From the NCBI GenBank assembly GCA_017473105.1, contig JAFUNE010000008.1, positions 1 through 64,000 of the forward strand: a DNA stretch of 64,000 bases, read 5' to 3'. The notes below the pieces were generated by a model. The model saw only the letters and a program-made list of their open reading frames with translations. It did not search any database and was not told where the DNA came from. Origin of the DNA: Bacilli bacterium (GTDB taxonomy: Bacteria > Bacillota_I > Bacilli_A > RF39 > UBA660). The position numbers were made by a program, and so were the translations under genes. Below, one piece after another: positions 1-64,000 of this stretch (within the stretch, counting starts at the first letter, position 1; each line of letters starts with the position of its first letter).

Positions 1-42
1 TGAAATGCACCCCTTATAGTAGACATCAATAAAAAAGAACAT
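1..42 (+). repeat. Left terminal inverted repeat of IS3-family element
   Basis: Aligned with the reverse complement of 1233-1274, 35 of 42 positions match. The inner 26 positions (17-42, beginning TAGTAGACATCAATAAAAAA) are identical and the mismatches cluster near the outer tip. Confidence 0.92.
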
Positions 43-89
43 TTCAAAGAATTATGATAGAATACACTTCCGAAAGGAGGTGTTTTCTT

Positions 90-380
90 ATGGCTAAAAA
101 AGGTCAAAAATTTGTTAAATTTACTGATGAAGAACGCACTGAAATTGTTGGAAAGTATTTATCTGGTAAATATGGATACCATTCCCTAGCTAACGAGTAT
201 GGAATAAGTTGGAAAACAGTGGAATCAATGGTTAGAAAATATCGAAAAACAGGTACTACCATTTCAGAACAAAAGGGTCGTTCAAAAGAAAAAGATTTAA
301 CTAAAGAGGATTATAAACAAAGATATGAAATATTAAAAAAATACCAGGCCTTCCTCAAGGCACAACGAGAGAAAAAGTAA
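90..380 (+). CDS. IS3-family transposase OrfA (helix-turn-helix)
   Basis: OrfA is the DNA-binding half of an IS3-type transposase. The 96-residue protein holds a helix-turn-helix around residues 15-50 (TDEERTEIVGKYLSG followed by HSLANEYGISWKTVESMVRK) and a basic C-terminal tail. I chose ATG 90 rather than an upstream ATG at 54 because AAAGGAGGTG (73-82) lies at the right distance before 90. The slippery run A AAA AAA at 335-341 is in the correct phase for a -1 shift into orfB, giving the OrfAB transposase. The stop at 378-380 yields OrfA alone, which in this family acts as an inhibitor. Confidence 0.9.
   Translation: MAKKGQKFVKFTDEERTEIVGKYLSGKYGYHSLANEYGISWKTVESMVRKYRKTGTTISEQKGRSKEKDLTKEDYKQRYEILKKYQAFLKAQREKK
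335..341 (+). other. Programmed -1 ribosomal frameshift site (A AAA AAA)
   Basis: Seven consecutive A bases are read as AAA AAA in the OrfA frame (codons 336-338 and 339-341). Slipping back one base moves the ribosome to the frame of OrfB, which is open from 329 onward. This is the arrangement known for IS3-family OrfAB fusion proteins. I did not establish a stimulatory downstream hairpin. Confidence 0.8.
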
Positions 381-421
381 CATTTATAAATTTATATAAA
401 GATAATTATAAACTTACTAAC

Positions 422-1213
422 ATGTGTGCCGTACTTAGTATAAGTCCAAAAACCTATTATAGGTATAGAAATAAGGAAGATCCTGATTATTACAACTACT
501 TGGTAATTAAAGAAATATTTGATGATTCTAAAGGTACATATGGATATCGTAGGATTGTTGATGGCCTACTCCAAAAATATGGTGTAGTTATGAATGGAAA
601 GAAGGTATTGAGAATAATGAAAAAATATAATTTAATGGCTGAATATATAAGAAAATCAAAGAAGAAAAATAAAAATGAAAGAATTGAAGATAATGTTAAA
701 CCGAATTTATTAAATAGAAATTTTACTACCGATAGACCTAATAAAGTATGGGATACAGATGTAACATATTTAATATTAAAAGGCTCTAGAGCATATTTAT
801 CTACAATAATAGATTTATACGATAGACATGTTGTAGCTTATAAGATATCTAAACGCAATGACAATAAATTAGTTATGGACACTTTAAATGAAGCTTTATC
901 AAAAGAAAAAGATGTATATGGACTTATCATTCACAGTGATCAAGGTTTCCAATATACATCTTATGAATACAAAGCTATATGTGAATCAAACGGAATAACT
1001 ATTTCGATGGCCCGAAAAGGTACTCCAATTGATGACTCTCCGATAGAAAGTTGGCATGCTCTTCTAAAAAAGGAAACTTTGTACAACAATAATATAACAT
1101 CTTTACAAGAATATATACAACTTGTAGAAGAATGGATATTATTTTATAACACAACTAGATTAAAGTCAAAAGTTAAGAAAAAGAGAAAAACTTACATAAA
1201 AAGAGAAAAATAA
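422..1213 (+). CDS. IS3-family transposase OrfB (DDE integrase domain)
   Basis: This is the catalytic half of the transposase, made mainly as the OrfAB frameshift product: its frame is open back to 329 and there is no ribosome binding site before ATG 422. Features in order are an HTH_21-type region with TYGYRRI (near residue 40), the integrase core with D in WDTDVTYL, D in HSDQGFQY and E in SPIESWHALLKKE, which together form the DDE triad. The last residues are unusually lysine-rich because the end of the frame overlaps a terminator-like hairpin, so the usual C-terminal proline/tyrosine motif of the family is missing. The core looks intact. Confidence 0.9.
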   Translation: MCAVLSISPKTYYRYRNKEDPDYYNYLVIKEIFDDSKGTYGYRRIVDGLLQKYGVVMNGKKVLRIMKKYNLMAEYIRKSKKKNKNERIEDNVKPNLLNRNFTTDRPNKVWDTDVTYLILKGSRAYLSTIIDLYDRHVVAYKISKRNDNKLVMDTLNEALSKEKDVYGLIIHSDQGFQYTSYEYKAICESNGITISMARKGTPIDDSPIESWHALLKKETLYNNNITSLQEYIQLVEEWILFYNTTRLKSKVKKKRKTYIKREK

Positions 1214-1227
1214 CTTTTTCTCTTTTT
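1198..1227 (+). terminator. Hairpin overlapping the orfB stop codon
   Basis: A perfect 13-bp stem of A-rich sequence and its complement flanks a TAAC loop that contains the orfB stop codon, and it ends in a T-run. It would terminate transposase transcription inside the element. Confidence 0.7.
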
Positions 1228-1232
1228 ATATA

Positions 1233-1274
1233 ATGTTCTTTTTTATTGATGTCTACTAATTAGGGTTCACATCA
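1233..1274 (-). repeat. Right terminal inverted repeat of IS3-family element
   Basis: This is the reverse complement partner of bases 1-42, with a perfect inner 26 bp. The tip ends in CA at 1273-1274. The next gene's stop codon begins 17 bp further on. Confidence 0.92.
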
Positions 1275-1291
1275 TTTTTGCAATTCTTAAA

Positions 1292-1825
1292 TTACTTATT
1301 TAACTTCATATAGATATCATCAATATTTTTATTATTATAAATACCTATATTGACATCTCTTTTATATTCTACAAAACCCAATTTTTTATATAGATTAATT
1401 GCTTTTTCATTATGTGAATAAACTGAAAGTTCAATATTTTCTAATTCTAATTCTTCAAAACAATATTTAATAAATCTTATAATAGATTCACTACCATAAT
1501 GTTTATTTTGCATAGATGGTGTTATACATATTGCAAATTCACCCAATTTATTTTTTATTTCTAATAATTCAATATTTCCAATAAACTTGTTTGAGCCTTT
1601 TTCAACCATAGAAAATACAATCTTTTTATTATTCAATTTATCTTCAATCCATTTTATTTCTTCATCATATGTAAAAGAACGATTTTTTAGAGAAATAAAT
1701 TTTGAAACTTCTGGATTATTTACCATTTTCAAATAATCATCAATTAAATCTTTGTCTATTTTTACAAAATATATATTATCAGATTCAAATATTATTTTAT
1801 TTTTAATTATATCCACAATTATCAC
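1292..1825 (-). CDS. GNAT-family N-acetyltransferase (RimJ/RimL-like)
   Basis: The 177-residue protein has the GNAT fold expected to transfer acetyl from acetyl-CoA to an amine. Visible landmarks are an N-terminal strand/helix region (residues 15-60), a degenerate acetyl-CoA-binding loop near residue 110 (NKHYGSES instead of the usual glycine-rich loop), and the C-terminal AINLYKKLGF motif typical of ribosomal-protein and small-molecule acetyltransferases. The substrate cannot be read from the sequence. The start is GTG; a second in-frame GTG lies three codons in and the ribosome binding site is weak. A TGATATAAT extended -10 (1837-1845) overlaps the end of the upstream nuclease gene, so it may be transcribed separately. 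Confidence 0.8.
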   Translation of the reverse strand: MIIVDIIKNKIIFESDNIYFVKIDKDLIDDYLKMVNNPEVSKFISLKNRSFTYDEEIKWIEDKLNNKKIVFSMVEKGSNKFIGNIELLEIKNKLGEFAICITPSMQNKHYGSESIIRFIKYCFEELELENIELSVYSHNEKAINLYKKLGFVEYKRDVNIGIYNNKNIDDIYMKLNK

Positions 1826-1842
1826 ATCTCATAATCATTATA

Positions 1843-2733
1843 TCATACTAATTCATATTCTCTAGCAATAATCCTACCATCTGAGCAAAATTCTATTATA
1901 TATTTATTATCCTGTTTGCAAATTATTATACCAACTGTTTTATTTTCATCTATAGTTTTGATATTCTTGTCAATATAATTCATATATACCATAATTTGAC
2001 CTATATGTTCCTTCTTCAGTTCAGTAACTTTCAATTCTACTACTACATAACATTTGTACTTTATATTGTAGAGAAGCAAATCAATATAATTATATCTATC
2101 ACCCAATTTAATTTTATATTCATTATCGATAAAAGTAAAACCACTACCTAGTTCCTTTAAAAAATATGGGATATCTTCTAGTATTAACTTTTGTAATACT
2201 TTTTCTGATATTACCTCATAATTATCATTGTTTTTAATTTTTATTAGATTAGGAACCAAATCACTAACATGTAGTTTTTCATGTTTAATTAACTTCTTTC
2301 TAGATTCAATCGGTAATCTTTTATATTCATTACTTTTAATTTTATCTTGCAGTTGTCTTTGAGTTAAATTATTGTCTCTGGCAATGTTTATATAATATAT
2401 TATTTCATCATAATCTTTAAACGATAATAACAATAGATAATGTGACCAAGTTAATTGTGTCAACATTGTTGTCACTTTTCCATTATTAAATACATTATAA
2501 AATTGTTTCATTCTAAACAAAGTTCTTTTATTATACTTTTTACCTACTTCTACAACTAATTTTTTAGAATATTCTTCTACAATATTATCTCCATATTTAC
2601 CACCGGCTTCAGTTAATAATTTACCAATTTCAAAATAGGTAATTACTTTATGTCTTTCTTTAGAATAATCTTTAACTTTTAAATATATTTCATTATCTAT
2701 TAATTTATTTTTTATCTCATTATAATAATTCAT
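1843..2733 (-). CDS. YhcG/DUF1016-family PD-(D/E)xK nuclease
   Basis: The 296-residue protein has the two parts of the DUF1016/YhcG family. The N-terminal part (about 1-150) has the LLTEAGGKYGD and LTWSHYLLLLS signatures. The C-terminal part is a PD-(D/E)xK nuclease fold (about 165-296) with YIDLLLYN giving the acidic residue, VVVELKV giving ExK, and GQIMVYM. It is a little shorter than usual members, which are often found near restriction or phage-defence loci. Here it starts 12 bp after comEC, with AAGGAGT as ribosome binding site, so it looks like a member of the competence operon. A role in processing or limiting incoming DNA is only an inference. Confidence 0.85.
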   Translation of the reverse strand: MNYYNEIKNKLIDNEIYLKVKDYSKERHKVITYFEIGKLLTEAGGKYGDNIVEEYSKKLVVEVGKKYNKRTLFRMKQFYNVFNNGKVTTMLTQLTWSHYLLLLSFKDYDEIIYYINIARDNNLTQRQLQDKIKSNEYKRLPIESRKKLIKHEKLHVSDLVPNLIKIKNNDNYEVISEKVLQKLILEDIPYFLKELGSGFTFIDNEYKIKLGDRYNYIDLLLYNIKYKCYVVVELKVTELKKEHIGQIMVYMNYIDKNIKTIDENKTVGIIICKQDNKYIIEFCSDGRIIAREYELV

Positions 2734-2745
2734 ATTTACTCCTTC

Positions 2746-4827
2746 CTATGGACCACAAGTCTCAATTATCAATTTATTATCAATCTTGATCATAATACTT
2801 CCTTGCTTGTCTGTTCTATAAATTTTTGAATTTTCTAATACATTTAATACTTCTTTATTTGGATGTCCATATCGATTATTTTCACCTACACTTATAATTG
2901 AATATTTTGGATTTATCACGTCAATAAAAGTTTTACTAGAACTTGTCTTACTACCATGATGACCAACTTTTAAAACATCTATATCCTGTAAATTATATTT
3001 TTCTATCAAAACTTCTTCTACATCTACTCCAGCATCACCCATAAATAAAAATTTATGATTATTAAGTTCTGTATAAATTACACTTGAATTATCATTTTCA
3101 TTGCCATAATCCCCATTATTCAAAAAATACAATTTATTTTTATCTATATTTAATTTCTTAATGCATGAATAATATGGTATTTTTTTCTTTTTTAAAACTT
3201 CGATTAAATCTTGTTCCAAATCATTAAACTCACCACAATTAAATATAACTTTTTCTACATTGAAATTATTTACTAGATTTATTGCTTCACCCATGTGATC
3301 ATAATCTCCATGAGTTAAAATTAAATAATCTATTCTCTTTAACCCAATACTTTTGAAAAAAGGAATAAGACTAGATATCATTAAATTATATTCATTATTT
3401 CTCTTTCTCCACTCTTCTTTTTCATAACTTACTTTACCACCAGTATCAATTAATATGCTTTTATTATTACTTAAAATAAGAGAACTATCTCCCTGAGAAA
3501 CATCCAAAAAATAAATATAATCGTTCTTATTAAAATTAAATCTTAAAAATAAAAAACAAATATAAACAAAGAAAACTAAAAATTTCTTTTTCTTGACAAA
3601 AACATAAAGTAAAACATAATAAATAATTATTTCATATAAATTCAAACTAGAAAAAACAAAAGAAATATTTATATATCGAGAAAAAAACAAAGAAATAATT
3701 TCCATAAATTTTGAAATATAATCAAGTAAAACAGCAAAATCACTAAATAAAAATGATATTAAAGATAAAGGGAATAAAACATAAGTAACTAAAGGAATAA
3801 AAATAAAATTACTAATAAAACCAATAATATTAATTTCATATGACAAATTAATAACCATAGGAAAACCAGCTAAAAAAGATATAAAACTAATCACAATAAG
3901 ACTTAAAAACCTATTTTTTATTTTATACTTTTCACTAAATAAAATAATAAAAAATGTAATAACAAATGATAATCTAAAGCCTATATTAAATATATAATTA
4001 GGATTTATTAATAATAAAATACATAAAGTTATATATAAAATATTTTTAGTTTTAACATTTAAATTAAAAATATGATTTAAACTATTTAAAATAAAAAAAA
4101 TTAATGCTCTTAACATTGATGGAGAAAAAGAAGAAATAAAAGAAAAGAATATTAAAAACAAAGATACTATTATTAAAGAAATAATTTCATTTAATTTAAA
4201 CTTATTTAATACAAAATATAAAATCGAAGAAAAAACAGAAATATGAAGAGCAGACAATGAAAACAAATGCGTTATCCCATTAATCCTATATCCATTATAA
4301 ACATCATTATCAATATAAAATGTTTCTCCTAATACAAAAGCATATAAGTATTCATTACTTAACTTTTTTATTCTCTTATATACATAATTTTTAATTTTAT
4401 AAAATATATTGCTATTTTGAGAAACCAATCCTATTCTATTTATCATAATTGTATACTTAACACCTTTATGATACAAATAATCTTTATAATTAAATAAATT
4501 AAAAATAGTATTATTTTTTGGAATAGATAAAATCCCAATAACATAAACTTTATCATTAAAATTATAATTAAAATTTTGTTTTTCCTCTAAAGAATTAAAA
4601 TAATATGTACCCACCAAATTTTCTTTAAAACTAATAGATAACTTATCTCCATCAATTTTATAATCATTTATTGTTAAAATAAATTCTTTATCATTTATAT
4701 TATATATACTTTTTGGAGCATAAAAATAAACATAAATTAAAACATACAATATAACAACAAATATTAAAATTAAATAAAAATAATCACACTGTAATATAAT
4801 CTTTAATCTTTTCAAAAATAGACTCAC
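2746..4827 (-). CDS. comEC: ComEC/Rec2 DNA-uptake channel with metallo-beta-lactamase domain
   Basis: ComEC is the inner-membrane channel through which single-stranded DNA enters during natural transformation. The 693-residue protein begins with membrane segments and a small extracytoplasmic domain. It continues into the multi-helix Competence domain (about 150-420) and ends with a metallo-beta-lactamase-like domain containing LDVSQGDSSLI, LTHGDYDHMGEA and KVGHHGSKTSS, the signature of the family's C-terminal nuclease-like domain. The predicted start is GTG, overlapping comEA by 44 bp; a TTG four codons downstream is an alternative. The gene lies immediately downstream of comEA as in other Firmicutes, but comEB is absent between them. 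Confidence 0.93.
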   Translation of the reverse strand: MSLFLKRLKIILQCDYFYLILIFVVILYVLIYVYFYAPKSIYNINDKEFILTINDYKIDGDKLSISFKENLVGTYYFNSLEEKQNFNYNFNDKVYVIGILSIPKNNTIFNLFNYKDYLYHKGVKYTIMINRIGLVSQNSNIFYKIKNYVYKRIKKLSNEYLYAFVLGETFYIDNDVYNGYRINGITHLFSLSALHISVFSSILYFVLNKFKLNEIISLIIVSLFLIFFSFISSFSPSMLRALIFFILNSLNHIFNLNVKTKNILYITLCILLLINPNYIFNIGFRLSFVITFFIILFSEKYKIKNRFLSLIVISFISFLAGFPMVINLSYEINIIGFISNFIFIPLVTYVLFPLSLISFLFSDFAVLLDYISKFMEIISLFFSRYINISFVFSSLNLYEIIIYYVLLYVFVKKKKFLVFFVYICFLFLRFNFNKNDYIYFLDVSQGDSSLILSNNKSILIDTGGKVSYEKEEWRKRNNEYNLMISSLIPFFKSIGLKRIDYLILTHGDYDHMGEAINLVNNFNVEKVIFNCGEFNDLEQDLIEVLKKKKIPYYSCIKKLNIDKNKLYFLNNGDYGNENDNSSVIYTELNNHKFLFMGDAGVDVEEVLIEKYNLQDIDVLKVGHHGSKTSSSKTFIDVINPKYSIISVGENNRYGHPNKEVLNVLENSKIYRTDKQGSIMIKIDNKLIIETCGP

Positions 4828-5452
4828 TTATCCCATTAACATTCATAATATCTTCAATTTTTAAAAAATTACCATTACTTTTTCTATACTCAAAAATTGC
4901 TTTTGCTTTAGATTCACCAATTCCATTTAAAGTATCAAGTTCTTCTACACTAGCAGTATTTATATTAATTTTATTATTATCTTTTTCAATTGAAATATTA
5001 TTATCACAAATCACTTCTTCACAAATACAAGGTTCAATGACATCAATTTTATCTTCTTTTTGAGCATTTTCTATTTCTTTATTAGTATATACTTTAACAA
5101 TATCTGAATCTTTTAAAACACCAGATAAATTCATATATAAAGTATTAGAATCCTTTACTAAACCACCAGCAATATTAATTGCATCTATTACCCTAGAACC
5201 CACATGTAATTTATAAACACCTGGTTTTTTTATAGCACCCTTAACATCAACAAAAATAAATTTCTCATCTTCATCACTAATTGTAGAAATAATTATATTA
5301 TCATTTAAAACAACATCTTCATTATTATTACTAATAACACTTATTTTATTATTTAAATAAAGAAAACAGATAATATTCAAAGCCAAATATAAACAAACTA
5401 TAAATATTTTCTTGTAATCTAACATTTTAATATAATCAACTATAAATTCCAT
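4784..5452 (-). CDS. comEA: ComEA, membrane-anchored DNA receptor for competence
   Basis: ComEA binds double-stranded DNA outside the membrane and passes it to ComEC. The 222-residue protein has one N-terminal membrane segment (about 14-33), an SLBB-type domain (about 67-115, with FVDVKGAIKKPGVY), a variable linker with several cysteines (CICEEVIC), and C-terminal helix-hairpin-helix motifs (about 162-222, beginning ININTASVEELDTLNGIG) that contact DNA. The start is ATG with AAAGGAGGAGT just upstream. It is the first gene of the comEA-comEC-nuclease cluster. Confidence 0.92.
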   Translation of the reverse strand: MEFIVDYIKMLDYKKIFIVCLYLALNIICFLYLNNKISVISNNNEDVVLNDNIIISTISDEDEKFIFVDVKGAIKKPGVYKLHVGSRVIDAINIAGGLVKDSNTLYMNLSGVLKDSDIVKVYTNKEIENAQKEDKIDVIEPCICEEVICDNNISIEKDNNKININTASVEELDTLNGIGESKAKAIFEYRKSNGNFLKIEDIMNVNGISESIFEKIKDYITV

Positions 5453-5511
5453 ACTCCTCCTTTCATATATTCCCTATATATATAATTAGTCATAACTTAT
5501 TAAAACACTAC

Positions 5512-5536
5512 AAAAAAAGAGAATTTCTTCTCTTTT
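5512..5536 (-). terminator. Rho-independent terminator after ABC exporter genes
   Basis: A 9-bp stem AAAAGAGAA/TTCTCTTTT with a 4-nt loop is followed on the minus strand by a run of T. It lies about 25 bp after the stop of the 591-residue ABC protein. Confidence 0.75.
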
Positions 5537-5558
5537 CATTAAAAAAGAAAACACTAAT

Positions 5559-7334
5559 TTATTTAATGTTTTCTTCATTTAAATCAAATTGACTACTATA
5601 AAGTTCATAATAGTAACCTTTATTTTTTAATAATTGTTTATGATTACCTATTTCAAGTATTTGACCATTTTTAAGAACAACAATTTTATCACTCTCGATT
5701 ATTGTTGAAAGTCTATGTGCGATAACAAGTGACGTTCTATCTTTAGTTAAATTACTCATTGAATGATTTATTAAATATTCAAGTCTCGTATCAACATTAC
5801 TAGTTGCTTCATCAAGAATCATTATCTGAGGGTCAGCAACAAGTGCTCTTGCAATAGTTAAAAGTTGTTTTTCTCCAGCTGAAATATTATTTGTTTCTTC
5901 ATTTATCTCAAAATTCAACTCACCTGGTAACCCCTCAATCATATGAAGTATTTTAGATTTTGAAAGTATATTTTCAAGTTTATTATTAGAAATTTTACTA
6001 TCAAAAACAATATTATCTTTAAGTGTTCCTTCAAATAACCATGTATCTTGTAAAACCATACTTATAAGTTTTCTATAAGAAGTTTTATCAATATCACGAA
6101 TACTTACTCCATCAATTAAAATCTTACCTTCATAATTATCATAAAATCCCATAAGCAAATTAACAATTGTTGTTTTACCAGCACCAGTTTTACCTACTAA
6201 CGCAATCTTTTCACCTTTATTAATAACTAAATTAAAATCCTTTAATACTGGTTTATTTTTTTCATAACCAAATGTTACATTTTGAAATTCAATAGAAGAA
6301 TTAAAAGTAATATCATCTATATAACCATTATCCTCTTCTTCAAAAGACAAAACTTCATTAATTCTATCAACTGAAGCAATAGCCATCTGTAAATTAGCAA
6401 CAACTTGAGCAATAGTATTCATTGGCTTATTAAAATCTTTCATATATTGTATAAATGATTGAATAGCACCAAGCCTTAAATCTCCATTTATAACTCTTAT
6501 AGCACCAATACAAACAATAATAATATAATTTATATTTCCTAAAGCTTTATTAAAAGGAACAGCAAGAGAACTATAAAAACTACTCTTAAATCCATATTCA
6601 GCAAGATTTTTACTTTCTTCATTAAACTTTAAACTAAAATACTCTTCTTCACTAAAAGATTTAATTACATCATTATTGGTAACACTCTCTTCTACAAATG
6701 AATTAACATTCCCTATAGCTTTTTGATTTAATTCAAAATAATTTTGTGTTTTATTAACGATAATAGATAATAAAATATAAGTAATTGGAATAACTGTAAT
6801 AGTAAGAAGTGCAAGAAATGCATCAAGAACAAACATCATTATTACAACGCCAAATATTAAAGAAAAATTATAAACTAAATCTGGAATTATTTGCGTAATA
6901 TTATCACACAGTCTCTCTACATCATTAGTTATCTTACTAATAATATCTCCCTTTTTAGTTTTATCTAATTTAGATAACTTAATCTTGTTAATTTTAGAAA
7001 CTAATTTACGTCTTAAATCATACCCAATCTTTTGACCTAGTTCACTTGATAAATAACTTTTGTAATAAGTACAAATTGCATTTAAAACATAACAAGCTAG
7101 TACAATAACTAAAATTTTAAATATATAACTCATATCAAATGCAAGTTCATTTATATATGAATCATATAAACTATCTGTAGCAAGTCCTAAAAAATATGGA
7201 GCTATAGAATTAAAAATAGCAGCCAAAATACAAATAATTACAATCCAAACATAAGACTTCTTATAATCTTTAGTAATATTTTGTACTTTTTTAAACATTT
7301 CTATAACGGAAGGTTTATCTACATTCTTTTTCAT
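5559..7334 (-). CDS. ABC exporter half-transporter, catalytic NBD with altered signature
   Basis: This is a type I ABC exporter half (591 residues): six membrane helices (about 25-310) followed by a nucleotide-binding domain. The NBD has Walker A GKTGAGKTT, Walker B IMILDEATSNVD with the catalytic glutamate, and an H-loop (VIAHRLST), but its signature is ISAGEKQ rather than LSGGQ. The partner gene upstream shows the complementary pattern, so the two should form an asymmetric heterodimer of the LmrCD/BmrCD/TM287-288 kind. The start at 7334 is supported by GGGAGGT; it leaves 1 nt after the partner's stop. The substrate is unknown; multidrug or lipid-like export is typical. Confidence 0.92.
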   Translation of the reverse strand: MKKNVDKPSVIEMFKKVQNITKDYKKSYVWIVIICILAAIFNSIAPYFLGLATDSLYDSYINELAFDMSYIFKILVIVLACYVLNAICTYYKSYLSSELGQKIGYDLRRKLVSKINKIKLSKLDKTKKGDIISKITNDVERLCDNITQIIPDLVYNFSLIFGVVIMMFVLDAFLALLTITVIPITYILLSIIVNKTQNYFELNQKAIGNVNSFVEESVTNNDVIKSFSEEEYFSLKFNEESKNLAEYGFKSSFYSSLAVPFNKALGNINYIIIVCIGAIRVINGDLRLGAIQSFIQYMKDFNKPMNTIAQVVANLQMAIASVDRINEVLSFEEEDNGYIDDITFNSSIEFQNVTFGYEKNKPVLKDFNLVINKGEKIALVGKTGAGKTTIVNLLMGFYDNYEGKILIDGVSIRDIDKTSYRKLISMVLQDTWLFEGTLKDNIVFDSKISNNKLENILSKSKILHMIEGLPGELNFEINEETNNISAGEKQLLTIARALVADPQIMILDEATSNVDTRLEYLINHSMSNLTKDRTSLVIAHRLSTIIESDKIVVLKNGQILEIGNHKQLLKNKGYYYELYSSQFDLNEENIK

Positions 7335-7335
7335 A

Positions 7336-9042
7336 CTATACCTCCCTCTTTTGTGACTCAATAAATTCTTTAAATACATTACTTGATTTACTAAGTTCTT
7401 TATATGTACCTATAGAATCTATTTGACCTTCATTAATAACAATAATTCTATCACTATTTTGAATAGTACCTACTCTTTGAGTAATTAAAATAACCATTTT
7501 ATCACTATAATTTTTTTGAATAGAATCACGAATTCTTTTATCTGTAATATAATCAACAGCACTAAACGAATCATCAAAAAGTAAACATTCTCCACCACTA
7601 ACTAATGCTCTTGCAATAGACATTCTTTGTTTTTGTCCACCAGACAAATTAACAGCAGATTGTTCAACTTTATAATCATACCCTTCATCTTTATTATCTA
7701 CAAAATCTTTAATTGCAGCGCTACTCATAGCACCATCTAATTCCCTTGAATTATATTTATTGCCAAAAGACAAATTTTCTTTAACTGAACCTTTAAACAA
7801 CAAAGTTTTTTGAGGAGTATATGCAAAAATATCTCTTAATGATTCTAAATCATATTCCTTAATATCTATTCCATTAATTAAAATATCACCTTTTGTTGCA
7901 TCTAAATGTCTTAAAAGTAAATTAACTATTGTAGTTTTACCACTCGCAGAAGAACCAATTATTCCAATTTTCTCTCCTTTTGATATTCTAAAACTAATAT
8001 CTTTTAACATATCATTTTTTGCATTTTCATATCTAAAATATACATTTTTAAATTCAATACTTTCTAAGCTATCTAACTTAATTTTACCTTTATTTTGAAT
8101 ACTAACTTCTTCATTTAACACTTCATTAATTCTCTTAAATGAAACAAGTACTCTAGGAATATTAAGTATAATAACAAGCAACATTAAAAAACTCATAAGA
8201 ACAGTTGCCATATATTGAATAAATGCCATCATAGCACCAATCTCTAAACTACCATTTGTCATATATCCAGGAGACACATAAACAATAACAATTGTTGCTA
8301 AATTTATAATTAAAATCATCATTGGTTGAACTAAATATACTATTTTATTTACAAAAATATTTATTTTTTTATTTTCATTATTTATTTTATCAAAACGTTT
8401 CTTAAAATAACTCTCTTTATTAAATGCCTTAATTACTCTAAGTCCAGATAATATTTCTCTTGATATAGCATTTAATCTATCAAGTAGTTTTTGTAAAATT
8501 TCAAACTTTTTATAAACAAAAGAGAATATAATAATAACACCAATCATCAAAATACTAACAGCACAAAGTACTATTGGAGCAAGAGATGGAGACGTTCTAT
8601 ATCCCATTAAAGCAGCACCAAATCCCATAATTGGAGCAAATAATATAAGTCTTAACCCAAAAGAAAATGTAGATGTTATATTACTTACATTATTAGTACT
8701 TCTTGTTATTAAAGTAGAAGCACCAAATTTATCAATTTCTCTTTTACTAAATGAATTTATTTTATTATATAAAGCTTTTCTTATATTGTATCCATATTGA
8801 TTAGAAAATTTACTAGCAGAATAAACAACTAAAATATTTGAAATTAATCCAACTATAGCAACAACAATCATTTTAAATGTTTCACTATATATAAAACTAG
8901 TATTTGCAGCAGAAATACCTGTATCAACAACATTACTCATTATAGATGGTAAATAAAGTTCACACGCAACTTGAACAATAGAAAAAATAACCATTAATAA
9001 CAAATATTGTCTTAACCCTTTCATTAATTTCAACATTTTCAT
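7336..9042 (-). CDS. ABC exporter half-transporter with degenerate catalytic site
   Basis: This is the partner half of the exporter (568 residues), with six membrane helices (about 10-300) and an NBD. It has a normal Walker A (GSSASGKTT) and canonical signature LSGGQKQR, but Walker B reads CLLFDDSFSAVD, with aspartate where the catalytic glutamate should be, and the H-loop is ILITQRVGT, with Gln replacing His. These are the hallmarks of the degenerate site in heterodimeric exporters, so this subunit contributes the good signature while its partner supplies the good glutamate and histidine. It starts 10 bp after hemW, with GAGGT as ribosome binding site. Confidence 0.92.
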   Translation of the reverse strand: MKMLKLMKGLRQYLLLMVIFSIVQVACELYLPSIMSNVVDTGISAANTSFIYSETFKMIVVAIVGLISNILVVYSASKFSNQYGYNIRKALYNKINSFSKREIDKFGASTLITRSTNNVSNITSTFSFGLRLILFAPIMGFGAALMGYRTSPSLAPIVLCAVSILMIGVIIIFSFVYKKFEILQKLLDRLNAISREILSGLRVIKAFNKESYFKKRFDKINNENKKINIFVNKIVYLVQPMMILIINLATIVIVYVSPGYMTNGSLEIGAMMAFIQYMATVLMSFLMLLVIILNIPRVLVSFKRINEVLNEEVSIQNKGKIKLDSLESIEFKNVYFRYENAKNDMLKDISFRISKGEKIGIIGSSASGKTTIVNLLLRHLDATKGDILINGIDIKEYDLESLRDIFAYTPQKTLLFKGSVKENLSFGNKYNSRELDGAMSSAAIKDFVDNKDEGYDYKVEQSAVNLSGGQKQRMSIARALVSGGECLLFDDSFSAVDYITDKRIRDSIQKNYSDKMVILITQRVGTIQNSDRIIVINEGQIDSIGTYKELSKSSNVFKEFIESQKREV

Positions 9043-9052
9043 ATCTTAAACC

Positions 9053-10135
9053 TCACATAATCATATTAATTATTTCATTCATAATATATATTTTATCCTC
9101 AGGTATATATAAATAATCACCCTTTTGAACAAGATAAGATTTCAAGATAGCTTTTTCCAAATTAAAAGCTTCAAACACGCTTCTTTGATATTTACGTTCA
9201 AATTCACTAACAGAAATACCCTTTAATTTTCTAAGTCCAAGTATTATCTCATTTTCCATTTCTTCTTGATTTGAAACAAGTAACTCTTCAAGCCTATAAT
9301 TATCTTTCATATATTTATTAAGACTTCTAGTATTTTCATATCTCATGTTATTTACATAACCATGAGCACCTACTCCAAATCCATAATACTCTTCATTATT
9401 CCAATATGTTAAATTATGTTTACTCTCTTTTCCTTCTCTTGCAAAATTACTAACTTCATAATGAATGTAATTTTTCTTTTTTAATTTTTTACAAATATAT
9501 TTATACATTTTAGCATCTAATTCTTCATTTATATTCTTAACTTTCTTATTATATAATGCAGTATTATTTTCAATAATTAAAGAATAAGTACTAATGTGAT
9601 CAACATCAAGTTTTAATAACAAAGAAACATCTTTTCTTAAAACCATCATATCCTCTGTTGGAAGCGCATAAATCAAATCAACATTAATGTTATCAAAACC
9701 AAGTTCCTTACATAATGCAATCTTTTCAAAAACATCTTTTTTATCATGTTTTCTATTTAAAAGTTTTAAATTATATTTATTAAAACTCTCCACTCCTATA
9801 CTAATTCTATTAACTCCATTCTTTTTAAGAACTTCAAGTTTTTCACGAGTAATATCATTAATATTGCACTCAAAAGTAACTTCAGCATTCTTTTCTCTTT
9901 TAATAACACTAAGTATCTTAAATAAATAATTAATATTCTCGACACTCAAACAAGATGGTGTTCCTCCACCAACATAAATAGTCTTAACAGTATCCTCTTC
10001 ATAGTATTCATCTATTTCTCTTTTTAAAGCATCTAAATATGGAGTACTCCAATTATCATAATTTAATACTTTACAAAAATCACAATAAGAACAAATACTA
10101 TTACAAAAAGGAATATGTACATATACACTTCTCAT
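9053..10135 (-). CDS. hemW: HemW-like radical SAM protein
   Basis: HemW is a radical SAM protein related to oxygen-independent coproporphyrinogen oxidase and is thought to insert heme into target proteins. The 360-residue protein starts VYVHIPFCNSICSYCDFC, with the CxxxCxxC cluster motif at residues 11-18, followed by IYVGGGTPS for SAM binding and the conserved ISIGVESF, NVDLIYALP and YEVSNFA segments. It is close to the usual length (about 370-380). No other heme gene is seen nearby, so the heme-related role rests on the family. It starts with AGAGGTAATAAT before the ATG and is followed by the ABC exporter pair in the same direction. Confidence 0.88.
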   Translation of the reverse strand: MRSVYVHIPFCNSICSYCDFCKVLNYDNWSTPYLDALKREIDEYYEEDTVKTIYVGGGTPSCLSVENINYLFKILSVIKREKNAEVTFECNINDITREKLEVLKKNGVNRISIGVESFNKYNLKLLNRKHDKKDVFEKIALCKELGFDNINVDLIYALPTEDMMVLRKDVSLLLKLDVDHISTYSLIIENNTALYNKKVKNINEELDAKMYKYICKKLKKKNYIHYEVSNFAREGKESKHNLTYWNNEEYYGFGVGAHGYVNNMRYENTRSLNKYMKDNYRLEELLVSNQEEMENEIILGLRKLKGISVSEFERKYQRSVFEAFNLEKAILKSYLVQKGDYLYIPEDKIYIMNEIINMIM

Positions 10136-10191
10136 ATTATTACCTCTATAACATTATACTAATTTTATACACTTTTTTCAATTATCATAAC

Positions 10192-10220
10192 AAAAAAAAG
10201 ATTAGATAAACTAATCTTTT
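10192..10220 (-). terminator. Terminator after the M13 peptidase operon
   Basis: A 10-bp stem AAAAGATTAG/CTAATCTTTT is followed on the minus strand by eight T. It lies directly after the peptidase stop codon and before the hemW promoter region. Confidence 0.8.
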
Positions 10221-10221
10221 A

Positions 10222-12141
10222 TTACCATATCTTTACTCTATCTTCTTTACTTACATACATCGGATTATTTTCAGATATATTATATACTTCATAAAATAAA
10301 TCAGTAGAAGCTAAAGTTGCATTTACACGATATTTATTTGGAGAATGTGTATCAACTAAAAGTAACATTTTAGTATACTCATCTCTAGATTTTTGAGCCC
10401 ATAAATACGCAAAGTTTTTATACATAGATCTAATCTCATCATTACTTGCTTTTTTACTTTCTGCTATATTACTTATACAAAGAACAGCTCCCAAATCAGC
10501 TATATTTTCAGATAAAGTTAAATTACCATCAATATAGTTTCCAGAAATAACTTCATACTTGTTATAGTATTCTACTACTTCTTCTTGAAGTTTTTTATAT
10601 TCTTTTCTATCCTCATCACTCCACCAATTAACTAGATTTCCATGTTTATCAAATTTAGAACCATTTGCATCAAATGCATGAGTAACTTCATGAGCAATAA
10701 CCATACCTATAGAACCCAAATTCTCGTAATATGTTTTATCAAAATCAACAAAGTTAATTGATGCAGCAGGAAAATTAATAGAATTATCTTGAGGATTATA
10801 ATAAGCATTAACTGTTATCTGATTCATTAAAGGAACCTTATTATTACTTTGAAGTCTTAGTAATTCATAATCAGTTTGAATCTTATATGCAGAAATGATA
10901 TTTTCTATAAGACTTTTATTACTACTAAATTTATAATCTAAAGAATATTTAGGATAATTATCTGCTAATCCAATATTAACATTAATATTCTTAAGTTTAT
11001 CAATTGCTTTTTCTTTAGTAGAAGATTCAAGCCAATCTATTTCAGAAATATTTGTTTCATAATATTTTAAAATATCATCAATCATACTTTCTATATATTC
11101 TTTTGCTTCATTTGTTAAATATTTATCACTATATAATTTATCTATATCATACTGAAATAACTTTAAAACAGTATTTTCAGCAACATATTCAGGATCAAAT
11201 TCCATCACAATACCAAGTTGTTCATTTTCTAATTGATCTGCTATTTTAGCATAATTTTCTCCTAAATAAGGACTATATGTTTGAAGTATTTTTAATTTAA
11301 CACTTTCCTTTAATACATCCAAATTTTCATCAGTTAACGAATCATTAATTGCTTGATAATTATTTTTATCAACAATGCTTAATTTAATATCATTATCAAT
11401 AAATTCAAAATAATGAGATGGAAGTTTATCATAAATATTCATATACTCATCTTTAGTAATAATATTATACATATTTTCTACATCAATTAAATCACTTGAT
11501 AATTTAGAAACACTAGCAATACTTGTATAATAATCCGTAACTTTTTTTGATACTTCTCTTGCTTTTGTTTTATCATACCCATATTCTTTTAATATCTTAA
11601 TACCATATTGTTTTATAACAGCTCTTTGAGATAAATAATCATCATCCACATAATAATCACTTGAAGCACCAAAATCAAATGTTACAGGTGATAAATATAA
11701 AATATTTTTTGAAGTATCTTTAAAATCACTCATAACAGACATTAAAGAAAATATAGGCACATATAATTCTTCTTCAACAATAATCGAATTATTTATAAAC
11801 TCATTTATATTTTTAGAAGAATCAATTAAATTAATATATTTTTTTAAATATGAAAGACCATTTTTATTTCTTTCTTCCATATTCATTAATTGATTATATA
11901 AAATATTAACATTAGTATTATCTTTAATAACATCATCAAGTATTAAATCAATTTGATCATCAACATCCTCTTGAATTTCATCAAAAGTACTCATTGAATA
12001 CTCATCATCCTCTAAAACATAACTATCTATTATATCTTCATTAATATAAGTATAATAATCAACACTTATCTCATCCTTATTAGCACATCCAGCGAATAAT
12101 AAGACTAAAAAAATTAATAAATACTTTCTTAATCTTTTCAT
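10222..12141 (-). CDS. M13-family zinc metallopeptidase, predicted lipoprotein
   Basis: This is a neprilysin/PepO-type endopeptidase of 639 residues. It begins with a short charged region, a hydrophobic segment and a lipobox (LLFAGC near residue 20), so it should be a membrane-anchored lipoprotein outside the cell. The zinc site is VIAHEVTHAFD, and ENIADLGAV supplies the second glutamate and the aspartate. The NAYYNP segment and the C-terminal tryptophan are also typical of M13. The start is placed at ATG 12141, since the longer TTG reading runs into the permease gene; the permease stop is 1 nt away. Coupling to an ABC-2 transporter suggests processing of an exported peptide or envelope maintenance. 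Confidence 0.9.
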   Translation of the reverse strand: MKRLRKYLLIFLVLLFAGCANKDEISVDYYTYINEDIIDSYVLEDDEYSMSTFDEIQEDVDDQIDLILDDVIKDNTNVNILYNQLMNMEERNKNGLSYLKKYINLIDSSKNINEFINNSIIVEEELYVPIFSLMSVMSDFKDTSKNILYLSPVTFDFGASSDYYVDDDYLSQRAVIKQYGIKILKEYGYDKTKAREVSKKVTDYYTSIASVSKLSSDLIDVENMYNIITKDEYMNIYDKLPSHYFEFIDNDIKLSIVDKNNYQAINDSLTDENLDVLKESVKLKILQTYSPYLGENYAKIADQLENEQLGIVMEFDPEYVAENTVLKLFQYDIDKLYSDKYLTNEAKEYIESMIDDILKYYETNISEIDWLESSTKEKAIDKLKNINVNIGLADNYPKYSLDYKFSSNKSLIENIISAYKIQTDYELLRLQSNNKVPLMNQITVNAYYNPQDNSINFPAASINFVDFDKTYYENLGSIGMVIAHEVTHAFDANGSKFDKHGNLVNWWSDEDRKEYKKLQEEVVEYYNKYEVISGNYIDGNLTLSENIADLGAVLCISNIAESKKASNDEIRSMYKNFAYLWAQKSRDEYTKMLLLVDTHSPNKYRVNATLASTDLFYEVYNISENNPMYVSKEDRVKIW

Positions 12142-12142
12142 A

Positions 12143-13306
12143 TTAAGCACCAAATAAAACTTTCTCAGATTTGAATTTTTTAATAACTACATATAATAAA
12201 ATAACCACATAAATAATTGAAGAAACAATACATATTAAAATATATAAAATATTAATATTACCTTCACATAAATCCATAAGTAATGAAGTATGTCCTACTA
12301 TAGGTACCATATAAAATACTTTAGTTATTTCCACTTTCAACATTGAAAATAAAAATGGAAGCAATGGTAACATATTTAATAATTGTGCTGAAGATTGAGC
12401 TTCTTTAAAACTCTTAGCAGAAGAAGTTAAGAATATTGCAAGAGCAGCTATTAATAAAGATGCAATAAAGCAAATAATAACTTCTAACGATACAATACCA
12501 AAAGTAATAGAAACTGCTTTATATCCATCAAAAACCATAGAACCAAGTCCAATACTAGTAAATGTAACAATTAATCCGATTATTGAAGCAATAAATCCAA
12601 TTATCGCAGTCGATAAAAATTTACCCATAAGTAACTCTGTTTTAGAAATTGGTAAAGTTATAATTGTTTCAAGTGTACCATTTTCCTTCTCAGCAGCAAT
12701 AGCAGAAGTTGCCATACTAACCGCAGCCATTGCAATAGATATAATTATATATGTAGTCGCCATATCAACAACCATACCACTTAAAAAAGCATCCTCATCT
12801 AGTTCATCCCCTTCGGTAGTTTTAATTTCAAATTTAATACTACCATAAGCCACTTCAGGATCTATATCCTCTCCTTTGATATACATATCACCCAAATATT
12901 TATTATATGTATCTAAATATTGAGCAACATAATTAGCAGACATAGATTCCATTATATCTTCGTTTGAATATATAGTATATAAATCTTTTTCTTCATCATA
13001 ATAAACATATGTTTCTATTTCACCACTATCATATGCTTCTTTCATTTTATCAATTGTATCATAATGATAAGGAACTAAATCAAGATCAGATATAATTGAT
13101 TTTTGAGTACTATCAAGTTCATAATTAATACCCATATTATATTTAGTATCCTCTCCGCCCATCATAATATCTTCCATCATTCCAAATAAAACAACGAAAA
13201 ATACAATAATAAAAGGATAAGCAAAAATCATTAAAATTGTTTTTTTATCTCTAAAAACTGTTCTTAATTCTTTTTTTAGAGTAATCATAACATTATTCTT
13301 CTTCAT
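12143..13306 (-). CDS. ABC-2 type permease (NatB/YhaP-like)
   Basis: This is the 387-residue membrane subunit of an ABC-2 exporter. It has an N-terminal helix (about 22-45), a large extracytoplasmic domain (about 50-180), then five further hydrophobic helices (about 185-380), the layout of the NatB/YhaP branch. The start is placed at ATG 13306 because GGGAGGA sits five bases before it, giving a 14-bp overlap with the ATPase gene. The partner ATPase is upstream and an M13 lipoprotein peptidase follows. The substrate is not evident. Confidence 0.88.
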   Translation of the reverse strand: MKKNNVMITLKKELRTVFRDKKTILMIFAYPFIIVFFVVLFGMMEDIMMGGEDTKYNMGINYELDSTQKSIISDLDLVPYHYDTIDKMKEAYDSGEIETYVYYDEEKDLYTIYSNEDIMESMSANYVAQYLDTYNKYLGDMYIKGEDIDPEVAYGSIKFEIKTTEGDELDEDAFLSGMVVDMATTYIIISIAMAAVSMATSAIAAEKENGTLETIITLPISKTELLMGKFLSTAIIGFIASIIGLIVTFTSIGLGSMVFDGYKAVSITFGIVSLEVIICFIASLLIAALAIFLTSSAKSFKEAQSSAQLLNMLPLLPFLFSMLKVEITKVFYMVPIVGHTSLLMDLCEGNINILYILICIVSSIIYVVILLYVVIKKFKSEKVLFGA

Positions 13307-14054
13307 TAGTTCCTCCCTCAATTAATGCAAAAAAACTGTCTCTTAAATTCGTTGTTTTTGTTTTCTCTTTAATTTCATCAGGAGAACCAATAGTAATTAC
13401 TTTACCTTTATTAATCATAACAATTTTATCACAAATATTTTCTGCTTCTTCCATATAATGTGTTGAATATAAAATACACTTACCATTATTTTTTTCTTCT
13501 TTAACAAAATCAATTATTACTTTACTTGATATTACATCAAGACCACTTGTAGGTTCATCAAAAATATAATATTTTGGGTCATGAACCAAACATCTAGAAA
13601 TACCAGTACGTTGATATTGTCCAGTAGACAAATTTTCTATTCTTTGATGTTTAAATAATTCCATATCAAATCGCTTAACAATATTATCAATTCTTTTCTC
13701 TAACTCTTTTTCATTAATACCATAATACTCACCAAACATTTTAAGAAGTTCATATGGTGAAATATCTTTATAAAGTTTAGTATTTCCAGTCAAAAAAGCA
13801 ATTTTCTTTTTAATTTTTTCATCATTCTCTTTATGATGATCACCATCTATTAATATTTCACCACTCGTAGGTGTCATTAAACCAGCAATCATTCTAAGTA
13901 ATGTTGTTTTTCCAGCACCATTTGGTCCTAAAATACCAACAACCTCTCCAGGTTTAGCAGTAAACGAAATATTATCGTCCGCAAAAAAAGATATAGTTTC
14001 TTTTTTATTTACTTTTTTCTTAAATTCTTTTGAAACTGATTTTACCTCTATCAT
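13293..14054 (-). CDS. ABC-2 type exporter ATPase (NatA-like)
   Basis: This 253-residue ATPase drives the adjacent permease. It has Walker A GPNGAGKTT (near residue 45), a Q-loop region, signature LSTGQYQR (a variant of LSGGQ, common in the NatA branch), Walker B YYIFDEPTSGLD and the switch histidine in YSTHYMEEA. The predicted start is ATG 14054, preceded by GGAGAG; the longer frame upstream encodes a hydrophobic tail that is not family-like. A TATAAT about 20 bp upstream and the terminator of the sigma operon just beyond suggest that this operon has its own promoter. Confidence 0.92.
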   Translation of the reverse strand: MIEVKSVSKEFKKKVNKKETISFFADDNISFTAKPGEVVGILGPNGAGKTTLLRMIAGLMTPTSGEILIDGDHHKENDEKIKKKIAFLTGNTKLYKDISPYELLKMFGEYYGINEKELEKRIDNIVKRFDMELFKHQRIENLSTGQYQRTGISRCLVHDPKYYIFDEPTSGLDVISSKVIIDFVKEEKNNGKCILYSTHYMEEAENICDKIVMINKGKVITIGSPDEIKEKTKTTNLRDSFFALIEGGTNEEE

Positions 14055-14096
14055 ATCTACTCTCCATTCTATTATATTGTAACATATAATAAAGCA

Positions 14097-14121
14097 AAAA
14101 AAAATCACATTAACTGTGATC
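14097..14121 (-). terminator. Terminator of the sigma-factor operon
   Basis: A 6-bp stem ATCACA/TGTGAT with a 5-nt loop is followed by a long T-run on the minus strand. It directly follows the TGA stop of the last sigma gene and separates it from the ABC-2 operon. Confidence 0.78.
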
Positions 14122-15331
14122 ATTTTTTTAAAATTCCAAATCTCATTTCAAAACCTGCATACTCTTTAATACGAGGATCAAATCTTAATTTTCTTATTGC
14201 AGCTTTTTCAATTTGTCTAATTCTCTCTCTTGAAACCTTAATAATTTTAGATATCTCATCATAATTATAAGCTTTTCCATAAAATCCATATCTATACTTT
14301 AATATCTCTCTTTCTCTATCATTTATATAAGGACAATTTATGAATAAATCATAAAATCCTTCATAAAAATAATTATCAATTTCTTTATCTATTTGAAAAT
14401 ATTCATCTTCAATAAAATCACCAAAAGTTGCATCATTATCTTCACTATTTTGAAGAGGAGTCGATAAAGAAACAATTGAATTCATATATCTAAGAGCAGT
14501 TTGTAAATTATCTTTATTAATATTTAATAAACTACACAACTCTTCTTCACTAGGTGTTTTACCATTATTATCTTTCATATATTGTTCTGTTACTTTTTTT
14601 ATTTTTATAATATTATCATGCACTTCAACAGGTACTTTTATACTTCTAGAATTATTAGCAATTTCTCTTTGAACACCTTGTTTTGCCCACCAAGTAGCAT
14701 ATGTAGAAAATTTACATCCTTTGCTAGCATCAAACTTTCTAGCAGCAGACATAATACCTTCATTAGCCCCTTGAATCAAATCAGTAAAATCTACACCTTG
14801 TCCTCTATACTTTTTAGCAATTGAAACACCTAAACGTAAATTATGTTCAACAAGTTTACTACGACCTTCTTCACCCATATTAGCAAGTTCTATTTCTTCT
14901 TCTCTTGTTAAAAGTTTAAACTGACCAATTTCATTTAAATAAACCTTTAATAAATCAAGGTCACTTCCCTTTTCATCATATAAAGCATCTATATCATTTT
15001 CTTGTTCATAGCCATTTCGAACACAATATAAATCTACTAAATTAATTAAATTAGAAAATCTACTAACACGAGTTAACGCTTGAGCCAAATACATTGAATA
15101 TAAAGAATTTCTTAATTTTTCACATTTATCAAGTAATCTTTCACTTTCAAGTTCTCCAATCATAATATTATTTTTATTTAAAAACTCACTTAATTTAACA
15201 AAATTTTCACTAACTTTTTTAGAATCAGTATCAACAACAAATTGTTTTTCAATAAAACTAACAACATTATTTATATCTTCTTCACTAGATAAAAAATGTA
15301 AATCTTCTTCATTATAATTAACTTCTTGCAT
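14120..15331 (-). CDS. Sigma-70 family factor, divergent paralogue
   Basis: This is the last of four tandem sigma-factor genes (403 residues). It has the lineage N-terminal module shared by three of them (about 1-115), then regions 1.2/2 with DLLKVYLNEIGQFKLL and RKFDASKGCKFSTYATWWAKQ, region 3, and region 4.2 ending SRERIRQIEKAAIRKLR. Region 2.4 reads WWAKQGVQRE where housekeeping sigma has WWIRQAITRS, so the position equivalent to E. coli T440, which helps read base -12, is Gln. Promoter preference may therefore differ. ATG 15331 is preceded by AAAGGAGATAAT, 18 bp after the previous gene. Confidence 0.88.
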   Translation of the reverse strand: MQEVNYNEEDLHFLSSEEDINNVVSFIEKQFVVDTDSKKVSENFVKLSEFLNKNNIMIGELESERLLDKCEKLRNSLYSMYLAQALTRVSRFSNLINLVDLYCVRNGYEQENDIDALYDEKGSDLDLLKVYLNEIGQFKLLTREEEIELANMGEEGRSKLVEHNLRLGVSIAKKYRGQGVDFTDLIQGANEGIMSAARKFDASKGCKFSTYATWWAKQGVQREIANNSRSIKVPVEVHDNIIKIKKVTEQYMKDNNGKTPSEEELCSLLNINKDNLQTALRYMNSIVSLSTPLQNSEDNDATFGDFIEDEYFQIDKEIDNYFYEGFYDLFINCPYINDREREILKYRYGFYGKAYNYDEISKIIKVSRERIRQIEKAAIRKLRFDPRIKEYAGFEMRFGILKK

Positions 15332-15348
15332 ATTATCTCCTTTCAATA

Positions 15349-16629
15349 TTATCTTCTATATCCTCCAAAATATATACCATCATCATATACGTCATTATAC
15401 CCATATAACATCTTTCTTGCATGGGCAACTTCAGCATCACACATAACATCAAATTTCGGATCAAAACTTCCAATAACAATATCTTTTTGTAATTTTCTAA
15501 GTGCTTGTAATTCAATTTGTCTAATTCTCTCACGAGTAACACCATACATGGCACCTATTTCTTCTAAAGTATATTTTTTATTATTATAAAATCCATTTCT
15601 TAACATCAAAATCTTTTTATCACGTTCACTAATTCTAGTAGTACTCATAAATTTAGACATAAAATCACGAATTATCATATCATCCATAGTATTATCAAAA
15701 TTAAGACGTTCATCTTCAATTAATTCACCAAGTTCTGTATCTGCACCATCTTCTCCTGCACCAATAGGAGCAGATAAAGATACTGTAATATCCATACATT
15801 TTTTAGCAAGTTCTATTTTTTCAACTGATAAATCTAACATCTTAGCAAGTTCTTCATTATTTGGATCATATCCACCATTTTGCATTTTATAAAGATTAAT
15901 TGCTTTTTTCATTCTAATAATATTTTCATGAATATGAACTGGTATTCTAATTGTTCTACTTCTATCAGCAATTCCTCTAGTTATACATTGTTTAACCCAA
16001 TATGTAGCATATGTAGAAAATTTACACCCTTTATTAGAAGCAAATTTTTTAGAAGCAACAACTAATCCTTCATTACCAAATTGAATTAAATCACCTAAAG
16101 GAAGACCATTACCTCTATATGTCTTAGCTATGGAAACAACAAGTTTTAAATTATGTTCACATAATTTACGTCTACCTTCTTCTCCTTGACTAATTAATTC
16201 TAATTCTTCTTCCTTTGTTAAAATAGAATAATCGCCAATCTCATTTAAATATAATTTAATTAAATCTATATCATTGCCATCACGACTATCACCATACATT
16301 TTATGATCAATATCTTTTTCAAGCTCATTTCCAGTTCTAATTGAATATAGTTGAACTAAATTAACAAGTTCTGGATATTTATTAACTCTTAATAATGTTT
16401 CAGCTAAATATAAAGTATAAAAAGTTTCATTTATCTTTTTAGATGAATCTAAAATCTTTTCACATTCTATAGCACCAAGTCTAATATTATTTTTCTTTAA
16501 AAAATTAGCTAAATTTGTAATATTATCAAATTGTCTATCTGAATTTTTACTTGTATTAAAAGACTTATCAATATAACTTATAACTTTATTTAATTCTTCT
16601 TCAGTACAAACTAATTCTAAATCATTCAT
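15349..16629 (-). CDS. Sigma-70 family factor, closest to housekeeping type
   Basis: This 426-residue sigma factor has the shared N-terminal module, then DLIKLYLNEIGDYSILTKEEE, the 2.3/2.4 region KFSTYATYWVKQCITRGIAD, TIRIPVHIHENI (3.0), and region 4.2 EEIGAMYGVTRERIRQIE. Of the three long paralogues it alone keeps both -12-reading residues of housekeeping sigma (Q in KQCIT and the following T). Its C terminus carries an extra tail of about 40 residues rich in D, Y and G. AAGGGGTTTTGAA precedes the ATG. Whether it is the primary sigma or one of several cannot be decided from this window. Confidence 0.88.
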   Translation of the reverse strand: MNDLELVCTEEELNKVISYIDKSFNTSKNSDRQFDNITNLANFLKKNNIRLGAIECEKILDSSKKINETFYTLYLAETLLRVNKYPELVNLVQLYSIRTGNELEKDIDHKMYGDSRDGNDIDLIKLYLNEIGDYSILTKEEELELISQGEEGRRKLCEHNLKLVVSIAKTYRGNGLPLGDLIQFGNEGLVVASKKFASNKGCKFSTYATYWVKQCITRGIADRSRTIRIPVHIHENIIRMKKAINLYKMQNGGYDPNNEELAKMLDLSVEKIELAKKCMDITVSLSAPIGAGEDGADTELGELIEDERLNFDNTMDDMIIRDFMSKFMSTTRISERDKKILMLRNGFYNNKKYTLEEIGAMYGVTRERIRQIELQALRKLQKDIVIGSFDPKFDVMCDAEVAHARKMLYGYNDVYDDGIYFGGYRR

Positions 16630-16676
16630 TTCAAAACCCCTTTTCCTTAAAAAAGTTCAAATAAGAAGTATTAAAT

Positions 16677-17954
16677 TTATAATACCATCTTTAAATTTGA
16701 ACTTCCTTTACTTTTTCTTTTTAATCTTAAATCATATTCTTTATCTATTTTTTTAGGATCAAATCTCCTAAGATAAATATCTCTTCTAACTTTTGTTAAA
16801 GCTTTCTTTTGAATTTGTCTAATTCTCTCACGAGTAACACCAAACATTTGACCTACTTCTTCAAGAGTATACTCTTTACCATCATAAAAACCAAATCTAT
16901 ATTTTAAAATTTCTTTTTCCTTAGGAGTAATATATCCAGATAATTCAAATGCTTCGAAGAATTCTTCTAAATATAATTTATGAGCATTATTTTCTAATGA
17001 ACTATTTGTATCCTCTATCATATCACCTAAAAAAGTATCATTAACTTCATCACCAGAACCACCTATAGGAGTTGAAAGAGACACTGTTAAATCCATATTA
17101 TTTCTAGCTATTACAACTTTATCAACAGGTATTCCTGACATTTCAGAAATTTTTTCATCACTAGGAAATTCTCCATTGTTTTCTACTGTATAAACAGAAA
17201 TTGCTTTTTTTACTTTAATTATATTTTCATGTAAATGAACAGGTATTCTAATCGTTCTACTTGCATCAGCTATACCTCTTTTCATATTTTGTTTAATCCA
17301 CCAAGTTGCATATGTAGAAAATCTACATCCTTTATTAACATCAAATTTTCTAGCAGCGATTATTAATCCTTCATTACCATATTGAATCAAATCACTAAGT
17401 GGAACACCAAGTCCTTTTAAAGTTTTAGCAATTGAAATAACAAGTCTTAAATTATGCTCTACTAATTTATTACTACCTTTTTCACCTTGAGATGCTAATA
17501 TTTTCTCTTCTTCAGCACTTAATAATTTAAATTCACCAACCTCAGCCAAATAAACTCTAAATAAATCTAAATCCTTACTTTCATAACTATGTTCATATAA
17601 ATCAACATCAACATCACGTGTTTGTTCAACATTATTCTCTGCACAATATATTTGAAATAAAGTAATTAAATTAGAATAATTATTAATTCTAACTAAAATA
17701 CCTGCCAAATATAATGCATGTAATGTATTAGACAATTTTTTTGATCTATTTAATAACTTTTCACATTCTAATTCTTCTATAAATAACGAATTTTTATTTA
17801 GAAAGTTTGATAGCTTAACCATATTTGACATTTGATTATTTGAGTTTGGAGTATTATCAAATGTTTTTTCAATATACTCAACAATCAAATTAACATCGTC
17901 ATCTGATATTTTCTCAACTAAATCAGTTTTAATAAATTCACTTTCTATTATCAT
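16677..17954 (-). CDS. Sigma-70 family factor, paralogue with altered -10 reading residue
   Basis: This 425-residue sigma factor has the same layout as its neighbours: N-terminal module (about 1-125), DLFRVYLAEVGEFKLLSAEEE, region 2 with CRFSTYATWWIKQNMKRGIAD, TIRIPVHLHENI, and region 4.2 EEVGQMFGVTRERIRQIQKKAL. The position of housekeeping T440 is Lys (KQNMK). The start is set at ATG 17954, preceded by AAGGGGGATAAT; the longer frame upstream lacks a ribosome binding site. It is the second gene of the array, 59 bp after the short sigma gene. Confidence 0.88.
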   Translation of the reverse strand: MIIESEFIKTDLVEKISDDDVNLIVEYIEKTFDNTPNSNNQMSNMVKLSNFLNKNSLFIEELECEKLLNRSKKLSNTLHALYLAGILVRINNYSNLITLFQIYCAENNVEQTRDVDVDLYEHSYESKDLDLFRVYLAEVGEFKLLSAEEEKILASQGEKGSNKLVEHNLRLVISIAKTLKGLGVPLSDLIQYGNEGLIIAARKFDVNKGCRFSTYATWWIKQNMKRGIADASRTIRIPVHLHENIIKVKKAISVYTVENNGEFPSDEKISEMSGIPVDKVVIARNNMDLTVSLSTPIGGSGDEVNDTFLGDMIEDTNSSLENNAHKLYLEEFFEAFELSGYITPKEKEILKYRFGFYDGKEYTLEEVGQMFGVTRERIRQIQKKALTKVRRDIYLRRFDPKKIDKEYDLRLKRKSKGSSNLKMVL

Positions 17955-18013
17955 ATTATTATCCCCCTTAAAGTCGCGTAAATTATACCACAAATTAACC
18001 AAAAAGTCAAATT

Positions 18014-18721
18014 TTACGCTTTTAATTTCTTTAAATCACTTTCTTTTAAACTAAAATCTTCAATATCCACTATACCTATAGATAATAAAAATTTTCTAAA
18101 TTTAAGTAAAGCTTCCATATGTGTCATTGAAACCCTTTGATGACTTATATTTAAAATCTCAGCAATTTCAACAAAAGTATACGCTTTACCATAAAAACCA
18201 TATCTCATTTTTAATATTTCTTTTTCTTTATTTGTTAAATATGTATTTCTAAAAAACTTATATATTATATTGTCATCATCTAAATTATGAACAACTTCAG
18301 TTTCTAAACTTTCAACATCAACAAAATCACAATCACTAGGAGAAATATCTTTCTTTAAAAAATGTGAACATTCCTTAACTCTTTCAATTGATAATCCTGT
18401 ATATTTGCATATTTCATCGAATGTTTTACATCCTGCTTTCTTAGCTTTTAATATTTTAAATATATCTATATAATAAGACGTTGAAGTAAAATGAATACAA
18501 TTTGCTTTCACAATAGCTTCATTTATATAAAAATGAATATAAATACTAATATAATCTCTAAATTTTTGTGTATTTTTATAATTATTAATTGCTCTAATTA
18601 CAGCTTCACAAGATATTTGAACTAAATCATCATAGGAAACACCAAATCCAAGATATTTTAAAACATTTTTCTTAATAAATTCCAAATTTTCTAATATAAC
18701 CTCTTCATTTCTTTTTTCCAT
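18014..18721 (-). CDS. Short sigma-70 family factor (no region 1 module)
   Basis: This is the first gene of the array (235 residues). It lacks the N-terminal module and regions 1.2 and much of 2.4 are poorly conserved. It keeps region 2-like LGFGVSYDDLVQISCEAVIRAI, a region 3-like TFDEICKYTGLSIERVKEC, and a clear region 4 (LTNKEKEILKMRYGFYG, then FVEIAEILNISHQRVS). It resembles alternative sigma factors of the group 3 type. GGGG precedes ATG 18721; an ATG four codons upstream is possible but has no ribosome binding site. A consensus promoter lies just upstream and would serve the whole array. Confidence 0.8.
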   Translation of the reverse strand: MEKRNEEVILENLEFIKKNVLKYLGFGVSYDDLVQISCEAVIRAINNYKNTQKFRDYISIYIHFYINEAIVKANCIHFTSTSYYIDIFKILKAKKAGCKTFDEICKYTGLSIERVKECSHFLKKDISPSDCDFVDVESLETEVVHNLDDDNIIYKFFRNTYLTNKEKEILKMRYGFYGKAYTFVEIAEILNISHQRVSMTHMEALLKFRKFLLSIGIVDIEDFSLKESDLKKLKA

Positions 18722-18745
18722 ATTTAACCCCATAAATTGAGCCAT

Positions 18746-18774
18746 ATTATACAATAAAATGTTCGTTTTGTCAA
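18746..18774 (-). promoter_or_regulatory. Consensus SigA-type promoter of the sigma-factor operon
   Basis: On the minus strand TTGACA (18769-18774), a 17-bp spacer and TATAAT (18746-18751) match the consensus perfectly. The first gene of the array starts 25 bp downstream. Confidence 0.88.
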
Positions 18775-18779
18775 ATAAA

Positions 18780-18802
18780 CAAAAAAGAAGCATAACGCTT
18801 CT
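18780..18802 (-). terminator. Terminator after the small membrane protein gene
   Basis: The stem AGAAGC/GCTTCT with a 5-nt loop is followed by TTTTTTG on the minus strand and overlaps the TAG stop of the 120-residue protein. Confidence 0.75.
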
Positions 18803-19163
18803 AAATGAAATTATTTACAATATTCAATAAAAAGTCTAATATTTGTGGATATATAATCCCCATACCATACCAAAATGCAAGAGAACATGCATAAGCACTA
18901 ACCACAAAGACTGCTGCAACACTTACTGAATTAAACAATAAATACATAGCTTTACAATAAATAAATAATGTTAATAAAATTAATGCTATCTCACATCCAA
19001 ACCTTACAGGGCCATAATTAAACATTGGAACGAATTTATTAAATATAATTCCCATAACGATATATAACAAAAGAGAAAATAAATAACTCCATCCAAATCC
19101 TCTTTCTTCAAATATCTTATACAAAAATATAATAGCTATTAAACCTACAATATAATATGTCAT
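18801..19163 (-). CDS. Small multispanning membrane protein, unknown function
   Basis: I do not recognise this 120-residue protein. It is almost entirely hydrophobic, with about four membrane segments (around 3-15, 25-45, 55-75 and 80-105) and an aromatic-rich character. AGAGGTGT precedes the ATG. It lies between tRNA-Arg and the sigma array, is transcribed in the same direction, and has its own terminator. Confidence 0.6.
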   Translation of the reverse strand: MTYYIVGLIAIIFLYKIFEERGFGWSYLFSLLLYIVMGIIFNKFVPMFNYGPVRFGCEIALILLTLFIYCKAMYLLFNSVSVAAVFVVSAYACSLAFWYGMGIIYPQILDFLLNIVNNFI

Positions 19164-19212
19164 ATAACACCTCTACTATTCAAATATATCACAAATAAAT
19201 TATTTTTACAAA

Positions 19213-19238
19213 TAAAAAACTCAGTCTTATGACTGAGT
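19213..19238 (-). terminator. Terminator of tRNA-Arg
   Basis: The 8-bp stem ACTCAGTC/GACTGAGT with a 4-nt loop is followed by TTTTTT on the minus strand, 11 bp beyond the 3' end of the tRNA. Confidence 0.85.
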
Positions 19239-19248
19239 AAATATCAAG

Positions 19249-19325
<77 letters not shown>

Positions 19326-19344
19326 ATTTCAACTGACAAGATAA

Positions 19345-19373
19345 AGTATACAATAAAAAAATTAATATTTCAA
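19345..19373 (-). promoter_or_regulatory. Promoter of tRNA-Arg
   Basis: On the minus strand TTGAAA (19368-19373), 17-bp spacer and TATACT (19345-19350) lie about 20 bp before the tRNA. Confidence 0.75.
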
Positions 19374-19399
19374 GCATTTTATTTAATTTTTACAAAAAA

Positions 19400-20251
19400 T
19401 TATTCATATTTATATATAATTTGTTTATTTTTATAGTTTTCATTAATAGAAAGATTAATAAAATTCTCATATTCTCTATCAATATTTGTATTAAATGACA
19501 AAACCATAGTATCCTCACCAATAGAATAATTAACTAATTTAACATCATTATTTAAATATCCGATCAAACCATCTTGAGTATTTTCTATACTTTTTAATTC
19601 CTGAATAATAACTTCTACTTTCTCATCTTGAGAATTATAAACTTTAGTAATCGGAACAAAATATGAAAAATCATCTACTTCTTTAGCAAAAACCACAACA
19701 GTCTTACTTATATTATTAAAATTTAAAATATTATAATCTTTATTAATACCAAAATTTTTATTTAAAGGATATATTATCTCCTTTTTAGAATTAGGAAGAA
19801 CATTAAAACTCTTACCATTAATACTCAAATATATATTATTAATGCCATTAATATCACATAAACTATAAACAATAGCTTCAATCATCTCTTCTTCGTTAGA
19901 CTTATTTACATTAAGAATCTCTTCATTAAAATCTATATAAACATTATCACGAACAACATCTATCTTATTGATTTTTGTATTTTTTGGAATTAAAGGAACA
20001 AAATTATCATTTCCAATCCCATTCATCAATAATTGTAATTTTTCACTAATTAAATCAATAACAGAATCAGTATTAAAATAATACATAACTTTAGAAACAT
20101 AATCATCTTTATCAAGAAGATAAACATTAGAAGAAATATTATTTTCTTCAATAACATACTTCTCATTTGCAGGAATAAAACAAAATAATCCGATTAATAC
20201 AAAATACATTATTAAAACATTAGCTTTATTTATAATATAATCTTTTATCAT
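19400..20251 (-). CDS. GerM-domain protein, sporulation/germination-associated
   Basis: The 283-residue protein starts with a hydrophobic anchor (about 12-30) and contains two tandem GerM-like domains, roughly 70-165 and 185-283. Each has the GerM pattern of strands ending in a DNVYIDFNEEIL-like or DTMVLSFNTNID-like segment. GerM is needed in Bacillus to attach the forespore-mother cell channel to the cell wall and is used in spore formation. Here it follows gerE and spoIIIAH, which supports a sporulation role. There is no lipobox cysteine at the usual place and no clear ribosome binding site, so translation may depend on coupling or the start may differ. Confidence 0.75.
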   Translation of the reverse strand: MIKDYIINKANVLIMYFVLIGLFCFIPANEKYVIEENNISSNVYLLDKDDYVSKVMYYFNTDSVIDLISEKLQLLMNGIGNDNFVPLIPKNTKINKIDVVRDNVYIDFNEEILNVNKSNEEEMIEAIVYSLCDINGINNIYLSINGKSFNVLPNSKKEIIYPLNKNFGINKDYNILNFNNISKTVVVFAKEVDDFSYFVPITKVYNSQDEKVEVIIQELKSIENTQDGLIGYLNNDVKLVNYSIGEDTMVLSFNTNIDREYENFINLSINENYKNKQIIYKYE

Positions 20252-20289
20252 AATAAATATTATTCAAACAAAATAATAAAATTACATTT

Positions 20290-20496
20290 TTATAAAGAAA
20301 TTTCACCTAATTTTAATAATTCTATAACAGCATTTGTCCTACTCTTACATTCAAGTTTTTGCATACAATTAGAAATATGATTTCTAACTGTTTTCTCACT
20401 TATATTTAACTCATTAGCAATTTCCCTTGTTGTTTTATTTTTTATAAGCATATTAAAAATAGATTTTTCTCTATTTGTTAAAATATTTTTATTCAT
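20290..20496 (-). CDS. gerE: GerE, late mother-cell sporulation regulator
   Basis: This 68-residue protein is a stand-alone LuxR-type helix-turn-helix. LTNREKSIFNMLIKNKTT, REIANELNISEKTVRNHIS and NCMQKLECKSRTNAVIELLK follow the Bacillus GerE pattern closely, including length and the C-terminal LLKLGEISL-like end. GerE binds promoters of coat and other late mother-cell genes with sigma K. I chose ATG 20496, with AGGTGA before it; an ATG five codons upstream has no ribosome binding site. A CATAGATTA element lies 15 bp upstream. Confidence 0.9.
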   Translation of the reverse strand: MNKNILTNREKSIFNMLIKNKTTREIANELNISEKTVRNHISNCMQKLECKSRTNAVIELLKLGEISL

Positions 20497-20510
20497 AGTA
20501 TCACCTAGCA

Positions 20511-20519
20511 TAATCTATG
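20511..20519 (-). promoter_or_regulatory. Possible sigma K/sigma E -10 element before gerE
   Basis: CATAGATTA on the minus strand matches the CATAnnnTA form of mother-cell sigma factors. An ATATATT lies about 12 bp further upstream where a sigma E -35 would be, slightly too close. In Bacillus gerE is under sigma K, so the match is consistent, but short AT-rich motifs occur by chance. Confidence 0.4.
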
Positions 20520-20554
20520 AATAAAATTAAAAATATATAATTTAAAAAGCCCAA

Positions 20555-21040
20555 TTATTCAAATTTAACAATAATATTTTTTTTATCTTCAAATTCTTCT
20601 TGAATACACCTCATTACATCATTAACAATAGTTAAATTATGTTCAGAAGAAGAAATAATAACATTTATATTATCACTATTAATTTCAACATAAGAATTAA
20701 TTTTAAATAATTTTAAAATTTTATCTTCTAAATAAGTTTCCTTTCCTTTTGATAAATTTAAAACCTGTAATTCTTCAAACGCAACATTTTTTTCTTCACT
20801 AGTACATTCTGTACAATTAATCTTTTCTTGTAATTCACCCATAGTTTGTTCTACTTCTTCATTTCTTTGAACCCTAAGAGCAAGCAGTTTATTTTCTTCA
20901 CTTACAACAACATCAACATCAGTACTAACTAAATCAGTTTCATTTTTTTTGAAAATTTCATTGGGTAAAGTAATATAATAAACACCAAGTATTAATATAA
21001 AAGAAAATAAAGTTAAAAACCATAAATTTTGTTTATTCAT
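20555..21040 (-). CDS. spoIIIAH: SpoIIIAH-like sporulation channel protein
   Basis: SpoIIIAH is the mother-cell side of the SpoIIQ-SpoIIIAH channel during engulfment. The 161-residue protein has one N-terminal membrane anchor (about 5-25) and an extracytoplasmic region ending in a ring-forming-type domain (about 95-161, with EDKILKLFKINSYVEI). A coiled-coil stretch with two close cysteines (CTEC) lies at about 70-80. It is shorter than the Bacillus protein (218). ATG 21040 follows GAGGAGA. The usual spoIIIA operon (AA-AG) is not next to it, which is notable. It lies just before gerE and gerM. Confidence 0.75.
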   Translation of the reverse strand: MNKQNLWFLTLFSFILILGVYYITLPNEIFKKNETDLVSTDVDVVVSEENKLLALRVQRNEEVEQTMGELQEKINCTECTSEEKNVAFEELQVLNLSKGKETYLEDKILKLFKINSYVEINSDNINVIISSSEHNLTIVNDVMRCIQEEFEDKKNIIVKFE

Positions 21041-21086
21041 ATTTCGTCTCCTCAATAAATTATATTAAGGTAAATAAAAAATATGC

Positions 21087-21111
21087 AAAAAAAAGGAGTT
21101 ATAAAACTCCT
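21087..21111 (-). terminator. Terminator after the Hpt-receiver gene
   Basis: The 7-bp stem AGGAGTT/AACTCCT with a 4-nt loop is followed by eight T on the minus strand and overlaps the stop codon. Confidence 0.82.
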
Positions 21112-22261
21112 AGAAATATACAGCTAAACACTTTTCAACTACTCTTTGAACATCTCTTTCATTAAATGGTTTTGGTAAAACATCAACAATTGGATATCCT
21201 TTTGCTTTATCAAGTGACTCATCATCTTCAGCACCACTAATAATAGCAACTGGTGTTCTTACAAAAAAACCTTTTTCTTTAAAATAATCCATTACATCAA
21301 AACCATTTACATTTGGCATATTCAAATCAAGTAAACATGTTTTAATTTGACTTCTAATATTATCATCATTAATAATATCGATTGCTTTTTGTCCATCTGA
21401 TGCAATCATAACATCATAATTTGAACTAAATATTTTCTTAACAAAATTTGAAACAAGTGGAGAATCATCTACAACTAAAATGATTCCTTTTTTAACAGCT
21501 GCTACTTGAGAAATATTTTCTTGTGTTTGTTGTTGCATATATAATGCTTGACTCATAGGATCATAACCATAATTATCAGCAGGAAAAAATTGAATAGTAT
21601 TTGCATTAGAAACAGAATTTTCAACTACTGGTTGAGCAACTGCTGCAGTTTGAACTGGTACTGCTTCTGCTGATTGAACTGTTATAGGTGAAGCCTCAAC
21701 TGGTTGAGCTACCACTGCAGTTTGAACAGGAACAGCATCCACTGATTGAATTGTAATTGGTGCAACTTCTGCTGGTTGAGCAACTACTTCTATTTGAACA
21801 GGAGCAGCCACTGGTTGAGCAATCATTTCAGTTTGAACTGGAGCTGCCTCTACTATTGCAGCTGGTTGAGCAGACGCTCCATCAGGAATTACTTGTGTTA
21901 ACTCTCTTCCCATATATTGTTGTGATAAATTAATAACTCTCTTTGCTTCTTGTAATATTTTAGAATGATTTTCAGCAACAAAAACTGAATCACCCGCTTT
22001 ACTTTTCATTTCTGATTCATAAGATAAATCTGCAAGTGTTGTAAAACCTAAATATCTCGCATCACTTTTTAATGCATGAACTGCAATTGCATAATTAGGC
22101 ATATCATTTGCGTTCTTATATTGTTCTAATGTAGTAATTTTTTCATCAGACATATCTAAAAAATCGCCTAATGTTTCATCATACATTTCCATATCACCAA
22201 ATAATTCTAAACTTGCTTGTACGTTTATTCCATTATTTGTTAAAATACTTGTGTCTTTCAT
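21110..22261 (-). CDS. Hpt - linker - receiver phosphorelay protein
   Basis: This 383-residue protein joins two signalling domains. Residues about 15-115 form a histidine-phosphotransfer domain with VHALKSDARYLG (phosphoacceptor His 62). Residues 125-258 are a Pro/Ala/Val/Gln-rich linker with repeated AVPVQTAVVAQP units. Residues about 260-383 form a response-regulator receiver with D265/D266, phosphoacceptor D312 (LLDLNMP), S342 and K364. There is no kinase or output domain and no histidine kinase neighbour. The start is ATG 22261, because GGAG lies nine bases before it; the longer frame begins with TTG inside that ribosome binding site. It may relay phosphate within a larger phosphorelay, for example for sporulation. 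Confidence 0.86.
   Translation of the reverse strand: MKDTSILTNNGINVQASLELFGDMEMYDETLGDFLDMSDEKITTLEQYKNANDMPNYAIAVHALKSDARYLGFTTLADLSYESEMKSKAGDSVFVAENHSKILQEAKRVINLSQQYMGRELTQVIPDGASAQPAAIVEAAPVQTEMIAQPVAAPVQIEVVAQPAEVAPITIQSVDAVPVQTAVVAQPVEASPITVQSAEAVPVQTAAVAQPVVENSVSNANTIQFFPADNYGYDPMSQALYMQQQTQENISQVAAVKKGIILVVDDSPLVSNFVKKIFSSNYDVMIASDGQKAIDIINDDNIRSQIKTCLLDLNMPNVNGFDVMDYFKEKGFFVRTPVAIISGAEDDESLDKAKGYPIVDVLPKPFNERDVQRVVEKCLAVYF
21620..21862 (-). repeat. In-frame coding repeats of a Pro/Ala/Gln-rich linker
   Basis: The linker between the Hpt and receiver domains contains imperfect tandem units of about 24 residues built around PVQTxVVAQPVEASPITVQS. Unit number could vary between strains through slippage or recombination. 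Confidence 0.75.
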
Positions 22262-22342
22262 ATTACTATTCTCCAATCATATAATGTAATTATAACATAA
22301 TTTTTTTATATGATTAATTTTTTTTATTTAATTATACACTTA

Positions 22343-22362
22343 TTGTATCAAATGTGATACAA
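22343..22362 (+). promoter_or_regulatory. Palindromic operator overlapping -10 of the XRE gene
   Basis: TTGTATCA, four bases, then TGATACAA is a perfect 8-bp inverted repeat. Its right arm contributes an extended -10-like TGATACAAT (22355-22363) six bases before ATG 22370. The placement suits autorepression by the downstream helix-turn-helix protein. It also faces the divergent phosphorelay gene. Confidence 0.65.
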
Positions 22363-22369
22363 TGAATTT

Positions 22370-22636
22370 ATGAAGAAGATGTATGAGTATATTAATTATA
22401 TTGAACCAATAAAATCAAATGAAGAACTAGAAAAAGATTTTATAGTGGATTTTATTTCATTTAGAAAAGAAAATAACCTAACTCAAGAACTACTAGGATT
22501 ATATTCTAAAGTTAGTAGAACCAAAGTAGCAAGAATAGAGTCTGGCATGCACTCTCCTACTGTTAAAAATCTAATTCAAATCTTAGGACCAATTGGTTAT
22601 ACAATTAAAATTGAGAAAATCAAAAAAAAGTCGTAA
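22370..22636 (+). CDS. XRE-family helix-turn-helix regulator
   Basis: The 88-residue protein has an XRE/Cro-type helix-turn-helix at about 27-80 (FRKENNLTQELLGLYSKVSR, then TKVARIESGMHSPTVKNLIQIL), resembling small HigA-like antitoxins and regulators. No toxin gene lies next to it. There is no Shine-Dalgarno before ATG 22370, and the extended -10 is so close that the transcript may be leaderless; ATG 22379 is a second choice. A palindrome overlapping the promoter suggests autoregulation. Confidence 0.78.
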   Translation: MKKMYEYINYIEPIKSNEELEKDFIVDFISFRKENNLTQELLGLYSKVSRTKVARIESGMHSPTVKNLIQILGPIGYTIKIEKIKKKS

Positions 22637-22650
22637 TAACGACTTTTTTA
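22622..22650. terminator. Bidirectional terminator between XRE gene and gltX
   Basis: An 11-bp stem AAAAAAGTCGT/ACGACTTTTTT with a 4-nt loop has T-runs in both directions. It ends the plus-strand XRE transcript and the minus-strand gltX transcript. Confidence 0.85.
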
Positions 22651-22652
22651 TT

Positions 22653-24293
22653 TTATAAATTATTAATTCTTTCCATAATTCTATCTTTACCAAGTAACTT
22701 GATAATATGATATAAATCAGGTGTATTTGATTTTGAAGTAATAGCAACTCTAATAACTGTACTAATATCAGCAACATTACCCTTAAATGCTTCAGGATTT
22801 TTCTTATATTCTTTTATATTAGAAGCGTATCCTAATTCATCACAAAGTCCTTTAACTTTATCAAACCATACATCTTTATCATCATTTTCATCATAATATT
22901 TGTCAAAATAAACATTTAAAATATTTTTAATTTCATCTAAATCAGTAATGTTTTTCCATTCATATTCTTTTTCACGAGAATTAAATTCTTCATCATACAT
23001 ATACCAAATAAGACTTTCAATCATACTATAATTTACAATGTCTTTTCTTGGTTTTTCTTGATCACGTTCAATATTAATAATATTTCTATAGTATTCTCTA
23101 TCTCTATCAATTAAATTTTTAAGAGATTCACTATAATTACATGCCCATTTATAACTTTCTTCAAGTAACATGTCAGCATTCATCTTAGAAATAAACTCTT
23201 TTGAAATATTATTTAATTTTTCTAAATCATAAAGTCCACCACTTGAAGACATTTTACCAGGATTATATTCAAAATCAGTAAATGCCTTATCCGGATTCTC
23301 TCTATGCCACTCTTCATAATTAGAATTTATTATTGTCATTAAAGACTCAATTACAGCAACTGCAGGATATCCTAAATCAGTATAATAACTCATAGATGCT
23401 TCTGGATCTTTTCTCTTACTAATTTTTCTAATACTATTTCCTTCTTTTTTAATAATTAAAGGAGTATGAACATAATTTGGAACTTTAAATCCAAATGCAT
23501 TAAACAACTCTACGTGTTTAGGCGCACTACTTAACCATTCTTCACCTCTTACAACATGAGTAGTTCCCATTAAAAAGTCATCTACAACATGAGCAAAATG
23601 ATATGTTGGAAGTAAGTTATCACTCTTCATAATAACTAAATCTTCATCATTTTCAGAAAGTTCAAGTTCACCCTTAACTAAATCATTAAATTTAATTTTA
23701 TTTTCAAAGTCACCTTCAGATTTAAATCTAATAACATAAGGTATTCCCTCTTTAACTTTATTAATCATCTCTTCAACACTAAGTTGTCTACATTTAGCAT
23801 ATTTTCCATAGTATCCAGTTCTTTGCTTTTTATGTTCTTGCATTGTTCTTAATTCTTCTAAAGTGTCATGTGTACAAAAACATGGATAAGCTCTACCAAT
23901 TTCAATTAAATGTTTAATAAATGTATGATATATTTCTTTTCTTTCACTTTGAACATATGGTCCATAATTTCCTTTAACTTCACCATCAAGTTGAAATTCA
24001 TCAGGAACCAAACCATAATAATATAAAGCATCTTTAATTAAATCAACAGCTTCTTTTAATTCTCTTTTTTGATCAGTATCTTCAATTCTTAAAAAGAAAA
24101 CTCCATTATTATTTCTAGCAATTAAATAATCTATAATAGCTTGATAAATCCCACCAATATGAACATATCCAGTTGGACTTGGAGCAAATCTTGTAACAAC
24201 TGTTCCCTCTTCTCTTCTTGGATACATTTCTTTATAATCTTCTAATGTTTTATTAATTTCAGGAAAAATCAAATCAGCTAATTCTTTATACAT
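22653..24293 (-). CDS. gltX: Glutamyl-tRNA synthetase
   Basis: This class I synthetase charges tRNA-Glu (and possibly tRNA-Gln before amidation). The 546-residue protein has a RFAPSPTGYVHIGGIYQA segment bearing the HIGH-type motif (HIGG), the FLRIEDTD motif, HVVRGEEWLSSAPKH, and KISKR as the KMSKS loop, followed by a helical anticodon-binding region. There is an N-terminal extension of about 30 residues before the catalytic core compared with many bacterial enzymes. GAGGTGAAGAGGA precedes the ATG. I see no T-box in the 75 bp between it and the rel-like gene. Confidence 0.95.
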   Translation of the reverse strand: MYKELADLIFPEINKTLEDYKEMYPRREEGTVVTRFAPSPTGYVHIGGIYQAIIDYLIARNNNGVFFLRIEDTDQKRELKEAVDLIKDALYYYGLVPDEFQLDGEVKGNYGPYVQSERKEIYHTFIKHLIEIGRAYPCFCTHDTLEELRTMQEHKKQRTGYYGKYAKCRQLSVEEMINKVKEGIPYVIRFKSEGDFENKIKFNDLVKGELELSENDEDLVIMKSDNLLPTYHFAHVVDDFLMGTTHVVRGEEWLSSAPKHVELFNAFGFKVPNYVHTPLIIKKEGNSIRKISKRKDPEASMSYYTDLGYPAVAVIESLMTIINSNYEEWHRENPDKAFTDFEYNPGKMSSSGGLYDLEKLNNISKEFISKMNADMLLEESYKWACNYSESLKNLIDRDREYYRNIINIERDQEKPRKDIVNYSMIESLIWYMYDEEFNSREKEYEWKNITDLDEIKNILNVYFDKYYDENDDKDVWFDKVKGLCDELGYASNIKEYKKNPEAFKGNVADISTVIRVAITSKSNTPDLYHIIKLLGKDRIMERINNL

Positions 24294-24339
24294 TCCTCTT
24301 CACCTCTTAATACGCTTATGATTATATAATATTTTATAA

Positions 24340-24371
24340 ATTAAAACAAGTTAAACTATATCATTTAACTT
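24340..24371 (-). terminator. Weak terminator after the Rel-like gene
   Basis: An 8-bp stem AAGTTAAA/TTTAACTT with an 8-nt loop is followed on the minus strand by GTTTTAATTT. It is AT-only, so it is less convincing than others here. Confidence 0.5.
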
Positions 24372-25806
24372 ATTTTACAAACTCTCTTATTTTTCTTCTT
24401 GCTAAAGTTGTTTGAGCTTTATCAAACCATTCTTGATCAGGTCCATAAGAAAACTCATCTGTAATTATTCTAACTCTATCATTATTTTTAAGAACATAAT
24501 CAATAGATTTGAATTCATCATTAACAAAACCACCTATCATAGTGTTTCCAATATTCGTATGAATTCTATAAGCAAGATCAATTAATGTAGCACCTTTTGG
24601 TAATTCAATTCTATCTCCATTAACAGTATAAACAAATATATTATCTGTAAACACTTCTTTTTTTACGTGATCAACGAATTCTTCATTATCCCTAAACATA
24701 GAATTTATTTCCATAAGTGAATTAAAAAATTGACATTTTTCTCTTAATTCACTCTGCATAATATTTCTTGCATCTCCCTTATGTATATCCCAATAAGTAG
24801 CAAGACCAAATGATGCAACTTTGTCCATATCAAATGTTCTAATCTGTGTTTGAACGATTTGACCTGTCCCACTATAAACAGTAGTATGTAAAGAACGATA
24901 CATATTAGGCTTAGGACAACAAATAAAATCTTTAAATTTATTATTAACAGGATGATAAACACTATGTATAAGTCCTAAACTACGATAACAATCAGATACT
25001 TCTTTTACCATAACCTTCAAATTATGAAGATCATGTATATCTCTAATATCGTATCCTTCATTTATTTTTTTATAAATACCATAAATATTTTTAGTTCTAA
25101 TTTTTATATCATTCGGAATATTCTCATCATTTAATATTCTCTCTATCGTATCAAGCATTTCTATTAAACAATCCATATTCTCTTCTTCAATTTTATCTCT
25201 TTTTTCCTGCAAATCATAATATATTTCAGGTCTTAAATACATAAAAGATAAATCTTCTAGTTCACTCTTAATTCTATAGTTACCAATATAATATGCAAGC
25301 GGAGCAAAAATTTCTAATGTTTCAAGAGAATTCTCTTTTTGCTTAAATTCACTTTTAAATCCAAGAGTTCTCATATTATGAAGTCTATCTGCAAGTTTAA
25401 TTATAATAATACGAACATCTTCCGTAATCCCAGTTATAATCTTTCTTGTATTTGCAAGATTAGATTCTTTTTTAGAAGAAAAATTCATTTTACTAATTTT
25501 AGTTACACCATCAACAAGTTTTGCAACCTCAGGATTAAATTCTTCAATTATTTCTTCTTTAGTTATAGGAGTATCTTCTAATGTATCATGTAAAAGACCA
25601 GCACAAATAGTATCTGCATCAGCATTCATTTCAGCTAAAATAACAGCAACATTTAAAGGATGAATAATATACTCTTCACCGCTCTGCCTAAGTTGTCCTT
25701 TATGAAGTTCACTAGCAAACTTATATGCTTTTAAAATCATTTTAATATCTTCATCACTATGTTTGGATAACATACCAATTAAATCATAAATACTTAACTC
25801 ATTCAT
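24370..25806 (-). CDS. Rel/SpoT-like protein, hydrolase intact, synthetase degenerate, no regulatory C terminus
   Basis: The 478-residue protein has the order HD hydrolase, RelA_SpoT synthetase, TGS. HD residues H49, H73, D74 and D140 are present (LLHDTLEDT, KLADRLHNM), so (p)ppGpp hydrolysis is expected. In the synthetase region the EIQIRT glutamate is Gln (QTQIRT, residue 319), RFKD is KFKD (290-293), and the MH..AE segment is MDKVASFG. The glutamate corresponds to E323 of the Streptococcus enzyme, which I recall as needed for synthesis. It ends right after TGS (about 375-440) and lacks the helical, zinc-finger and ACT domains of full Rel (about 730 residues). ATG 25806 follows TGGAGG. A leader peptide and hairpin lie upstream. 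Confidence 0.87.
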   Translation of the reverse strand: MNELSIYDLIGMLSKHSDEDIKMILKAYKFASELHKGQLRQSGEEYIIHPLNVAVILAEMNADADTICAGLLHDTLEDTPITKEEIIEEFNPEVAKLVDGVTKISKMNFSSKKESNLANTRKIITGITEDVRIIIIKLADRLHNMRTLGFKSEFKQKENSLETLEIFAPLAYYIGNYRIKSELEDLSFMYLRPEIYYDLQEKRDKIEEENMDCLIEMLDTIERILNDENIPNDIKIRTKNIYGIYKKINEGYDIRDIHDLHNLKVMVKEVSDCYRSLGLIHSVYHPVNNKFKDFICCPKPNMYRSLHTTVYSGTGQIVQTQIRTFDMDKVASFGLATYWDIHKGDARNIMQSELREKCQFFNSLMEINSMFRDNEEFVDHVKKEVFTDNIFVYTVNGDRIELPKGATLIDLAYRIHTNIGNTMIGGFVNDEFKSIDYVLKNNDRVRIITDEFSYGPDQEWFDKAQTTLARRKIREFVK

Positions 25807-25828
25807 ATAAACCTCCATATAATTAAAA

Positions 25829-25863
25829 ACGGCTCGCAAAATCATTCTGATTTTACAAACCGT
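25829..25863 (-). promoter_or_regulatory. Terminator-like hairpin (possible attenuator) before the Rel-like gene
   Basis: A 16-bp stem (three G-U wobbles) with a 3-nt loop GAA is followed on the minus strand by TTTTTA and then directly by the ribosome binding site of the Rel-like gene. It starts 4 bp after the stop of a leader ORF, so transcription must pass it to reach the gene. TGATTT at the leader's stop could pair with AAATCA in the 5' arm as an antiterminator (inference). Confidence 0.7.
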
Positions 25864-25867
25864 AAGA

Positions 25868-25957
25868 TTAAATCATTTTTACACATGACGAAATAATAGA
25901 TTTACATAAACCAATGTTTTTTATCGATAAAATTGTGTGTCTATTAAAATTCATCAT
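25868..25957 (-). CDS. 29-residue leader peptide upstream of the Rel-like gene
   Basis: A small ORF, too short for routine calling, begins MMNFNRHTILSIKN, contains two cysteines and several Ile/Ser codons, and stops with TAA at 25868. It has a good ribosome binding site (TTTGGAGTGG) and a consensus promoter about 30 bp upstream, and is followed by a terminator-like hairpin, then the Rel-like gene. This is the geometry of ribosome-mediated attenuation leaders. No homologue is recognised. Confidence 0.65.
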   Translation of the reverse strand: MMNFNRHTILSIKNIGLCKSIISSCVKMI

Positions 25958-25989
25958 ATTACCACTCCAAATAACTTAAATTAAAAAAC

Positions 25990-26018
25990 ATTTTATTCCA
26001 TAAACAATAAAATGTCAA
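25990..26018 (-). promoter_or_regulatory. SigA-type promoter of the leader/Rel-like transcript
   Basis: On the minus strand TTGACA (26013-26018), 17-bp spacer and TAAAAT (25990-25995) form a near-consensus promoter. It lies 32 bp before the leader ATG. Confidence 0.85.
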
Positions 26019-26082
26019 TACATTTTTCTAAAAATATTTATTCTTCCAAAATACAAGAAATTATTTCTAAAATAAAGGAAAA

Positions 26083-26104
26083 ATAAAAAGTCTCAAATGA
26101 GACT
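26083..26104 (-). terminator. Terminator after the small membrane protein gene
   Basis: The 6-bp stem AGTCTC/GAGACT with a 4-nt loop is followed by TTTTTATTTTT on the minus strand. Confidence 0.7.
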
Positions 26105-26123
26105 CATATAAAAAAAGAAATAA

Positions 26124-26360
26124 CTATTTAACAGTAAATAAAACGAAAATAAATACTGCACTTAAAATAAATATTAAAGCAAGTAAAAAATAATCAGTTA
26201 ATTTCATCATTTTTCTTTGTTTAACAACTGTTTCTTCTTCTTCAATACATATTTTTTCAAGTATTGGCTCCATCTTTATTGTATTTATAAACTCTTCTTC
26301 TTTTCTTAATTCTTCTTCTAAACTAATCGGATTACCTTGTTGTAAAATATTTTCTTCCAT
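26124..26360 (-). CDS. Small C-terminally anchored membrane protein, unknown function
   Basis: This 78-residue protein is not recognised. The first 50 residues are charged and glutamate-rich (LEEELRKEEEF, CIEEEETVVKQ), and the last 25 form one hydrophobic membrane segment, so it is probably a tail-anchored protein with its head in the cytoplasm. AAGGAAGTG precedes the ATG and a terminator follows. It stands alone between the rel leader promoter and tRNA-Ser. Confidence 0.62.
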   Translation of the reverse strand: MEENILQQGNPISLEEELRKEEEFINTIKMEPILEKICIEEEETVVKQRKMMKLTDYFLLALIFILSAVFIFVLFTVK

Positions 26361-26430
26361 TCTTCTACACTTCCTTGTATATTGTATAAGTTAATATTAA
26401 CAAAAATAATTAGATAATTCAAGTTTTTTC

Positions 26431-26459
26431 TTGACTTAACGAAATATATAATGTATTAT
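26431..26459 (+). promoter_or_regulatory. Promoter of tRNA-Ser
   Basis: TTGACT (26431-26436), 17-bp spacer and TATTAT (26454-26459) lie about 22 bp before the tRNA. Confidence 0.75.
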
Positions 26460-26481
26460 TAATACATGGCCAACGGAAAAT

Positions 26482-26572
26482 GGAGACATACTCAAGAGGC
26501 TGAAGAGGCGCCCCTGCTAAGGGTGTAGGTCGGGAAACTGGCGCGAGAGTTCAAATCTCTCTGTCTCCGCCA
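26482..26572 (+). tRNA. tRNA-Ser (anticodon GCU)
   Basis: A 91-nt class II tRNA starts GGAGACATACTCAAGAGG, has anticodon loop CTGCTAA (anticodon GCT), a long variable arm (GTCGGGAAACTGGC region), T-loop TTCAAAT and encoded CCA. It reads AGC/AGU serine codons. Confidence 0.96.
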
Positions 26573-26582
26573 TAAGAAATTA

Positions 26583-26606
26583 ACTCAACATATGTTGAGT
26601 TTTTTT
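26583..26606 (+). terminator. Terminator of tRNA-Ser
   Basis: The palindrome ACTCAACAT/ATGTTGAGT is followed by TTTTTT, 10 bp beyond the tRNA. Confidence 0.82.
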
Positions 26607-26610
26607 ATAC

Positions 26611-26641
26611 AAAAAATAAGAGTAATGACTATTCATTACTC
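26611..26641 (-). terminator. Terminator of the cohesin/peptidase operon
   Basis: The 9-bp stem GAGTAATGA/TCATTACTC with a 4-nt loop is followed by TTATTTTTT on the minus strand and overlaps the stop of the cohesin-like gene. Confidence 0.8.
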
Positions 26642-28269
26642 TTTTCGTTTACATTATTGTCATCTGTTACAACAACTTTGTTCTTTTTGGTAATAAACAA
26701 AATTAATAAAACAATATTTCCAATAACAGATATAATTAATAAAACTATTAATAAAGTATTAGAACTACTTTTACTTTCACTATCAATATTTTGCTTAGAA
26801 ACCTTTAATTTATATTCTTTAACACTTCCATCACTAGCAGTTACCTTTAATGTTACTACACTTCCATCATTTAAATTTTCATTACCTAAGATTTCAATAT
26901 TAGAATTATTATCTTCTAAAATATAATCCAAATCTAATTTATCATCATTTGTGTTTACTTCATATTCTAAATTATCATTTGACAAGTTAATTGAATATCC
27001 ATTAACCTTTAATGCAGATAAATTATTAGATGAAACAAAACTACTTAAATCATCTGTCTTTGTTACTTGAATTGTATATTGTCTTGTACTATTATTTTCA
27101 GCAGTAACAACAACTAATATAACGTTTATTCCATCTTTTAAAGTAATTTTACCTCCACCAGATACTTTAGCTTTTAAATCTTCTGCTATAGCAGTAATCT
27201 CAACACTATCTGTATCAGTAACAAGAGAATAATTTAAAGTGTTTTTATCAAATTTAATATTACCTTCTTTTACAGTCAATTCTCTTAAATAATTATTAGA
27301 ACTTCTATTATCTTTACGATTAACAACAATTGTATAAGTATTAATCTTTTCATTTTCGGCTTTAACTTTAACTAAAACATTATTATCTCCATAATCAAGT
27401 TTAACACTTCTCTCTCCAAAACCACTTACAAAGGATGATTTTAAGCTAGTACGAGTAGCTTTAATACTTATACTACTAACACTAGAATCAACATTCAATT
27501 TATAAGTATTTGTTTTGCTAGAAAAAGATGGATTAATTGTATAACCGACAACACTTAAAGAACTTAAAGTATTAATAGTTTCCCTATTATCTGGTCTAGT
27601 AACATTTATTTTATATATTTTTTTACTACCACTTTCACTTGTAACAACAACATCATAAACATTTTTACCATAATTAACGGTCTTTTTACCAGTACCACTT
27701 ATTTTAGCATATGAACTACTAGCACTAGCAGCAATATTAATTGATGTTTTTTCTGTTGTCATATTATAAGTTAAAGTATTTTTATTAAATCCACTTACAC
27801 TTACACCATCAACACTTAAACTCTTAAGATTATTATCATTACATTTAATTCTAATAGTAGCACTAGCACTACTATTAGAACTAATAGCATTTCCATTTTC
27901 ATTTGAAACACTTATATTTTTTAAACTAATAGTTAATTTGTCATTAGGATTTCCTTTAGCAGTATAAACATACTTTCCAAGTGTTTTACTTCCACTTACC
28001 TTATTTCCATAAACCAAGAAATTACTGTTTGTAGAAGTACCTGCCCACCCACTACTAAGTGAATAAGATTTATAAGTAAGACCACTTCCAGCATTTATAC
28101 TAGCTTCAAATCCAGCAACATATTCACTTCCACTATTTATATTTATAGAACAAGTAACAGATTCACCACTATTAACACTACTAGGACAAGATAAACTAAC
28201 CTCAGCCGCACTTACAAAAAATGGACACATTAAAATAACAAATAATAAATATTTTACTTTATTTTTCAC
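26629..28269 (-). CDS. Membrane-anchored cohesin-like protein with cadherin-like repeats
   Basis: The 546-residue protein has a signal peptide (1-22), a cohesin-like domain (about 23-145; AEVSLSCPSSVNSGESVTCS, then VAGFEASI), about four cadherin-like beta-sandwich repeats (about 150-495; recurring LSSLSV, NTYTIVVNRKD and REYTIQV-type segments), one membrane helix (about 503-525) and a short charged cytoplasmic tail. It should display the cohesin outside the cell. It starts with GTG overlapping the upstream peptidase's stop by one base (TAGTG), behind AGGAGG, so the two genes are translationally coupled. The peptidase carries a dockerin, so the pair probably forms a complex. The cohesin call is by pattern only. 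Confidence 0.82.
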   Translation of the reverse strand: MKNKVKYLLFVILMCPFFVSAAEVSLSCPSSVNSGESVTCSININSGSEYVAGFEASINAGSGLTYKSYSLSSGWAGTSTNSNFLVYGNKVSGSKTLGKYVYTAKGNPNDKLTISLKNISVSNENGNAISSNSSASATIRIKCNDNNLKSLSVDGVSVSGFNKNTLTYNMTTEKTSINIAASASSSYAKISGTGKKTVNYGKNVYDVVVTSESGSKKIYKINVTRPDNRETINTLSSLSVVGYTINPSFSSKTNTYKLNVDSSVSSISIKATRTSLKSSFVSGFGERSVKLDYGDNNVLVKVKAENEKINTYTIVVNRKDNRSSNNYLRELTVKEGNIKFDKNTLNYSLVTDTDSVEITAIAEDLKAKVSGGGKITLKDGINVILVVVTAENNSTRQYTIQVTKTDDLSSFVSSNNLSALKVNGYSINLSNDNLEYEVNTNDDKLDLDYILEDNNSNIEILGNENLNDGSVVTLKVTASDGSVKEYKLKVSKQNIDSESKSSSNTLLIVLLIISVIGNIVLLILFITKKNKVVVTDDNNVNEKSNE

Positions 28270-31166
28270 TAGTTACCTCCTACTATTACATTATTAATTT
28301 TTACTATATCAAATATAGAAACTTTACCATCCATATTATAGTCAGCCGCTAAATAATAAATACCACTTAACTTTTTATCACTATAAACTATATGATTATT
28401 TATTTTAACTATATCAAATATAGAAAGTTTACCATCACTATTAACGTCCCCATCAACAATTAAATAATATCTTTGATTTTGATTATTAACACTTACATCT
28501 ACATAACTACCTGTTGTAATAACATTGCTATTTTTTATTTCAGCACCAAGTACAGAATAAAATTTAAGACTTAAATCATCTTTATTTACAACACTATTTA
28601 AAAAAGTATTCACATTTGTATTAATTCCAATATTATAAATATTGTTACCACTAAAAGAATATTTACTAAGCTCTAATAAATTAGAATTCCCAGTTAAATA
28701 ATAATCTTCTTCAAACAAAATTAAATACAAAGAACTACTACTATCGAAATCCCATAAATTAGTATCAAATTTGTCAAAAACTGTTTGATTTAATACCTCT
28801 TTATCACTCTTAATATAATTATTAGATAAAATAAGTTTATCTTTATAAATATCATAAGTATCATCATCAGTAATACTTATATTTTTGCTAGCAATTAATT
28901 GTTTACTAGAGTCACCATTAACAATATTATTAGAAATATTAATATTGTTTAAATCACTTACTTTCGCACTAATATTAATTTTATTAATTAAATAGTAATC
29001 ACTACTATTATTCATAACTGTATCATTAACAAATACATTATTAACTTTAATTTCATTAACAGGATTAACTACATTAGAAGAAACATATCCGGTATTACTT
29101 CCAGTAATAGATGAATTATAAATATGAATATTATTAATATTTCCATCTTTTAAATTACCTACTAAAACACCACAAGATGTTTTATTACACACAATATCTG
29201 AATTATTAACTAAAATATTAGATAAAACTGAATTACTATCTAAACTCACAGCAATAATACCAGAATAACTATCTGTATTACTTGTATCAACAATATCGAA
29301 ATTATTAAAATTAACTTCTTTTATACTAGCATTTTTAACATTTTTAAATAACGAACCATACTTAGAATATAAATTACTTATCTTATATCCATTTCCATCT
29401 AAATGACCACTAAAATCAAACGGATTCCACCCATTACCTGAATTATAAAAAGTACCATATAAATTAGTTGTATCCTTCTTCATATCAATATCATTACCAA
29501 GTTCATAATAAAGATTTTCATTTAGCGAAGATAATTCACTACCTTTTCTTATTACAATAGGACTACTTTGAGTACCACTTCTTTGTTTATACAAAATTAA
29601 ACTATCACTAACTGAAGAATTACTAAGAACAATCTTTATATAATCGCTAGTAATATTCCCCGTAACTACCATATTTAATTTACTAACATCATTTACAACC
29701 ATAGAATTACTTATCGCAAAGCTAGAAGTAATATCTTTATTATTTTGATCATATACTTTTATAGTATATTTTTCACCAGTATTAATTCCTTTACTCATAA
29801 CATCATGACTAATAGTATTACCATAAATACTTGAATCATTTTCAACTATATTTATAGTTTTATTAACTTCATCATTACTTGTATATAACGCAACAAGATA
29901 ATCTTTTTTTCCATATTTACTCTCAATAGTCACATATACTTTCTCATTATCAAAAGAAACATTACTAAAATCAATAGTCGTAATACCATAAGTAACATTA
30001 GTACTATTAGATTTATAAGTATTATATCCATCACTCACACTAACAGTAAAAACATCATCTGAATCATAATGAAATATCTTAACAGAATTAATTTTTTCAT
30101 TTATATTATCTTTAGTGAACTCATAAACCTGTTTATTTGAACTATTTTGAAATAACTTATTATTAAAATAAACATTATCCCAATTTTTATCTCTTATATC
30201 TTTAACTCCAATAAGTGATTCAACTACATTCTCATCATAATATGAAATATAAAAGTATTCATCTTCATTCCCCCAAGAATTCATAGCAAGCCAAGAACCA
30301 GTAAATGTTGTTCCCTTAATATTAACACTACCATAGTTATCATCCCAACCAATTATAGTAATTGCATGTCCCGAAGCAGAATACTCTTCTCTAGTTAAAC
30401 TACCATCATTATAAACAAGATTTTTATCTTCATCATAAAAATCCCAATATATTCCACTTGCAATAGCACCATAATTCATAATATGTTGTTTCATTTTTTC
30501 ATTATATTTTTCTACATTAGATTTAATCGCATCAACAGAATAATTTTCTTTTAAATATTGCATTCTAAGCATTGGAAAAACAATTAAACTATTTACATCA
30601 AACAAAGTATTATCATAATCTAAATAAGATTCATAACTCATATTTTTATAAGATGTAAAATATGAACCAAAAACATCCTCACTAAAAGGACTATATCCAT
30701 AAAGTAAATACTTAACAACATTAAAATAATTATTAGCTTGACCAAAAGTAGATGTATCTCCATAATATCTAGAAAGATAATCAAAATGATTTTCTGATAA
30801 ATTATAAGTTTTACCCTTCCTTATCATAAAAGATTCAATCATATTATTAGTAGCAAAAGCCCAACATAAACTCAAAGGATATTGATTTTTCATCTCAGGT
30901 ATTAATCTCTTACCATTAACATTTCTAAGATCATAACTTGAAATACTACTCCCATATAAACCATTACTTCTATTTGAAGATAAAGTATTTTCATCAATTT
31001 CATAATAATTTACATATTCATTAGGTACAAGACCAATTTCATTTTTAATACTATCACTTAATTTTAAATACTCTTCATAACTAGGATTAACTTCACTAGC
31101 ATTAACAAATATAAATGAAAAAAATATTAAAAAAAGAAATAAAAATTTATATAAAATATTCTTCAT
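28269..31166 (-). CDS. Secreted papain-like cysteine peptidase with type I dockerin
   Basis: The 965-residue protein has a signal peptide (1-23) and a C1A-type peptidase domain (about 75-330). Its catalytic residues are Q95 and C101 (NQYPLSLCWAFA), H267 (GHAITIIGW) and N296 (NSWG). Long beta-rich regions follow, including a WNPFDFSGHLDGNGYKISNL segment like those of secreted peptidases with beta-helix-type repeats, and then a C-terminal dockerin (about 905-965) with two calcium loops, DVNSDGKLSIFD and DYNMDGKVSIFD. The dockerin should bind the adjacent cohesin-like protein. ATG is preceded by AGGTGTAGT; a SigA-type promoter lies just upstream. Confidence 0.9.
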   Translation of the reverse strand: MKNILYKFLFLFLIFFSFIFVNASEVNPSYEEYLKLSDSIKNEIGLVPNEYVNYYEIDENTLSSNRSNGLYGSSISSYDLRNVNGKRLIPEMKNQYPLSLCWAFATNNMIESFMIRKGKTYNLSENHFDYLSRYYGDTSTFGQANNYFNVVKYLLYGYSPFSEDVFGSYFTSYKNMSYESYLDYDNTLFDVNSLIVFPMLRMQYLKENYSVDAIKSNVEKYNEKMKQHIMNYGAIASGIYWDFYDEDKNLVYNDGSLTREEYSASGHAITIIGWDDNYGSVNIKGTTFTGSWLAMNSWGNEDEYFYISYYDENVVESLIGVKDIRDKNWDNVYFNNKLFQNSSNKQVYEFTKDNINEKINSVKIFHYDSDDVFTVSVSDGYNTYKSNSTNVTYGITTIDFSNVSFDNEKVYVTIESKYGKKDYLVALYTSNDEVNKTINIVENDSSIYGNTISHDVMSKGINTGEKYTIKVYDQNNKDITSSFAISNSMVVNDVSKLNMVVTGNITSDYIKIVLSNSSVSDSLILYKQRSGTQSSPIVIRKGSELSSLNENLYYELGNDIDMKKDTTNLYGTFYNSGNGWNPFDFSGHLDGNGYKISNLYSKYGSLFKNVKNASIKEVNFNNFDIVDTSNTDSYSGIIAVSLDSNSVLSNILVNNSDIVCNKTSCGVLVGNLKDGNINNIHIYNSSITGSNTGYVSSNVVNPVNEIKVNNVFVNDTVMNNSSDYYLINKINISAKVSDLNNINISNNIVNGDSSKQLIASKNISITDDDTYDIYKDKLILSNNYIKSDKEVLNQTVFDKFDTNLWDFDSSSSLYLILFEEDYYLTGNSNLLELSKYSFSGNNIYNIGINTNVNTFLNSVVNKDDLSLKFYSVLGAEIKNSNVITTGSYVDVSVNNQNQRYYLIVDGDVNSDGKLSIFDIVKINNHIVYSDKKLSGIYYLAADYNMDGKVSIFDIVKINNVIVGGN

Positions 31167-31190
31167 ACTACACCTATTATCTATAAAATA

Positions 31191-31219
31191 ATTTTAATAT
31201 ATTTTATATATTTAGTCAA
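31191..31219 (-). promoter_or_regulatory. SigA-type promoter of the peptidase/cohesin operon
   Basis: On the minus strand TTGACT (31214-31219), 17-bp spacer and TAAAAT (31191-31196), ending 24 bp before the peptidase ATG. Confidence 0.78.
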
Positions 31220-31291
31220 TGTAAATAAAGTGTTCTAAATATATAAAAACAAACCTAATTTTGATAAAATATTTAATGTTAGGAGTAAAAA

Positions 31292-33457
31292 ATGAATAAT
31301 GAAATTATAAACGAAATAAGTAAAGAATTAAATGTAAAAGACACTCAAATAGAAAGTGTTTTAAAATTATTAGAAGATGGTAACACAATACCATTTATAG
31401 CAAGATATAGAAAAGAAGCAACTGGAGCACTTGATGAAGAACAAATACGTGTTATTAACGAACACTATGAATATCAAGTAAACCTACTAAAAAGAAAAGA
31501 AGATGTAATTCGCCTTATCGATGAAAAAGGACTACTTACAGATGAAATTAAAACAAACATAATGAATTCTAAAAAATTAGTAGAAGTTGAAGATATATAT
31601 GCGCCATTCAAAGAAAAAAAGAAAACAAAAGCAACAGAAGCAATTAAAAATGGTTTAGAACCACTAGCAAAAATTATAATGAGCTTCCCTGCTACGTTTA
31701 ATGAAGAAAATATTAAAAAATTCTTAAATGAAAATGTTAAAACCACAGAAGACGCTATACAAGGTGCAAAATATATAATCGCAGAATGGATAAGTGATAA
31801 CGCATACTATAGAAAATGGATAAGAAGTTATTTTTATAAAAATGCACTTATCACATCAAAACTTAAGAAAAATGCAGAAGATGAAAATAAAACATATGAA
31901 ATGTATTATGAATACCAAGAAAATATTAAATATATAAAACCACACAGAGTACTAGCAATAAACAGAGGTGAAAATGAAAAAATACTTTCTGTATCAATAG
32001 ATGTAAACAATGATGAAATCATCTCTTATTTAGAAAGTAAAATCATAAAAAAAGAGTCACCTGTTAAACAATATGTAGTTGATGCAATTAAAGATAGTTA
32101 TAAAAGACTAATTAATCCATCAATAGAACGTGAAATAAGAAGTGATTTAACTAGCATAAGTGAAGATAAATCTATAGAAGTATTTAAAGAAAATTTAGAA
32201 AATCTGCTACTTATAGCACCAATGAAAGATAAAAATGTATTAGGATTTGACCCTGCATATAGAACAGGATGTAAACTTGCAGTAGTAGATTCAACATCAA
32301 ATGTTTTAAATATATCTGTTATTTATCCACATGAACCACACAACAAATGGGAAGAGGCTAAAAAAACAATAAAAGATTTAATAAAAAAATACAATATAGA
32401 TATTATAGCTATCGGAAATGGAACAGCATCACGTGAAAGCGAAAAACTAGTAAGCGAAACATTAAAAGAAATTGAAGAAAATTGTAAGTATGCAATTGTA
32501 TCAGAAGCAGGTGCAAGTGTATATAGTGCAAGTCCACTAGCAATAAGTGAATTTCCAGATTTAACAGTTGAAAAAAGAAGTGCAGTTTCAATCGCAAGAA
32601 GATTACAAGATCCACTAAACGAACTAGTTAAAATAGATCCAAAATCTATAGGAGTCGGACAATACCAACACGATGTATCACAAAAGAAACTAACCGAATC
32701 ACTAGATTTCACAGTAACAAAATGTGTTAACAATGTTGGAGTAAATATTAACACAGCTTCCCCTTCTATATTAAAATACATATCAGGTATGACAAAAAGT
32801 GCCATTGATAAAGTAATAAAATATAGAGAACAAAATGGAAAAATAAAATCACGTGAAGAATTAAAGAAAAAGAAATTACTAAGTGAAAAAGTATATGAAC
32901 AAGCTGTAGGTTTTATGAGAGTTGTAGACGGAGAAAATCCACTTGATAAAACAAATATTCACACAGAAAGTTATGAAAAAACTGAAAAATTATTAAAACA
33001 CCTAAATATGACACCAAATGATATAGGTACAAAAGAATTAATAAGTTCACTAGATAAACTTGAAGTTTCTACTCTATCAAAAGAATTAGATATAGATATG
33101 TATACTCTAAATGATATAATCGAATCACTAAAACAACCAAATAGAGACTATAGAGATGACTATGAAATGCCATTATTAAAAAGTGATATCTTAACAATAG
33201 ATAACTTAACTTTAGGAATGAAACTTGAAGGAACAGTAAGAAATGTTGTTGATTTCGGAGCATTCATTGATATTGGTCTACACAGTGATGGACTTGTACA
33301 CATATCAAAAATAACAAATAAATACATCAAACATCCAAGCGAAGTATTAAGTGTTGGAGACATAGTTTCATGCTATGTAATAGATATCAAAAAAGAAAAT
33401 GAAAAAGTTTCTCTATCACTTATAGATCCAAACAATCAAAAAGATTCTAGAAATTAA
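31292..33457 (+). CDS. tex: Tex-like RNA-binding transcription accessory protein
   Basis: The 721-residue protein follows the Tex layout: N-terminal helical Tex_N (IPFIARYRKEATGALDEEQIR), YqgF-like RNase H fold (about 315-450, with LGFDPAYRTGCKLAVVD), tandem helix-hairpin-helix motifs (about 480-620, VGVNINTASPSILKYISGM) and a C-terminal S1 domain (about 640-715, GTVRNVVDFGAFIDIGLH). Tex proteins bind nucleic acid and act in transcription and stress tolerance. TTAGGAG precedes the ATG. It is transcribed divergently from the peptidase operon and ends at a shared terminator. Confidence 0.96.
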   Translation: MNNEIINEISKELNVKDTQIESVLKLLEDGNTIPFIARYRKEATGALDEEQIRVINEHYEYQVNLLKRKEDVIRLIDEKGLLTDEIKTNIMNSKKLVEVEDIYAPFKEKKKTKATEAIKNGLEPLAKIIMSFPATFNEENIKKFLNENVKTTEDAIQGAKYIIAEWISDNAYYRKWIRSYFYKNALITSKLKKNAEDENKTYEMYYEYQENIKYIKPHRVLAINRGENEKILSVSIDVNNDEIISYLESKIIKKESPVKQYVVDAIKDSYKRLINPSIEREIRSDLTSISEDKSIEVFKENLENLLLIAPMKDKNVLGFDPAYRTGCKLAVVDSTSNVLNISVIYPHEPHNKWEEAKKTIKDLIKKYNIDIIAIGNGTASRESEKLVSETLKEIEENCKYAIVSEAGASVYSASPLAISEFPDLTVEKRSAVSIARRLQDPLNELVKIDPKSIGVGQYQHDVSQKKLTESLDFTVTKCVNNVGVNINTASPSILKYISGMTKSAIDKVIKYREQNGKIKSREELKKKKLLSEKVYEQAVGFMRVVDGENPLDKTNIHTESYEKTEKLLKHLNMTPNDIGTKELISSLDKLEVSTLSKELDIDMYTLNDIIESLKQPNRDYRDDYEMPLLKSDILTIDNLTLGMKLEGTVRNVVDFGAFIDIGLHSDGLVHISKITNKYIKHPSEVLSVGDIVSCYVIDIKKENEKVSLSLIDPNNQKDSRN

Positions 33458-33470
33458 TCTAGAATCTTTT
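33438..33470. terminator. Bidirectional terminator between tex and the LamG pilin gene
   Basis: The 13-bp stem AAAAGATTCTAGA/TCTAGAATCTTTT with a 6-nt loop contains the tex stop codon and has T-runs on both strands. Confidence 0.85.
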
Positions 33471-35337
33471 ATTTTTCAATATTCCATCTATTATTAGCAT
33501 AATTCCAGTTATGCATAACTTCATCTTTCGATAATACTCTATTATATATAGCAATATCATACATCTTACCCTTAAATCTAAGTCCTCTTGTAGGTCTTAA
33601 ATCACCAATGGTAGCAACATTATATTTAATATTTTTATTACCAGAAGTAAATGTAACTGGATTTTGAACATCACCATTTATATATATACTAGTAGTACCA
33701 CCTTTAGTAGCAGTAATCTGTAAATTTAATTTCTTACCTTCATATTTACTTATATCAAATGAAATAAAAGCAGTTTTCTTTGTATATTTATTATTATTCC
33801 TATAACTACTACCATCATGATATGAATATACATGTAAATAATTTTTATAAACTCCAATCCAAGTTAAATATAAACCATAATCTTGAGATATAGCAAGTAT
33901 AGTAGCAGGGAATTCACCAGTAGGTTCTCCTTCTTGATTTAAAGTATCAGGAAAAACTGTTGTATATACAGAATATGATTGATTAATTCCCATTGATTGA
34001 GCAATATCAAGAATTGGAATACCTTCTCTAACATCCAATTTTAAAGCATCATTGTCATAATTAAATTTCTCAAAACCAAAACAATCATCTAAAGAACAAT
34101 GCTTTGTTCCATGAAAATCACCAGCATCCTCTTTATCCATAGGATAAAAATCACCAAATCTAATAGGACTAGCATTTTCTTTAGACGCAATTGTTAACTC
34201 TCCATCATTAACTATTCCTGGATTAATATGGACATCAAAATCAAAATGTATTTTTTGAATATTATTTTGAGAAGTAAAATCCATTGAGAATGAATTATCA
34301 CTACGAGTATAAAAATAAATACCACCATTTAAATAATTTGAATATTTATTAAGTTCACTTTCACTAAGTATCGCAGCTTTATAAACCTTCTCGTTAATAT
34401 TATTAGTTTTCATAACAAGTTCATCTCTAAATATATTTTTAAATTTATAAGTAGATGTACTTATATTTTTAACTTTTACATTTAAAGTACCAACATCAGT
34501 ATTTCTAGGAACAAAAATACCAGTTTGATTATATGCAATATTAGCTCCCTTACTAGAAGTAACACCATTAATTAACATACCAGGATTAACTTTTTTAACT
34601 TTTATTTTATTTGCATAATTATGTTTAACAACTATTTCTTCTTTAGATGCATCTTTTTCTATATTTGTAGTAGTAGAAACTTCAAGAGCATATGTTTTAT
34701 CAACTTTCATAGAATCAATCATACTCTTAGTAAGTTTAACAAAACCAATGTAATCTTCAGTTTTACTTGGAACAGTAAAATCCCCATTTAATTTTGTGTT
34801 TCCATAAGAAACATTAAACTTCAAATCAAAATCACTCATATTAGTAATAATAACTGGAACACTATCATTTTGATCGTAAATATCGTACGTATTAGTATAG
34901 ACAAATACATAATCAGTAGCAACATTATCTTTTATATATTCAAGTTTACTACTAGGATTCTCTTCTTCTAAATCAATAACTCCACTCTCTCCACCATTTT
35001 CACTATATTGATAAAAATGTTCACCATCACTCACTTCCAGATATTTTAAACTTCCATCTCTATTTAACTCAGCATAATAATCAAGTTCACGACCATCCAT
35101 ATCAAGCTGATAATCACCAACTGAAGATATAACTGGAGGTACATCTTTACCATTTAAAGAAGAACTAAACGCCTCTTTTTGTATCTCCTTTTTTATAGTT
35201 TCAACCTCGTTTGTAAAACTCTTAACTTTTGACTCCTTAAACATTTTTAAAATATTTGGCATCGCCACTATAACAAGAATCGCAAGTATTGCAATTACAG
35301 CAAGCAACTCTACTAAAGTAAAACCACGTTTTTTCAT
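33469..35337 (-). CDS. Giant type IV pilin-like protein with LamG-like C terminus (copy B)
   Basis: The 622-residue protein starts with a class III prepilin leader (MKKRG, cleavage before FTLVELLAVIAILAILVIVA, with the conserved Glu at position 5 of the mature form). The N-terminal helix is followed by a conserved stretch (LDMDGRELDYYAELNRDGSL, about residues 78-98) and beta-rich regions. Two cysteines (HCSLDDCFG, about 430) are followed by a concanavalin/LamG-like domain to about 615. Ordinary pilins and pseudopilins are about 100-200 residues, so this is several times larger. It is the second of two adjacent paralogues and may be an adhesin on a pilus-like fibre. No pilus motor or prepilin peptidase is in the window. 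Confidence 0.85.
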   Translation of the reverse strand: MKKRGFTLVELLAVIAILAILVIVAMPNILKMFKESKVKSFTNEVETIKKEIQKEAFSSSLNGKDVPPVISSVGDYQLDMDGRELDYYAELNRDGSLKYLEVSDGEHFYQYSENGGESGVIDLEEENPSSKLEYIKDNVATDYVFVYTNTYDIYDQNDSVPVIITNMSDFDLKFNVSYGNTKLNGDFTVPSKTEDYIGFVKLTKSMIDSMKVDKTYALEVSTTTNIEKDASKEEIVVKHNYANKIKVKKVNPGMLINGVTSSKGANIAYNQTGIFVPRNTDVGTLNVKVKNISTSTYKFKNIFRDELVMKTNNINEKVYKAAILSESELNKYSNYLNGGIYFYTRSDNSFSMDFTSQNNIQKIHFDFDVHINPGIVNDGELTIASKENASPIRFGDFYPMDKEDAGDFHGTKHCSLDDCFGFEKFNYDNDALKLDVREGIPILDIAQSMGINQSYSVYTTVFPDTLNQEGEPTGEFPATILAISQDYGLYLTWIGVYKNYLHVYSYHDGSSYRNNNKYTKKTAFISFDISKYEGKKLNLQITATKGGTTSIYINGDVQNPVTFTSGNKNIKYNVATIGDLRPTRGLRFKGKMYDIAIYNRVLSKDEVMHNWNYANNRWNIEK

Positions 35338-35383
35338 ATATCTTCACCTATTATTAATTATACATCAAATTAATCATAAAAAC

Positions 35384-35412
35384 AAAAATTCTAGAATTAT
35401 TTCTAGAATTTT
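35384..35412 (-). terminator. Terminator between the two LamG pilin genes
   Basis: A perfect 12-bp stem AAAATTCTAGAA/TTCTAGAATTTT with loop TTAT lies just after the first pilin gene's stop. The second pilin therefore likely has its own promoter or relies on read-through. Confidence 0.78.
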
Positions 35413-35413
35413 A

Positions 35414-37297
35414 TTAATTTATATTCCAAGTATTTTTAGCATGATTCCAGTTGTAAGCAACCGCATCACTAGAGAGTTCAACATTATATAAAGTTACATC
35501 ATACATACTACCTGTAAATTTAAGCCCTCTACTAGGTCTTAAATCACCAATAGTAGCAATAGTATAAGATACAGCATCTCCACCTGAAGCAAACTCTCTA
35601 ATTAACTTACCATTAATGTATACTCTTGTCATACCAGTTCTACTTGCAGTAACTTGAATATTCATAACTTTACCTTCATATTGTCCAATCGGAATAGATG
35701 CAAATCCTGGCTCAGTAGTATCACCACGTTGACCACTCTTAGCAGTTCCTTCATAATAAGAATAAACTTGTAAATAACCTTCGTAAATACCAATCCAAGA
35801 AAGATATTTAGTATTTGCTTCACTTATTGCAAGAATTGTAGCAGGGAAACTTCCTGCTGGGTAACCAGATTGATTTGTTGTACCATTAATTGTTGTATAC
35901 ACTGAATAAGAATCTTGAACACTCATTGATTGAGCAATCTTTAAAGCAAGTGTACCATAATTAGCACCAAGTAATAACTCTCCGGTAGGAACATTTTCTA
36001 AAATACCCTTTGTACCAAAACATACAGATTTTTTACATAAAGACTCTTTATGATATTGTTCAGCAACAGAACTATCTTGTAATTTAAAATCACCAAAGCT
36101 TTTTGTATCAAATGTTTCTTTTGAAGCAATAGTGATATTACCATTGTGATAAACACCAGGATTTATATATTCTTCAAAATCAAAGAAAATCTTTTGAACA
36201 TAATCTTGACTAGCAAAACTCATATCAAATCTATATGTATCCTTTGGATGAATATATTCACCATTTTTTAAATATGCTTGATATTTTAATAACTCTTCTC
36301 CAGTAATAGTAACATCAAAGTATTTTTTATTATTAATTTTATTTTCTTCAACAGGCATTAAAGCTTGTCTATTTATATTTGTAAATTTATATGTTTTTGT
36401 TAAATTAGCATCATAAACAGTTACGTTTAATATACCAATATCTACTCCACGAGGAACAAAAATACCTGACTGATTAAATGCTATTTTATCATTGTTAGAC
36501 GTAGAAGTTACTTTCTTAATAATCATACCAGGATTAACACGTTTAACCTTAACCTTATTAGCATAACTATGTTTAACAATAATGTCTTCTTTTCCCTCTA
36601 AGTCTTTACCTAAATTAATATCAGCTTCAATTTTTAATGGATATGATTTACCAACACTCATAGAACTAACCATACTCTTTGCTAGTTTAACAAAAATCAC
36701 ATGATCTATTGCACCACCAGGCACAACATAATCAGCACCTATCTTAGTATTACCATAATATATATCAATCTTAATCTCATTTGAACTGGTATTAGTTATA
36801 ATTACAGGAACACTATTTGTTTCATCATATATATTGTAAGTATTCGTATATACAAAAATATTTTCTGTTGCAACATTATTTTTAATATATTCTATTTTAC
36901 TAGGAACATCTTCATCTTTATCAGCAAAATCAATAACTTCACCTGTTCCAGTCATACCATCAGAATATTGATAATAAAACTCCCCATCACTAACTTCTAA
37001 ATATTTTAAACTACCATCCCTATTTAATTCAGCATAATAATCTAAATCACGACCATCCATATCAAGTTGAAAATCACCTACAGAAGATATAACAGGAGGA
37101 GGATTTTCATTCTTTAAAGATGAATTCAACACCTCTTTATTTATTTCATTCTTTATTGTTTCAACCTCAGTAGTAAAGCTTTTTTGTTTTGATTCCTTAA
37201 ACATCTTAAGCACATTTGGCATCGCAACAATAACAAGTATTGCAAGTATAGAAATAACAGCAAGTAACTCTACTAATGTAAAACCACGCTTTTTCAT
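35414..37297 (-). CDS. Giant type IV pilin-like protein with LamG-like C terminus (copy A)
   Basis: The 627-residue paralogue of the downstream gene has the same prepilin leader (MKKRG then FTLVELLAVISILAILVIVA), the conserved LDMDGRDLDYYAELNRDGSL stretch, the paired cysteines (LCKKSVCFGTKG) and a C-terminal LamG-like domain (about 400-615, with RVYINGKLIREF and YTIATIGDLRPSRGLKFTGS). The copies are alike throughout but differ at many positions, so the duplication is not recent. The C-terminal fold often binds carbohydrate or protein partners; a surface adhesin role is inferred. The start ATG is used without a strong alternative upstream. Confidence 0.85.
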   Translation of the reverse strand: MKKRGFTLVELLAVISILAILVIVAMPNVLKMFKESKQKSFTTEVETIKNEINKEVLNSSLKNENPPPVISSVGDFQLDMDGRDLDYYAELNRDGSLKYLEVSDGEFYYQYSDGMTGTGEVIDFADKDEDVPSKIEYIKNNVATENIFVYTNTYNIYDETNSVPVIITNTSSNEIKIDIYYGNTKIGADYVVPGGAIDHVIFVKLAKSMVSSMSVGKSYPLKIEADINLGKDLEGKEDIIVKHSYANKVKVKRVNPGMIIKKVTSTSNNDKIAFNQSGIFVPRGVDIGILNVTVYDANLTKTYKFTNINRQALMPVEENKINNKKYFDVTITGEELLKYQAYLKNGEYIHPKDTYRFDMSFASQDYVQKIFFDFEEYINPGVYHNGNITIASKETFDTKSFGDFKLQDSSVAEQYHKESLCKKSVCFGTKGILENVPTGELLLGANYGTLALKIAQSMSVQDSYSVYTTINGTTNQSGYPAGSFPATILAISEANTKYLSWIGIYEGYLQVYSYYEGTAKSGQRGDTTEPGFASIPIGQYEGKVMNIQVTASRTGMTRVYINGKLIREFASGGDAVSYTIATIGDLRPSRGLKFTGSMYDVTLYNVELSSDAVAYNWNHAKNTWNIN

Positions 37298-37392
37298 CTA
37301 TCTTCACCTATTATAATTCTACAATAATTATAACTAAAAAACAATAAAAAAATCCCATACAACATCATAATTGTAAAAGGATTTTAAAAACT

Positions 37393-37418
37393 AAAAAAGT
37401 TCTAGATACCTAGAACTT
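37393..37418 (-). terminator. Terminator after trigger factor
   Basis: The stem AAGTTCTAG/CTAGAACTT with a 4-nt loop is followed by TTTTTT on the minus strand. Confidence 0.82.
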
Positions 37419-37425
37419 AATTATA

Positions 37426-38670
37426 TTATTCAGTAACTACTTTCATAGCCTTTCTCATTAATAAATCATATTTAAATAAATCTTTATTACCAATTTGTTT
37501 TTCAAAGTCTTCACGACTCATTCCATATTGTTCTGCAGTTTCATTTAAACCTTTTTCTAATTCTTCATCGCTTACTTCTAATTTTTCTTTTTCAACAATA
37601 GCATCCATCATTAATCTATAACCGATTCTCTTGTTTGCTTCATCTTTTAAAGTAGCTTTGAAATCATTTAAATTACTATTACAGAATTTTAAATAATCTT
37701 CAAGTTTTAAACCTTGATATTGTAATTTTTCAGAAAATTCTCTTACTAATCTATTAACTTCATCTTCAGTCATTTCTTCAGGAATTTCAAATTTAGAATC
37801 TTCAACAACTTTGTCTAAACATTTAAATAAATATTCATCTTCATGTTGTCTTTCTTTTTCAGCTTTCTTATTTTCTTTAATATATTTCTTTAAATCTTCA
37901 AGTGATTCAACACCACCAACATTTAAATCTTCAAAGAAATCTTTATCAAATTCTGGGAAAACTCTTTCTTTAACTTCCTTAATTTCTACTTTGAATACAA
38001 CTGGTTGACCTTTTAATTCTTCACTATGATAGTTTTCAGGGAAAGTAACTTTAACATCTTTTTTATCTCCCTTTTTAAGTCCAACTAATGCTTCTTCAAA
38101 TCCAGGAATAAATGTATGAGAACCGATTTCTAAACTATAATCTTCTCCTTTACCACCTTGGAATGGTGTACCATTTAAAAATCCTTCAAAATCTATTACA
38201 GCAACATGTCCTTCTTTAATCTTAACTTTTTCTTCTAAAGTTTTAACTTCAACAAATTGTTCTCTAATATGTTCAATTTCATGTTCAACTTCTTCATCAG
38301 TAACTGTAATTTTTTCTTTTTTAACTCCTAATTTTTTATATTTTCCTAATTTAACTTCAGGAGCACCAACTAAAGTAAATTCAATTTCTACTTCTTTATC
38401 AGTAATGTTTTTAATATCAATACTTGGAGTAGCAGCTGGTGTAACAGTTTTTGGATCACTTAATAATTTTGTATATAATTTTTCAACAGCCATATCTACA
38501 GCATCCATGAAAAGTGTTTCAATTCCAGTTTTCTTTACATAAATATCATATGGAACTTGACCTTTTCTAAAACCATCAATCTTAATATCTTTTTTCTTTT
38601 TGTTATAAGATTCTTTTAAACACTCTTTCCATTCTTTTCCTTCTAATTTTAATGTATAACTTTCTTTCAT
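37426..38670 (-). CDS. tig: Trigger factor (ribosome-associated chaperone)
   Basis: Trigger factor binds the ribosome exit site and holds nascent chains. The 414-residue protein keeps the ribosome-docking signature IDGFRKGQVPYDIY (about 34-47), a FKBP-type peptidyl-prolyl isomerase domain (about 140-235, GHVAVIDFEGFLNGTPFQGG) and the helical C-terminal chaperone arms. Its extreme N terminus seems a little shorter than usual. ATG 38670 follows GGGAGGATTT; the longer frame upstream has no ribosome binding site. It lies downstream of greA, separated by a terminator. Confidence 0.94.
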   Translation of the reverse strand: MKESYTLKLEGKEWKECLKESYNKKKKDIKIDGFRKGQVPYDIYVKKTGIETLFMDAVDMAVEKLYTKLLSDPKTVTPAATPSIDIKNITDKEVEIEFTLVGAPEVKLGKYKKLGVKKEKITVTDEEVEHEIEHIREQFVEVKTLEEKVKIKEGHVAVIDFEGFLNGTPFQGGKGEDYSLEIGSHTFIPGFEEALVGLKKGDKKDVKVTFPENYHSEELKGQPVVFKVEIKEVKERVFPEFDKDFFEDLNVGGVESLEDLKKYIKENKKAEKERQHEDEYLFKCLDKVVEDSKFEIPEEMTEDEVNRLVREFSEKLQYQGLKLEDYLKFCNSNLNDFKATLKDEANKRIGYRLMMDAIVEKEKLEVSDEELEKGLNETAEQYGMSREDFEKQIGNKDLFKYDLLMRKAMKVVTE

Positions 38671-38705
38671 AAATCCTCCCTCGTTATATATTAATTTACT
38701 AGACA

Positions 38706-38728
38706 CAAAAAGGATATTTTACTATCCT
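38706..38728 (-). terminator. Terminator after greA
   Basis: The stem AGGATA/TATCCT with a 6-nt loop is followed by TTTTTG on the minus strand, overlapping the greA stop. Confidence 0.7.
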
Positions 38729-39192
38729 ATTGCTACAATTTTAACAGAATAAACACCATCTGGAGATGAAACTTCAACAGTTTCTCCAACTTTTCTACCC
38801 ATTATAGCAGCAGCCATTGGACTTTCATTAGATATTTTGTTATTAAATGGATCAGCTTCTTGGCTACCTACAATTTTATAAGTTTCACTTTCATCTTCAT
38901 CTTCATACATAAGTTCAACTTGGCATCCAATACCAACTTTACCATCATTATCATTTTTATCTATAACTACTGCATGTTCTAATGCATATTCTACTTCAAT
39001 AATTCTTTTTTCTAAATTAGCTTGTTCTTCTCTAGCTTGATCATATTCAGAATTTTCTGATAAATCACCTAAAGCACGAGCTTCTTTTAGAGTCTTAATT
39101 ACTTCATTTCTTTTAGTTGTTTTTAAATAGTGTAATTCATTTTCAAGTTCAAGAAAACCTTCACTAGTTAAAAATATTTCTTTCTTTTTCAT
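38722..39192 (-). CDS. greA: Transcription elongation factor GreA
   Basis: GreA rescues backtracked RNA polymerase by stimulating transcript cleavage. The 156-residue protein has the N-terminal coiled coil with the acidic tip (EARALGDLSENSEYDQAR, about residues 37-54) and the C-terminal FKBP-like domain with SPMAAAIMGRKVGE. AAGAGGCGGAG precedes the ATG. Its place after the yrrO gene matches the order seen in Bacillus, without the udk gene between. Confidence 0.95.
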   Translation of the reverse strand: MKKKEIFLTSEGFLELENELHYLKTTKRNEVIKTLKEARALGDLSENSEYDQAREEQANLEKRIIEVEYALEHAVVIDKNDNDGKVGIGCQVELMYEDEDESETYKIVGSQEADPFNNKISNESPMAAAIMGRKVGETVEVSSPDGVYSVKIVAIG

Positions 39193-39249
39193 TTAAACTC
39201 CGCCTCTTTCTTTGTACCTAATAGATGATACTATAAATACAAAATTTTG

Positions 39250-40425
39250 TCAAGAAATTTTAACTCTAATTATGTCGTCAGAAGACACCTCAAAAGGTAT
39301 CTTAACTCTAACAATTTCTTGAGCATGAGAAGCACTCTCTACATACTCATCTTTATCATTTAAAATATCTTTTATTTCAAATGATTTTACACTTGTGTTA
39401 GGACCAAACACCTCTACAACATCACCAACACTGAACTTATTTCTTTGCTCAAGTGTAGCAATTTTACTCTCTTTATCATAATCAATAACAAGTGCTAAAA
39501 AATCTTGATTACTAAATTCTTGTCGCCCATTAAAATATTGTCCTTCTTCACCAGGAACACCATTATAAAACTGACTAGTATTTTCCCTATTCGATACCCT
39601 ATTTAATACTTTTTTATAATAAATAATATCGTCTTCCGTTAAAGTACCATTTATCTTTTTATCCATAATAGTTCTATATGCATTAGCAACTGTTGCTATA
39701 TAATACATACTCTTCATTCTACCTTCAATTTTATAAGACTCTATTCCTAAATTCATCATATCAGGTAAGTACTCTATCATATTCAAATCCTTAGAAGAAA
39801 ATGCATACTCATCATCAAGTCCATTATCAAAAACAAATCTACAAACTTGAGAACATCCACCTCTATTAGAATCTCTACGAGTAACATAATTAGACATAAC
39901 ACATCTACCACTATAACTAGTACACATAGCTCCATGAATAAATACTTCAACTTCAGTATCAATATTTTCTTTAATATACTTAATGTCCTCTCTAGAACAC
40001 TCACGAGCTAAAACAACTCTATAAGCACCTAAAGATTTATAAAACTTAATTGTTTCTAAATTAGTAATACTTTTTTGAGTAGATATAAAAAATGGTGTCT
40101 TAATTTTTAAATGTTTAATAGCCTCTATAACTGCAAAATCACTCACAATATATGAATCAATACCAATCTCATCTAAAGCCATTAAATACTCATCTAAACC
40201 ACTTAAATCCTCATTATGAAAAATCATATTAACAGTAACATAAACTTTCTTATTTAGCCTATGAGCAAATTCACAAGCTTCTCTAATTTCATCTAAACTA
40301 AAATTATTAGCATTTGCTCTCAAACTATAATTATATCCACCAATATATACTGCATCAGCACCATATATACACGCAGTCTTAAGTCTACTTAAATCCCCAG
40401 CAGGTAACAATAACTCATATTTCAT
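39250..40425 (-). CDS. yrrO: U32-family tRNA hydroxylation protein (YrrO/TrhP-like)
   Basis: The 391-residue protein belongs to the U32 'peptidase' family, whose Bacillus members YrrN/YrrO, with YegQ in E. coli, are needed to make 5-hydroxyuridine at tRNA position 34. Signature segments are LLLPAGDLSRLKTACIYGADAVYIGG in part, HGAMCTSYSGRC (conserved cysteines), NRGGCSQVCR (two more) and SYKIEGRMKS. The four cysteines are those expected to hold a cluster. It overlaps the preceding yrrN-like gene by 4 bp (ATGA), as part of the trmR-yrrN-yrrO set. Confidence 0.9.
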   Translation of the reverse strand: MKYELLLPAGDLSRLKTACIYGADAVYIGGYNYSLRANANNFSLDEIREACEFAHRLNKKVYVTVNMIFHNEDLSGLDEYLMALDEIGIDSYIVSDFAVIEAIKHLKIKTPFFISTQKSITNLETIKFYKSLGAYRVVLARECSREDIKYIKENIDTEVEVFIHGAMCTSYSGRCVMSNYVTRRDSNRGGCSQVCRFVFDNGLDDEYAFSSKDLNMIEYLPDMMNLGIESYKIEGRMKSMYYIATVANAYRTIMDKKINGTLTEDDIIYYKKVLNRVSNRENTSQFYNGVPGEEGQYFNGRQEFSNQDFLALVIDYDKESKIATLEQRNKFSVGDVVEVFGPNTSVKSFEIKDILNDKDEYVESASHAQEIVRVKIPFEVSSDDIIRVKIS

Positions 40426-41225
40426 TTTAAATCACCCACCTTATACTTAATATCATTTTCTAAAAAATAATAATCAGAATCTATTAAATTACATAAATTA
40501 GACTCACTTATATTTTCAAGAATAATTTTTTCACTAACTTCATCTATATCACTAAAATCAATAATCAAATTCATATTTAATTTATCTATATACTTAGAAG
40601 CACAAAATATTTTATGATTACGAACAACACTACCATCTTCATAATCAGTAATCTCTAAAATATTTTTAGAAACTTTTTCAACTAAATTATACTTATTTTC
40701 ACTACTATTTAATTTAAAATGCTTATTATAATTAGTTACTAAATTACGTCTAGAATACATAAGCATATTTTTAGAAATATAAAAATAAAACAAATTACAC
40801 TTACACTTATCCAAAATTTCATCTATTTCACTAATAGTTAAATCATTATTAATAACTAAATTATCATACCCTAAACTATTTAAAAAATTAATAGCTTTAT
40901 AATTAGATAAAATATGATTTTCATATAAAATGATTCTATTCTTATCTATAACATCACTAAGTCCAATATCTTCTACAATAAACTTAATATTTTTATTAAA
41001 TTTATCATATATATTTCTAAAAGAATCTATTTTTAAATGTAAAAACTTATTTATTAACACATATACTTTATTATCTAAAGATAATTCATTTATTTCATCT
41101 ATATTAAAATAACAATTATATCCAATAGAATAATTTTCTAAAGGCAACAAAAGAGTATTTAAATTATACTCTTTATATAAACTCAAGTCTTTTTTATTTG
41201 GTAATATTATAACTTCTTTTTGCAT
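40422..41225 (-). CDS. yrrN: Divergent small U32-type protein (YrrN-like)
   Basis: The 267-residue protein sits where Bacillus has yrrN, between trmR and yrrO, and overlaps both. It has a TIM-barrel-like pattern of alternating strands (LLLPLENYSIGY, KVYVLINKFLHL, NLVINNDLTISEID) with an N-terminal region like U32 proteins, but the catalytic cysteine motifs are not evident and it is shorter than the Bacillus protein (about 309). It probably pairs with YrrO in tRNA hydroxylation. The assignment rests mainly on position. Confidence 0.65.
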   Translation of the reverse strand: MQKEVIILPNKKDLSLYKEYNLNTLLLPLENYSIGYNCYFNIDEINELSLDNKVYVLINKFLHLKIDSFRNIYDKFNKNIKFIVEDIGLSDVIDKNRIILYENHILSNYKAINFLNSLGYDNLVINNDLTISEIDEILDKCKCNLFYFYISKNMLMYSRRNLVTNYNKHFKLNSSENKYNLVEKVSKNILEITDYEDGSVVRNHKIFCASKYIDKLNMNLIIDFSDIDEVSEKIILENISESNLCNLIDSDYYFLENDIKYKVGDLK

Positions 41226-41797
41226 ACGCCTAATCTATCACCCACTTCTATATATTCTACACTATACTCATCTTGTGTATCTAAAAATTCCAAAAACTTT
41301 TCTATCTTTCTAACCATTTGTCTTAAATTACGACTCTTAATTTCTTTAGATTTACCAACATAACCATGAAATTCCAAATTATCTATTATTATAATTCCTG
41401 ACTCATTTAAATTTAATTTGTATTTATTAAAAAACTTAGTATTTTGACTCTTAGCAGCATCTATTATTACTAAATCAAACTTATCATCAATTACAGTATT
41501 TAATGCATCATCATGTATTAATGTTATATTAGTTAAACCACTTTTTTCTACATTACTAATAGCTATACTTTCTCTTTCATCATCTCTTTCGATACTAACT
41601 ATTTTTTCAATATTTTTATTAGATGCAAAATTAATTGTAGAATAAGCTATAGCAGTTCCAATTTCTAAAACACTTTTAATATTATTTTCATCTATTATTT
41701 TATTAATAGTATCAATAGTTTCTCTACTCATTATTGGAACATTATTATTTTCTCCATATACTCTAATTTCTTCTATTAATTCTCGTACTCTATCCAT
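41207..41797 (-). CDS. trmR: SAM-dependent O-methyltransferase TrmR-like (YrrM)
   Basis: TrmR methylates 5-hydroxyuridine at tRNA position 34 to 5-methoxyuridine. The 196-residue protein is a class I methyltransferase: SAM motif SVLEIGTAIAYSTI (about 40-53), VSIERDDERE, DLVIIDAAKSQ, and GIIIIDNLEFHG, typical of this O-methyltransferase family. It overlaps mltG by 22 bp and the yrrN-like gene by 19 bp, so the three genes are translated as a unit. Its companions provide the hydroxylated substrate. Confidence 0.88.
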   Translation of the reverse strand: MDRVRELIEEIRVYGENNNVPIMSRETIDTINKIIDENNIKSVLEIGTAIAYSTINFASNKNIEKIVSIERDDERESIAISNVEKSGLTNITLIHDDALNTVIDDKFDLVIIDAAKSQNTKFFNKYKLNLNESGIIIIDNLEFHGYVGKSKEIKSRNLRQMVRKIEKFLEFLDTQDEYSVEYIEVGDRLGVCKKKL

Positions 41798-42867
41798 AAC
41801 CCCTCACTCTTTAATTTATTACAAGTTTTATTATGACCACTATCTGTTTCATTGAAATATGTTTTACCATTTTTATCAGCAACAAAATAATAGTAATCAT
41901 GTTTAGTTGGTTCAATAGTTGCACTAATTGATTCAAATCCAGGATTACATATTGGACCAACAGGTAATTTACCAGCCATACAACTACTTCTTGTATTATA
42001 ACTATTACAATCACTTAATTCACTCTTATATAAGTCTCTTTTATAATTATCCTCTTTAACAGCATAATAAGTTGTAACATCACTTCCTAAAGACCAATTA
42101 TCTTCAAGTCTATTATAAAATACACCAGCTACACCTTTTCTATCTCCAGCATTACCTGCTTCAAGTTCAATAATACTAGCAAGAGTAAGCATTTCATGTA
42201 AACTATATTCACTACTATTTATAACTTCTTTATAGTCTTCAAGTTTTTTCCCCATATTATCAAGCATTTTTCTAAAAATATCATCTACATCAGCAGACTT
42301 ATAAAATTCATAAGTATCAGGATATAAATACCCCTCTAATGAATAATATAACTTATCATTTTTAATTTCATCAGTTAAAAACCAATAATCATTAATAAGA
42401 GTATCTAAGTAATCACTATCATTTAATTTCTTATTAATTTCATCTTCACTAATATTAAAGTTATCAATAATAGTCTTAGTAATATATCTCATATTTTTTC
42501 CCTCAACAAAAGTAACACTTACTGTCTCGGCTAAACTAACACTACCCTTTTCTAAAATAGAAATTAGTTCTTCAATATCATAATTTGTTTTTAAAACATA
42601 TTCTCCAAATTCAAGAGTTTCACTTGGTGTATTCATTTTTAAATATATTTTATAAGCAAGCTCATTTTTAATTAAACCATTTTCTTTTAAAACAGGTGCA
42701 ATACTACTATAAGAACTACCTTCCTCTATATAAATAATCTTTTGTTCACTCTTATTACTTGGTGAACCTATAAGATAAAAATATACCCCAACAACACTTG
42801 AGGCACATATTATTAATAAAATAAATATAAATAACAAAAACTTCTTTATATTAAAAACCCTTTTCAT
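41776..42867 (-). CDS. mltG: MltG, endolytic murein transglycosylase
   Basis: MltG cuts nascent glycan strands and ends their polymerisation. The 363-residue protein has one N-terminal membrane helix (about 9-30), a LysM-like/beta region and the YceG catalytic core, with the conserved glutamate in LTLASIIELEAGN, followed by FYNRLEDNWSLGSDVTTYYA and GPICNPGFESI. GAGGAGTAG precedes the ATG. It sits between yrzB and trmR as in Bacillus. Confidence 0.93.
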   Translation of the reverse strand: MKRVFNIKKFLLFIFILLIICASSVVGVYFYLIGSPSNKSEQKIIYIEEGSSYSSIAPVLKENGLIKNELAYKIYLKMNTPSETLEFGEYVLKTNYDIEELISILEKGSVSLAETVSVTFVEGKNMRYITKTIIDNFNISEDEINKKLNDSDYLDTLINDYWFLTDEIKNDKLYYSLEGYLYPDTYEFYKSADVDDIFRKMLDNMGKKLEDYKEVINSSEYSLHEMLTLASIIELEAGNAGDRKGVAGVFYNRLEDNWSLGSDVTTYYAVKEDNYKRDLYKSELSDCNSYNTRSSCMAGKLPVGPICNPGFESISATIEPTKHDYYYFVADKNGKTYFNETDSGHNKTCNKLKSEGLWIEYEN

Positions 42868-42870
42868 TTA

Positions 42871-43131
42871 CTACTCCTCTAATGAATTTAATATTTTTTC
42901 AATAAATTCATATTCTTCTTTAGTTTCAAGTTCCTTAAACTTAGTTATATTCCCTTTATCACTAAGAACATACGAAGAAACAGAAACATTCAATTCACCA
43001 TTTTCATTCACACTATCATCAGTATAAACTAAATAATTAACATCATTACTAGTTTCTTCAATATTCATTAAAATTCTATATTCCTTTTTATTCCCTTCTT
43101 TATCTTTTAAAGTAATATAGTTATCTTTCAT
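42871..43131 (-). CDS. yrzB: DUF1292 family protein (YrzB-like)
   Basis: The 86-residue acidic protein has the DUF1292 pattern of repeated short strands (ITLKDKEGNKKEYRILMNIE, YLVYTDDSVNENGELNVSVS). The family's function is not known. It overlaps the end of ruvX by 11 bp and precedes mltG by 4 bp. A second member (52450-52725) occurs elsewhere in the window. Confidence 0.82.
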   Translation of the reverse strand: MKDNYITLKDKEGNKKEYRILMNIEETSNDVNYLVYTDDSVNENGELNVSVSSYVLSDKGNITKFKELETKEEYEFIEKILNSLEE

Positions 43132-43540
43132 TATTTCTCCTATCTAAATAAGACTGTAATATTATAGTAGCAGCAATCTTATCAACAACTTTCTTTCTAT
43201 TTTTACGTCTTGTATCATTACTAATAAGCATACGATTAGCTTCAACCGTAGAAAGTCTTTCATCTTGCATAACAACTTCTTTATTATATCTGTTTTCTAA
43301 AATACTTTTAAACTCAAAAGACATTTCACTTCTAACAGAAACACTACCATTTAAATTTAAAGGATTACCAAGAACAAAAACATCTACACGCTTATCTTCA
43401 ACAATCTTATCAAGTTTATTAAGTAACTCTTCATAATCATTATATCTTAATACTTCAAGGGATGATGCAATTATACCAGTTCTGTCGCTAACAGAAACAC
43501 CAAGAGTTTTACTTCCTAAATCAAGTCCCAAATAAACCAT
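43121..43540 (-). CDS. ruvX: RuvX/YqgF-type Holliday junction resolvase
   Basis: The 139-residue protein is an RNase H-fold resolvase, with GLDLGSKTLGVSVSD at the N terminus, VFVLGNPLNLNGS, MQDERLSTVEANRML and VDKIAATIILQSYL at the C terminus. Members act in recombination intermediates and in 16S rRNA 5' processing. It shares a 1-bp overlap with yrzL (TAATG) and continues the operon. Confidence 0.93.
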   Translation of the reverse strand: MVYLGLDLGSKTLGVSVSDRTGIIASSLEVLRYNDYEELLNKLDKIVEDKRVDVFVLGNPLNLNGSVSVRSEMSFEFKSILENRYNKEVVMQDERLSTVEANRMLISNDTRRKNRKKVVDKIAATIILQSYLDRRNNER

Positions 43541-43785
43541 TACTTAATAAAATCTACTAGCATTACTTCTAGTATATCCTCTCTTTTAAATTTAAGTAAA
43601 CGATTTCTACATTCTTTATAACTTGAAATATATCCTGGATCACCACTAACTAAATAAGCAACAATTTGCTTTGTAGGATTATATCCTCTCTCTTCTAAAT
43701 CAACACATATTTCTCTTAAAGTATTTCTTGTATTTTCATCAATAATATTATTAGTATTAATAACAGTTGTCTTTTCACTACTCAT
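43540..43785 (-). CDS. yrzL: IreB/YrzL family regulatory protein
   Basis: The 81-residue protein belongs to the DUF965/IreB family, whose Enterococcus member is a kinase substrate linked to cephalosporin tolerance. The pattern ENTRNTLREICVDLEERGYN with PTKQIVAYLVSGDPGYISS is characteristic. ATG 43785 follows GGGAAGTG; a longer frame upstream has no support. It is the first gene of the operon continuing through ruvX, yrzB, mltG, trmR, yrrN and yrrO. Confidence 0.88.
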   Translation of the reverse strand: MSSEKTTVINTNNIIDENTRNTLREICVDLEERGYNPTKQIVAYLVSGDPGYISSYKECRNRLLKFKREDILEVMLVDFIK

Positions 43786-43865
43786 ATAATCACTTCCCAA
43801 ACATATTTTATCAAAATTTTCCCATTTTAACAATAATATTTGACTATGAAAGAGATTAAAAAGTA

Positions 43866-43874
43866 TGTTATAAT
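43866..43874 (+). promoter_or_regulatory. Extended -10 promoter of the IspH fusion gene
   Basis: TGTTATAAT is an extended -10 element 23 bp before ATG 43898, with no good -35 at the usual spacing. The same nine bases occur upstream of mgtE, the HIT gene and the CPBP protease gene. Confidence 0.6.
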
Positions 43875-43897
43875 TTTTTAAAGAAATGAGGTACTTT

Positions 43898-45790
43898 ATG
43901 ATATATTATCCAAAAACATACGGAACATGCACAGGTGCTAATAAAGCAATAAATTTAGCATACAAATTAAAAAAAGAAAATAAAGATAAAAACATTGTTA
44001 TCTACAAAGAAATATTACATAATCCATATGTAATAAAAGAATTAAAAAAAGATAATATAATTTGCATAGATGATTTAACTAAAATTAATAAAAATGATAT
44101 TGTTATTATAAGAGCACACGGAGAAACACTAGAAACATTTAAATATCTAGAAGATAATAATATAGAATACTACGATTCAACATGTATAAATGTTAAAAAA
44201 GTACACGATATAGTAGCAGAAAAATATAATAATAATTTCAAAATAATTATTGTAGGTAAAAAAACACACCCAGAAGTAATCGGAACAAACTCAAGATGCA
44301 ATAACGAAGCAATAATCGTAGAATCACCAAATGATTATGAAAATATAAATAAAAATGAAAAATATTATGTCGTATGCCAAACAACAATTGGTTATGAAAC
44401 AGTATCAGGTTTATTAAACTACCTTAATATAAATAACATAAAATATGAACACACAAACACAATATGTCCACATCAAAAACTAATACAAAGTAGTTCAGTT
44501 TCATTATCAGAACAAATGGATATAATGTTTATTATAGGTGGTAAACACAGTTCAAATACAAAAGAACTTTATAATCAATGCAAAAAAGTATGTGCTAGAT
44601 CATACCATGTTGATGATATAAATGAATTCTACGAAATAATAAAAAAAGAAGATATTTCTTATACAACAAAAATCGGAATTACAGCTGGTGGCTCTACCCC
44701 AAAAAATCAAATACAAGAATTTTCAAACTTACTAGAATTTACAATCTATTATAAAAATAAAGTAAAAGAATTAAATAAAGAACTAAATAAATATAATAAA
44801 ACATTATTAAATGATAATGACAATAAAATAATAACTGACGCAGTTAATAAATTTATCAATATGAATAGTGACGGAAAATTCTTAAGAGGATGCCTAATAG
44901 ACTTAGGATACAAACTAAATAAAAATGATGACTATGCAAACTCACTTGCAATCGCATATGAAACGTTTCAAACAGCAATTTTAGTACATGACGATATTAT
45001 AGATAATGCTTCCCTTAGACGTGGAAAAGAAACAATTCATAAAACTTACAATAAAGAATTTTCAAAATATAACCACAATGAAAACATACATAACAATCTA
45101 GCATTATGTATTGGAGATTTAGGATTCTTTTATACAAATGAATTAATAATTAAAAAATATAAAAATGATAAAAATTTCATAAAACTATTTAACTATTATA
45201 ATCAAATAGTTATAAATACCATTAAAGGTGAAATAATTGATGTATATTTACCATTTAAAGAAAAATATGATAAAGAAAATATTTTATCTCACGAAGATAT
45301 ATTTGAAATATATAAACTTAAAACATCTTGGTATTCAGTAGTAGGACCATTCGTACTTGGTATGATACTTTCTAACTCAAGTGCAAAAAATATAAAAGAA
45401 ATGGAAACTATACTAGAAAATATTGGTATTTCTTTCCAAATTAAAGATGATATCTTAGGAATATTTAGTTCAAAAGATATTCTAGGTAAAAGCGTTTATA
45501 GTGATATAGAAGAATTCAAACAAACTATTTTATATTCATATATTAAAATTGAAAAACCAGAATATTTAAATGAATTATTAAAATATTATGGAAAAGAAAA
45601 TATTTCAGAAAATGATGCTAAAAATGTACAAGACATAATGATACAAAGTGGCGCACTTGATTATGCAAATAACATGATGAATAATTTATTTAATGATTCA
45701 AAAGAAAAAATAAATAATCTTGATATAAGTGAATACATTAAAAACATACTTCTAGGATTAATAACATATTTAGAAATAAGAGAAAAGTAA
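43898..45790 (+). CDS. IspH - polyprenyl synthase fusion protein
   Basis: Two isoprenoid enzymes lie in one 630-residue frame. Residues 1-285 are IspH, the last enzyme of the MEP pathway making IPP and DMAPP: cluster cysteines C11, C96 and C190, H41, H74 (RAHG), H124 and E126 (KKTHPEV), SSN at 218-220 and S266. After a linker (about 285-305), residues about 306-630 are a trans-prenyl synthase: GKFLRG, first Asp motif DDIID (365-369), the RRG segment (374-376) and second motif DDILG (517-521). One polypeptide may thus make and elongate the C5 units. ATG 43898 follows GAGGTACTTT, four codons after an upstream ATG. Neither domain has an obvious missing residue. Confidence 0.92.
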   Translation: MIYYPKTYGTCTGANKAINLAYKLKKENKDKNIVIYKEILHNPYVIKELKKDNIICIDDLTKINKNDIVIIRAHGETLETFKYLEDNNIEYYDSTCINVKKVHDIVAEKYNNNFKIIIVGKKTHPEVIGTNSRCNNEAIIVESPNDYENINKNEKYYVVCQTTIGYETVSGLLNYLNINNIKYEHTNTICPHQKLIQSSSVSLSEQMDIMFIIGGKHSSNTKELYNQCKKVCARSYHVDDINEFYEIIKKEDISYTTKIGITAGGSTPKNQIQEFSNLLEFTIYYKNKVKELNKELNKYNKTLLNDNDNKIITDAVNKFINMNSDGKFLRGCLIDLGYKLNKNDDYANSLAIAYETFQTAILVHDDIIDNASLRRGKETIHKTYNKEFSKYNHNENIHNNLALCIGDLGFFYTNELIIKKYKNDKNFIKLFNYYNQIVINTIKGEIIDVYLPFKEKYDKENILSHEDIFEIYKLKTSWYSVVGPFVLGMILSNSSAKNIKEMETILENIGISFQIKDDILGIFSSKDILGKSVYSDIEEFKQTILYSYIKIEKPEYLNELLKYYGKENISENDAKNVQDIMIQSGALDYANNMMNNLFNDSKEKINNLDISEYIKNILLGLITYLEIREK

Positions 45791-45792
45791 TT

Positions 45793-45821
45793 TTGACTTT
45801 AAAATTGTTTGATGTTAATAT
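45793..45821 (+). promoter_or_regulatory. SigA-type promoter of two small unknown genes
   Basis: TTGACT (45793-45798), 17-bp spacer and TAATAT (45816-45821) lie 24 bp before ATG 45846. The pair can therefore be transcribed separately from the fusion gene. Confidence 0.65.
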
Positions 45822-45845
45822 ATTTTTATTAGGGAGGATACGCTT

Positions 45846-46157
45846 ATGACAGACGATGAATTAACCTTAAGAAAGGAAACAATAGAAATGATAGCTAGAA
45901 AAATTCAAGATAGTGGTTTGCAAATGCCAGATATTAGAGATCGTTCTTGGAAAAATATTGATTCTGACACTGCTAAATTATTTAATCTTCTAATTGAAGC
46001 AGAAGATATTCTTATTAGACTAGATGAATATCAAATGGAAAATGGACAATGTTATCCAGAGTTTGAAGACTTTATGTTACAAATTGGTGACATCAGAGCA
46101 CGTTATACTGAATTTATTGATAAAAATTTAGATATTTTAGACATTAAAACTAAATAA
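45846..46157 (+). CDS. Small helical protein, unknown function
   Basis: I do not recognise this 103-residue soluble protein. It is predicted to be mostly helical and acidic (LRKETIEMIARKIQD, LFNLLIEAEDILIRLDEYQM, FMLQIGDIRARYTEFIDKNL). AGGGAGGAT precedes the ATG. It is followed 14 bp later by a second small gene with its own strong ribosome binding site, then a terminator, so the two form a small operon. Confidence 0.7.
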   Translation: MTDDELTLRKETIEMIARKIQDSGLQMPDIRDRSWKNIDSDTAKLFNLLIEAEDILIRLDEYQMENGQCYPEFEDFMLQIGDIRARYTEFIDKNLDILDIKTK

Positions 46158-46171
46158 ATTGGAGGAATTAT

Positions 46172-46396
46172 ATGAGCGATTGGAAATTAGTTCATGAAAG
46201 CAAAGGAAAAGAAGGAACAAGCAAAATATATCAAGATTCAAAAGGAAATGTAAGAATCGATTCTTTTAACGGCGATGTTAGATCTCCGGAAAATCATGAT
46301 AGAGTATCATTAAATACGAGAAATGGCGGAAATTTATCAGGACATGGATACAATCACGAAGATAAATTTGACACATCAACAAAAAGAAAAAGATAA
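46172..46396 (+). CDS. Small polar protein, unknown function
   Basis: I do not recognise this 74-residue protein. It is rich in charged, Gly, Asn and His residues (NTRNGGNLSGHGYNHEDKF) and ends in a basic tail (TSTKRKR), with no hydrophobic segment, so it is probably cytoplasmic and partly unstructured. TTGGAGGAA gives a strong ribosome binding site. It is paired with the preceding small gene. Confidence 0.68.
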   Translation: MSDWKLVHESKGKEGTSKIYQDSKGNVRIDSFNGDVRSPENHDRVSLNTRNGGNLSGHGYNHEDKFDTSTKRKR

Positions 46397-46423
46397 AAAA
46401 GAACTATTAATTAGTTCTTTTTT
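46395..46423. terminator. Bidirectional terminator
   Basis: The 12-bp stem AAAAAAGAACTA/TAGTTCTTTTTT with a 5-nt loop has T-runs on both strands. It ends the small-gene operon on the plus strand and the lipid kinase gene on the minus strand. Confidence 0.85.
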
Positions 46424-47283
46424 AAATAATCAATTAATTTTCTATCATAATATACTTTAATTTTCTTCTTACATAATTCTATATCAAATTTATTATCTTT
46501 TAAAATCTCTCCATCTATATTTGAATAAACATCATCCTTTAAATTTATTTTTAATTTATTTGTTGTAACTTTAATAACATTTTTATCAAATTCGTGTTTT
46601 CCTTTTTTTAATTTTAATATTAAAGTTGCAAGAGATATTCTGCCCAAGTCATTAACCATATACACATCAAACTTATCATCATTTAAACTTGAATGAGGTC
46701 CAACATGATAACCATTCCCATAATATTCACCATTGCAAACAACAACAGTAGAAAAATTATTTTCTATGATTTTATCATTAATTTCAATCTTAAAATATCT
46801 AGCTTTAAATTTAAAAAATGACTTTACAATACTAGCATTATACTTTTGACCTCTTGGTATGAATTTAGATTTTATATTATCTTTATTATAAGCAATATCA
46901 GCATCTATTCCAAAACAAGCAGTATTAATAAAATATCTATCATTTATTTTAATTAAGTCACAATCATTAATTCCAGTTTTAAATTGTTTTTTCATAGCTT
47001 TATAAAAGTCATTACCTGTTCCATAAGGAATAACACCAATAATATTATCAGTTGTAGCAAGTGAATTTACTACTCTATTTAACGTACCATCTCCACCAAT
47101 TGAAAAAATAATATATTTTGTTTTTTTATATTTCTTTAAGATCATTTCGGTAGAATTAGATTCATTATTTATTTCAATCTCATAAGATATTTTCTTTTCT
47201 TCACAATAATTCTTTATATTATGAATTAACATATTAATATCACTCTTTAATGTAAAACTATTAATCAAAAATATATATTTCAT
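46411..47283 (-). CDS. Diacylglycerol kinase-family lipid kinase
   Basis: The 290-residue protein has the DagK/YegS fold: IIFSIGGDGTLNRVVN with the GGDGT nucleotide motif, PYGTGNDFYKAM, then the C-terminal beta domain (DDKFDVYMVNDLGRI) with its acidic residues. Such enzymes phosphorylate diacylglycerol or related lipids to recycle them. The start is ATG 47283, with a poor ribosome binding site; a GTG three codons upstream is possible. Its stop overlaps a bidirectional terminator. Confidence 0.87.
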   Translation of the reverse strand: MKYIFLINSFTLKSDINMLIHNIKNYCEEKKISYEIEINNESNSTEMILKKYKKTKYIIFSIGGDGTLNRVVNSLATTDNIIGVIPYGTGNDFYKAMKKQFKTGINDCDLIKINDRYFINTACFGIDADIAYNKDNIKSKFIPRGQKYNASIVKSFFKFKARYFKIEINDKIIENNFSTVVVCNGEYYGNGYHVGPHSSLNDDKFDVYMVNDLGRISLATLILKLKKGKHEFDKNVIKVTTNKLKINLKDDVYSNIDGEILKDNKFDIELCKKKIKVYYDRKLIDYLKKN

Positions 47284-47308
47284 ATCAATCACACTATAAT
47301 TTTAACAT

Positions 47309-47337
47309 AAAAAAATCATGTATAAAACATGATTTTT
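47309..47337 (-). terminator. Terminator after uppS
   Basis: The 11-bp stem AAAAATCATGT/ACATGATTTTT with a 5-nt loop is followed by a T-run on the minus strand. Confidence 0.82.
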
Positions 47338-47342
47338 GTTCC

Positions 47343-48047
47343 TTATTTTACACTACCTTTTGTAATATTTCTATTTTGATAGTCATAAAGTGCTTTATCA
47401 AATTCTTCTTCATTAAAATCTGGAAAACAAGTATCAGTAAAATAAAGTTCAGCATAACTAATACTATATAACATAAAATTACTAATTCTTACCTCTCCAC
47501 TTGTTCTTATCATTAAATCAACTGGTGGTAAATCATTATATTGATATTTATAATAAGTTTCTTCATTAATATCATCAATATTAATTTCACCATTTTTTAC
47601 CATTAAAGCAAGTTTACGAGCAGTATCTACTATCTCAGCTTGTCCCCCATAGTTTATACAAACATTAAATACTCCACGAGTACAATCCTTAGTAGCATTC
47701 TCTACTTCCTTCATAACTGAATAAACTTCATCACTTAAAGGATCACGTCTACCAGAAAATACAACTTTAACATCATTTTCAATAAAGAAATTTTTATCTT
47801 TCTTAAATGCAGTAACAAATAAATTCATTAAATAATTTACTTCTTCTACACTTCTTTTAAAATTTTCAGTAGAAAAAGCAAATACACTTAAATATTTAAC
47901 ACCTTTATCTAATATATGTAATGCTGTTTTCTTAAATGTTTTATATCCAGCATAATGTCCATCAGTTCTTTTTTTACCTTGTCTTGTTGCCCATCTTCCA
48001 TTACCATCCATAATAATCGCAACATGATTTGGAATATCATTCTTCAT
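47343..48047 (-). CDS. uppS: Undecaprenyl diphosphate synthase (cis-prenyltransferase)
   Basis: UppS makes the C55 lipid carrier for cell-wall synthesis from FPP and IPP. The 234-residue protein has HVAIIMDGNGRWA (catalytic Asp), FAFSTENFKR, CINYGGQ, and IRTSGEVRISNFMLY, the substrate-binding motifs. GAGAGGAAG precedes the ATG. The IspH-prenyl synthase fusion encoded nearby would supply its allylic substrate. Confidence 0.95.
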   Translation of the reverse strand: MKNDIPNHVAIIMDGNGRWATRQGKKRTDGHYAGYKTFKKTALHILDKGVKYLSVFAFSTENFKRSVEEVNYLMNLFVTAFKKDKNFFIENDVKVVFSGRRDPLSDEVYSVMKEVENATKDCTRGVFNVCINYGGQAEIVDTARKLALMVKNGEINIDDINEETYYKYQYNDLPPVDLMIRTSGEVRISNFMLYSISYAELYFTDTCFPDFNEEEFDKALYDYQNRNITKGSVK

Positions 48048-48127
48048 AAAATTCTTCCTCTCTCAAAGCATATTATACTAAAATCAACAATTTTTTTATA
48101 TACAAAATAAATTAATTGACACAAATT

Positions 48128-48152
48128 AAAAGAAATTCTAAGAATTTCTTTT
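48128..48152 (-). terminator. Terminator after the 361-residue unknown gene
   Basis: The 11-bp stem AAAAGAAATTC/GAATTTCTTTT with a 3-nt loop is followed by a T-rich run on the minus strand and overlaps the stop. Confidence 0.78.
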
Positions 48153-49223
48153 ATAAAAACCTAAGATTTTTTTAATTCCTGTTTTTGGAGCCATAGTTCT
48201 AATTAAAATATCCAAATTATGATTATTAACAACCAAATAATGTCTATCCATATGATCAAGTGCTTCAATTAATAATTCATTACTTATTTCCATAAATCTT
48301 CCTCGTGGAATAAAAGAACAATTAAAACAAAGATCACTTCTTAATTTAACGAAATCAAGAGCTTTTTTAAGCATTTCTTCATTTTCAGAAAAAGTATCTA
48401 AAAATAAACTTACATCATATTCAAGTTTTTCAATTTCATCATCAGTATATAATCTCATCATTAAATCAAAGTTACGCAAATGCTTACAATACCCTCTAGT
48501 CTGAATTAAATTATTTAATCTTACTCTAGCATCTTCGCCTAATGTAGTACCAGCTAATCTATCTATAAAATATAGTTGTTCACCCTTAGCACAAGAATAT
48601 GTTTCATCATCAAATTTATCTAAATTACCTTTATTAAATAAAGTAGATAAATTACCATCAGATTTTTTACTTCTAATATAATTTAACATATCTTCATTTT
48701 TTGAATTGATTAAACTAACAAATCTAGTAATATATCTTTCTCTCTCTTCATCACTTAACCCTTCAATACTTTTATTAAAGCGATAAAAAGTTTGTCCAAA
48801 GTCTTTTAATTTTCTTATATAATCTTCTCTTTCAAATTTAGAAGAAACACTTTTATCTAAATATTGAAAAAACTTATAATAATTTCGATTAAAATCAACA
48901 TCCTCTTTTAAACAATCTTGTAATAAAGAAACATTATCATAGTATAAAGCAGCATAATAAAGTTCTAAAGAAAATCTAACTTTTTCATTTTCTCTTTCAT
49001 CTACAATAGGAAGTAAAGTATAAATCAAATTTCCTTCTGGATCTCTTTGTAAATTTTTAAAGTTTGCGTTAATTAAATCTTTTAACACAAGAAACATTTT
49101 TCTATCAGTTTCTTCTTCTCTTGTTTTTTCTAAAACAATTTCTCTTCTAACTACATTTTTAATTTCATTTAATGTTTTAAAAACATAAACATCAATAAAA
49201 TCACTCTTATCAATAATTTCCAT
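48138..49223 (-). CDS. Helical cytoplasmic protein, unknown function
   Basis: I do not recognise this 361-residue protein. It is mostly predicted helices with many charged residues, no membrane segment or signal, and a slightly cysteine-containing C-terminal part (RSDLCFNCSFIPRGRFMEIS). ATG 49223 follows AAGGGGG. It stands alone between uppS and mgtE with its own terminator and carries no motif I can assign. Confidence 0.72.
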   Translation of the reverse strand: MEIIDKSDFIDVYVFKTLNEIKNVVRREIVLEKTREEETDRKMFLVLKDLINANFKNLQRDPEGNLIYTLLPIVDERENEKVRFSLELYYAALYYDNVSLLQDCLKEDVDFNRNYYKFFQYLDKSVSSKFEREDYIRKLKDFGQTFYRFNKSIEGLSDEERERYITRFVSLINSKNEDMLNYIRSKKSDGNLSTLFNKGNLDKFDDETYSCAKGEQLYFIDRLAGTTLGEDARVRLNNLIQTRGYCKHLRNFDLMMRLYTDDEIEKLEYDVSLFLDTFSENEEMLKKALDFVKLRSDLCFNCSFIPRGRFMEISNELLIEALDHMDRHYLVVNNHNLDILIRTMAPKTGIKKILGFYKRNS

Positions 49224-49324
49224 ATTTTCCCCCTTGCATAACTGCATTTGTTGCATATTATATTAAAAAAAATACATATTTTCAATGTTTTTTTTAGTTT
49301 TTATTTACACTTTTTATGATTTTA

Positions 49325-49333
49325 TGTTATAAT
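49325..49333 (+). promoter_or_regulatory. Extended -10 promoter of mgtE
   Basis: TGTTATAAT lies 28 bp before the mgtE ATG, with TTTACA about 17-18 bp upstream as a possible -35. The intergenic space is too short for an M-box magnesium riboswitch. Confidence 0.6.
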
Positions 49334-49361
49334 CTTGGCGAAAAGAAGGCGGTGGTAAAAC

Positions 49362-50696
49362 ATGTTTGAAAGAATTAAAAAATTAATTGAAGAAAAAAAT
49401 TACTCAAAAATCAAAAAACTATTAATAGAAATGAACGAATTTGACATAGCAGAAATTCTAAATGATTTACCCCCGAAGGAAATAATAAAAATATTTAGAT
49501 TATTACCAAAAGATATCGGAGCAGATGTATTTTCATATTTAGAAAGTGATACTGCAACACTAATTATATCTTCTCTTTCAGATAGCGAAGCAGTTGATAT
49601 TATTAATGACATGTATGCAGATGATGCAGCTGATTTATTTGAAGAAATGCCTGCAAATGTAGTAAAAAAATTATTAAATAAAGTAGACTCTGAAACAAGA
49701 AAAAATATAAATCAATTATTAAAATATCCAGAAAATTCAGCTGGAAGTTTAATGACTGTAGAATATATAGACTTTAAAGAATACATAACTATAAAAGATG
49801 CAATCAAAAAAATAAAAAGAGAATACGAAGATGCAGAAACAATAAATACATGTTTCGTAACTGATAAAAAGAAAAAATTAATAGGTGTTGTTAAATTAAA
49901 AGACTTAATTATTAACGATGAAGATACACCGGTTAATGAAATAATGAATGAAGACTTTATGTATGTAACTACTCTAACTGATCAAGAAGAAGTTGCGAAA
50001 ACATTCCAAGATTACGACTTAACAAGTATGCCAGTAGTTGACTCAGAAGATAAATTAGTTGGAATTATAACAATAGATGATGTAATCGATATCATAGAAG
50101 AAGAAACAACAGAAGATATCGAAAGAATGGCTGGTATCACACCTACAGAAAAATCATATTTAAAACTTTCTACATTTGATTTATTTAAAAGTAGAATTCC
50201 TTGGTTATTTGTACTTATGATAAGTGCAACACTTACAGGAAAAATAATTGAACGTTATGAAACAGCATTAAGTAGCTACATTATACTAACTGCATTCATA
50301 CCAATGCTAATGAATACAGGTGGTAACGCAGGAGGACAATCATCAGCAACAATAATTCGTGCACTATCACTTGGAGACATCGAATATAAAGATACATTAA
50401 AAGTAATCTTTAAAGAATTTAGAACTGCGATACTTGCAGGTATAGCACTAGCAATAGTTAACTTTGGAAAATTAATGTTATTTGATAAAGTAGGTTTTAA
50501 TATTGCACTAGTAATAAGTCTATCTTTATTTGTAACAGTATGTGCCGCAAAATCAATTGGTTCATTTTTACCAATAATCGCAAAAAAATTAGGATTTGAT
50601 CCAACTGTTATGGCAGGACCATTCATAACAACACTAGTAGATGCAATATCATTATTTGTATATTTTACAATTGCAACAAGTATACTTGGACTATAA
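49362..50696 (+). CDS. mgtE: MgtE-family magnesium transporter
   Basis: The 444-residue protein has the MgtE layout: helical N domain (about 1-130, DMYADDAADLFEEMP), two CBS domains (about 135-255, DLTSMPVVDSEDKLVGIITIDDV in part) that sense Mg2+, a plug helix, and five membrane segments (about 280-444) with LMNTGGNAGGQSSATIIRAL and a C-terminal aspartate-bearing segment (ITTLVDAIS). It imports Mg2+ passively. It ends at a bidirectional terminator. Confidence 0.95.
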   Translation: MFERIKKLIEEKNYSKIKKLLIEMNEFDIAEILNDLPPKEIIKIFRLLPKDIGADVFSYLESDTATLIISSLSDSEAVDIINDMYADDAADLFEEMPANVVKKLLNKVDSETRKNINQLLKYPENSAGSLMTVEYIDFKEYITIKDAIKKIKREYEDAETINTCFVTDKKKKLIGVVKLKDLIINDEDTPVNEIMNEDFMYVTTLTDQEEVAKTFQDYDLTSMPVVDSEDKLVGIITIDDVIDIIEEETTEDIERMAGITPTEKSYLKLSTFDLFKSRIPWLFVLMISATLTGKIIERYETALSSYIILTAFIPMLMNTGGNAGGQSSATIIRALSLGDIEYKDTLKVIFKEFRTAILAGIALAIVNFGKLMLFDKVGFNIALVISLSLFVTVCAAKSIGSFLPIIAKKLGFDPTVMAGPFITTLVDAISLFVYFTIATSILGL

Positions 50697-50731
50697 AAAA
50701 GAGATGAATTTATAAAGTTCATCTCTTTTTA
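50695..50731. terminator. Bidirectional terminator after mgtE
   Basis: AAAAAGAGATGAA and its complement form a 13-bp stem with a 9-nt loop, with T-runs on both strands. It serves mgtE and the coiled-coil gene. Confidence 0.82.
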
Positions 50732-52450
50732 TAATGCATAAGATATCTCAGCATCGAAAGAAGTTTGATATTGTTCAGCTAAATTAACACTACCTGCTTT
50801 ACTTCTAAGATTTTTTAAACGCTCTTCCAAAGCTTTTTGTTCTCTCTTATACTTTTCTACTTTAGCTCCTTCAATTGTTTTACCAACTTTAGTCATTTGA
50901 ATAGTACTTGCGTCTTTAATTTTCAAATTAAGTAAAGCAAGTCTTTTTTCTTTTGATTCAATTTCACTAACTAAATTTTTCTTTTTCGAAATGGCATATG
51001 CTAATTTTTCTTGTTCCTTAACATATTTTTTAAATTGCCTTTCCATTTTTCTTCTATAAAGCCCAACATTAACACCAATTATTTTCTTTTGAGCTGATTG
51101 TATTCTACCTTGTTTTTTTCTAAGCCCCTTAAGTCTAGCATCCATTTGCATAACTTGAATATCTCTCTTTATTCCAGTTAAACCTTTTGCTTGAACATCT
51201 TTTAAATTATCTCTTCTATCAGATAAACTAGCAATTTCGCTATCAAGTATACCAAGTCTATCTTGTTGATCATTTACAACAGCCTTAGATACATCAGAAA
51301 TTCCTCTAGCAACACTCGAATTACCAGAAACAGCAAAATTTAATTGTTGCTCATAATCTTGTACACCTATCGAAGAAACAATATCCTTATAAGTGCTCAT
51401 CTCATTTTTTAAAGTACCAATTACTTGGTTAATCTTTTCTATCTCTGCTTCAAATTCTTTCTTTCCACCCATACTTCTTAACATATTTTCATAGTTAGAA
51501 ATCAATGATTCATAATTTTTTATTACAGAATTATGATTTTTATTTGTTTCAGACTTAATTTTGGCATTTGCAAATAAATTTGAATTAACAACAACATTTA
51601 TTTGACTTGCACTTAAAACAGAATTTCTATCAACTAACTTAGGAGAAAAATTTAAAACATTATTACAATAATCAATAAGTTCCTGATCAGTTATACTACT
51701 TGGAATAATTCCCCTATTTCTTAAATCATGAATACAATTTTCAGGAATTAATGCTTTCATTTGATGAACAGTATTTCTTGGAGCATTTTGAACACTAGTT
51801 CCTGGAATTAATGGTTGCATAGAACTACTATTAACATCTTCATGAAGAGTCGCTTGAACATTTTTTTTCTCAAGTTCTGCTTTTAGTCTTTCAACTTCTT
51901 CTTGAAGACGTTTATTTTCACTTGTTAAATCAACTATATCTTTTTGTGAAATTTTAACTTGATCAAGACCCTGATTAAGTTTTTGAAGTTGAGTATACAT
52001 ATATATAGCCAAAGCTTCTTTATTTAATTTACTAACATCTTTAGGATTTAAATTAATTAAAGCATCCATATTAGCAGTTAAAGAACTATCTAACTGTTCA
52101 GATAATTCTTTGATCTTTTCAAATTTCATAATATTTTCATTTATATATGAAACCTCTTTACCAAACCCTTTGAGTTTACTTGCTCTAACTAAAAACTCTC
52201 TAAGTACAGTCAAAATCTCCTCACATTTATAAGCTTTAGAAAACTTATTGTTTGACATTTTTTTATTAATAAACCAATCAATATATACTTTAGAATAAAT
52301 AACCCTATAAACAGAATTAAGATCTAAGTCATAATTCATATTCTTTATTTCAGGATTTAATTTTAAAACTTCATTAAATATACGTATTAAATCATTATCT
52401 TTAATATTAGAGAAAACATAATTTTTATTTTTTAATTCTTGTAACGTCAT
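50729..52450 (-). CDS. Long coiled-coil protein, unknown function
   Basis: The 573-residue protein is not recognised. An N-terminal helical region (1-160) precedes a coiled coil (about 165-200, LTSENKRLQEEVERLKAELE), a polar stretch, and further long heptad-like helices (about 340-560). There is no signal peptide or membrane segment, so it is probably cytoplasmic. Its ATG shares one base with the stop of the preceding DUF1292 gene (TAATG), so the two are translated together. A scaffold or structural role would fit, without proof. Confidence 0.75.
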   Translation of the reverse strand: MTLQELKNKNYVFSNIKDNDLIRIFNEVLKLNPEIKNMNYDLDLNSVYRVIYSKVYIDWFINKKMSNNKFSKAYKCEEILTVLREFLVRASKLKGFGKEVSYINENIMKFEKIKELSEQLDSSLTANMDALINLNPKDVSKLNKEALAIYMYTQLQKLNQGLDQVKISQKDIVDLTSENKRLQEEVERLKAELEKKNVQATLHEDVNSSSMQPLIPGTSVQNAPRNTVHQMKALIPENCIHDLRNRGIIPSSITDQELIDYCNNVLNFSPKLVDRNSVLSASQINVVVNSNLFANAKIKSETNKNHNSVIKNYESLISNYENMLRSMGGKKEFEAEIEKINQVIGTLKNEMSTYKDIVSSIGVQDYEQQLNFAVSGNSSVARGISDVSKAVVNDQQDRLGILDSEIASLSDRRDNLKDVQAKGLTGIKRDIQVMQMDARLKGLRKKQGRIQSAQKKIIGVNVGLYRRKMERQFKKYVKEQEKLAYAISKKKNLVSEIESKEKRLALLNLKIKDASTIQMTKVGKTIEGAKVEKYKREQKALEERLKNLRSKAGSVNLAEQYQTSFDAEISYAL

Positions 52451-52725
52451 TATACACTCTCTTCTTCTATATCATCTTCAGTAAAATACTTAATTAACTC
52501 TTCAACATAATTAATTTCTTTTTCTTCCATAATAGTATTTAATGAAAAAGATAAATCATCCTCTTTTAAAACAGATGCATATAACGTATTTGAATCATTT
52601 TCAAGTGAATAAATAATAAATGTTTTATCAAACTCATCAGAGTCAACAATATCAAAAACATTAATTACAACATTTTCACCATTTTCATTTTTTATAGTTA
52701 ATTTGCTATCTAAAACATCATCCAT
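52450..52725 (-). CDS. DUF1292 family protein (second copy)
   Basis: This 91-residue acidic protein follows the DUF1292 pattern (NVFDIVDSDEFDKTFIIYSL, TLYASVLKEDDLSFSLNTIM). ATG 52725 is preceded by TTGGAGGAATAT; the longer frame has no support. It is coupled by overlapping stop/start to the long coiled-coil protein, unlike the other member, which is in the mltG operon. Confidence 0.75.
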   Translation of the reverse strand: MDDVLDSKLTIKNENGENVVINVFDIVDSDEFDKTFIIYSLENDSNTLYASVLKEDDLSFSLNTIMEEKEINYVEELIKYFTEDDIEEESV

Positions 52726-52843
52726 ATATATTCCTCCAATATTATACAAACATTATATCACAATAATAATAACTTGTAAAAATATATATTTTTGTTAAAT
52801 ATTTTAAAAAAAATAATGTATAATATAATTAGAGGTGATCTAC

Positions 52844-53839
52844 TTGAAAAAGAAAATCATTTATACTTTTTTTATAATAATATGTATAGGTTGTTTATTA
52901 TTTTGCGCAATACTATCATATAAACAAATAACCAAACCAAAAGAACCAGTTAAAACACCAAATATTGAAAATAAAGAAAATACTGGAACAAATAAAACAC
53001 AAGACGAATATATTTATAAAGAAGAACTTTTAAATCTAGGATATACTATGGAAGATATAAATATAATCGAAGAAAAAATAAGCACTAATAAAGTAAAAAA
53101 ATATTTATTAAATGAAAAATATAATGAACTAACTTCATTTATAGAATCTGAATACTTCAATTATGAGAATTTAAATAGATACCAAAAATACTTTGATAAA
53201 ACAACATATACAAGTGACATTGTAGTTTTATATGTTGAAATGGGATTAGATTACAATTTTTATACAAACGTAAAAGAAACAGATACATCAAAAAATGAAT
53301 TAATGATTGTAAATAAATATAATAGATTATCAAGCGACTATGTACCAAAATTAAAAACACTAGATTCAAAATATGGAAATGGAAAACTAGAAACAAATAC
53401 TCACACTGCTTTTACTAAAATGTGTGACGAAGCAAAAAAAAACAATATCAATCTTCGAAGTGTTTCAGCATATAGAAGCTATAGTACACAAAAATCAATA
53501 TATAATAATTATGTAAAAAGAAACGGACAAACAAAAGCTGATACCTTCTCTGCAAGAGCAGGACACTCAGAACATCAAACAGGACTTGCAATAGATATAA
53601 ATACCGCTTCATCAAATGCACACTTTGAAAACACAAAAGAATATGACTGGCTTATTAACAATTCATATAAATACGGATTCATTTTAAGATATCCACTTAA
53701 CAAAACACACATTACAGGATATAAATATGAACCATGGCACTACAGATATGTAGGAATTGAAGCAGCAACAAAAATACATGAAGAAAATATAACATACGAA
53801 GAATATGTATTTAAATTTTTAAATAACTTTTATCAATAA
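52844..53839 (+). CDS. VanY/LdcB-like D,D-carboxypeptidase (M15B)
   Basis: This is a membrane-anchored peptidoglycan carboxypeptidase of 331 residues: N-terminal hydrophobic anchor (about 5-25), a linker and helical region, then the M15 domain with SVSAYRSY, GHSEHQTGLAIDIN (zinc His and Asp) and EPWHYRYVG (second zinc His). It trims D-Ala from wall peptides outside the cell. The start is TTG 52844, because GAGGTG lies six bases before it; a GTG inside that site is less likely. Its 3' end overlaps the convergent gene by 29 bp. Confidence 0.9.
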   Translation: MKKKIIYTFFIIICIGCLLFCAILSYKQITKPKEPVKTPNIENKENTGTNKTQDEYIYKEELLNLGYTMEDINIIEEKISTNKVKKYLLNEKYNELTSFIESEYFNYENLNRYQKYFDKTTYTSDIVVLYVEMGLDYNFYTNVKETDTSKNELMIVNKYNRLSSDYVPKLKTLDSKYGNGKLETNTHTAFTKMCDEAKKNNINLRSVSAYRSYSTQKSIYNNYVKRNGQTKADTFSARAGHSEHQTGLAIDINTASSNAHFENTKEYDWLINNSYKYGFILRYPLNKTHITGYKYEPWHYRYVGIEAATKIHEENITYEEYVFKFLNNFYQ

Positions 53840-54263
53840 ATGAAATATAATAAAAAACATATATTAATAAACAAGAAATAATAATTATAACAATCTTTAT
53901 TATTTCTTTTTTTAATGTACTCATTTCTTTAATTTCTTCAACTTCATTAATAAATGAAACATTTTGTGTTTTATAAACATGTATTTTATAAAAATAATCA
54001 TTATTAACATTTATAGTAATAATATTTTCATTTTTATTAAAATTACCATTCCCCTCTACACTAACATAAACATCATCATCACTAAGTTCATAATCAATAT
54101 TCAACTCTTTCTCATCATTAATAACAATTTCATATTCGTAAATATTTTTATCAAATGAAATATCATAATCCTGAATAATTAAATTTTCTAAATAATTTAT
54201 TTTTTCTTTCGCACCAACACTATAACAAATAAAAAACATAATAATTATAAATATCTTTTTCAT
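53811..54263 (-). CDS. Membrane-anchored protein with one cadherin-like domain
   Basis: The 150-residue protein has a signal peptide (1-18), one cadherin-like beta-sandwich domain (about 22-105, IQDYDISFDKNIYEYEIVI) and a C-terminal membrane helix (about 118-138). The domain is like the repeats of the cohesin-bearing protein at 26629-28269. It is convergent with, and overlaps by 29 bp, the carboxypeptidase gene, so antisense interference is possible. Function is unknown. Confidence 0.68.
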   Translation of the reverse strand: MKKIFIIIMFFICYSVGAKEKINYLENLIIQDYDISFDKNIYEYEIVINDEKELNIDYELSDDDVYVSVEGNGNFNKNENIITINVNNDYFYKIHVYKTQNVSFINEVEEIKEMSTLKKEIIKIVIIIISCLLIYVFYYISFIDKSYLKI

Positions 54264-54283
54264 ATCATTATTATTTCCTAAAA

Positions 54284-54316
54284 TAAAAAATAAATTCTCT
54301 TATTGAGAATTTATTT
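54284..54316 (-). terminator. Terminator after pyrimidine phosphorylase
   Basis: The 12-bp stem AAATAAATTCTC/GAGAATTTATTT with a 5-nt loop is followed by a T-rich run on the minus strand. Confidence 0.75.
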
Positions 54317-55588
54317 AATAGTTTTAATAATAATATTTTTTTGTCTTTTCTTTTTCTTTTCAATTTTAAATGCATCAGTAAATAACTTGTCCATATTTTC
54401 AACTTTCTTATTATAATAAATTACACCAAGTACATCACCTTTAGTAACTTTCTCACCTAATTGATGATTTAAAACAACACCTGCTGCATAATCTATCTTA
54501 TCTGTTTTCTTAACTCTACCTGCACCCAAATCAAAAACCAACTGAGCAAGTTTCATTGCATCTATCTTATTTATATAACCACTTGTAGGAGAAACAACAA
54601 TCATCTTTTTAGCTTTATCTTTTAATTTAGTAATATCTCCACCTTGATTCTTAATCCATTGATAGAATTTTGTTTTAGCGTGACCATTTTGAATTAAATT
54701 TAAAGTTAACTCTTTTGCTTTTTTAAAACTAGTATTCTTAGCAGTACTTATCATTAATGCAGATAAATATACACACAAATCATAAAGTCTCTTATCGTAT
54801 TTACCAGCAAAGAAATCAATTGCTTCTTTTACCTCTAAAGCATTACCAATATTCTTTCCAAGAGGAATATTCATATCACTTAAAGTACAAACCACTTTTT
54901 TATCATAATATTTACCAATTTTAACCATAGTTTTAGCAAGAGATGTTGCTTCACGTATAGTTTTCATAAATGCACCAGATCCAACTTTTAAATCAATAAC
55001 TATAACATCACTACCACTTGCAATCTTCTTAGACATAATTGATGATGCAATTAAAGGAATTGAATCAACAGCACCTATTTCATTTCTAAGTGCATATATT
55101 TTTTTATCAGCAACTGCAATTTTATCACTTTGACTTATAACAGCACACCCAACAGTATCAAGAGCATTTAAAAATTGTTTCTTAGTTAAATTTAATTTAT
55201 AACCAGTTATACTTTCAAGTTTATCAACAGTACCACCAGTTAAACCAAGACCACGTCCACTCATTTTAGGAACACAGCATCCACTAGCAGCAACAATAGC
55301 AGAAACAATCAATGTTACTTTATCTCCAACTCCACCAGTTGAATGTTTATCAACCACAGGTTTATCAATAGAAGATAAATCAATAACTTCACCACTCTTA
55401 ATCATAACATCTGTTAAATAACAAGTTTCCTCATATGATAATCCATCATTATAAATTTGCCATATAAACTCACTCATAGTTCTATCACAAATTCTACCCT
55501 TTACATATGAATTAACCATATAAGCAATTTCTTTATACTCTAATTTTTCACCATTATTCTTTTTAAAAATAACATCTATTGCCTTCAT
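54311..55588 (-). CDS. pdp: Pyrimidine-nucleoside (thymidine) phosphorylase
   Basis: This enzyme splits thymidine or uridine with phosphate for salvage. The 425-residue protein has VDKHSTGGVGDKVTL (phosphate-binding), KMSGRGLGLTGGTVDKLESI, the SDKIAVADKKIYALRNEIGAV stretch and ILDLKVGSGAFMKT, all characteristic. Whether it is uridine/thymidine-general (Pdp) or thymidine-specific (DeoA) cannot be decided here. ATG 55588 follows AGGAAGTG at the longer distance of about ten bases. Confidence 0.93.
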   Translation of the reverse strand: MKAIDVIFKKNNGEKLEYKEIAYMVNSYVKGRICDRTMSEFIWQIYNDGLSYEETCYLTDVMIKSGEVIDLSSIDKPVVDKHSTGGVGDKVTLIVSAIVAASGCCVPKMSGRGLGLTGGTVDKLESITGYKLNLTKKQFLNALDTVGCAVISQSDKIAVADKKIYALRNEIGAVDSIPLIASSIMSKKIASGSDVIVIDLKVGSGAFMKTIREATSLAKTMVKIGKYYDKKVVCTLSDMNIPLGKNIGNALEVKEAIDFFAGKYDKRLYDLCVYLSALMISTAKNTSFKKAKELTLNLIQNGHAKTKFYQWIKNQGGDITKLKDKAKKMIVVSPTSGYINKIDAMKLAQLVFDLGAGRVKKTDKIDYAAGVVLNHQLGEKVTKGDVLGVIYYNKKVENMDKLFTDAFKIEKKKKRQKNIIIKTIK

Positions 55589-55628
55589 AAAACACACTTC
55601 CTATCATAACTAATTATATCATAATAAA

Positions 55629-56309
55629 CTAAATAATACCAAATAATATTAAACCAACAGTACTAATAGATAAATCAATAAATAAATGACACATCCAAGA
55701 ATTAAATATATTATTATTCTTTTCATTTAAATAGTTAAATACTATACCAAGAAACATAAGTCCAAATATAGCACAAAGAAGAATTGGTAGCTCAAACCAA
55801 CCTATTATTATAGACACATGATATAAAGCAAACATAATTGAACTAAATAAGTAACAATATATTTTTCTAACATGCTTCTTTAGTAATAAAAAAGATAAAT
55901 TTCTAAAGAAAAATTCTTCAAGTAACGAATTAAAAAATGAAATATATATAAGAACTAATACAATATTACCTTTATTAATACCAGAATTTATATCAACAAG
56001 GGAAACAATATTAGAAAAATCATACTTTTCAGTTAGTAAGAAATACAAATATAAAATTATTAAATAAAATATAAAACCAATCGAAATAGATTTAAACATC
56101 CCTTCTTTTTTAGGCTTTATCATTCTAATTAAACTTTTTCTATCACGTTTTGTAAGAATAAAAAGAGGTATAACAAAAAATAAGATAATTTTAATTAAAC
56201 ACTTTATAGTATAAATAGGTTTAACAAATAAATCTAATAATGTCATACAAACACATGCAAATATTACATATAATATAATTTTTTTACTCTTTTTTATTCT
56301 TCTACTCAT
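55629..56309 (-). CDS. CPBP family intramembrane metalloprotease
   Basis: The 226-residue membrane protein (about six helices) carries the CPBP/CAAX-type motifs: LLEEFFFRN (EExxxR), FALYHVSI (FxxxH) and CHLFIDLS (HxxxD). Such proteins process peptides or act in bacteriocin self-immunity. It has no Shine-Dalgarno, and a TGTTATAAT promoter lies only 7 bp before the ATG, so the mRNA is probably leaderless. Confidence 0.85.
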   Translation of the reverse strand: MSRRIKKSKKIILYVIFACVCMTLLDLFVKPIYTIKCLIKIILFFVIPLFILTKRDRKSLIRMIKPKKEGMFKSISIGFIFYLIILYLYFLLTEKYDFSNIVSLVDINSGINKGNIVLVLIYISFFNSLLEEFFFRNLSFLLLKKHVRKIYCYLFSSIMFALYHVSIIIGWFELPILLCAIFGLMFLGIVFNYLNEKNNNIFNSWMCHLFIDLSISTVGLILFGII

Positions 56310-56316
56310 ACATTCA

Positions 56317-56325
56317 ATTATAACA
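56317..56325 (-). promoter_or_regulatory. Extended -10 promoter of a probably leaderless gene
   Basis: TGTTATAAT on the minus strand ends 7 bp before ATG 56309. Transcription starting at the usual distance would begin at about the A of the start codon, and there is no ribosome binding site. Confidence 0.6.
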
Positions 56326-56386
56326 TTAATTTAATATTATTGACAATTATAAATAATTATTTTATTCTAAAAAAAAGAGGTGCAAA

Positions 56387-56683
56387 GTGAAAGATAAAGA
56401 AAAGATTAACAAACTAAAAAAATCAACAAAAAAAGAATTTGAAACATATAAAGAAGATGTAAAAGAACTAAAACTAGATGTATTTGATACAAAACCATTT
56501 ATACAAAAATTAATATTTTTTGTTGTAGGTATAGAAAGTTTCATAATAGGACTTGCTCTTTATTTTATATTAAAAGATGATAAAAAATGGCAAACTGGAT
56601 ACATACTAGCCGGATCTGTAATCGGATTAATAGCAACACTAGCAGAAATGTTAGAAAACCTATTAACAATTATAGCAAAATAA
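56387..56683 (+). CDS. Small two-helix membrane protein, unknown function
   Basis: This 98-residue protein has a charged Lys/Glu-rich head (1-40) and two membrane segments (about 42-62 and 70-95). The start is GTG with AGAGGTG five bases before it. It ends at a bidirectional terminator shared with the XRE membrane regulator. I cannot assign a function. Confidence 0.65.
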   Translation: MKDKEKINKLKKSTKKEFETYKEDVKELKLDVFDTKPFIQKLIFFVVGIESFIIGLALYFILKDDKKWQTGYILAGSVIGLIATLAEMLENLLTIIAK

Positions 56684-56710
56684 AAAAGGTAATCATAAAT
56701 TACCTTTTTT
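56682..56710. terminator. Bidirectional terminator
   Basis: The 12-bp stem AAAAAAGGTAAT/ATTACCTTTTTT with a 5-nt loop has T-runs both ways. It serves the small membrane protein gene and the XRE regulator gene. Confidence 0.84.
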
Positions 56711-58226
56711 ATTCATTATTTTCTAAATCATATATTTTATTTTTTAAATCATCAATTTCATTTTGCAAAGAATAAACTTGACCACTCAATAAAGCATTTT
56801 CTTTTCTTAAACTATCAATTTCATTATAATAACTTTGAGTACTATTCTCAATGTAATCCGCTTTATTTTGCTTTAACTTCTCTATATTTTCTTTAGAGGC
56901 ATATACTTTTATATCAAATTCATCATAATAAATAATCTCTTTATTATTTATATCATCAATAATATCATTAATTAATTTAAAGACTCTAAAATCATTATAA
57001 TTAACATATAACTCTACTTGACCATCATCATATTCATAAGTATATACATTAGAATTTTTAGAATGTTTTATCTCAACAACAATACCATCTATATCTTTTT
57101 CAATATAATCATCTTCTTCTGGATAAAAGAAAAATATATCGTTTGTCATTTCATAATCAAGACTAGTTACCTCATACTTATCAGTTTGTAAAATACTCTT
57201 ATAGTCAAAATCCTTAATACCTATCAAACAAAATCCAGTACTAACACCAATCATCATTAAAGATAAAACAAAACTACTAACAAGTAAACTCTTTTTATTC
57301 TTTTTACTTATAATAAAATTATACAAAATCACTAAAATATCTAAGTTTATAATAACAAGCGAAATAATAAGTAATAAAGAACCAATAAATACAAGACCAG
57401 CATTTCTAAATAAAAATACAAGAGTTAACGCATCAAATAAACAAATTAATGTTAAACAAAAACATATCGCAATAAATATAACAAATAATTTAACAAGTTT
57501 TAATAAAAACTTAAACATAACAGAAATAAAATTAAAATAAGTATGTTTTTCTTCACGAAAAATAACTCTATCTCTTCTATTACCTTTAAATAAATTTTTT
57601 TTCATTCTCTCTTTATTTTCTTCTTTTACTTCGTTATTTGTTTCTAAAACATCATTATTTTTATCATCTTCCATAATTACATAATAGTCTAAATATCTTA
57701 CCTTAAAAATATATAATATAATTGAAACACCAAGTATTAAACTCAATAGTAAATAAAGACCATTAATTAAAATATTATATACAACATAATAAATAGAATC
57801 TGGTAAAAAAGATATTAAACTTGAAACTATATTTTTAACAATAACACCAAGTATCAATAAAACTATAAATACAATTAATATTAATATAGCTTGTTCAATT
57901 ATACATTTTACTTTATCTTTAAATTTCATTGATGAAAATAAGTTAATTGTTTTTGTAATATAATCTAAGAAATCCTCAACAAACTTATTTATATTAGATT
58001 TACTTTGTTTATTCTCCTCTACTTGTTTTAAATCTTGATTTAAAAGTTCATCAATATTTAAATTAAACATTTTGCATATTTGAAGAACTTTATCCATTTC
58101 AGGATAAGCAATACCACTCTCCCATTTAGATACTGATTGTCTTGAAACACCTAACTTATCAGCAAGTTGTTCTTGAGATAAATTATTCTCTTTTCTTATT
58201 CTTTTTAAATTATCAGATAAATTCAT
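56709..58226 (-). CDS. XRE-type regulator fused to a multispanning membrane domain
   Basis: The 505-residue protein starts with an XRE helix-turn-helix (about 5-62; RIRKENNLSQEQLADKLGVS, VSKWESGIAYPEMDKVLQI). It continues with about six membrane helices (about 110-330) and an extracytoplasmic C-terminal part, ending in a coiled coil (about 460-505, ENALLSGQVYSLQNEIDDLK). It looks like a one-component membrane regulator that senses the envelope and binds DNA directly. Two TGCAACCA direct repeats in its upstream region may be its operators. Confidence 0.82.
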   Translation of the reverse strand: MNLSDNLKRIRKENNLSQEQLADKLGVSRQSVSKWESGIAYPEMDKVLQICKMFNLNIDELLNQDLKQVEENKQSKSNINKFVEDFLDYITKTINLFSSMKFKDKVKCIIEQAILILIVFIVLLILGVIVKNIVSSLISFLPDSIYYVVYNILINGLYLLLSLILGVSIILYIFKVRYLDYYVIMEDDKNNDVLETNNEVKEENKERMKKNLFKGNRRDRVIFREEKHTYFNFISVMFKFLLKLVKLFVIFIAICFCLTLICLFDALTLVFLFRNAGLVFIGSLLLIISLVIINLDILVILYNFIISKKNKKSLLVSSFVLSLMMIGVSTGFCLIGIKDFDYKSILQTDKYEVTSLDYEMTNDIFFFYPEEDDYIEKDIDGIVVEIKHSKNSNVYTYEYDDGQVELYVNYNDFRVFKLINDIIDDINNKEIIYYDEFDIKVYASKENIEKLKQNKADYIENSTQSYYNEIDSLRKENALLSGQVYSLQNEIDDLKNKIYDLENNE

Positions 58227-58262
58227 ATTTCTCTCCTTTCACTAAAAATATATAAAATAAAC

Positions 58263-58312
58263 TGGTTGCACACTACCAATTTTAAGTTGTTTTTTGTAAC
58301 TTTTTGGTTGCA
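58263..58312 (-). promoter_or_regulatory. Direct-repeat candidate operators before the XRE membrane regulator
   Basis: TGCAACCA occurs twice on the minus strand (complement at 58263-58270 and 58305-58312), 42 bp apart or four helical turns, with a related AGTTACAA between them. The arrangement fits cooperative binding by the adjacent regulator, but no binding data exist. Confidence 0.45.
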
Positions 58313-58340
58313 ATTTAATATTCTATACGATTTCTTCATA

Positions 58341-58367
58341 AAATAAAAGACCTTAAATAAAGGTCTT
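58341..58367 (-). terminator. Terminator after the TMEM43-like gene
   Basis: The stem AAGACCTT/AAGGTCTT with a 5-nt loop is followed by TTATTTT on the minus strand. Confidence 0.72.
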
Positions 58368-59493
58368 ATTCTTTAACTTCATTATTAACAGCTTCATTAG
58401 TGTTATTAGTTTTCTTTTTCTTATTATATTTATATAAAAGTACTATTAAACCAACTATAATTAATATCAATATTATTGATAATACTGGTCTAACTACAAA
58501 CCATGAAATAGCTATAACAAATAAACTTAATGAAGTTCCAACTAAAAGTGAAACAATAAATACTCCGTTAACAACAATTTTTCCTAAGAAAGGAATAAAA
58601 CTTGCTAAATAAGATATAAAACTTAAAATAGATAAAATTCCAAAAATCATTAATAATGTACCAATAAGTCTAAATATCCAAGTTTTAACAGAATTAGCAG
58701 AACTAAGCTCATTAATAAATTCTTTACCATTTAAAATAGATTCTCTTAATTCTAATATCTCATAATTAGTTCCCTCAGGTGAAAATTTTACAAATTTATT
58801 TTCACTTTGAACCCCCATAACACTAATATCACTAGCATCATTATATAAAAAACTTATCCTAACATCTCCAATTTCAGGTTTGTTTTCTTCTTCATATGTA
58901 GTAAACATTCCATCAATAATATTTAAATCCTTACTTTTGGCAACTTTTTCATCCAAATCAGTATACTTTTTATTAGTAGATAATTGTTGTAATAAATTAA
59001 CATCAAGTATATATTCACCAAGATTTACATTACTCATATAAAGTTCTGAACTTGAGTATGGCATAGTATCTGGATTTACATGACCACTTTCAAAATTAGT
59101 ATCATCAATTATTGTATTGCTCCAATTCTTAGTATACGTACATGTTTCCTTACCATTTTCTGAATCTTCACATTTTTCACTCCATTGATACATTTCAACT
59201 GTTCTAACTAATTTAGCAGTTTTAACTCCTACATTAAAATCTTGATCATAAATCATATCATTTATTAGATTTATTTTTCCATTTGTTACAACTAACTTCC
59301 CATCATTATTTTTATCTATTTTAGAAGAAGAAACTTCTATATAAGAATCTTTAGCAAGCGAAATAACTTTTTCAGCATCAACAGCACTTGCTTCATTAAC
59401 AAAAAGTAAAATAATTGCGATAACTATCATAATAAAACCGCTAATTATACCAAACTTTTCTTTTCTTTTTTTAACTACCACATCTTTTTCCAT
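58366..59493 (-). CDS. TMEM43-like membrane protein
   Basis: The 375-residue protein has one N-terminal membrane helix (about 15-32), a large extracytoplasmic domain (about 35-260, with the conserved RTVEMYQWSEK segment, also found in animal TMEM43/LUMA) and three or four C-terminal helices (about 268-355). The bacterial family's role is not known. The gene is transcribed in the same direction as the membrane XRE regulator and lies just before it, 140 bp apart. Confidence 0.78.
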   Translation of the reverse strand: MEKDVVVKKRKEKFGIISGFIMIVIAIILLFVNEASAVDAEKVISLAKDSYIEVSSSKIDKNNDGKLVVTNGKINLINDMIYDQDFNVGVKTAKLVRTVEMYQWSEKCEDSENGKETCTYTKNWSNTIIDDTNFESGHVNPDTMPYSSSELYMSNVNLGEYILDVNLLQQLSTNKKYTDLDEKVAKSKDLNIIDGMFTTYEEENKPEIGDVRISFLYNDASDISVMGVQSENKFVKFSPEGTNYEILELRESILNGKEFINELSSANSVKTWIFRLIGTLLMIFGILSILSFISYLASFIPFLGKIVVNGVFIVSLLVGTSLSLFVIAISWFVVRPVLSIILILIIVGLIVLLYKYNKKKKTNNTNEAVNNEVKE

Positions 59494-59529
59494 ATAATCA
59501 CTTCCTAAATAAATTATAACATTAATATA

Positions 59530-60285
59530 TTATCTTTTCATTAAAATTTTATCAAGTTCACTTATCATAACCTTAGAATTTAAAAGAGAATTTTCACAAT
59601 GTCCCTTACCTTTAAAACAAATTATACTAGAATTAGAATAATTCTTCTTAATAAATTTAGCACTCTTTTTAGATAAATGTTCATTCATCTTAGTTCCATG
59701 ATAATAATATATTTGACTATAAGAACTAACGTCATTTTTAAGTTGATATTTACATACCTCATCTAAATATTTAACAATTACTTCATTACTCATATTATCA
59801 ATAACCTTACAAAAATAATCTAGTTTATCACGAGTAATAATACTTTTACATGCTTTATCCATTGTTTTTTTATCTCTACTTCTTATTTTATCAGAAAGCT
59901 TAATATAATTTTTCTTCATTTTATTATTTAAAAAATTAGAATAAGAAACTACTGGTGTACCATCAAGAATCAAATTACTAATATTAATTCTACCATTTTC
60001 AAATAACTTGCAAGCAACAATACCACCCATACTCATTCCATAAACACAAAAGATATTATTACCATGATTATTAATTAAATAATTTTCAAGTTCTAAAACC
60101 ATTTTATCAAATGAAACAAAATCTTCTTTTTCACTTTGACTATGCCCATCTAAAACTGGAACAATTATTTGAAAATAAGGCTCGTAATAATTTATATATT
60201 CCTTCCATACTTGATAAGGACTTTGAAATCCATGTATTAAAACAATTTTGTTATTACTTTTATTACCAAATTCTAATATTTCCAT
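59530..60285 (-). CDS. Alpha/beta hydrolase
   Basis: This 251-residue alpha/beta hydrolase has the oxyanion HGFQSPY segment, the nucleophile elbow YGMSMGG (Ser about 95) and a catalytic His in GKGHCE near the end. The acid residue is less clear. There is no signal peptide, so it is cytoplasmic. The substrate is not evident. Confidence 0.82.
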   Translation of the reverse strand: MEILEFGNKSNNKIVLIHGFQSPYQVWKEYINYYEPYFQIIVPVLDGHSQSEKEDFVSFDKMVLELENYLINNHGNNIFCVYGMSMGGIVACKLFENGRINISNLILDGTPVVSYSNFLNNKMKKNYIKLSDKIRSRDKKTMDKACKSIITRDKLDYFCKVIDNMSNEVIVKYLDEVCKYQLKNDVSSYSQIYYYHGTKMNEHLSKKSAKFIKKNYSNSSIICFKGKGHCENSLLNSKVMISELDKILMKR

Positions 60286-60324
60286 AATTACCTCTCTATA
60301 GTATCAATTATACCAAATCAAAAT

Positions 60325-60352
60325 AAAAATGTATTATTATTAATACATTTTT
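60325..60352 (-). terminator. Terminator after the 232-residue unknown gene
   Basis: The 12-bp stem AAAAATGTATTA/TAATACATTTTT with a 4-nt loop is AT-rich and overlaps the stop; it is followed on the minus strand by TTTTTATTTT. Confidence 0.7.
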
Positions 60353-61038
60353 AATATTTTTCTACTATTTTCTTTTCCAATAACAATTTCATCATAAAAT
60401 GAGTCATACTTATCATAATCTATAATATTTTTTAAATAAATATATAATTCATCTAAACAATCAGATTTAATTCTAGTTAACTTAGAATCATTTCTAACAT
60501 TTATTTGAACAAAAAACTTATCAATACCATATTTATTAATAACTCTCTTAATTTCCTGATTATAATCATTATAAAATTCTTCAAAAGAATGAAAGTGTTC
60601 AAGCGAAATAGATTTTAAATTAATATCAAATGCAATATAACCCGTACACTCAGGAATACCAAAGTCTCTTATACACTCATACATAATACTAGCAGTAATA
60701 AACTGATTTTTACAATAACTAGCTATTTTTTCTGCTTCAGCCTGACTCCTTATATTACCTCCACCATATATTTCTTTTGTACATCTTGCAAAAGAAGAAA
60801 AATGAGTACCAGTACCAAAGTTAGAATTATAACCAATAACATATTGTTTAGGAGTTATTACAATAAAAGCACCATAATCAGAAATTACTCTTTTATGTTT
60901 TTCAGCATAATCTATAAATGAATAAAAATCAAAATCTCTTATCGAATCATAAATACTATAATTATAATCATTATAACCAGTTAATCTGTTTAAATAAAAA
61001 GAAGTCTGTAATTGCTCTTTTTCATTATTATTTTTCAT
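60340..61038 (-). CDS. Unknown cytoplasmic protein
   Basis: I do not recognise this 232-residue soluble protein. It has a mixed alpha/beta character with conserved-looking blocks (GAFIVITPKQYVIGYNSNFG, HFSSFARCTKEIYGGG). It overlaps the 147-residue gene by 11 bp, so the two are a translational pair. No signal or membrane segment is seen. Confidence 0.65.
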   Translation of the reverse strand: MKNNNEKEQLQTSFYLNRLTGYNDYNYSIYDSIRDFDFYSFIDYAEKHKRVISDYGAFIVITPKQYVIGYNSNFGTGTHFSSFARCTKEIYGGGNIRSQAEAEKIASYCKNQFITASIMYECIRDFGIPECTGYIAFDINLKSISLEHFHSFEEFYNDYNQEIKRVINKYGIDKFFVQINVRNDSKLTRIKSDCLDELYIYLKNIIDYDKYDSFYDEIVIGKENSRKILKMY

Positions 61039-61471
61039 ATTTTATAACTCTTTCTAATTTAATAGTTTCATATACAGATTGAATTTCTCTTTTATCAAAT
61101 TCTTCAATAATCTTTTCAAATTCCTTAAATTCATCAATAAACTTACCTAAATATAAAATATCATGTAAATCAAGTGCTTTATTTCTTATTTCTTCTTCTG
61201 CATCCAAATATAAAGGATTAATATAATTATATATTTCTTCTATAAATGTTTGACTTAAAACATATTTATCTTTAGAAGAATATCCTAAATTAGATGAAAT
61301 ACAACGCAACATCTCTTCTATCTTATCATAAACTAAAAGATAAGTATTTATACTACTATAATTATTATTTCTAGCATAAGCAATAGTTTCATCTATAACT
61401 TTAATAAAAAACGTTTTAAGTTTAGATTCATATTCAGAAATAATATTTTCAATCTCTTTTTTTATATCCAT
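61028..61471 (-). CDS. Unknown helical protein
   Basis: This 147-residue helical, acidic protein (IDETIAYARNNNYSSINTYL, LDLHDILYLGKFIDEFKEFE) has no recognised domain. It overlaps the 232-residue gene by 11 bp and is the first gene of that pair, downstream of the ssb terminator. It may be a partner of the following protein. Confidence 0.65.
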   Translation of the reverse strand: MDIKKEIENIISEYESKLKTFFIKVIDETIAYARNNNYSSINTYLLVYDKIEEMLRCISSNLGYSSKDKYVLSQTFIEEIYNYINPLYLDAEEEIRNKALDLHDILYLGKFIDEFKEFEKIIEEFDKREIQSVYETIKLERVIKYEK

Positions 61472-61510
61472 ACAAACACTCCCTTCATTTGATTATATAT
61501 TATAACATAC

Positions 61511-61538
61511 AAAAAGTAGATTATTCATCTACTTTTTT
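61511..61538 (-). terminator. Terminator after ssb
   Basis: The 11-bp stem AAAAAGTAGAT/ATCTACTTTTT with a 5-nt loop is followed by a T-run on the minus strand, overlapping the stop codon. Confidence 0.84.
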
Positions 61539-61853
61539 ACTGGAAAGAAATGTTACTTTTTCAGCGATAACATCAATACTATATTTTTTAGACCCATCTT
61601 TATCTTCATAACTTGATGTTTGAAGTCTTCCTTTAACACCAACAATATCTCCTTTCTTACAATATTCACAAGTATTTTCTGCAATAACATTCCAAAGTGT
61701 ACATCTTATAAAATCAGTATCATATGTACCTTCTATATTTTTATATCCTCTTGGAACAGCAACAGTAATATATGATCTTTTTTTATTATTTTCACACACA
61801 GTTATCTCCGGGTCCGCAACTAGCCTACCTGCAATGACTATTTGATTTAACAT
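61521..61853 (-). CDS. ssb: Short single-stranded DNA-binding protein
   Basis: This 110-residue protein is an OB-fold SSB: MLNQIVIAGRLVADPEITV, then DTDFIRCTLWNVIAENTCEY and GDIVGVKGRLQTSSY. It ends KKVDE and lacks the flexible linker and acidic C-terminal tip (DDDIPF-like) of the housekeeping SSB, so it is probably an accessory or competence-type SSB. ATG 61853 follows AAAGGAGGTAAT; the longer frame upstream has no support. Confidence 0.9.
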   Translation of the reverse strand: MLNQIVIAGRLVADPEITVCENNKKRSYITVAVPRGYKNIEGTYDTDFIRCTLWNVIAENTCEYCKKGDIVGVKGRLQTSSYEDKDGSKKYSIDVIAEKVTFLSSKKVDE

Positions 61854-61998
61854 ATTACCTCCTTTCGAAGAGAATATATCATAATAAAAAATACTCATCA
61901 AATGAACAAAATAGCATTTTTCATATATAAACAAACACTAAAAAAACATTATTCTAATAGAAAAAAATAATTTTTAAAATCATATCATATATAATAAA

Positions 61999-63180
61999 TT
62001 AATTATTAACAAACTTAATAATTTTATCTTTTTCTTTTAAAACACTTATAAAATAATCAACTTCATCATACGTATTATAAAAATACAAACTTATTCTTAC
62101 TGTATCATCATTATTATTAATCATTTTAGCACAATGTTTACCACTCCTAACACATATCTTCATGCTATTTAAATAAAGCCCTAAATCACCAGACATAACA
62201 CCATCCATATTAATAACTATTGTATTCCCAAAATAATCCTCATTATATATTTTAATATAACTAATTTCTTTTAATCTTTTAACAAAATACCTTCTTAAAT
62301 CTATAATATAATTTTCTATTTTCTTTATACCAATATTATTTAAATATTTAATTGCTTCACTAAATCCAATAACGTCTGCTATATTAATAGTTCCTGCTTC
62401 AAATCTATAAGGAATATCAAGTAATTCAAGCTTATTAGAATTAAAATCTTTATTCATTCCACCACCATATAACAATGGTTTCATTTTCTTAAGTAATTCA
62501 TATTTACCATATAAAATTCCAACGCCTGTAGGACCACACATCTTATGAGCTGAAAATGCAAGAAAATCGATATCAAGAAATTGAACATCAATATTCATAT
62601 GAGGAACACTTTGAGCACCATCAATAACAACTAAAATATTTTTTTTATGAGCAAACTTAATTATGCTTTCAATATCTCTAACCTCACCATATACATTAGT
62701 AACATGAGCAATAGAAATAACTTTAGTTTTATTTGAGATATTATTTTTTATATCATTTAAACTTAACTTATCGGATTTAATAAACTTAATCTTTATATTT
62801 TTAAATTTTGATAATATTAACCAAGGTAAAATATTAGATGCATGCTCATTACTAGATAAAAGAACTTCATCATTATCATCTAAATAATTGTAAAAAAAAC
62901 CAAATACAATTTGATTTAAAGAATCAGTAGTATTTTTAGTAAAAATAATCTCATCTTTCATTTTAGAATTAATAAATTTGTGAACAACTTCTCTAGTATT
63001 ATCAATCTCATCATCTACTTTAAAACTAATATCATAGTCTCCCCTATGAGAATTAGAACAATATTTATAATAATATTCACATATTTTATTTACCACACAA
63101 TCGGGTTTAAATGTAGTAGCTGCATTATCAAAATAAATAATATTATTATCATTAAAAATATTAAAATCTTCTCTATTCAT
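61999..63180 (-). CDS. SufS-like cysteine desulfurase
   Basis: This PLP enzyme takes sulfur from cysteine. The 393-residue protein has DGAQSVPHMNIDV, the PLP lysine in FSAHKMCGPTGVGILYG, RFEAGTINIADVIG and the active cysteine in VRSGKHCAKM (SufS-type position). The other suf genes are not next to it, so the acceptor is unknown. A TATAAT ends nine bases before the ATG and GGTGA gives only a weak ribosome binding site. Confidence 0.9.
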   Translation of the reverse strand: MNREDFNIFNDNNIIYFDNAATTFKPDCVVNKICEYYYKYCSNSHRGDYDISFKVDDEIDNTREVVHKFINSKMKDEIIFTKNTTDSLNQIVFGFFYNYLDDNDEVLLSSNEHASNILPWLILSKFKNIKIKFIKSDKLSLNDIKNNISNKTKVISIAHVTNVYGEVRDIESIIKFAHKKNILVVIDGAQSVPHMNIDVQFLDIDFLAFSAHKMCGPTGVGILYGKYELLKKMKPLLYGGGMNKDFNSNKLELLDIPYRFEAGTINIADVIGFSEAIKYLNNIGIKKIENYIIDLRRYFVKRLKEISYIKIYNEDYFGNTIVINMDGVMSGDLGLYLNSMKICVRSGKHCAKMINNNDDTVRISLYFYNTYDEVDYFISVLKEKDKIIKFVNN

Positions 63181-63240
63181 ACATTCACCATTATATTTTA
63201 TACATACATTAACTAATTATTTATAATAAAAGTACAATTA

Positions 63241-63249
63241 TGTTATAAT
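63241..63249 (+). promoter_or_regulatory. Extended -10 promoter of the HIT gene
   Basis: TGTTATAAT lies 21 bp before ATG 63271, with no convincing -35. It matches the motif before ispH-fusion, mgtE and the CPBP gene. Confidence 0.6.
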
Positions 63250-63270
63250 TATATTAAAGGAGTTGAAAAA

Positions 63271-63636
63271 ATGGATTGTATATTTTGTAAAATTATAAAA
63301 GGAGATATTCCATCATATACTATATATGAAAATGATTATGTAAAATGCTTTTTAGATGTTAACCCTATCAGCAATGGACATACTTTAATAATACCTAAAA
63401 CTCATTTTAAAGATATTAATGATATAGATGAAAAATATCTACTTGAAATAAATAAAGCTGCAAAAATTGTAGTTAAATTATTAGATGAAAAATTATCTCC
63501 AAATGGATATAAATTACAACAAAATAATGGAAACCTACAAGAAGTAAAACATTATCATCTTCATGTAGTACCAAGTTACATAGCAAATCAAGAAAAAGAT
63601 AATGTATCTAATATATATGATAAAATAATAAAATAA
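63271..63636 (+). CDS. HIT-family nucleotide-binding protein
   Basis: The 121-residue protein has the histidine triad HYHLHVVP (about residues 104-111) and the N-terminal CIFCKIIKGDIPSY with zinc-like cysteines, as in HinT/Hit proteins that cleave nucleoside phosphoramidates. AAGGAG precedes the ATG. Confidence 0.93.
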   Translation: MDCIFCKIIKGDIPSYTIYENDYVKCFLDVNPISNGHTLIIPKTHFKDINDIDEKYLLEINKAAKIVVKLLDEKLSPNGYKLQQNNGNLQEVKHYHLHVVPSYIANQEKDNVSNIYDKIIK

Positions 63637-63691
63637 ATTGTTTAAAACTATTATTTATTGTATAATATGATTTAGAAAAAGGAAGTGTATT

Positions 63692-64000
63692 ATGGAAAAG
63701 AAAACATTATTTATATTATGTGGTTCAGTTATTGCATTTTTATTAATATTATTGTTTGGAGTACTATTATTATCAATATTTAATCCTAAATATTATACAT
63801 ACGAACAAGCTGAGCAATTAATAAAAGAAGCAACTGAAGAATACTATCAACTTAATCCAGCAGGATTACCAGTAGATGATGGTAAATACAATTTATCATA
63901 TGAAGCATTAGTTCAAGCAGAACTAATTAAACCACTAAATGAAGTATTAGAAGATGGAGACACATGTTCAGCATCAATAACAATTGTAAAACAAGAAAGT
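63692..64000 (+). CDS. Membrane-anchored protein, partial at window end
   Basis: The first 103 codons are open and run off the window. The protein begins MEKKTLFILC, with a hydrophobic anchor (about 5-30), and continues with a domain beginning YEQAEQLIKEATEEYYQLNP. The segment GLPVDDGKYNLSYEALVQAE, then a lone cysteine (GDTCSAS), recalls small pilin-like or surface proteins of this type of bacterium, but I cannot name the family. AGGAAGTG precedes the ATG. Downstream neighbours are unknown. Confidence 0.8.
   Translation, partial: MEKKTLFILCGSVIAFLLILLFGVLLLSIFNPKYYTYEQAEQLIKEATEEYYQLNPAGLPVDDGKYNLSYEALVQAELIKPLNEVLEDGDTCSASITIVKQES

Follow-up and report, generated by a model that had tools for sequence, protein, structure and literature searches.

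The window analysed here is a stretch of 64,000 nucleotides from a Bacilli bacterium (GTDB lineage Bacillota_I; Bacilli_A; RF39; UBA660; assembly GCA_017473105.1, contig JAFUNE010000008.1, positions 1 to 64,000). A single open reading frame on its forward strand (43886–45790, 634 amino acids) encodes both IspH and a trans-prenyl diphosphate synthase, each of them intact, and the original prediction that these enzymes share one frame is borne out by the frame itself and by both Pfam domains. The likelier start is the ATG at 43898, which has a GAGG standing 6 nt ahead of it and gives a protein of 630 amino acids; a homologue of the same length that is 98% identical (P0001) agrees with this choice. 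Residues are numbered here in the 634-residue frame, four higher than in the original prediction, whose coordinates and residues are correct once shifted in this way. The features of the locus are these:

43869..43874, forward strand: TATAAT preceded by TG, promoter-like (motif scan)
43888..43891, forward strand: GAGG, likely ribosome-binding site (sequence reading)
43898..45790, forward strand: IspH–trans-prenyl diphosphate synthase fusion gene, 630 amino acids; frame open from 43886
43904..44734, forward strand: IspH (LytB) domain, residues 7–283 (Pfam PF02401, 236 bits; fold match 3dnf)
43928..43930, forward strand: Cys15 codon, cluster ligand (residue check)
44183..44185, forward strand: Cys100 codon, cluster ligand (residue check)
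44465..44467, forward strand: Cys194 codon, cluster ligand (residue check)
44702..44803, forward strand: single continuous helix between the domains, residues 273–306 (AlphaFold2 model)
44744..45787, forward strand: trans-prenyl diphosphate synthase domain, residues about 287–634
44990..45004, forward strand: first Asp-rich motif DDIID, residues 369–373 (residue check)
45446..45460, forward strand: second Asp-rich motif DDILG, residues 521–525 (residue check)
47343..48047, reverse strand: uppS, cis-prenyl transferase, likely user of the fusion product (PF01255, 240 bits)

Promoter-like sites of the TATAAT type are not enriched in the region (41 found, against a shuffle mean of 44.8).

The LYTB model (PF02401) matches the first half with 236.1 bits against a cut-off of 24.5, and TIGR00216 (ispH_lytB) exceeds its curated cut-off (218.8 versus 187.85). 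All 12 IspH sites examined are present (C15, C100, C194, H45, H78, H128, E130, T166, S222, S223, N224 and S270); we take the cysteines to be cluster ligands and the His, Glu, Thr, Ser and Asn residues to bind HMBPP. With DDIID and DDILG also in place, the catalytic residues are kept in both halves, as had been proposed, and to judge from its sequence the window protein probably reduces HMBPP to IPP and DMAPP. The dN/dS values of the IspH and synthase halves are similar in pairs of intact fusions from related genomes (0.10 versus 0.12 in G203/G267, 0.33 versus 0.31 in G002/G352 and 0.33 versus 0.35 in G052/G059), so the IspH half is kept about as well as the synthase in the window's clade. Pairing the window with G352 (0.29 versus 0.26) or with G002 (0.19 versus 0.34) gives values made uncertain by high dS.

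The second half belongs to the trans-prenyl diphosphate synthases by its family model (polyprenyl_synt at residues 325–584, 153 bits, far above cut-off), its two Asp-rich motifs, a GKxxR motif and its all-helical fold. It scores under every NCBIfam synthase cut-off, and the IspA and FPP synthase models are not reached (PRK10581 27.2 bits where 321 are needed; FPPsyn 75.3 versus 275). The top fold matches are instead the IdsA-type enzymes Rv2173 of Mycobacterium tuberculosis and the GGPP synthase of Corynebacterium glutamicum (3qqv). The window synthase is structurally like these IdsA-type enzymes but only about 20% identical to them, and, unlike them, is fused to IspH. Its product would be a trans-prenyl diphosphate, FPP or GGPP; under the chain-length rule, an Ala five positions before DDIID would point to C20 or longer.

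An AlphaFold2 model of the fusion (pLDDT 92.2, pTM 0.88) links the halves by one helix of 34 residues, which, if the model is right, would hold them rigidly together. The IspH fold is recovered from this model by Foldseek (3dnf, E 6e-18, TMt 0.79), while the structures listed by VIA-align cover the synthase half alone, this one domain filling the list.

The gene uppS lies in the window, as had been noted, and in the relative G002 it stands directly downstream of the fusion. An ireB–ruvX–mltG block next to the fusion is common to the window, G002 and G352. At the other intact-fusion loci (L100–L107, and L001 with only 5.1 kb) none of 17 window genes other than the fusion was matched, and inspection by eye of the first residues of neighbours of at least 150 amino acids at L100–L106 revealed no salvage gene. 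Elsewhere on the reverse strand of the window we noticed, by eye, four consecutive sigma-70-like genes (14120–18793; 408, 426, 441 and 259 amino acids) and a tandem of similar prepilin-like proteins with a long C-terminal part (33469–37297; 622 and 627 amino acids).

Recurrence of the fusion

A protein search returned 1468 matches among 7998 scored candidates, and all 120 of the matches listed carry both Pfam domains in 625–630 amino acids; source names among those listed are Candidatus Aphodocola, Mollicutes bacterium and Bacilli bacterium. Peptide patterns found the fusion in two GTDB genomes and whole-genome searching found it in more. In a tree, the fused IspHs are monophyletic with respect to 14 stand-alone IspHs (SH-aLRT 100), the pattern expected from one fusion event, and the recurrence in a single clade that had been envisaged is thus seen across many genomes. 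The same recurrence in homologues and separate genomes excludes an assembly or sequencing artefact that deleted a stop codon, an explanation with nothing in its favour and a negligible probability, and with it the join or lost stop near 44800 raised as a possible flaw of the original prediction.

The synthases were placed in a quick LG+G4 tree with SH-aLRT support only, its labels being taken from residue counts on one alignment. The window's sub-clade comprises 28 intact fusions and one truncated form among 29 rows (SH-aLRT 87). For one genome, G190, the truncated label may be wrong, the alignment behind it being weak (15% identity, 65 sites), and the N-terminal stretches of five other forms (G095, G149, G247, G123 and G216) are only 11–20% identical to IspH, which does not support their being remnants. 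Synthase-only forms may have lost IspH or may be older than the fusion.

Isoprenoid genes in related genomes

The nearest searchable relatives of the window are G002 and G352 (61% identity). Of the 288 genomes searched in G002's order, 48 have a trans-prenyl synthase, 28 have IspH and 164 have UppS; by these counts most UppS-bearing genomes of the order have no visible FPP source. Each of the 48 synthase-bearing genomes has exactly one synthase match, so that a second prenyl synthase is missing from all of them, as it is from G001 and G002, and no second IspH was found in the nine intact-fusion genomes of this sample, eight of which have UppS. The suggested absence of stand-alone ispH and ispA hence holds for these relatives, nine genomes for IspH and 48 for the synthase, and is limited to them.

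Twelve genomes with an intact fusion (G001, G002, G352, G127, G054, G358, G267, G052, G203, G179, G059 and G147; Ser223 is replaced by His in G203 and G267) were compared for other pathway genes. IspG is missing from 11 of the 12, G147 being the sole carrier, a count that for G352 and G358 assumes that the IspG and fusion searches used the identical draw of 243 genomes; within this family draw only six genomes have IspG. Neither IspF nor HMG-CoA synthase was found in any of 64 genomes, which include all 12, and the mevalonate route was accordingly rejected as a replacement. Dxr occurs in three of the ten intact-fusion genomes searched for it (G001, G147 and G203; G352 and G358 lie outside that sample). 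Fusion, Dxr and IspG occur together in G147, and some intact-fusion genomes may keep more of the MEP pathway. Of the MEP enzymes, these searches covered Dxr, IspF, IspG and IspH, and the related genomes are mostly fragmented, which bears on the absences. In 14 control genomes the searches detected the synthase and UppS in all 14, IspH in 10 (nine over cut-off), IspG in nine, IspF in nine, Dxr in 10 and HMG-CoA synthase in seven (six over cut-off).

No isomerase exceeded its cut-off in the 64 genomes, for either IDI-2 or IDI-1. Sub-cut-off matches to IDI-2 occur in three of them and to IDI-1 in 24, six with intact fusions; the latter are perhaps general NUDIX proteins and could include an isomerase. 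An isomerase might be expected where IspH is eroded, an expectation left unsupported by the lack of any match above cut-off in genomes of either class.

Stand-alone IspHs of the order resemble the fused ones in having the same residues in most cases and in being mostly orphans (IspG in three of 10 such genomes), but they fall outside the fused clade (SH-aLRT 100). Four genomes (G010, G066, G204 and G377) have IspG and a stand-alone IspH without IspF, and the first three also lack Dxr, a gene set that would suit entry at MEcPP; the stand-alone IspH match of G377 is flagged with two stops.

The fusion had been proposed to couple the last MEP step to chain elongation. That proposal is supported in part: the IspH and synthase halves are intact, but the pathway that should feed them lacks IspG in 11 and IspF in all 12 of the relatives. 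With IspG, IspF and HMG-CoA synthase missing there, HMBPP is probably either acquired externally or made by some unrecognised route. We thus favor, at a probability of about one half, the reading that the fusion is a bifunctional entry enzyme of a cut-down isoprenoid route supplied with external HMBPP. The N-terminal half would reduce HMBPP to IPP and DMAPP at its [4Fe-4S] cluster, the C-terminal half would condense the two to a trans-prenyl diphosphate, and UppS would lengthen this to the cell-wall lipid carrier. No isomerase would be needed because IspH yields both C5 isomers. The fusion would be the first retained step in a lineage from which most upstream MEP enzymes appear to be gone, probably also from the window's own genome, and HMBPP, or MEcPP where IspG is kept, would probably be taken from neighbouring bacteria.

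Efflux of MEcPP from engineered E. coli, documented in the accessible part of PMC3487848, shows that cells can release an intermediate from late in the MEP pathway. A literature search on HMBPP uptake or salvage gave no paper on import by bacteria, judged by title. As far as the accessible text goes, a survey of bacterial MEP pathways describes incomplete pathways mostly without Dxs and no candidate bypassing IspG plus IspH (PMC10663253), and a 2026 review considers it underappreciated how heterogeneous isoprenoid acquisition is among reduced genomes and notes that HMBPP activates human gamma-delta T cells (PMC13001223). Counting against salvage, the part of a study of the gut lineages RF39 and RFN20 that we could consult lists the remaining MEP genes for each of its four representatives, save ispD in one, unlike our intact-fusion sample; ispA is missing from three of the four and the source of FPP is called 'unclear' (PMC7301438).

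The best-surviving alternative is that the window's own genome has a full MEP pathway and that the fusion is an ordinary bifunctional enzyme passing IPP and DMAPP to its synthase. All IspH and synthase residues of the window protein are intact, one relative (G147) combines fusion, IspG and Dxr, and the gene losses are known from relatives rather than from the window's own genome. Nevertheless, the nearest relatives G002 and G352 are without IspG and IspF, G002 also without Dxr, and the rarity of IspG (6/243) and absence of IspF (0/64) extend through the wider samples, which makes this alternative rather unlikely.

Loss of IspH catalysis with retained cysteines

Outside the window's sub-clade the IspH half has had a different fate. 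Ten IspH sites (the three cysteines and seven others) were scored in 280 aligned rows, near-copies included, of which 245 are full-length fusions. All ten sites are kept in 200 of these. A second class of 25 retains the three cysteines with no more than two of the seven others, a third class of 20 retains no more than one cysteine and one other site, and none is intermediate between these three classes. Dereplication at 85% leaves 123 rows, namely 63 intact, 15 with only the three cysteines, 13 with at most one cysteine, 15 truncated and 17 synthase-only. Cysteine content itself defines the three-cysteine class, and the informative part is how the 28 catalytically dead rows split: three cysteines in 15, two in none, one in three and none in 10. 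His45 and His78 are absent from all 28, while N46, L88 and I93 are kept in all 28, so that some positions are conserved better than the cysteines, whose peculiarity is a joint fate, being retained or lost together.

All dead rows lie inside one 59-row sub-clade of the synthase tree (SH-aLRT 100), sister to that of the window, and its ability to dispense with IspH catalysis also counts against the favored reading. Catalysis was lost there repeatedly, in nine lineages by manual grouping, a number that may be too high given many weak forks, and in at least five by starred, well-supported branches (those with G181, G070/G251, G037, G213 and P0151), assuming that it was never regained. The cysteine triad is kept, in most of their rows, by six of the nine grouped lineages and lost in three, and it is kept in four of the five separated by starred branches; by program count these branches force at least six changes of the three-cysteine label and at least three of the other. 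Genome G236 (L110, L111) has a dead-type fusion beside an intact stand-alone IspH. These patterns suggest, from aligned sequences, that the cluster may be kept for structure, sensing or another reaction in dead lineages.

The IspH half might accordingly act mainly as a sensor of redox state or iron, its [4Fe-4S] cluster gating the synthase through the helix, with HMBPP reduction secondary or, in places, gone. The nearly all-or-nothing retention of the cysteines agrees with this, as do the relaxation of the IspH half in two of three dead pairs (dN/dS 0.73 and 0.93; 0.39 in the third) and an AlphaFold2 model of a dead-type protein (pLDDT 92.2) that predicts the same helix. No IspH chain is among the 50 best Foldseek matches of that model, and the view of its first half as an IspH fold rests on pLDDT and a LYTB match of 78.5 bits. 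However, the window's sub-clade keeps HMBPP-binding residues that would be superfluous for sensing alone, and the three lineages without cysteines still retain the domain or part of it; the sensor reading is quite unlikely.

Highly improbable for the window is a reading in which the IspH half serves only as a scaffold or survives as a decaying remnant, its frame kept for translation of the synthase. Full-length forms do persist without cysteines or other residues, one of which (P0166) is still recognised as LYTB with 108.6 bits, and what remains of the domain in the cysteine-less pair G213/G214 is constrained (dN/dS 0.11 over 190 codons). Truncated forms of 453–470 amino acids (L072, L070, L071 and L023) align with the last IspH lobe at 22–28% identity over 92–108 positions, and the tentative nature of a remnant reading follows from the absence of LYTB in L072, the one truncated form scanned with Pfam. 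In the window's sub-clade, by contrast, the IspH residues persist and the two halves have similar dN/dS values.

An apparently new partner for IspH

The accessible part of Rao et al. 2015 (PMC4746011) describes IspH–RPS1 and five other annotated IspH fusion types, UbiA being the commonest partner, and a trans-prenyl synthase is not among the types described there. As in IspH–RPS1 and IspH–UbiA, both reported from anaerobes in that part of the source and the former frequently from the gut, IspH here has a C-terminal partner, and UbiA likewise uses prenyl diphosphates (PMC4746011). Unlike both, the partner found here is a soluble trans-prenyl diphosphate synthase, a direct user of IPP and DMAPP, and the fusion occurs mostly in genomes without IspG. 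The window protein is not of the IspH–RPS1 type: NF000907 gives 243.3 against the 624 required, from the IspH part alone, and Pfam finds no S1 domain. A literature search for IspH/LytB–polyprenyl synthetase fusions, with subscription papers mostly outside its reach, found no report. As far as this search reaches, the IspH–trans-prenyl synthase is a new type among IspH fusions, clade-wide and in an unusual orphan setting, and it is this setting, together with the retained cysteines, that is surprising.

Both aspects might be combined, in that the lipid carrier would be made from neighbours' late MEP intermediates through a rigid fusion, and in lineages without a working reductase the cluster would persist to gate prenyl synthesis by redox state or iron; that both parts hold is unlikely. 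The favored reading of an entry enzyme fed with HMBPP would help to explain the isoprenoid supply of wall-making, reduced-genome Bacilli without a complete pathway, and it offers a case in which cross-feeding on MEP intermediates, HMBPP among them, can be tested. Moreover, lineages that independently gave up catalysis but retained the cysteines amount to a natural experiment on the role of the cluster for the prenyl synthase.
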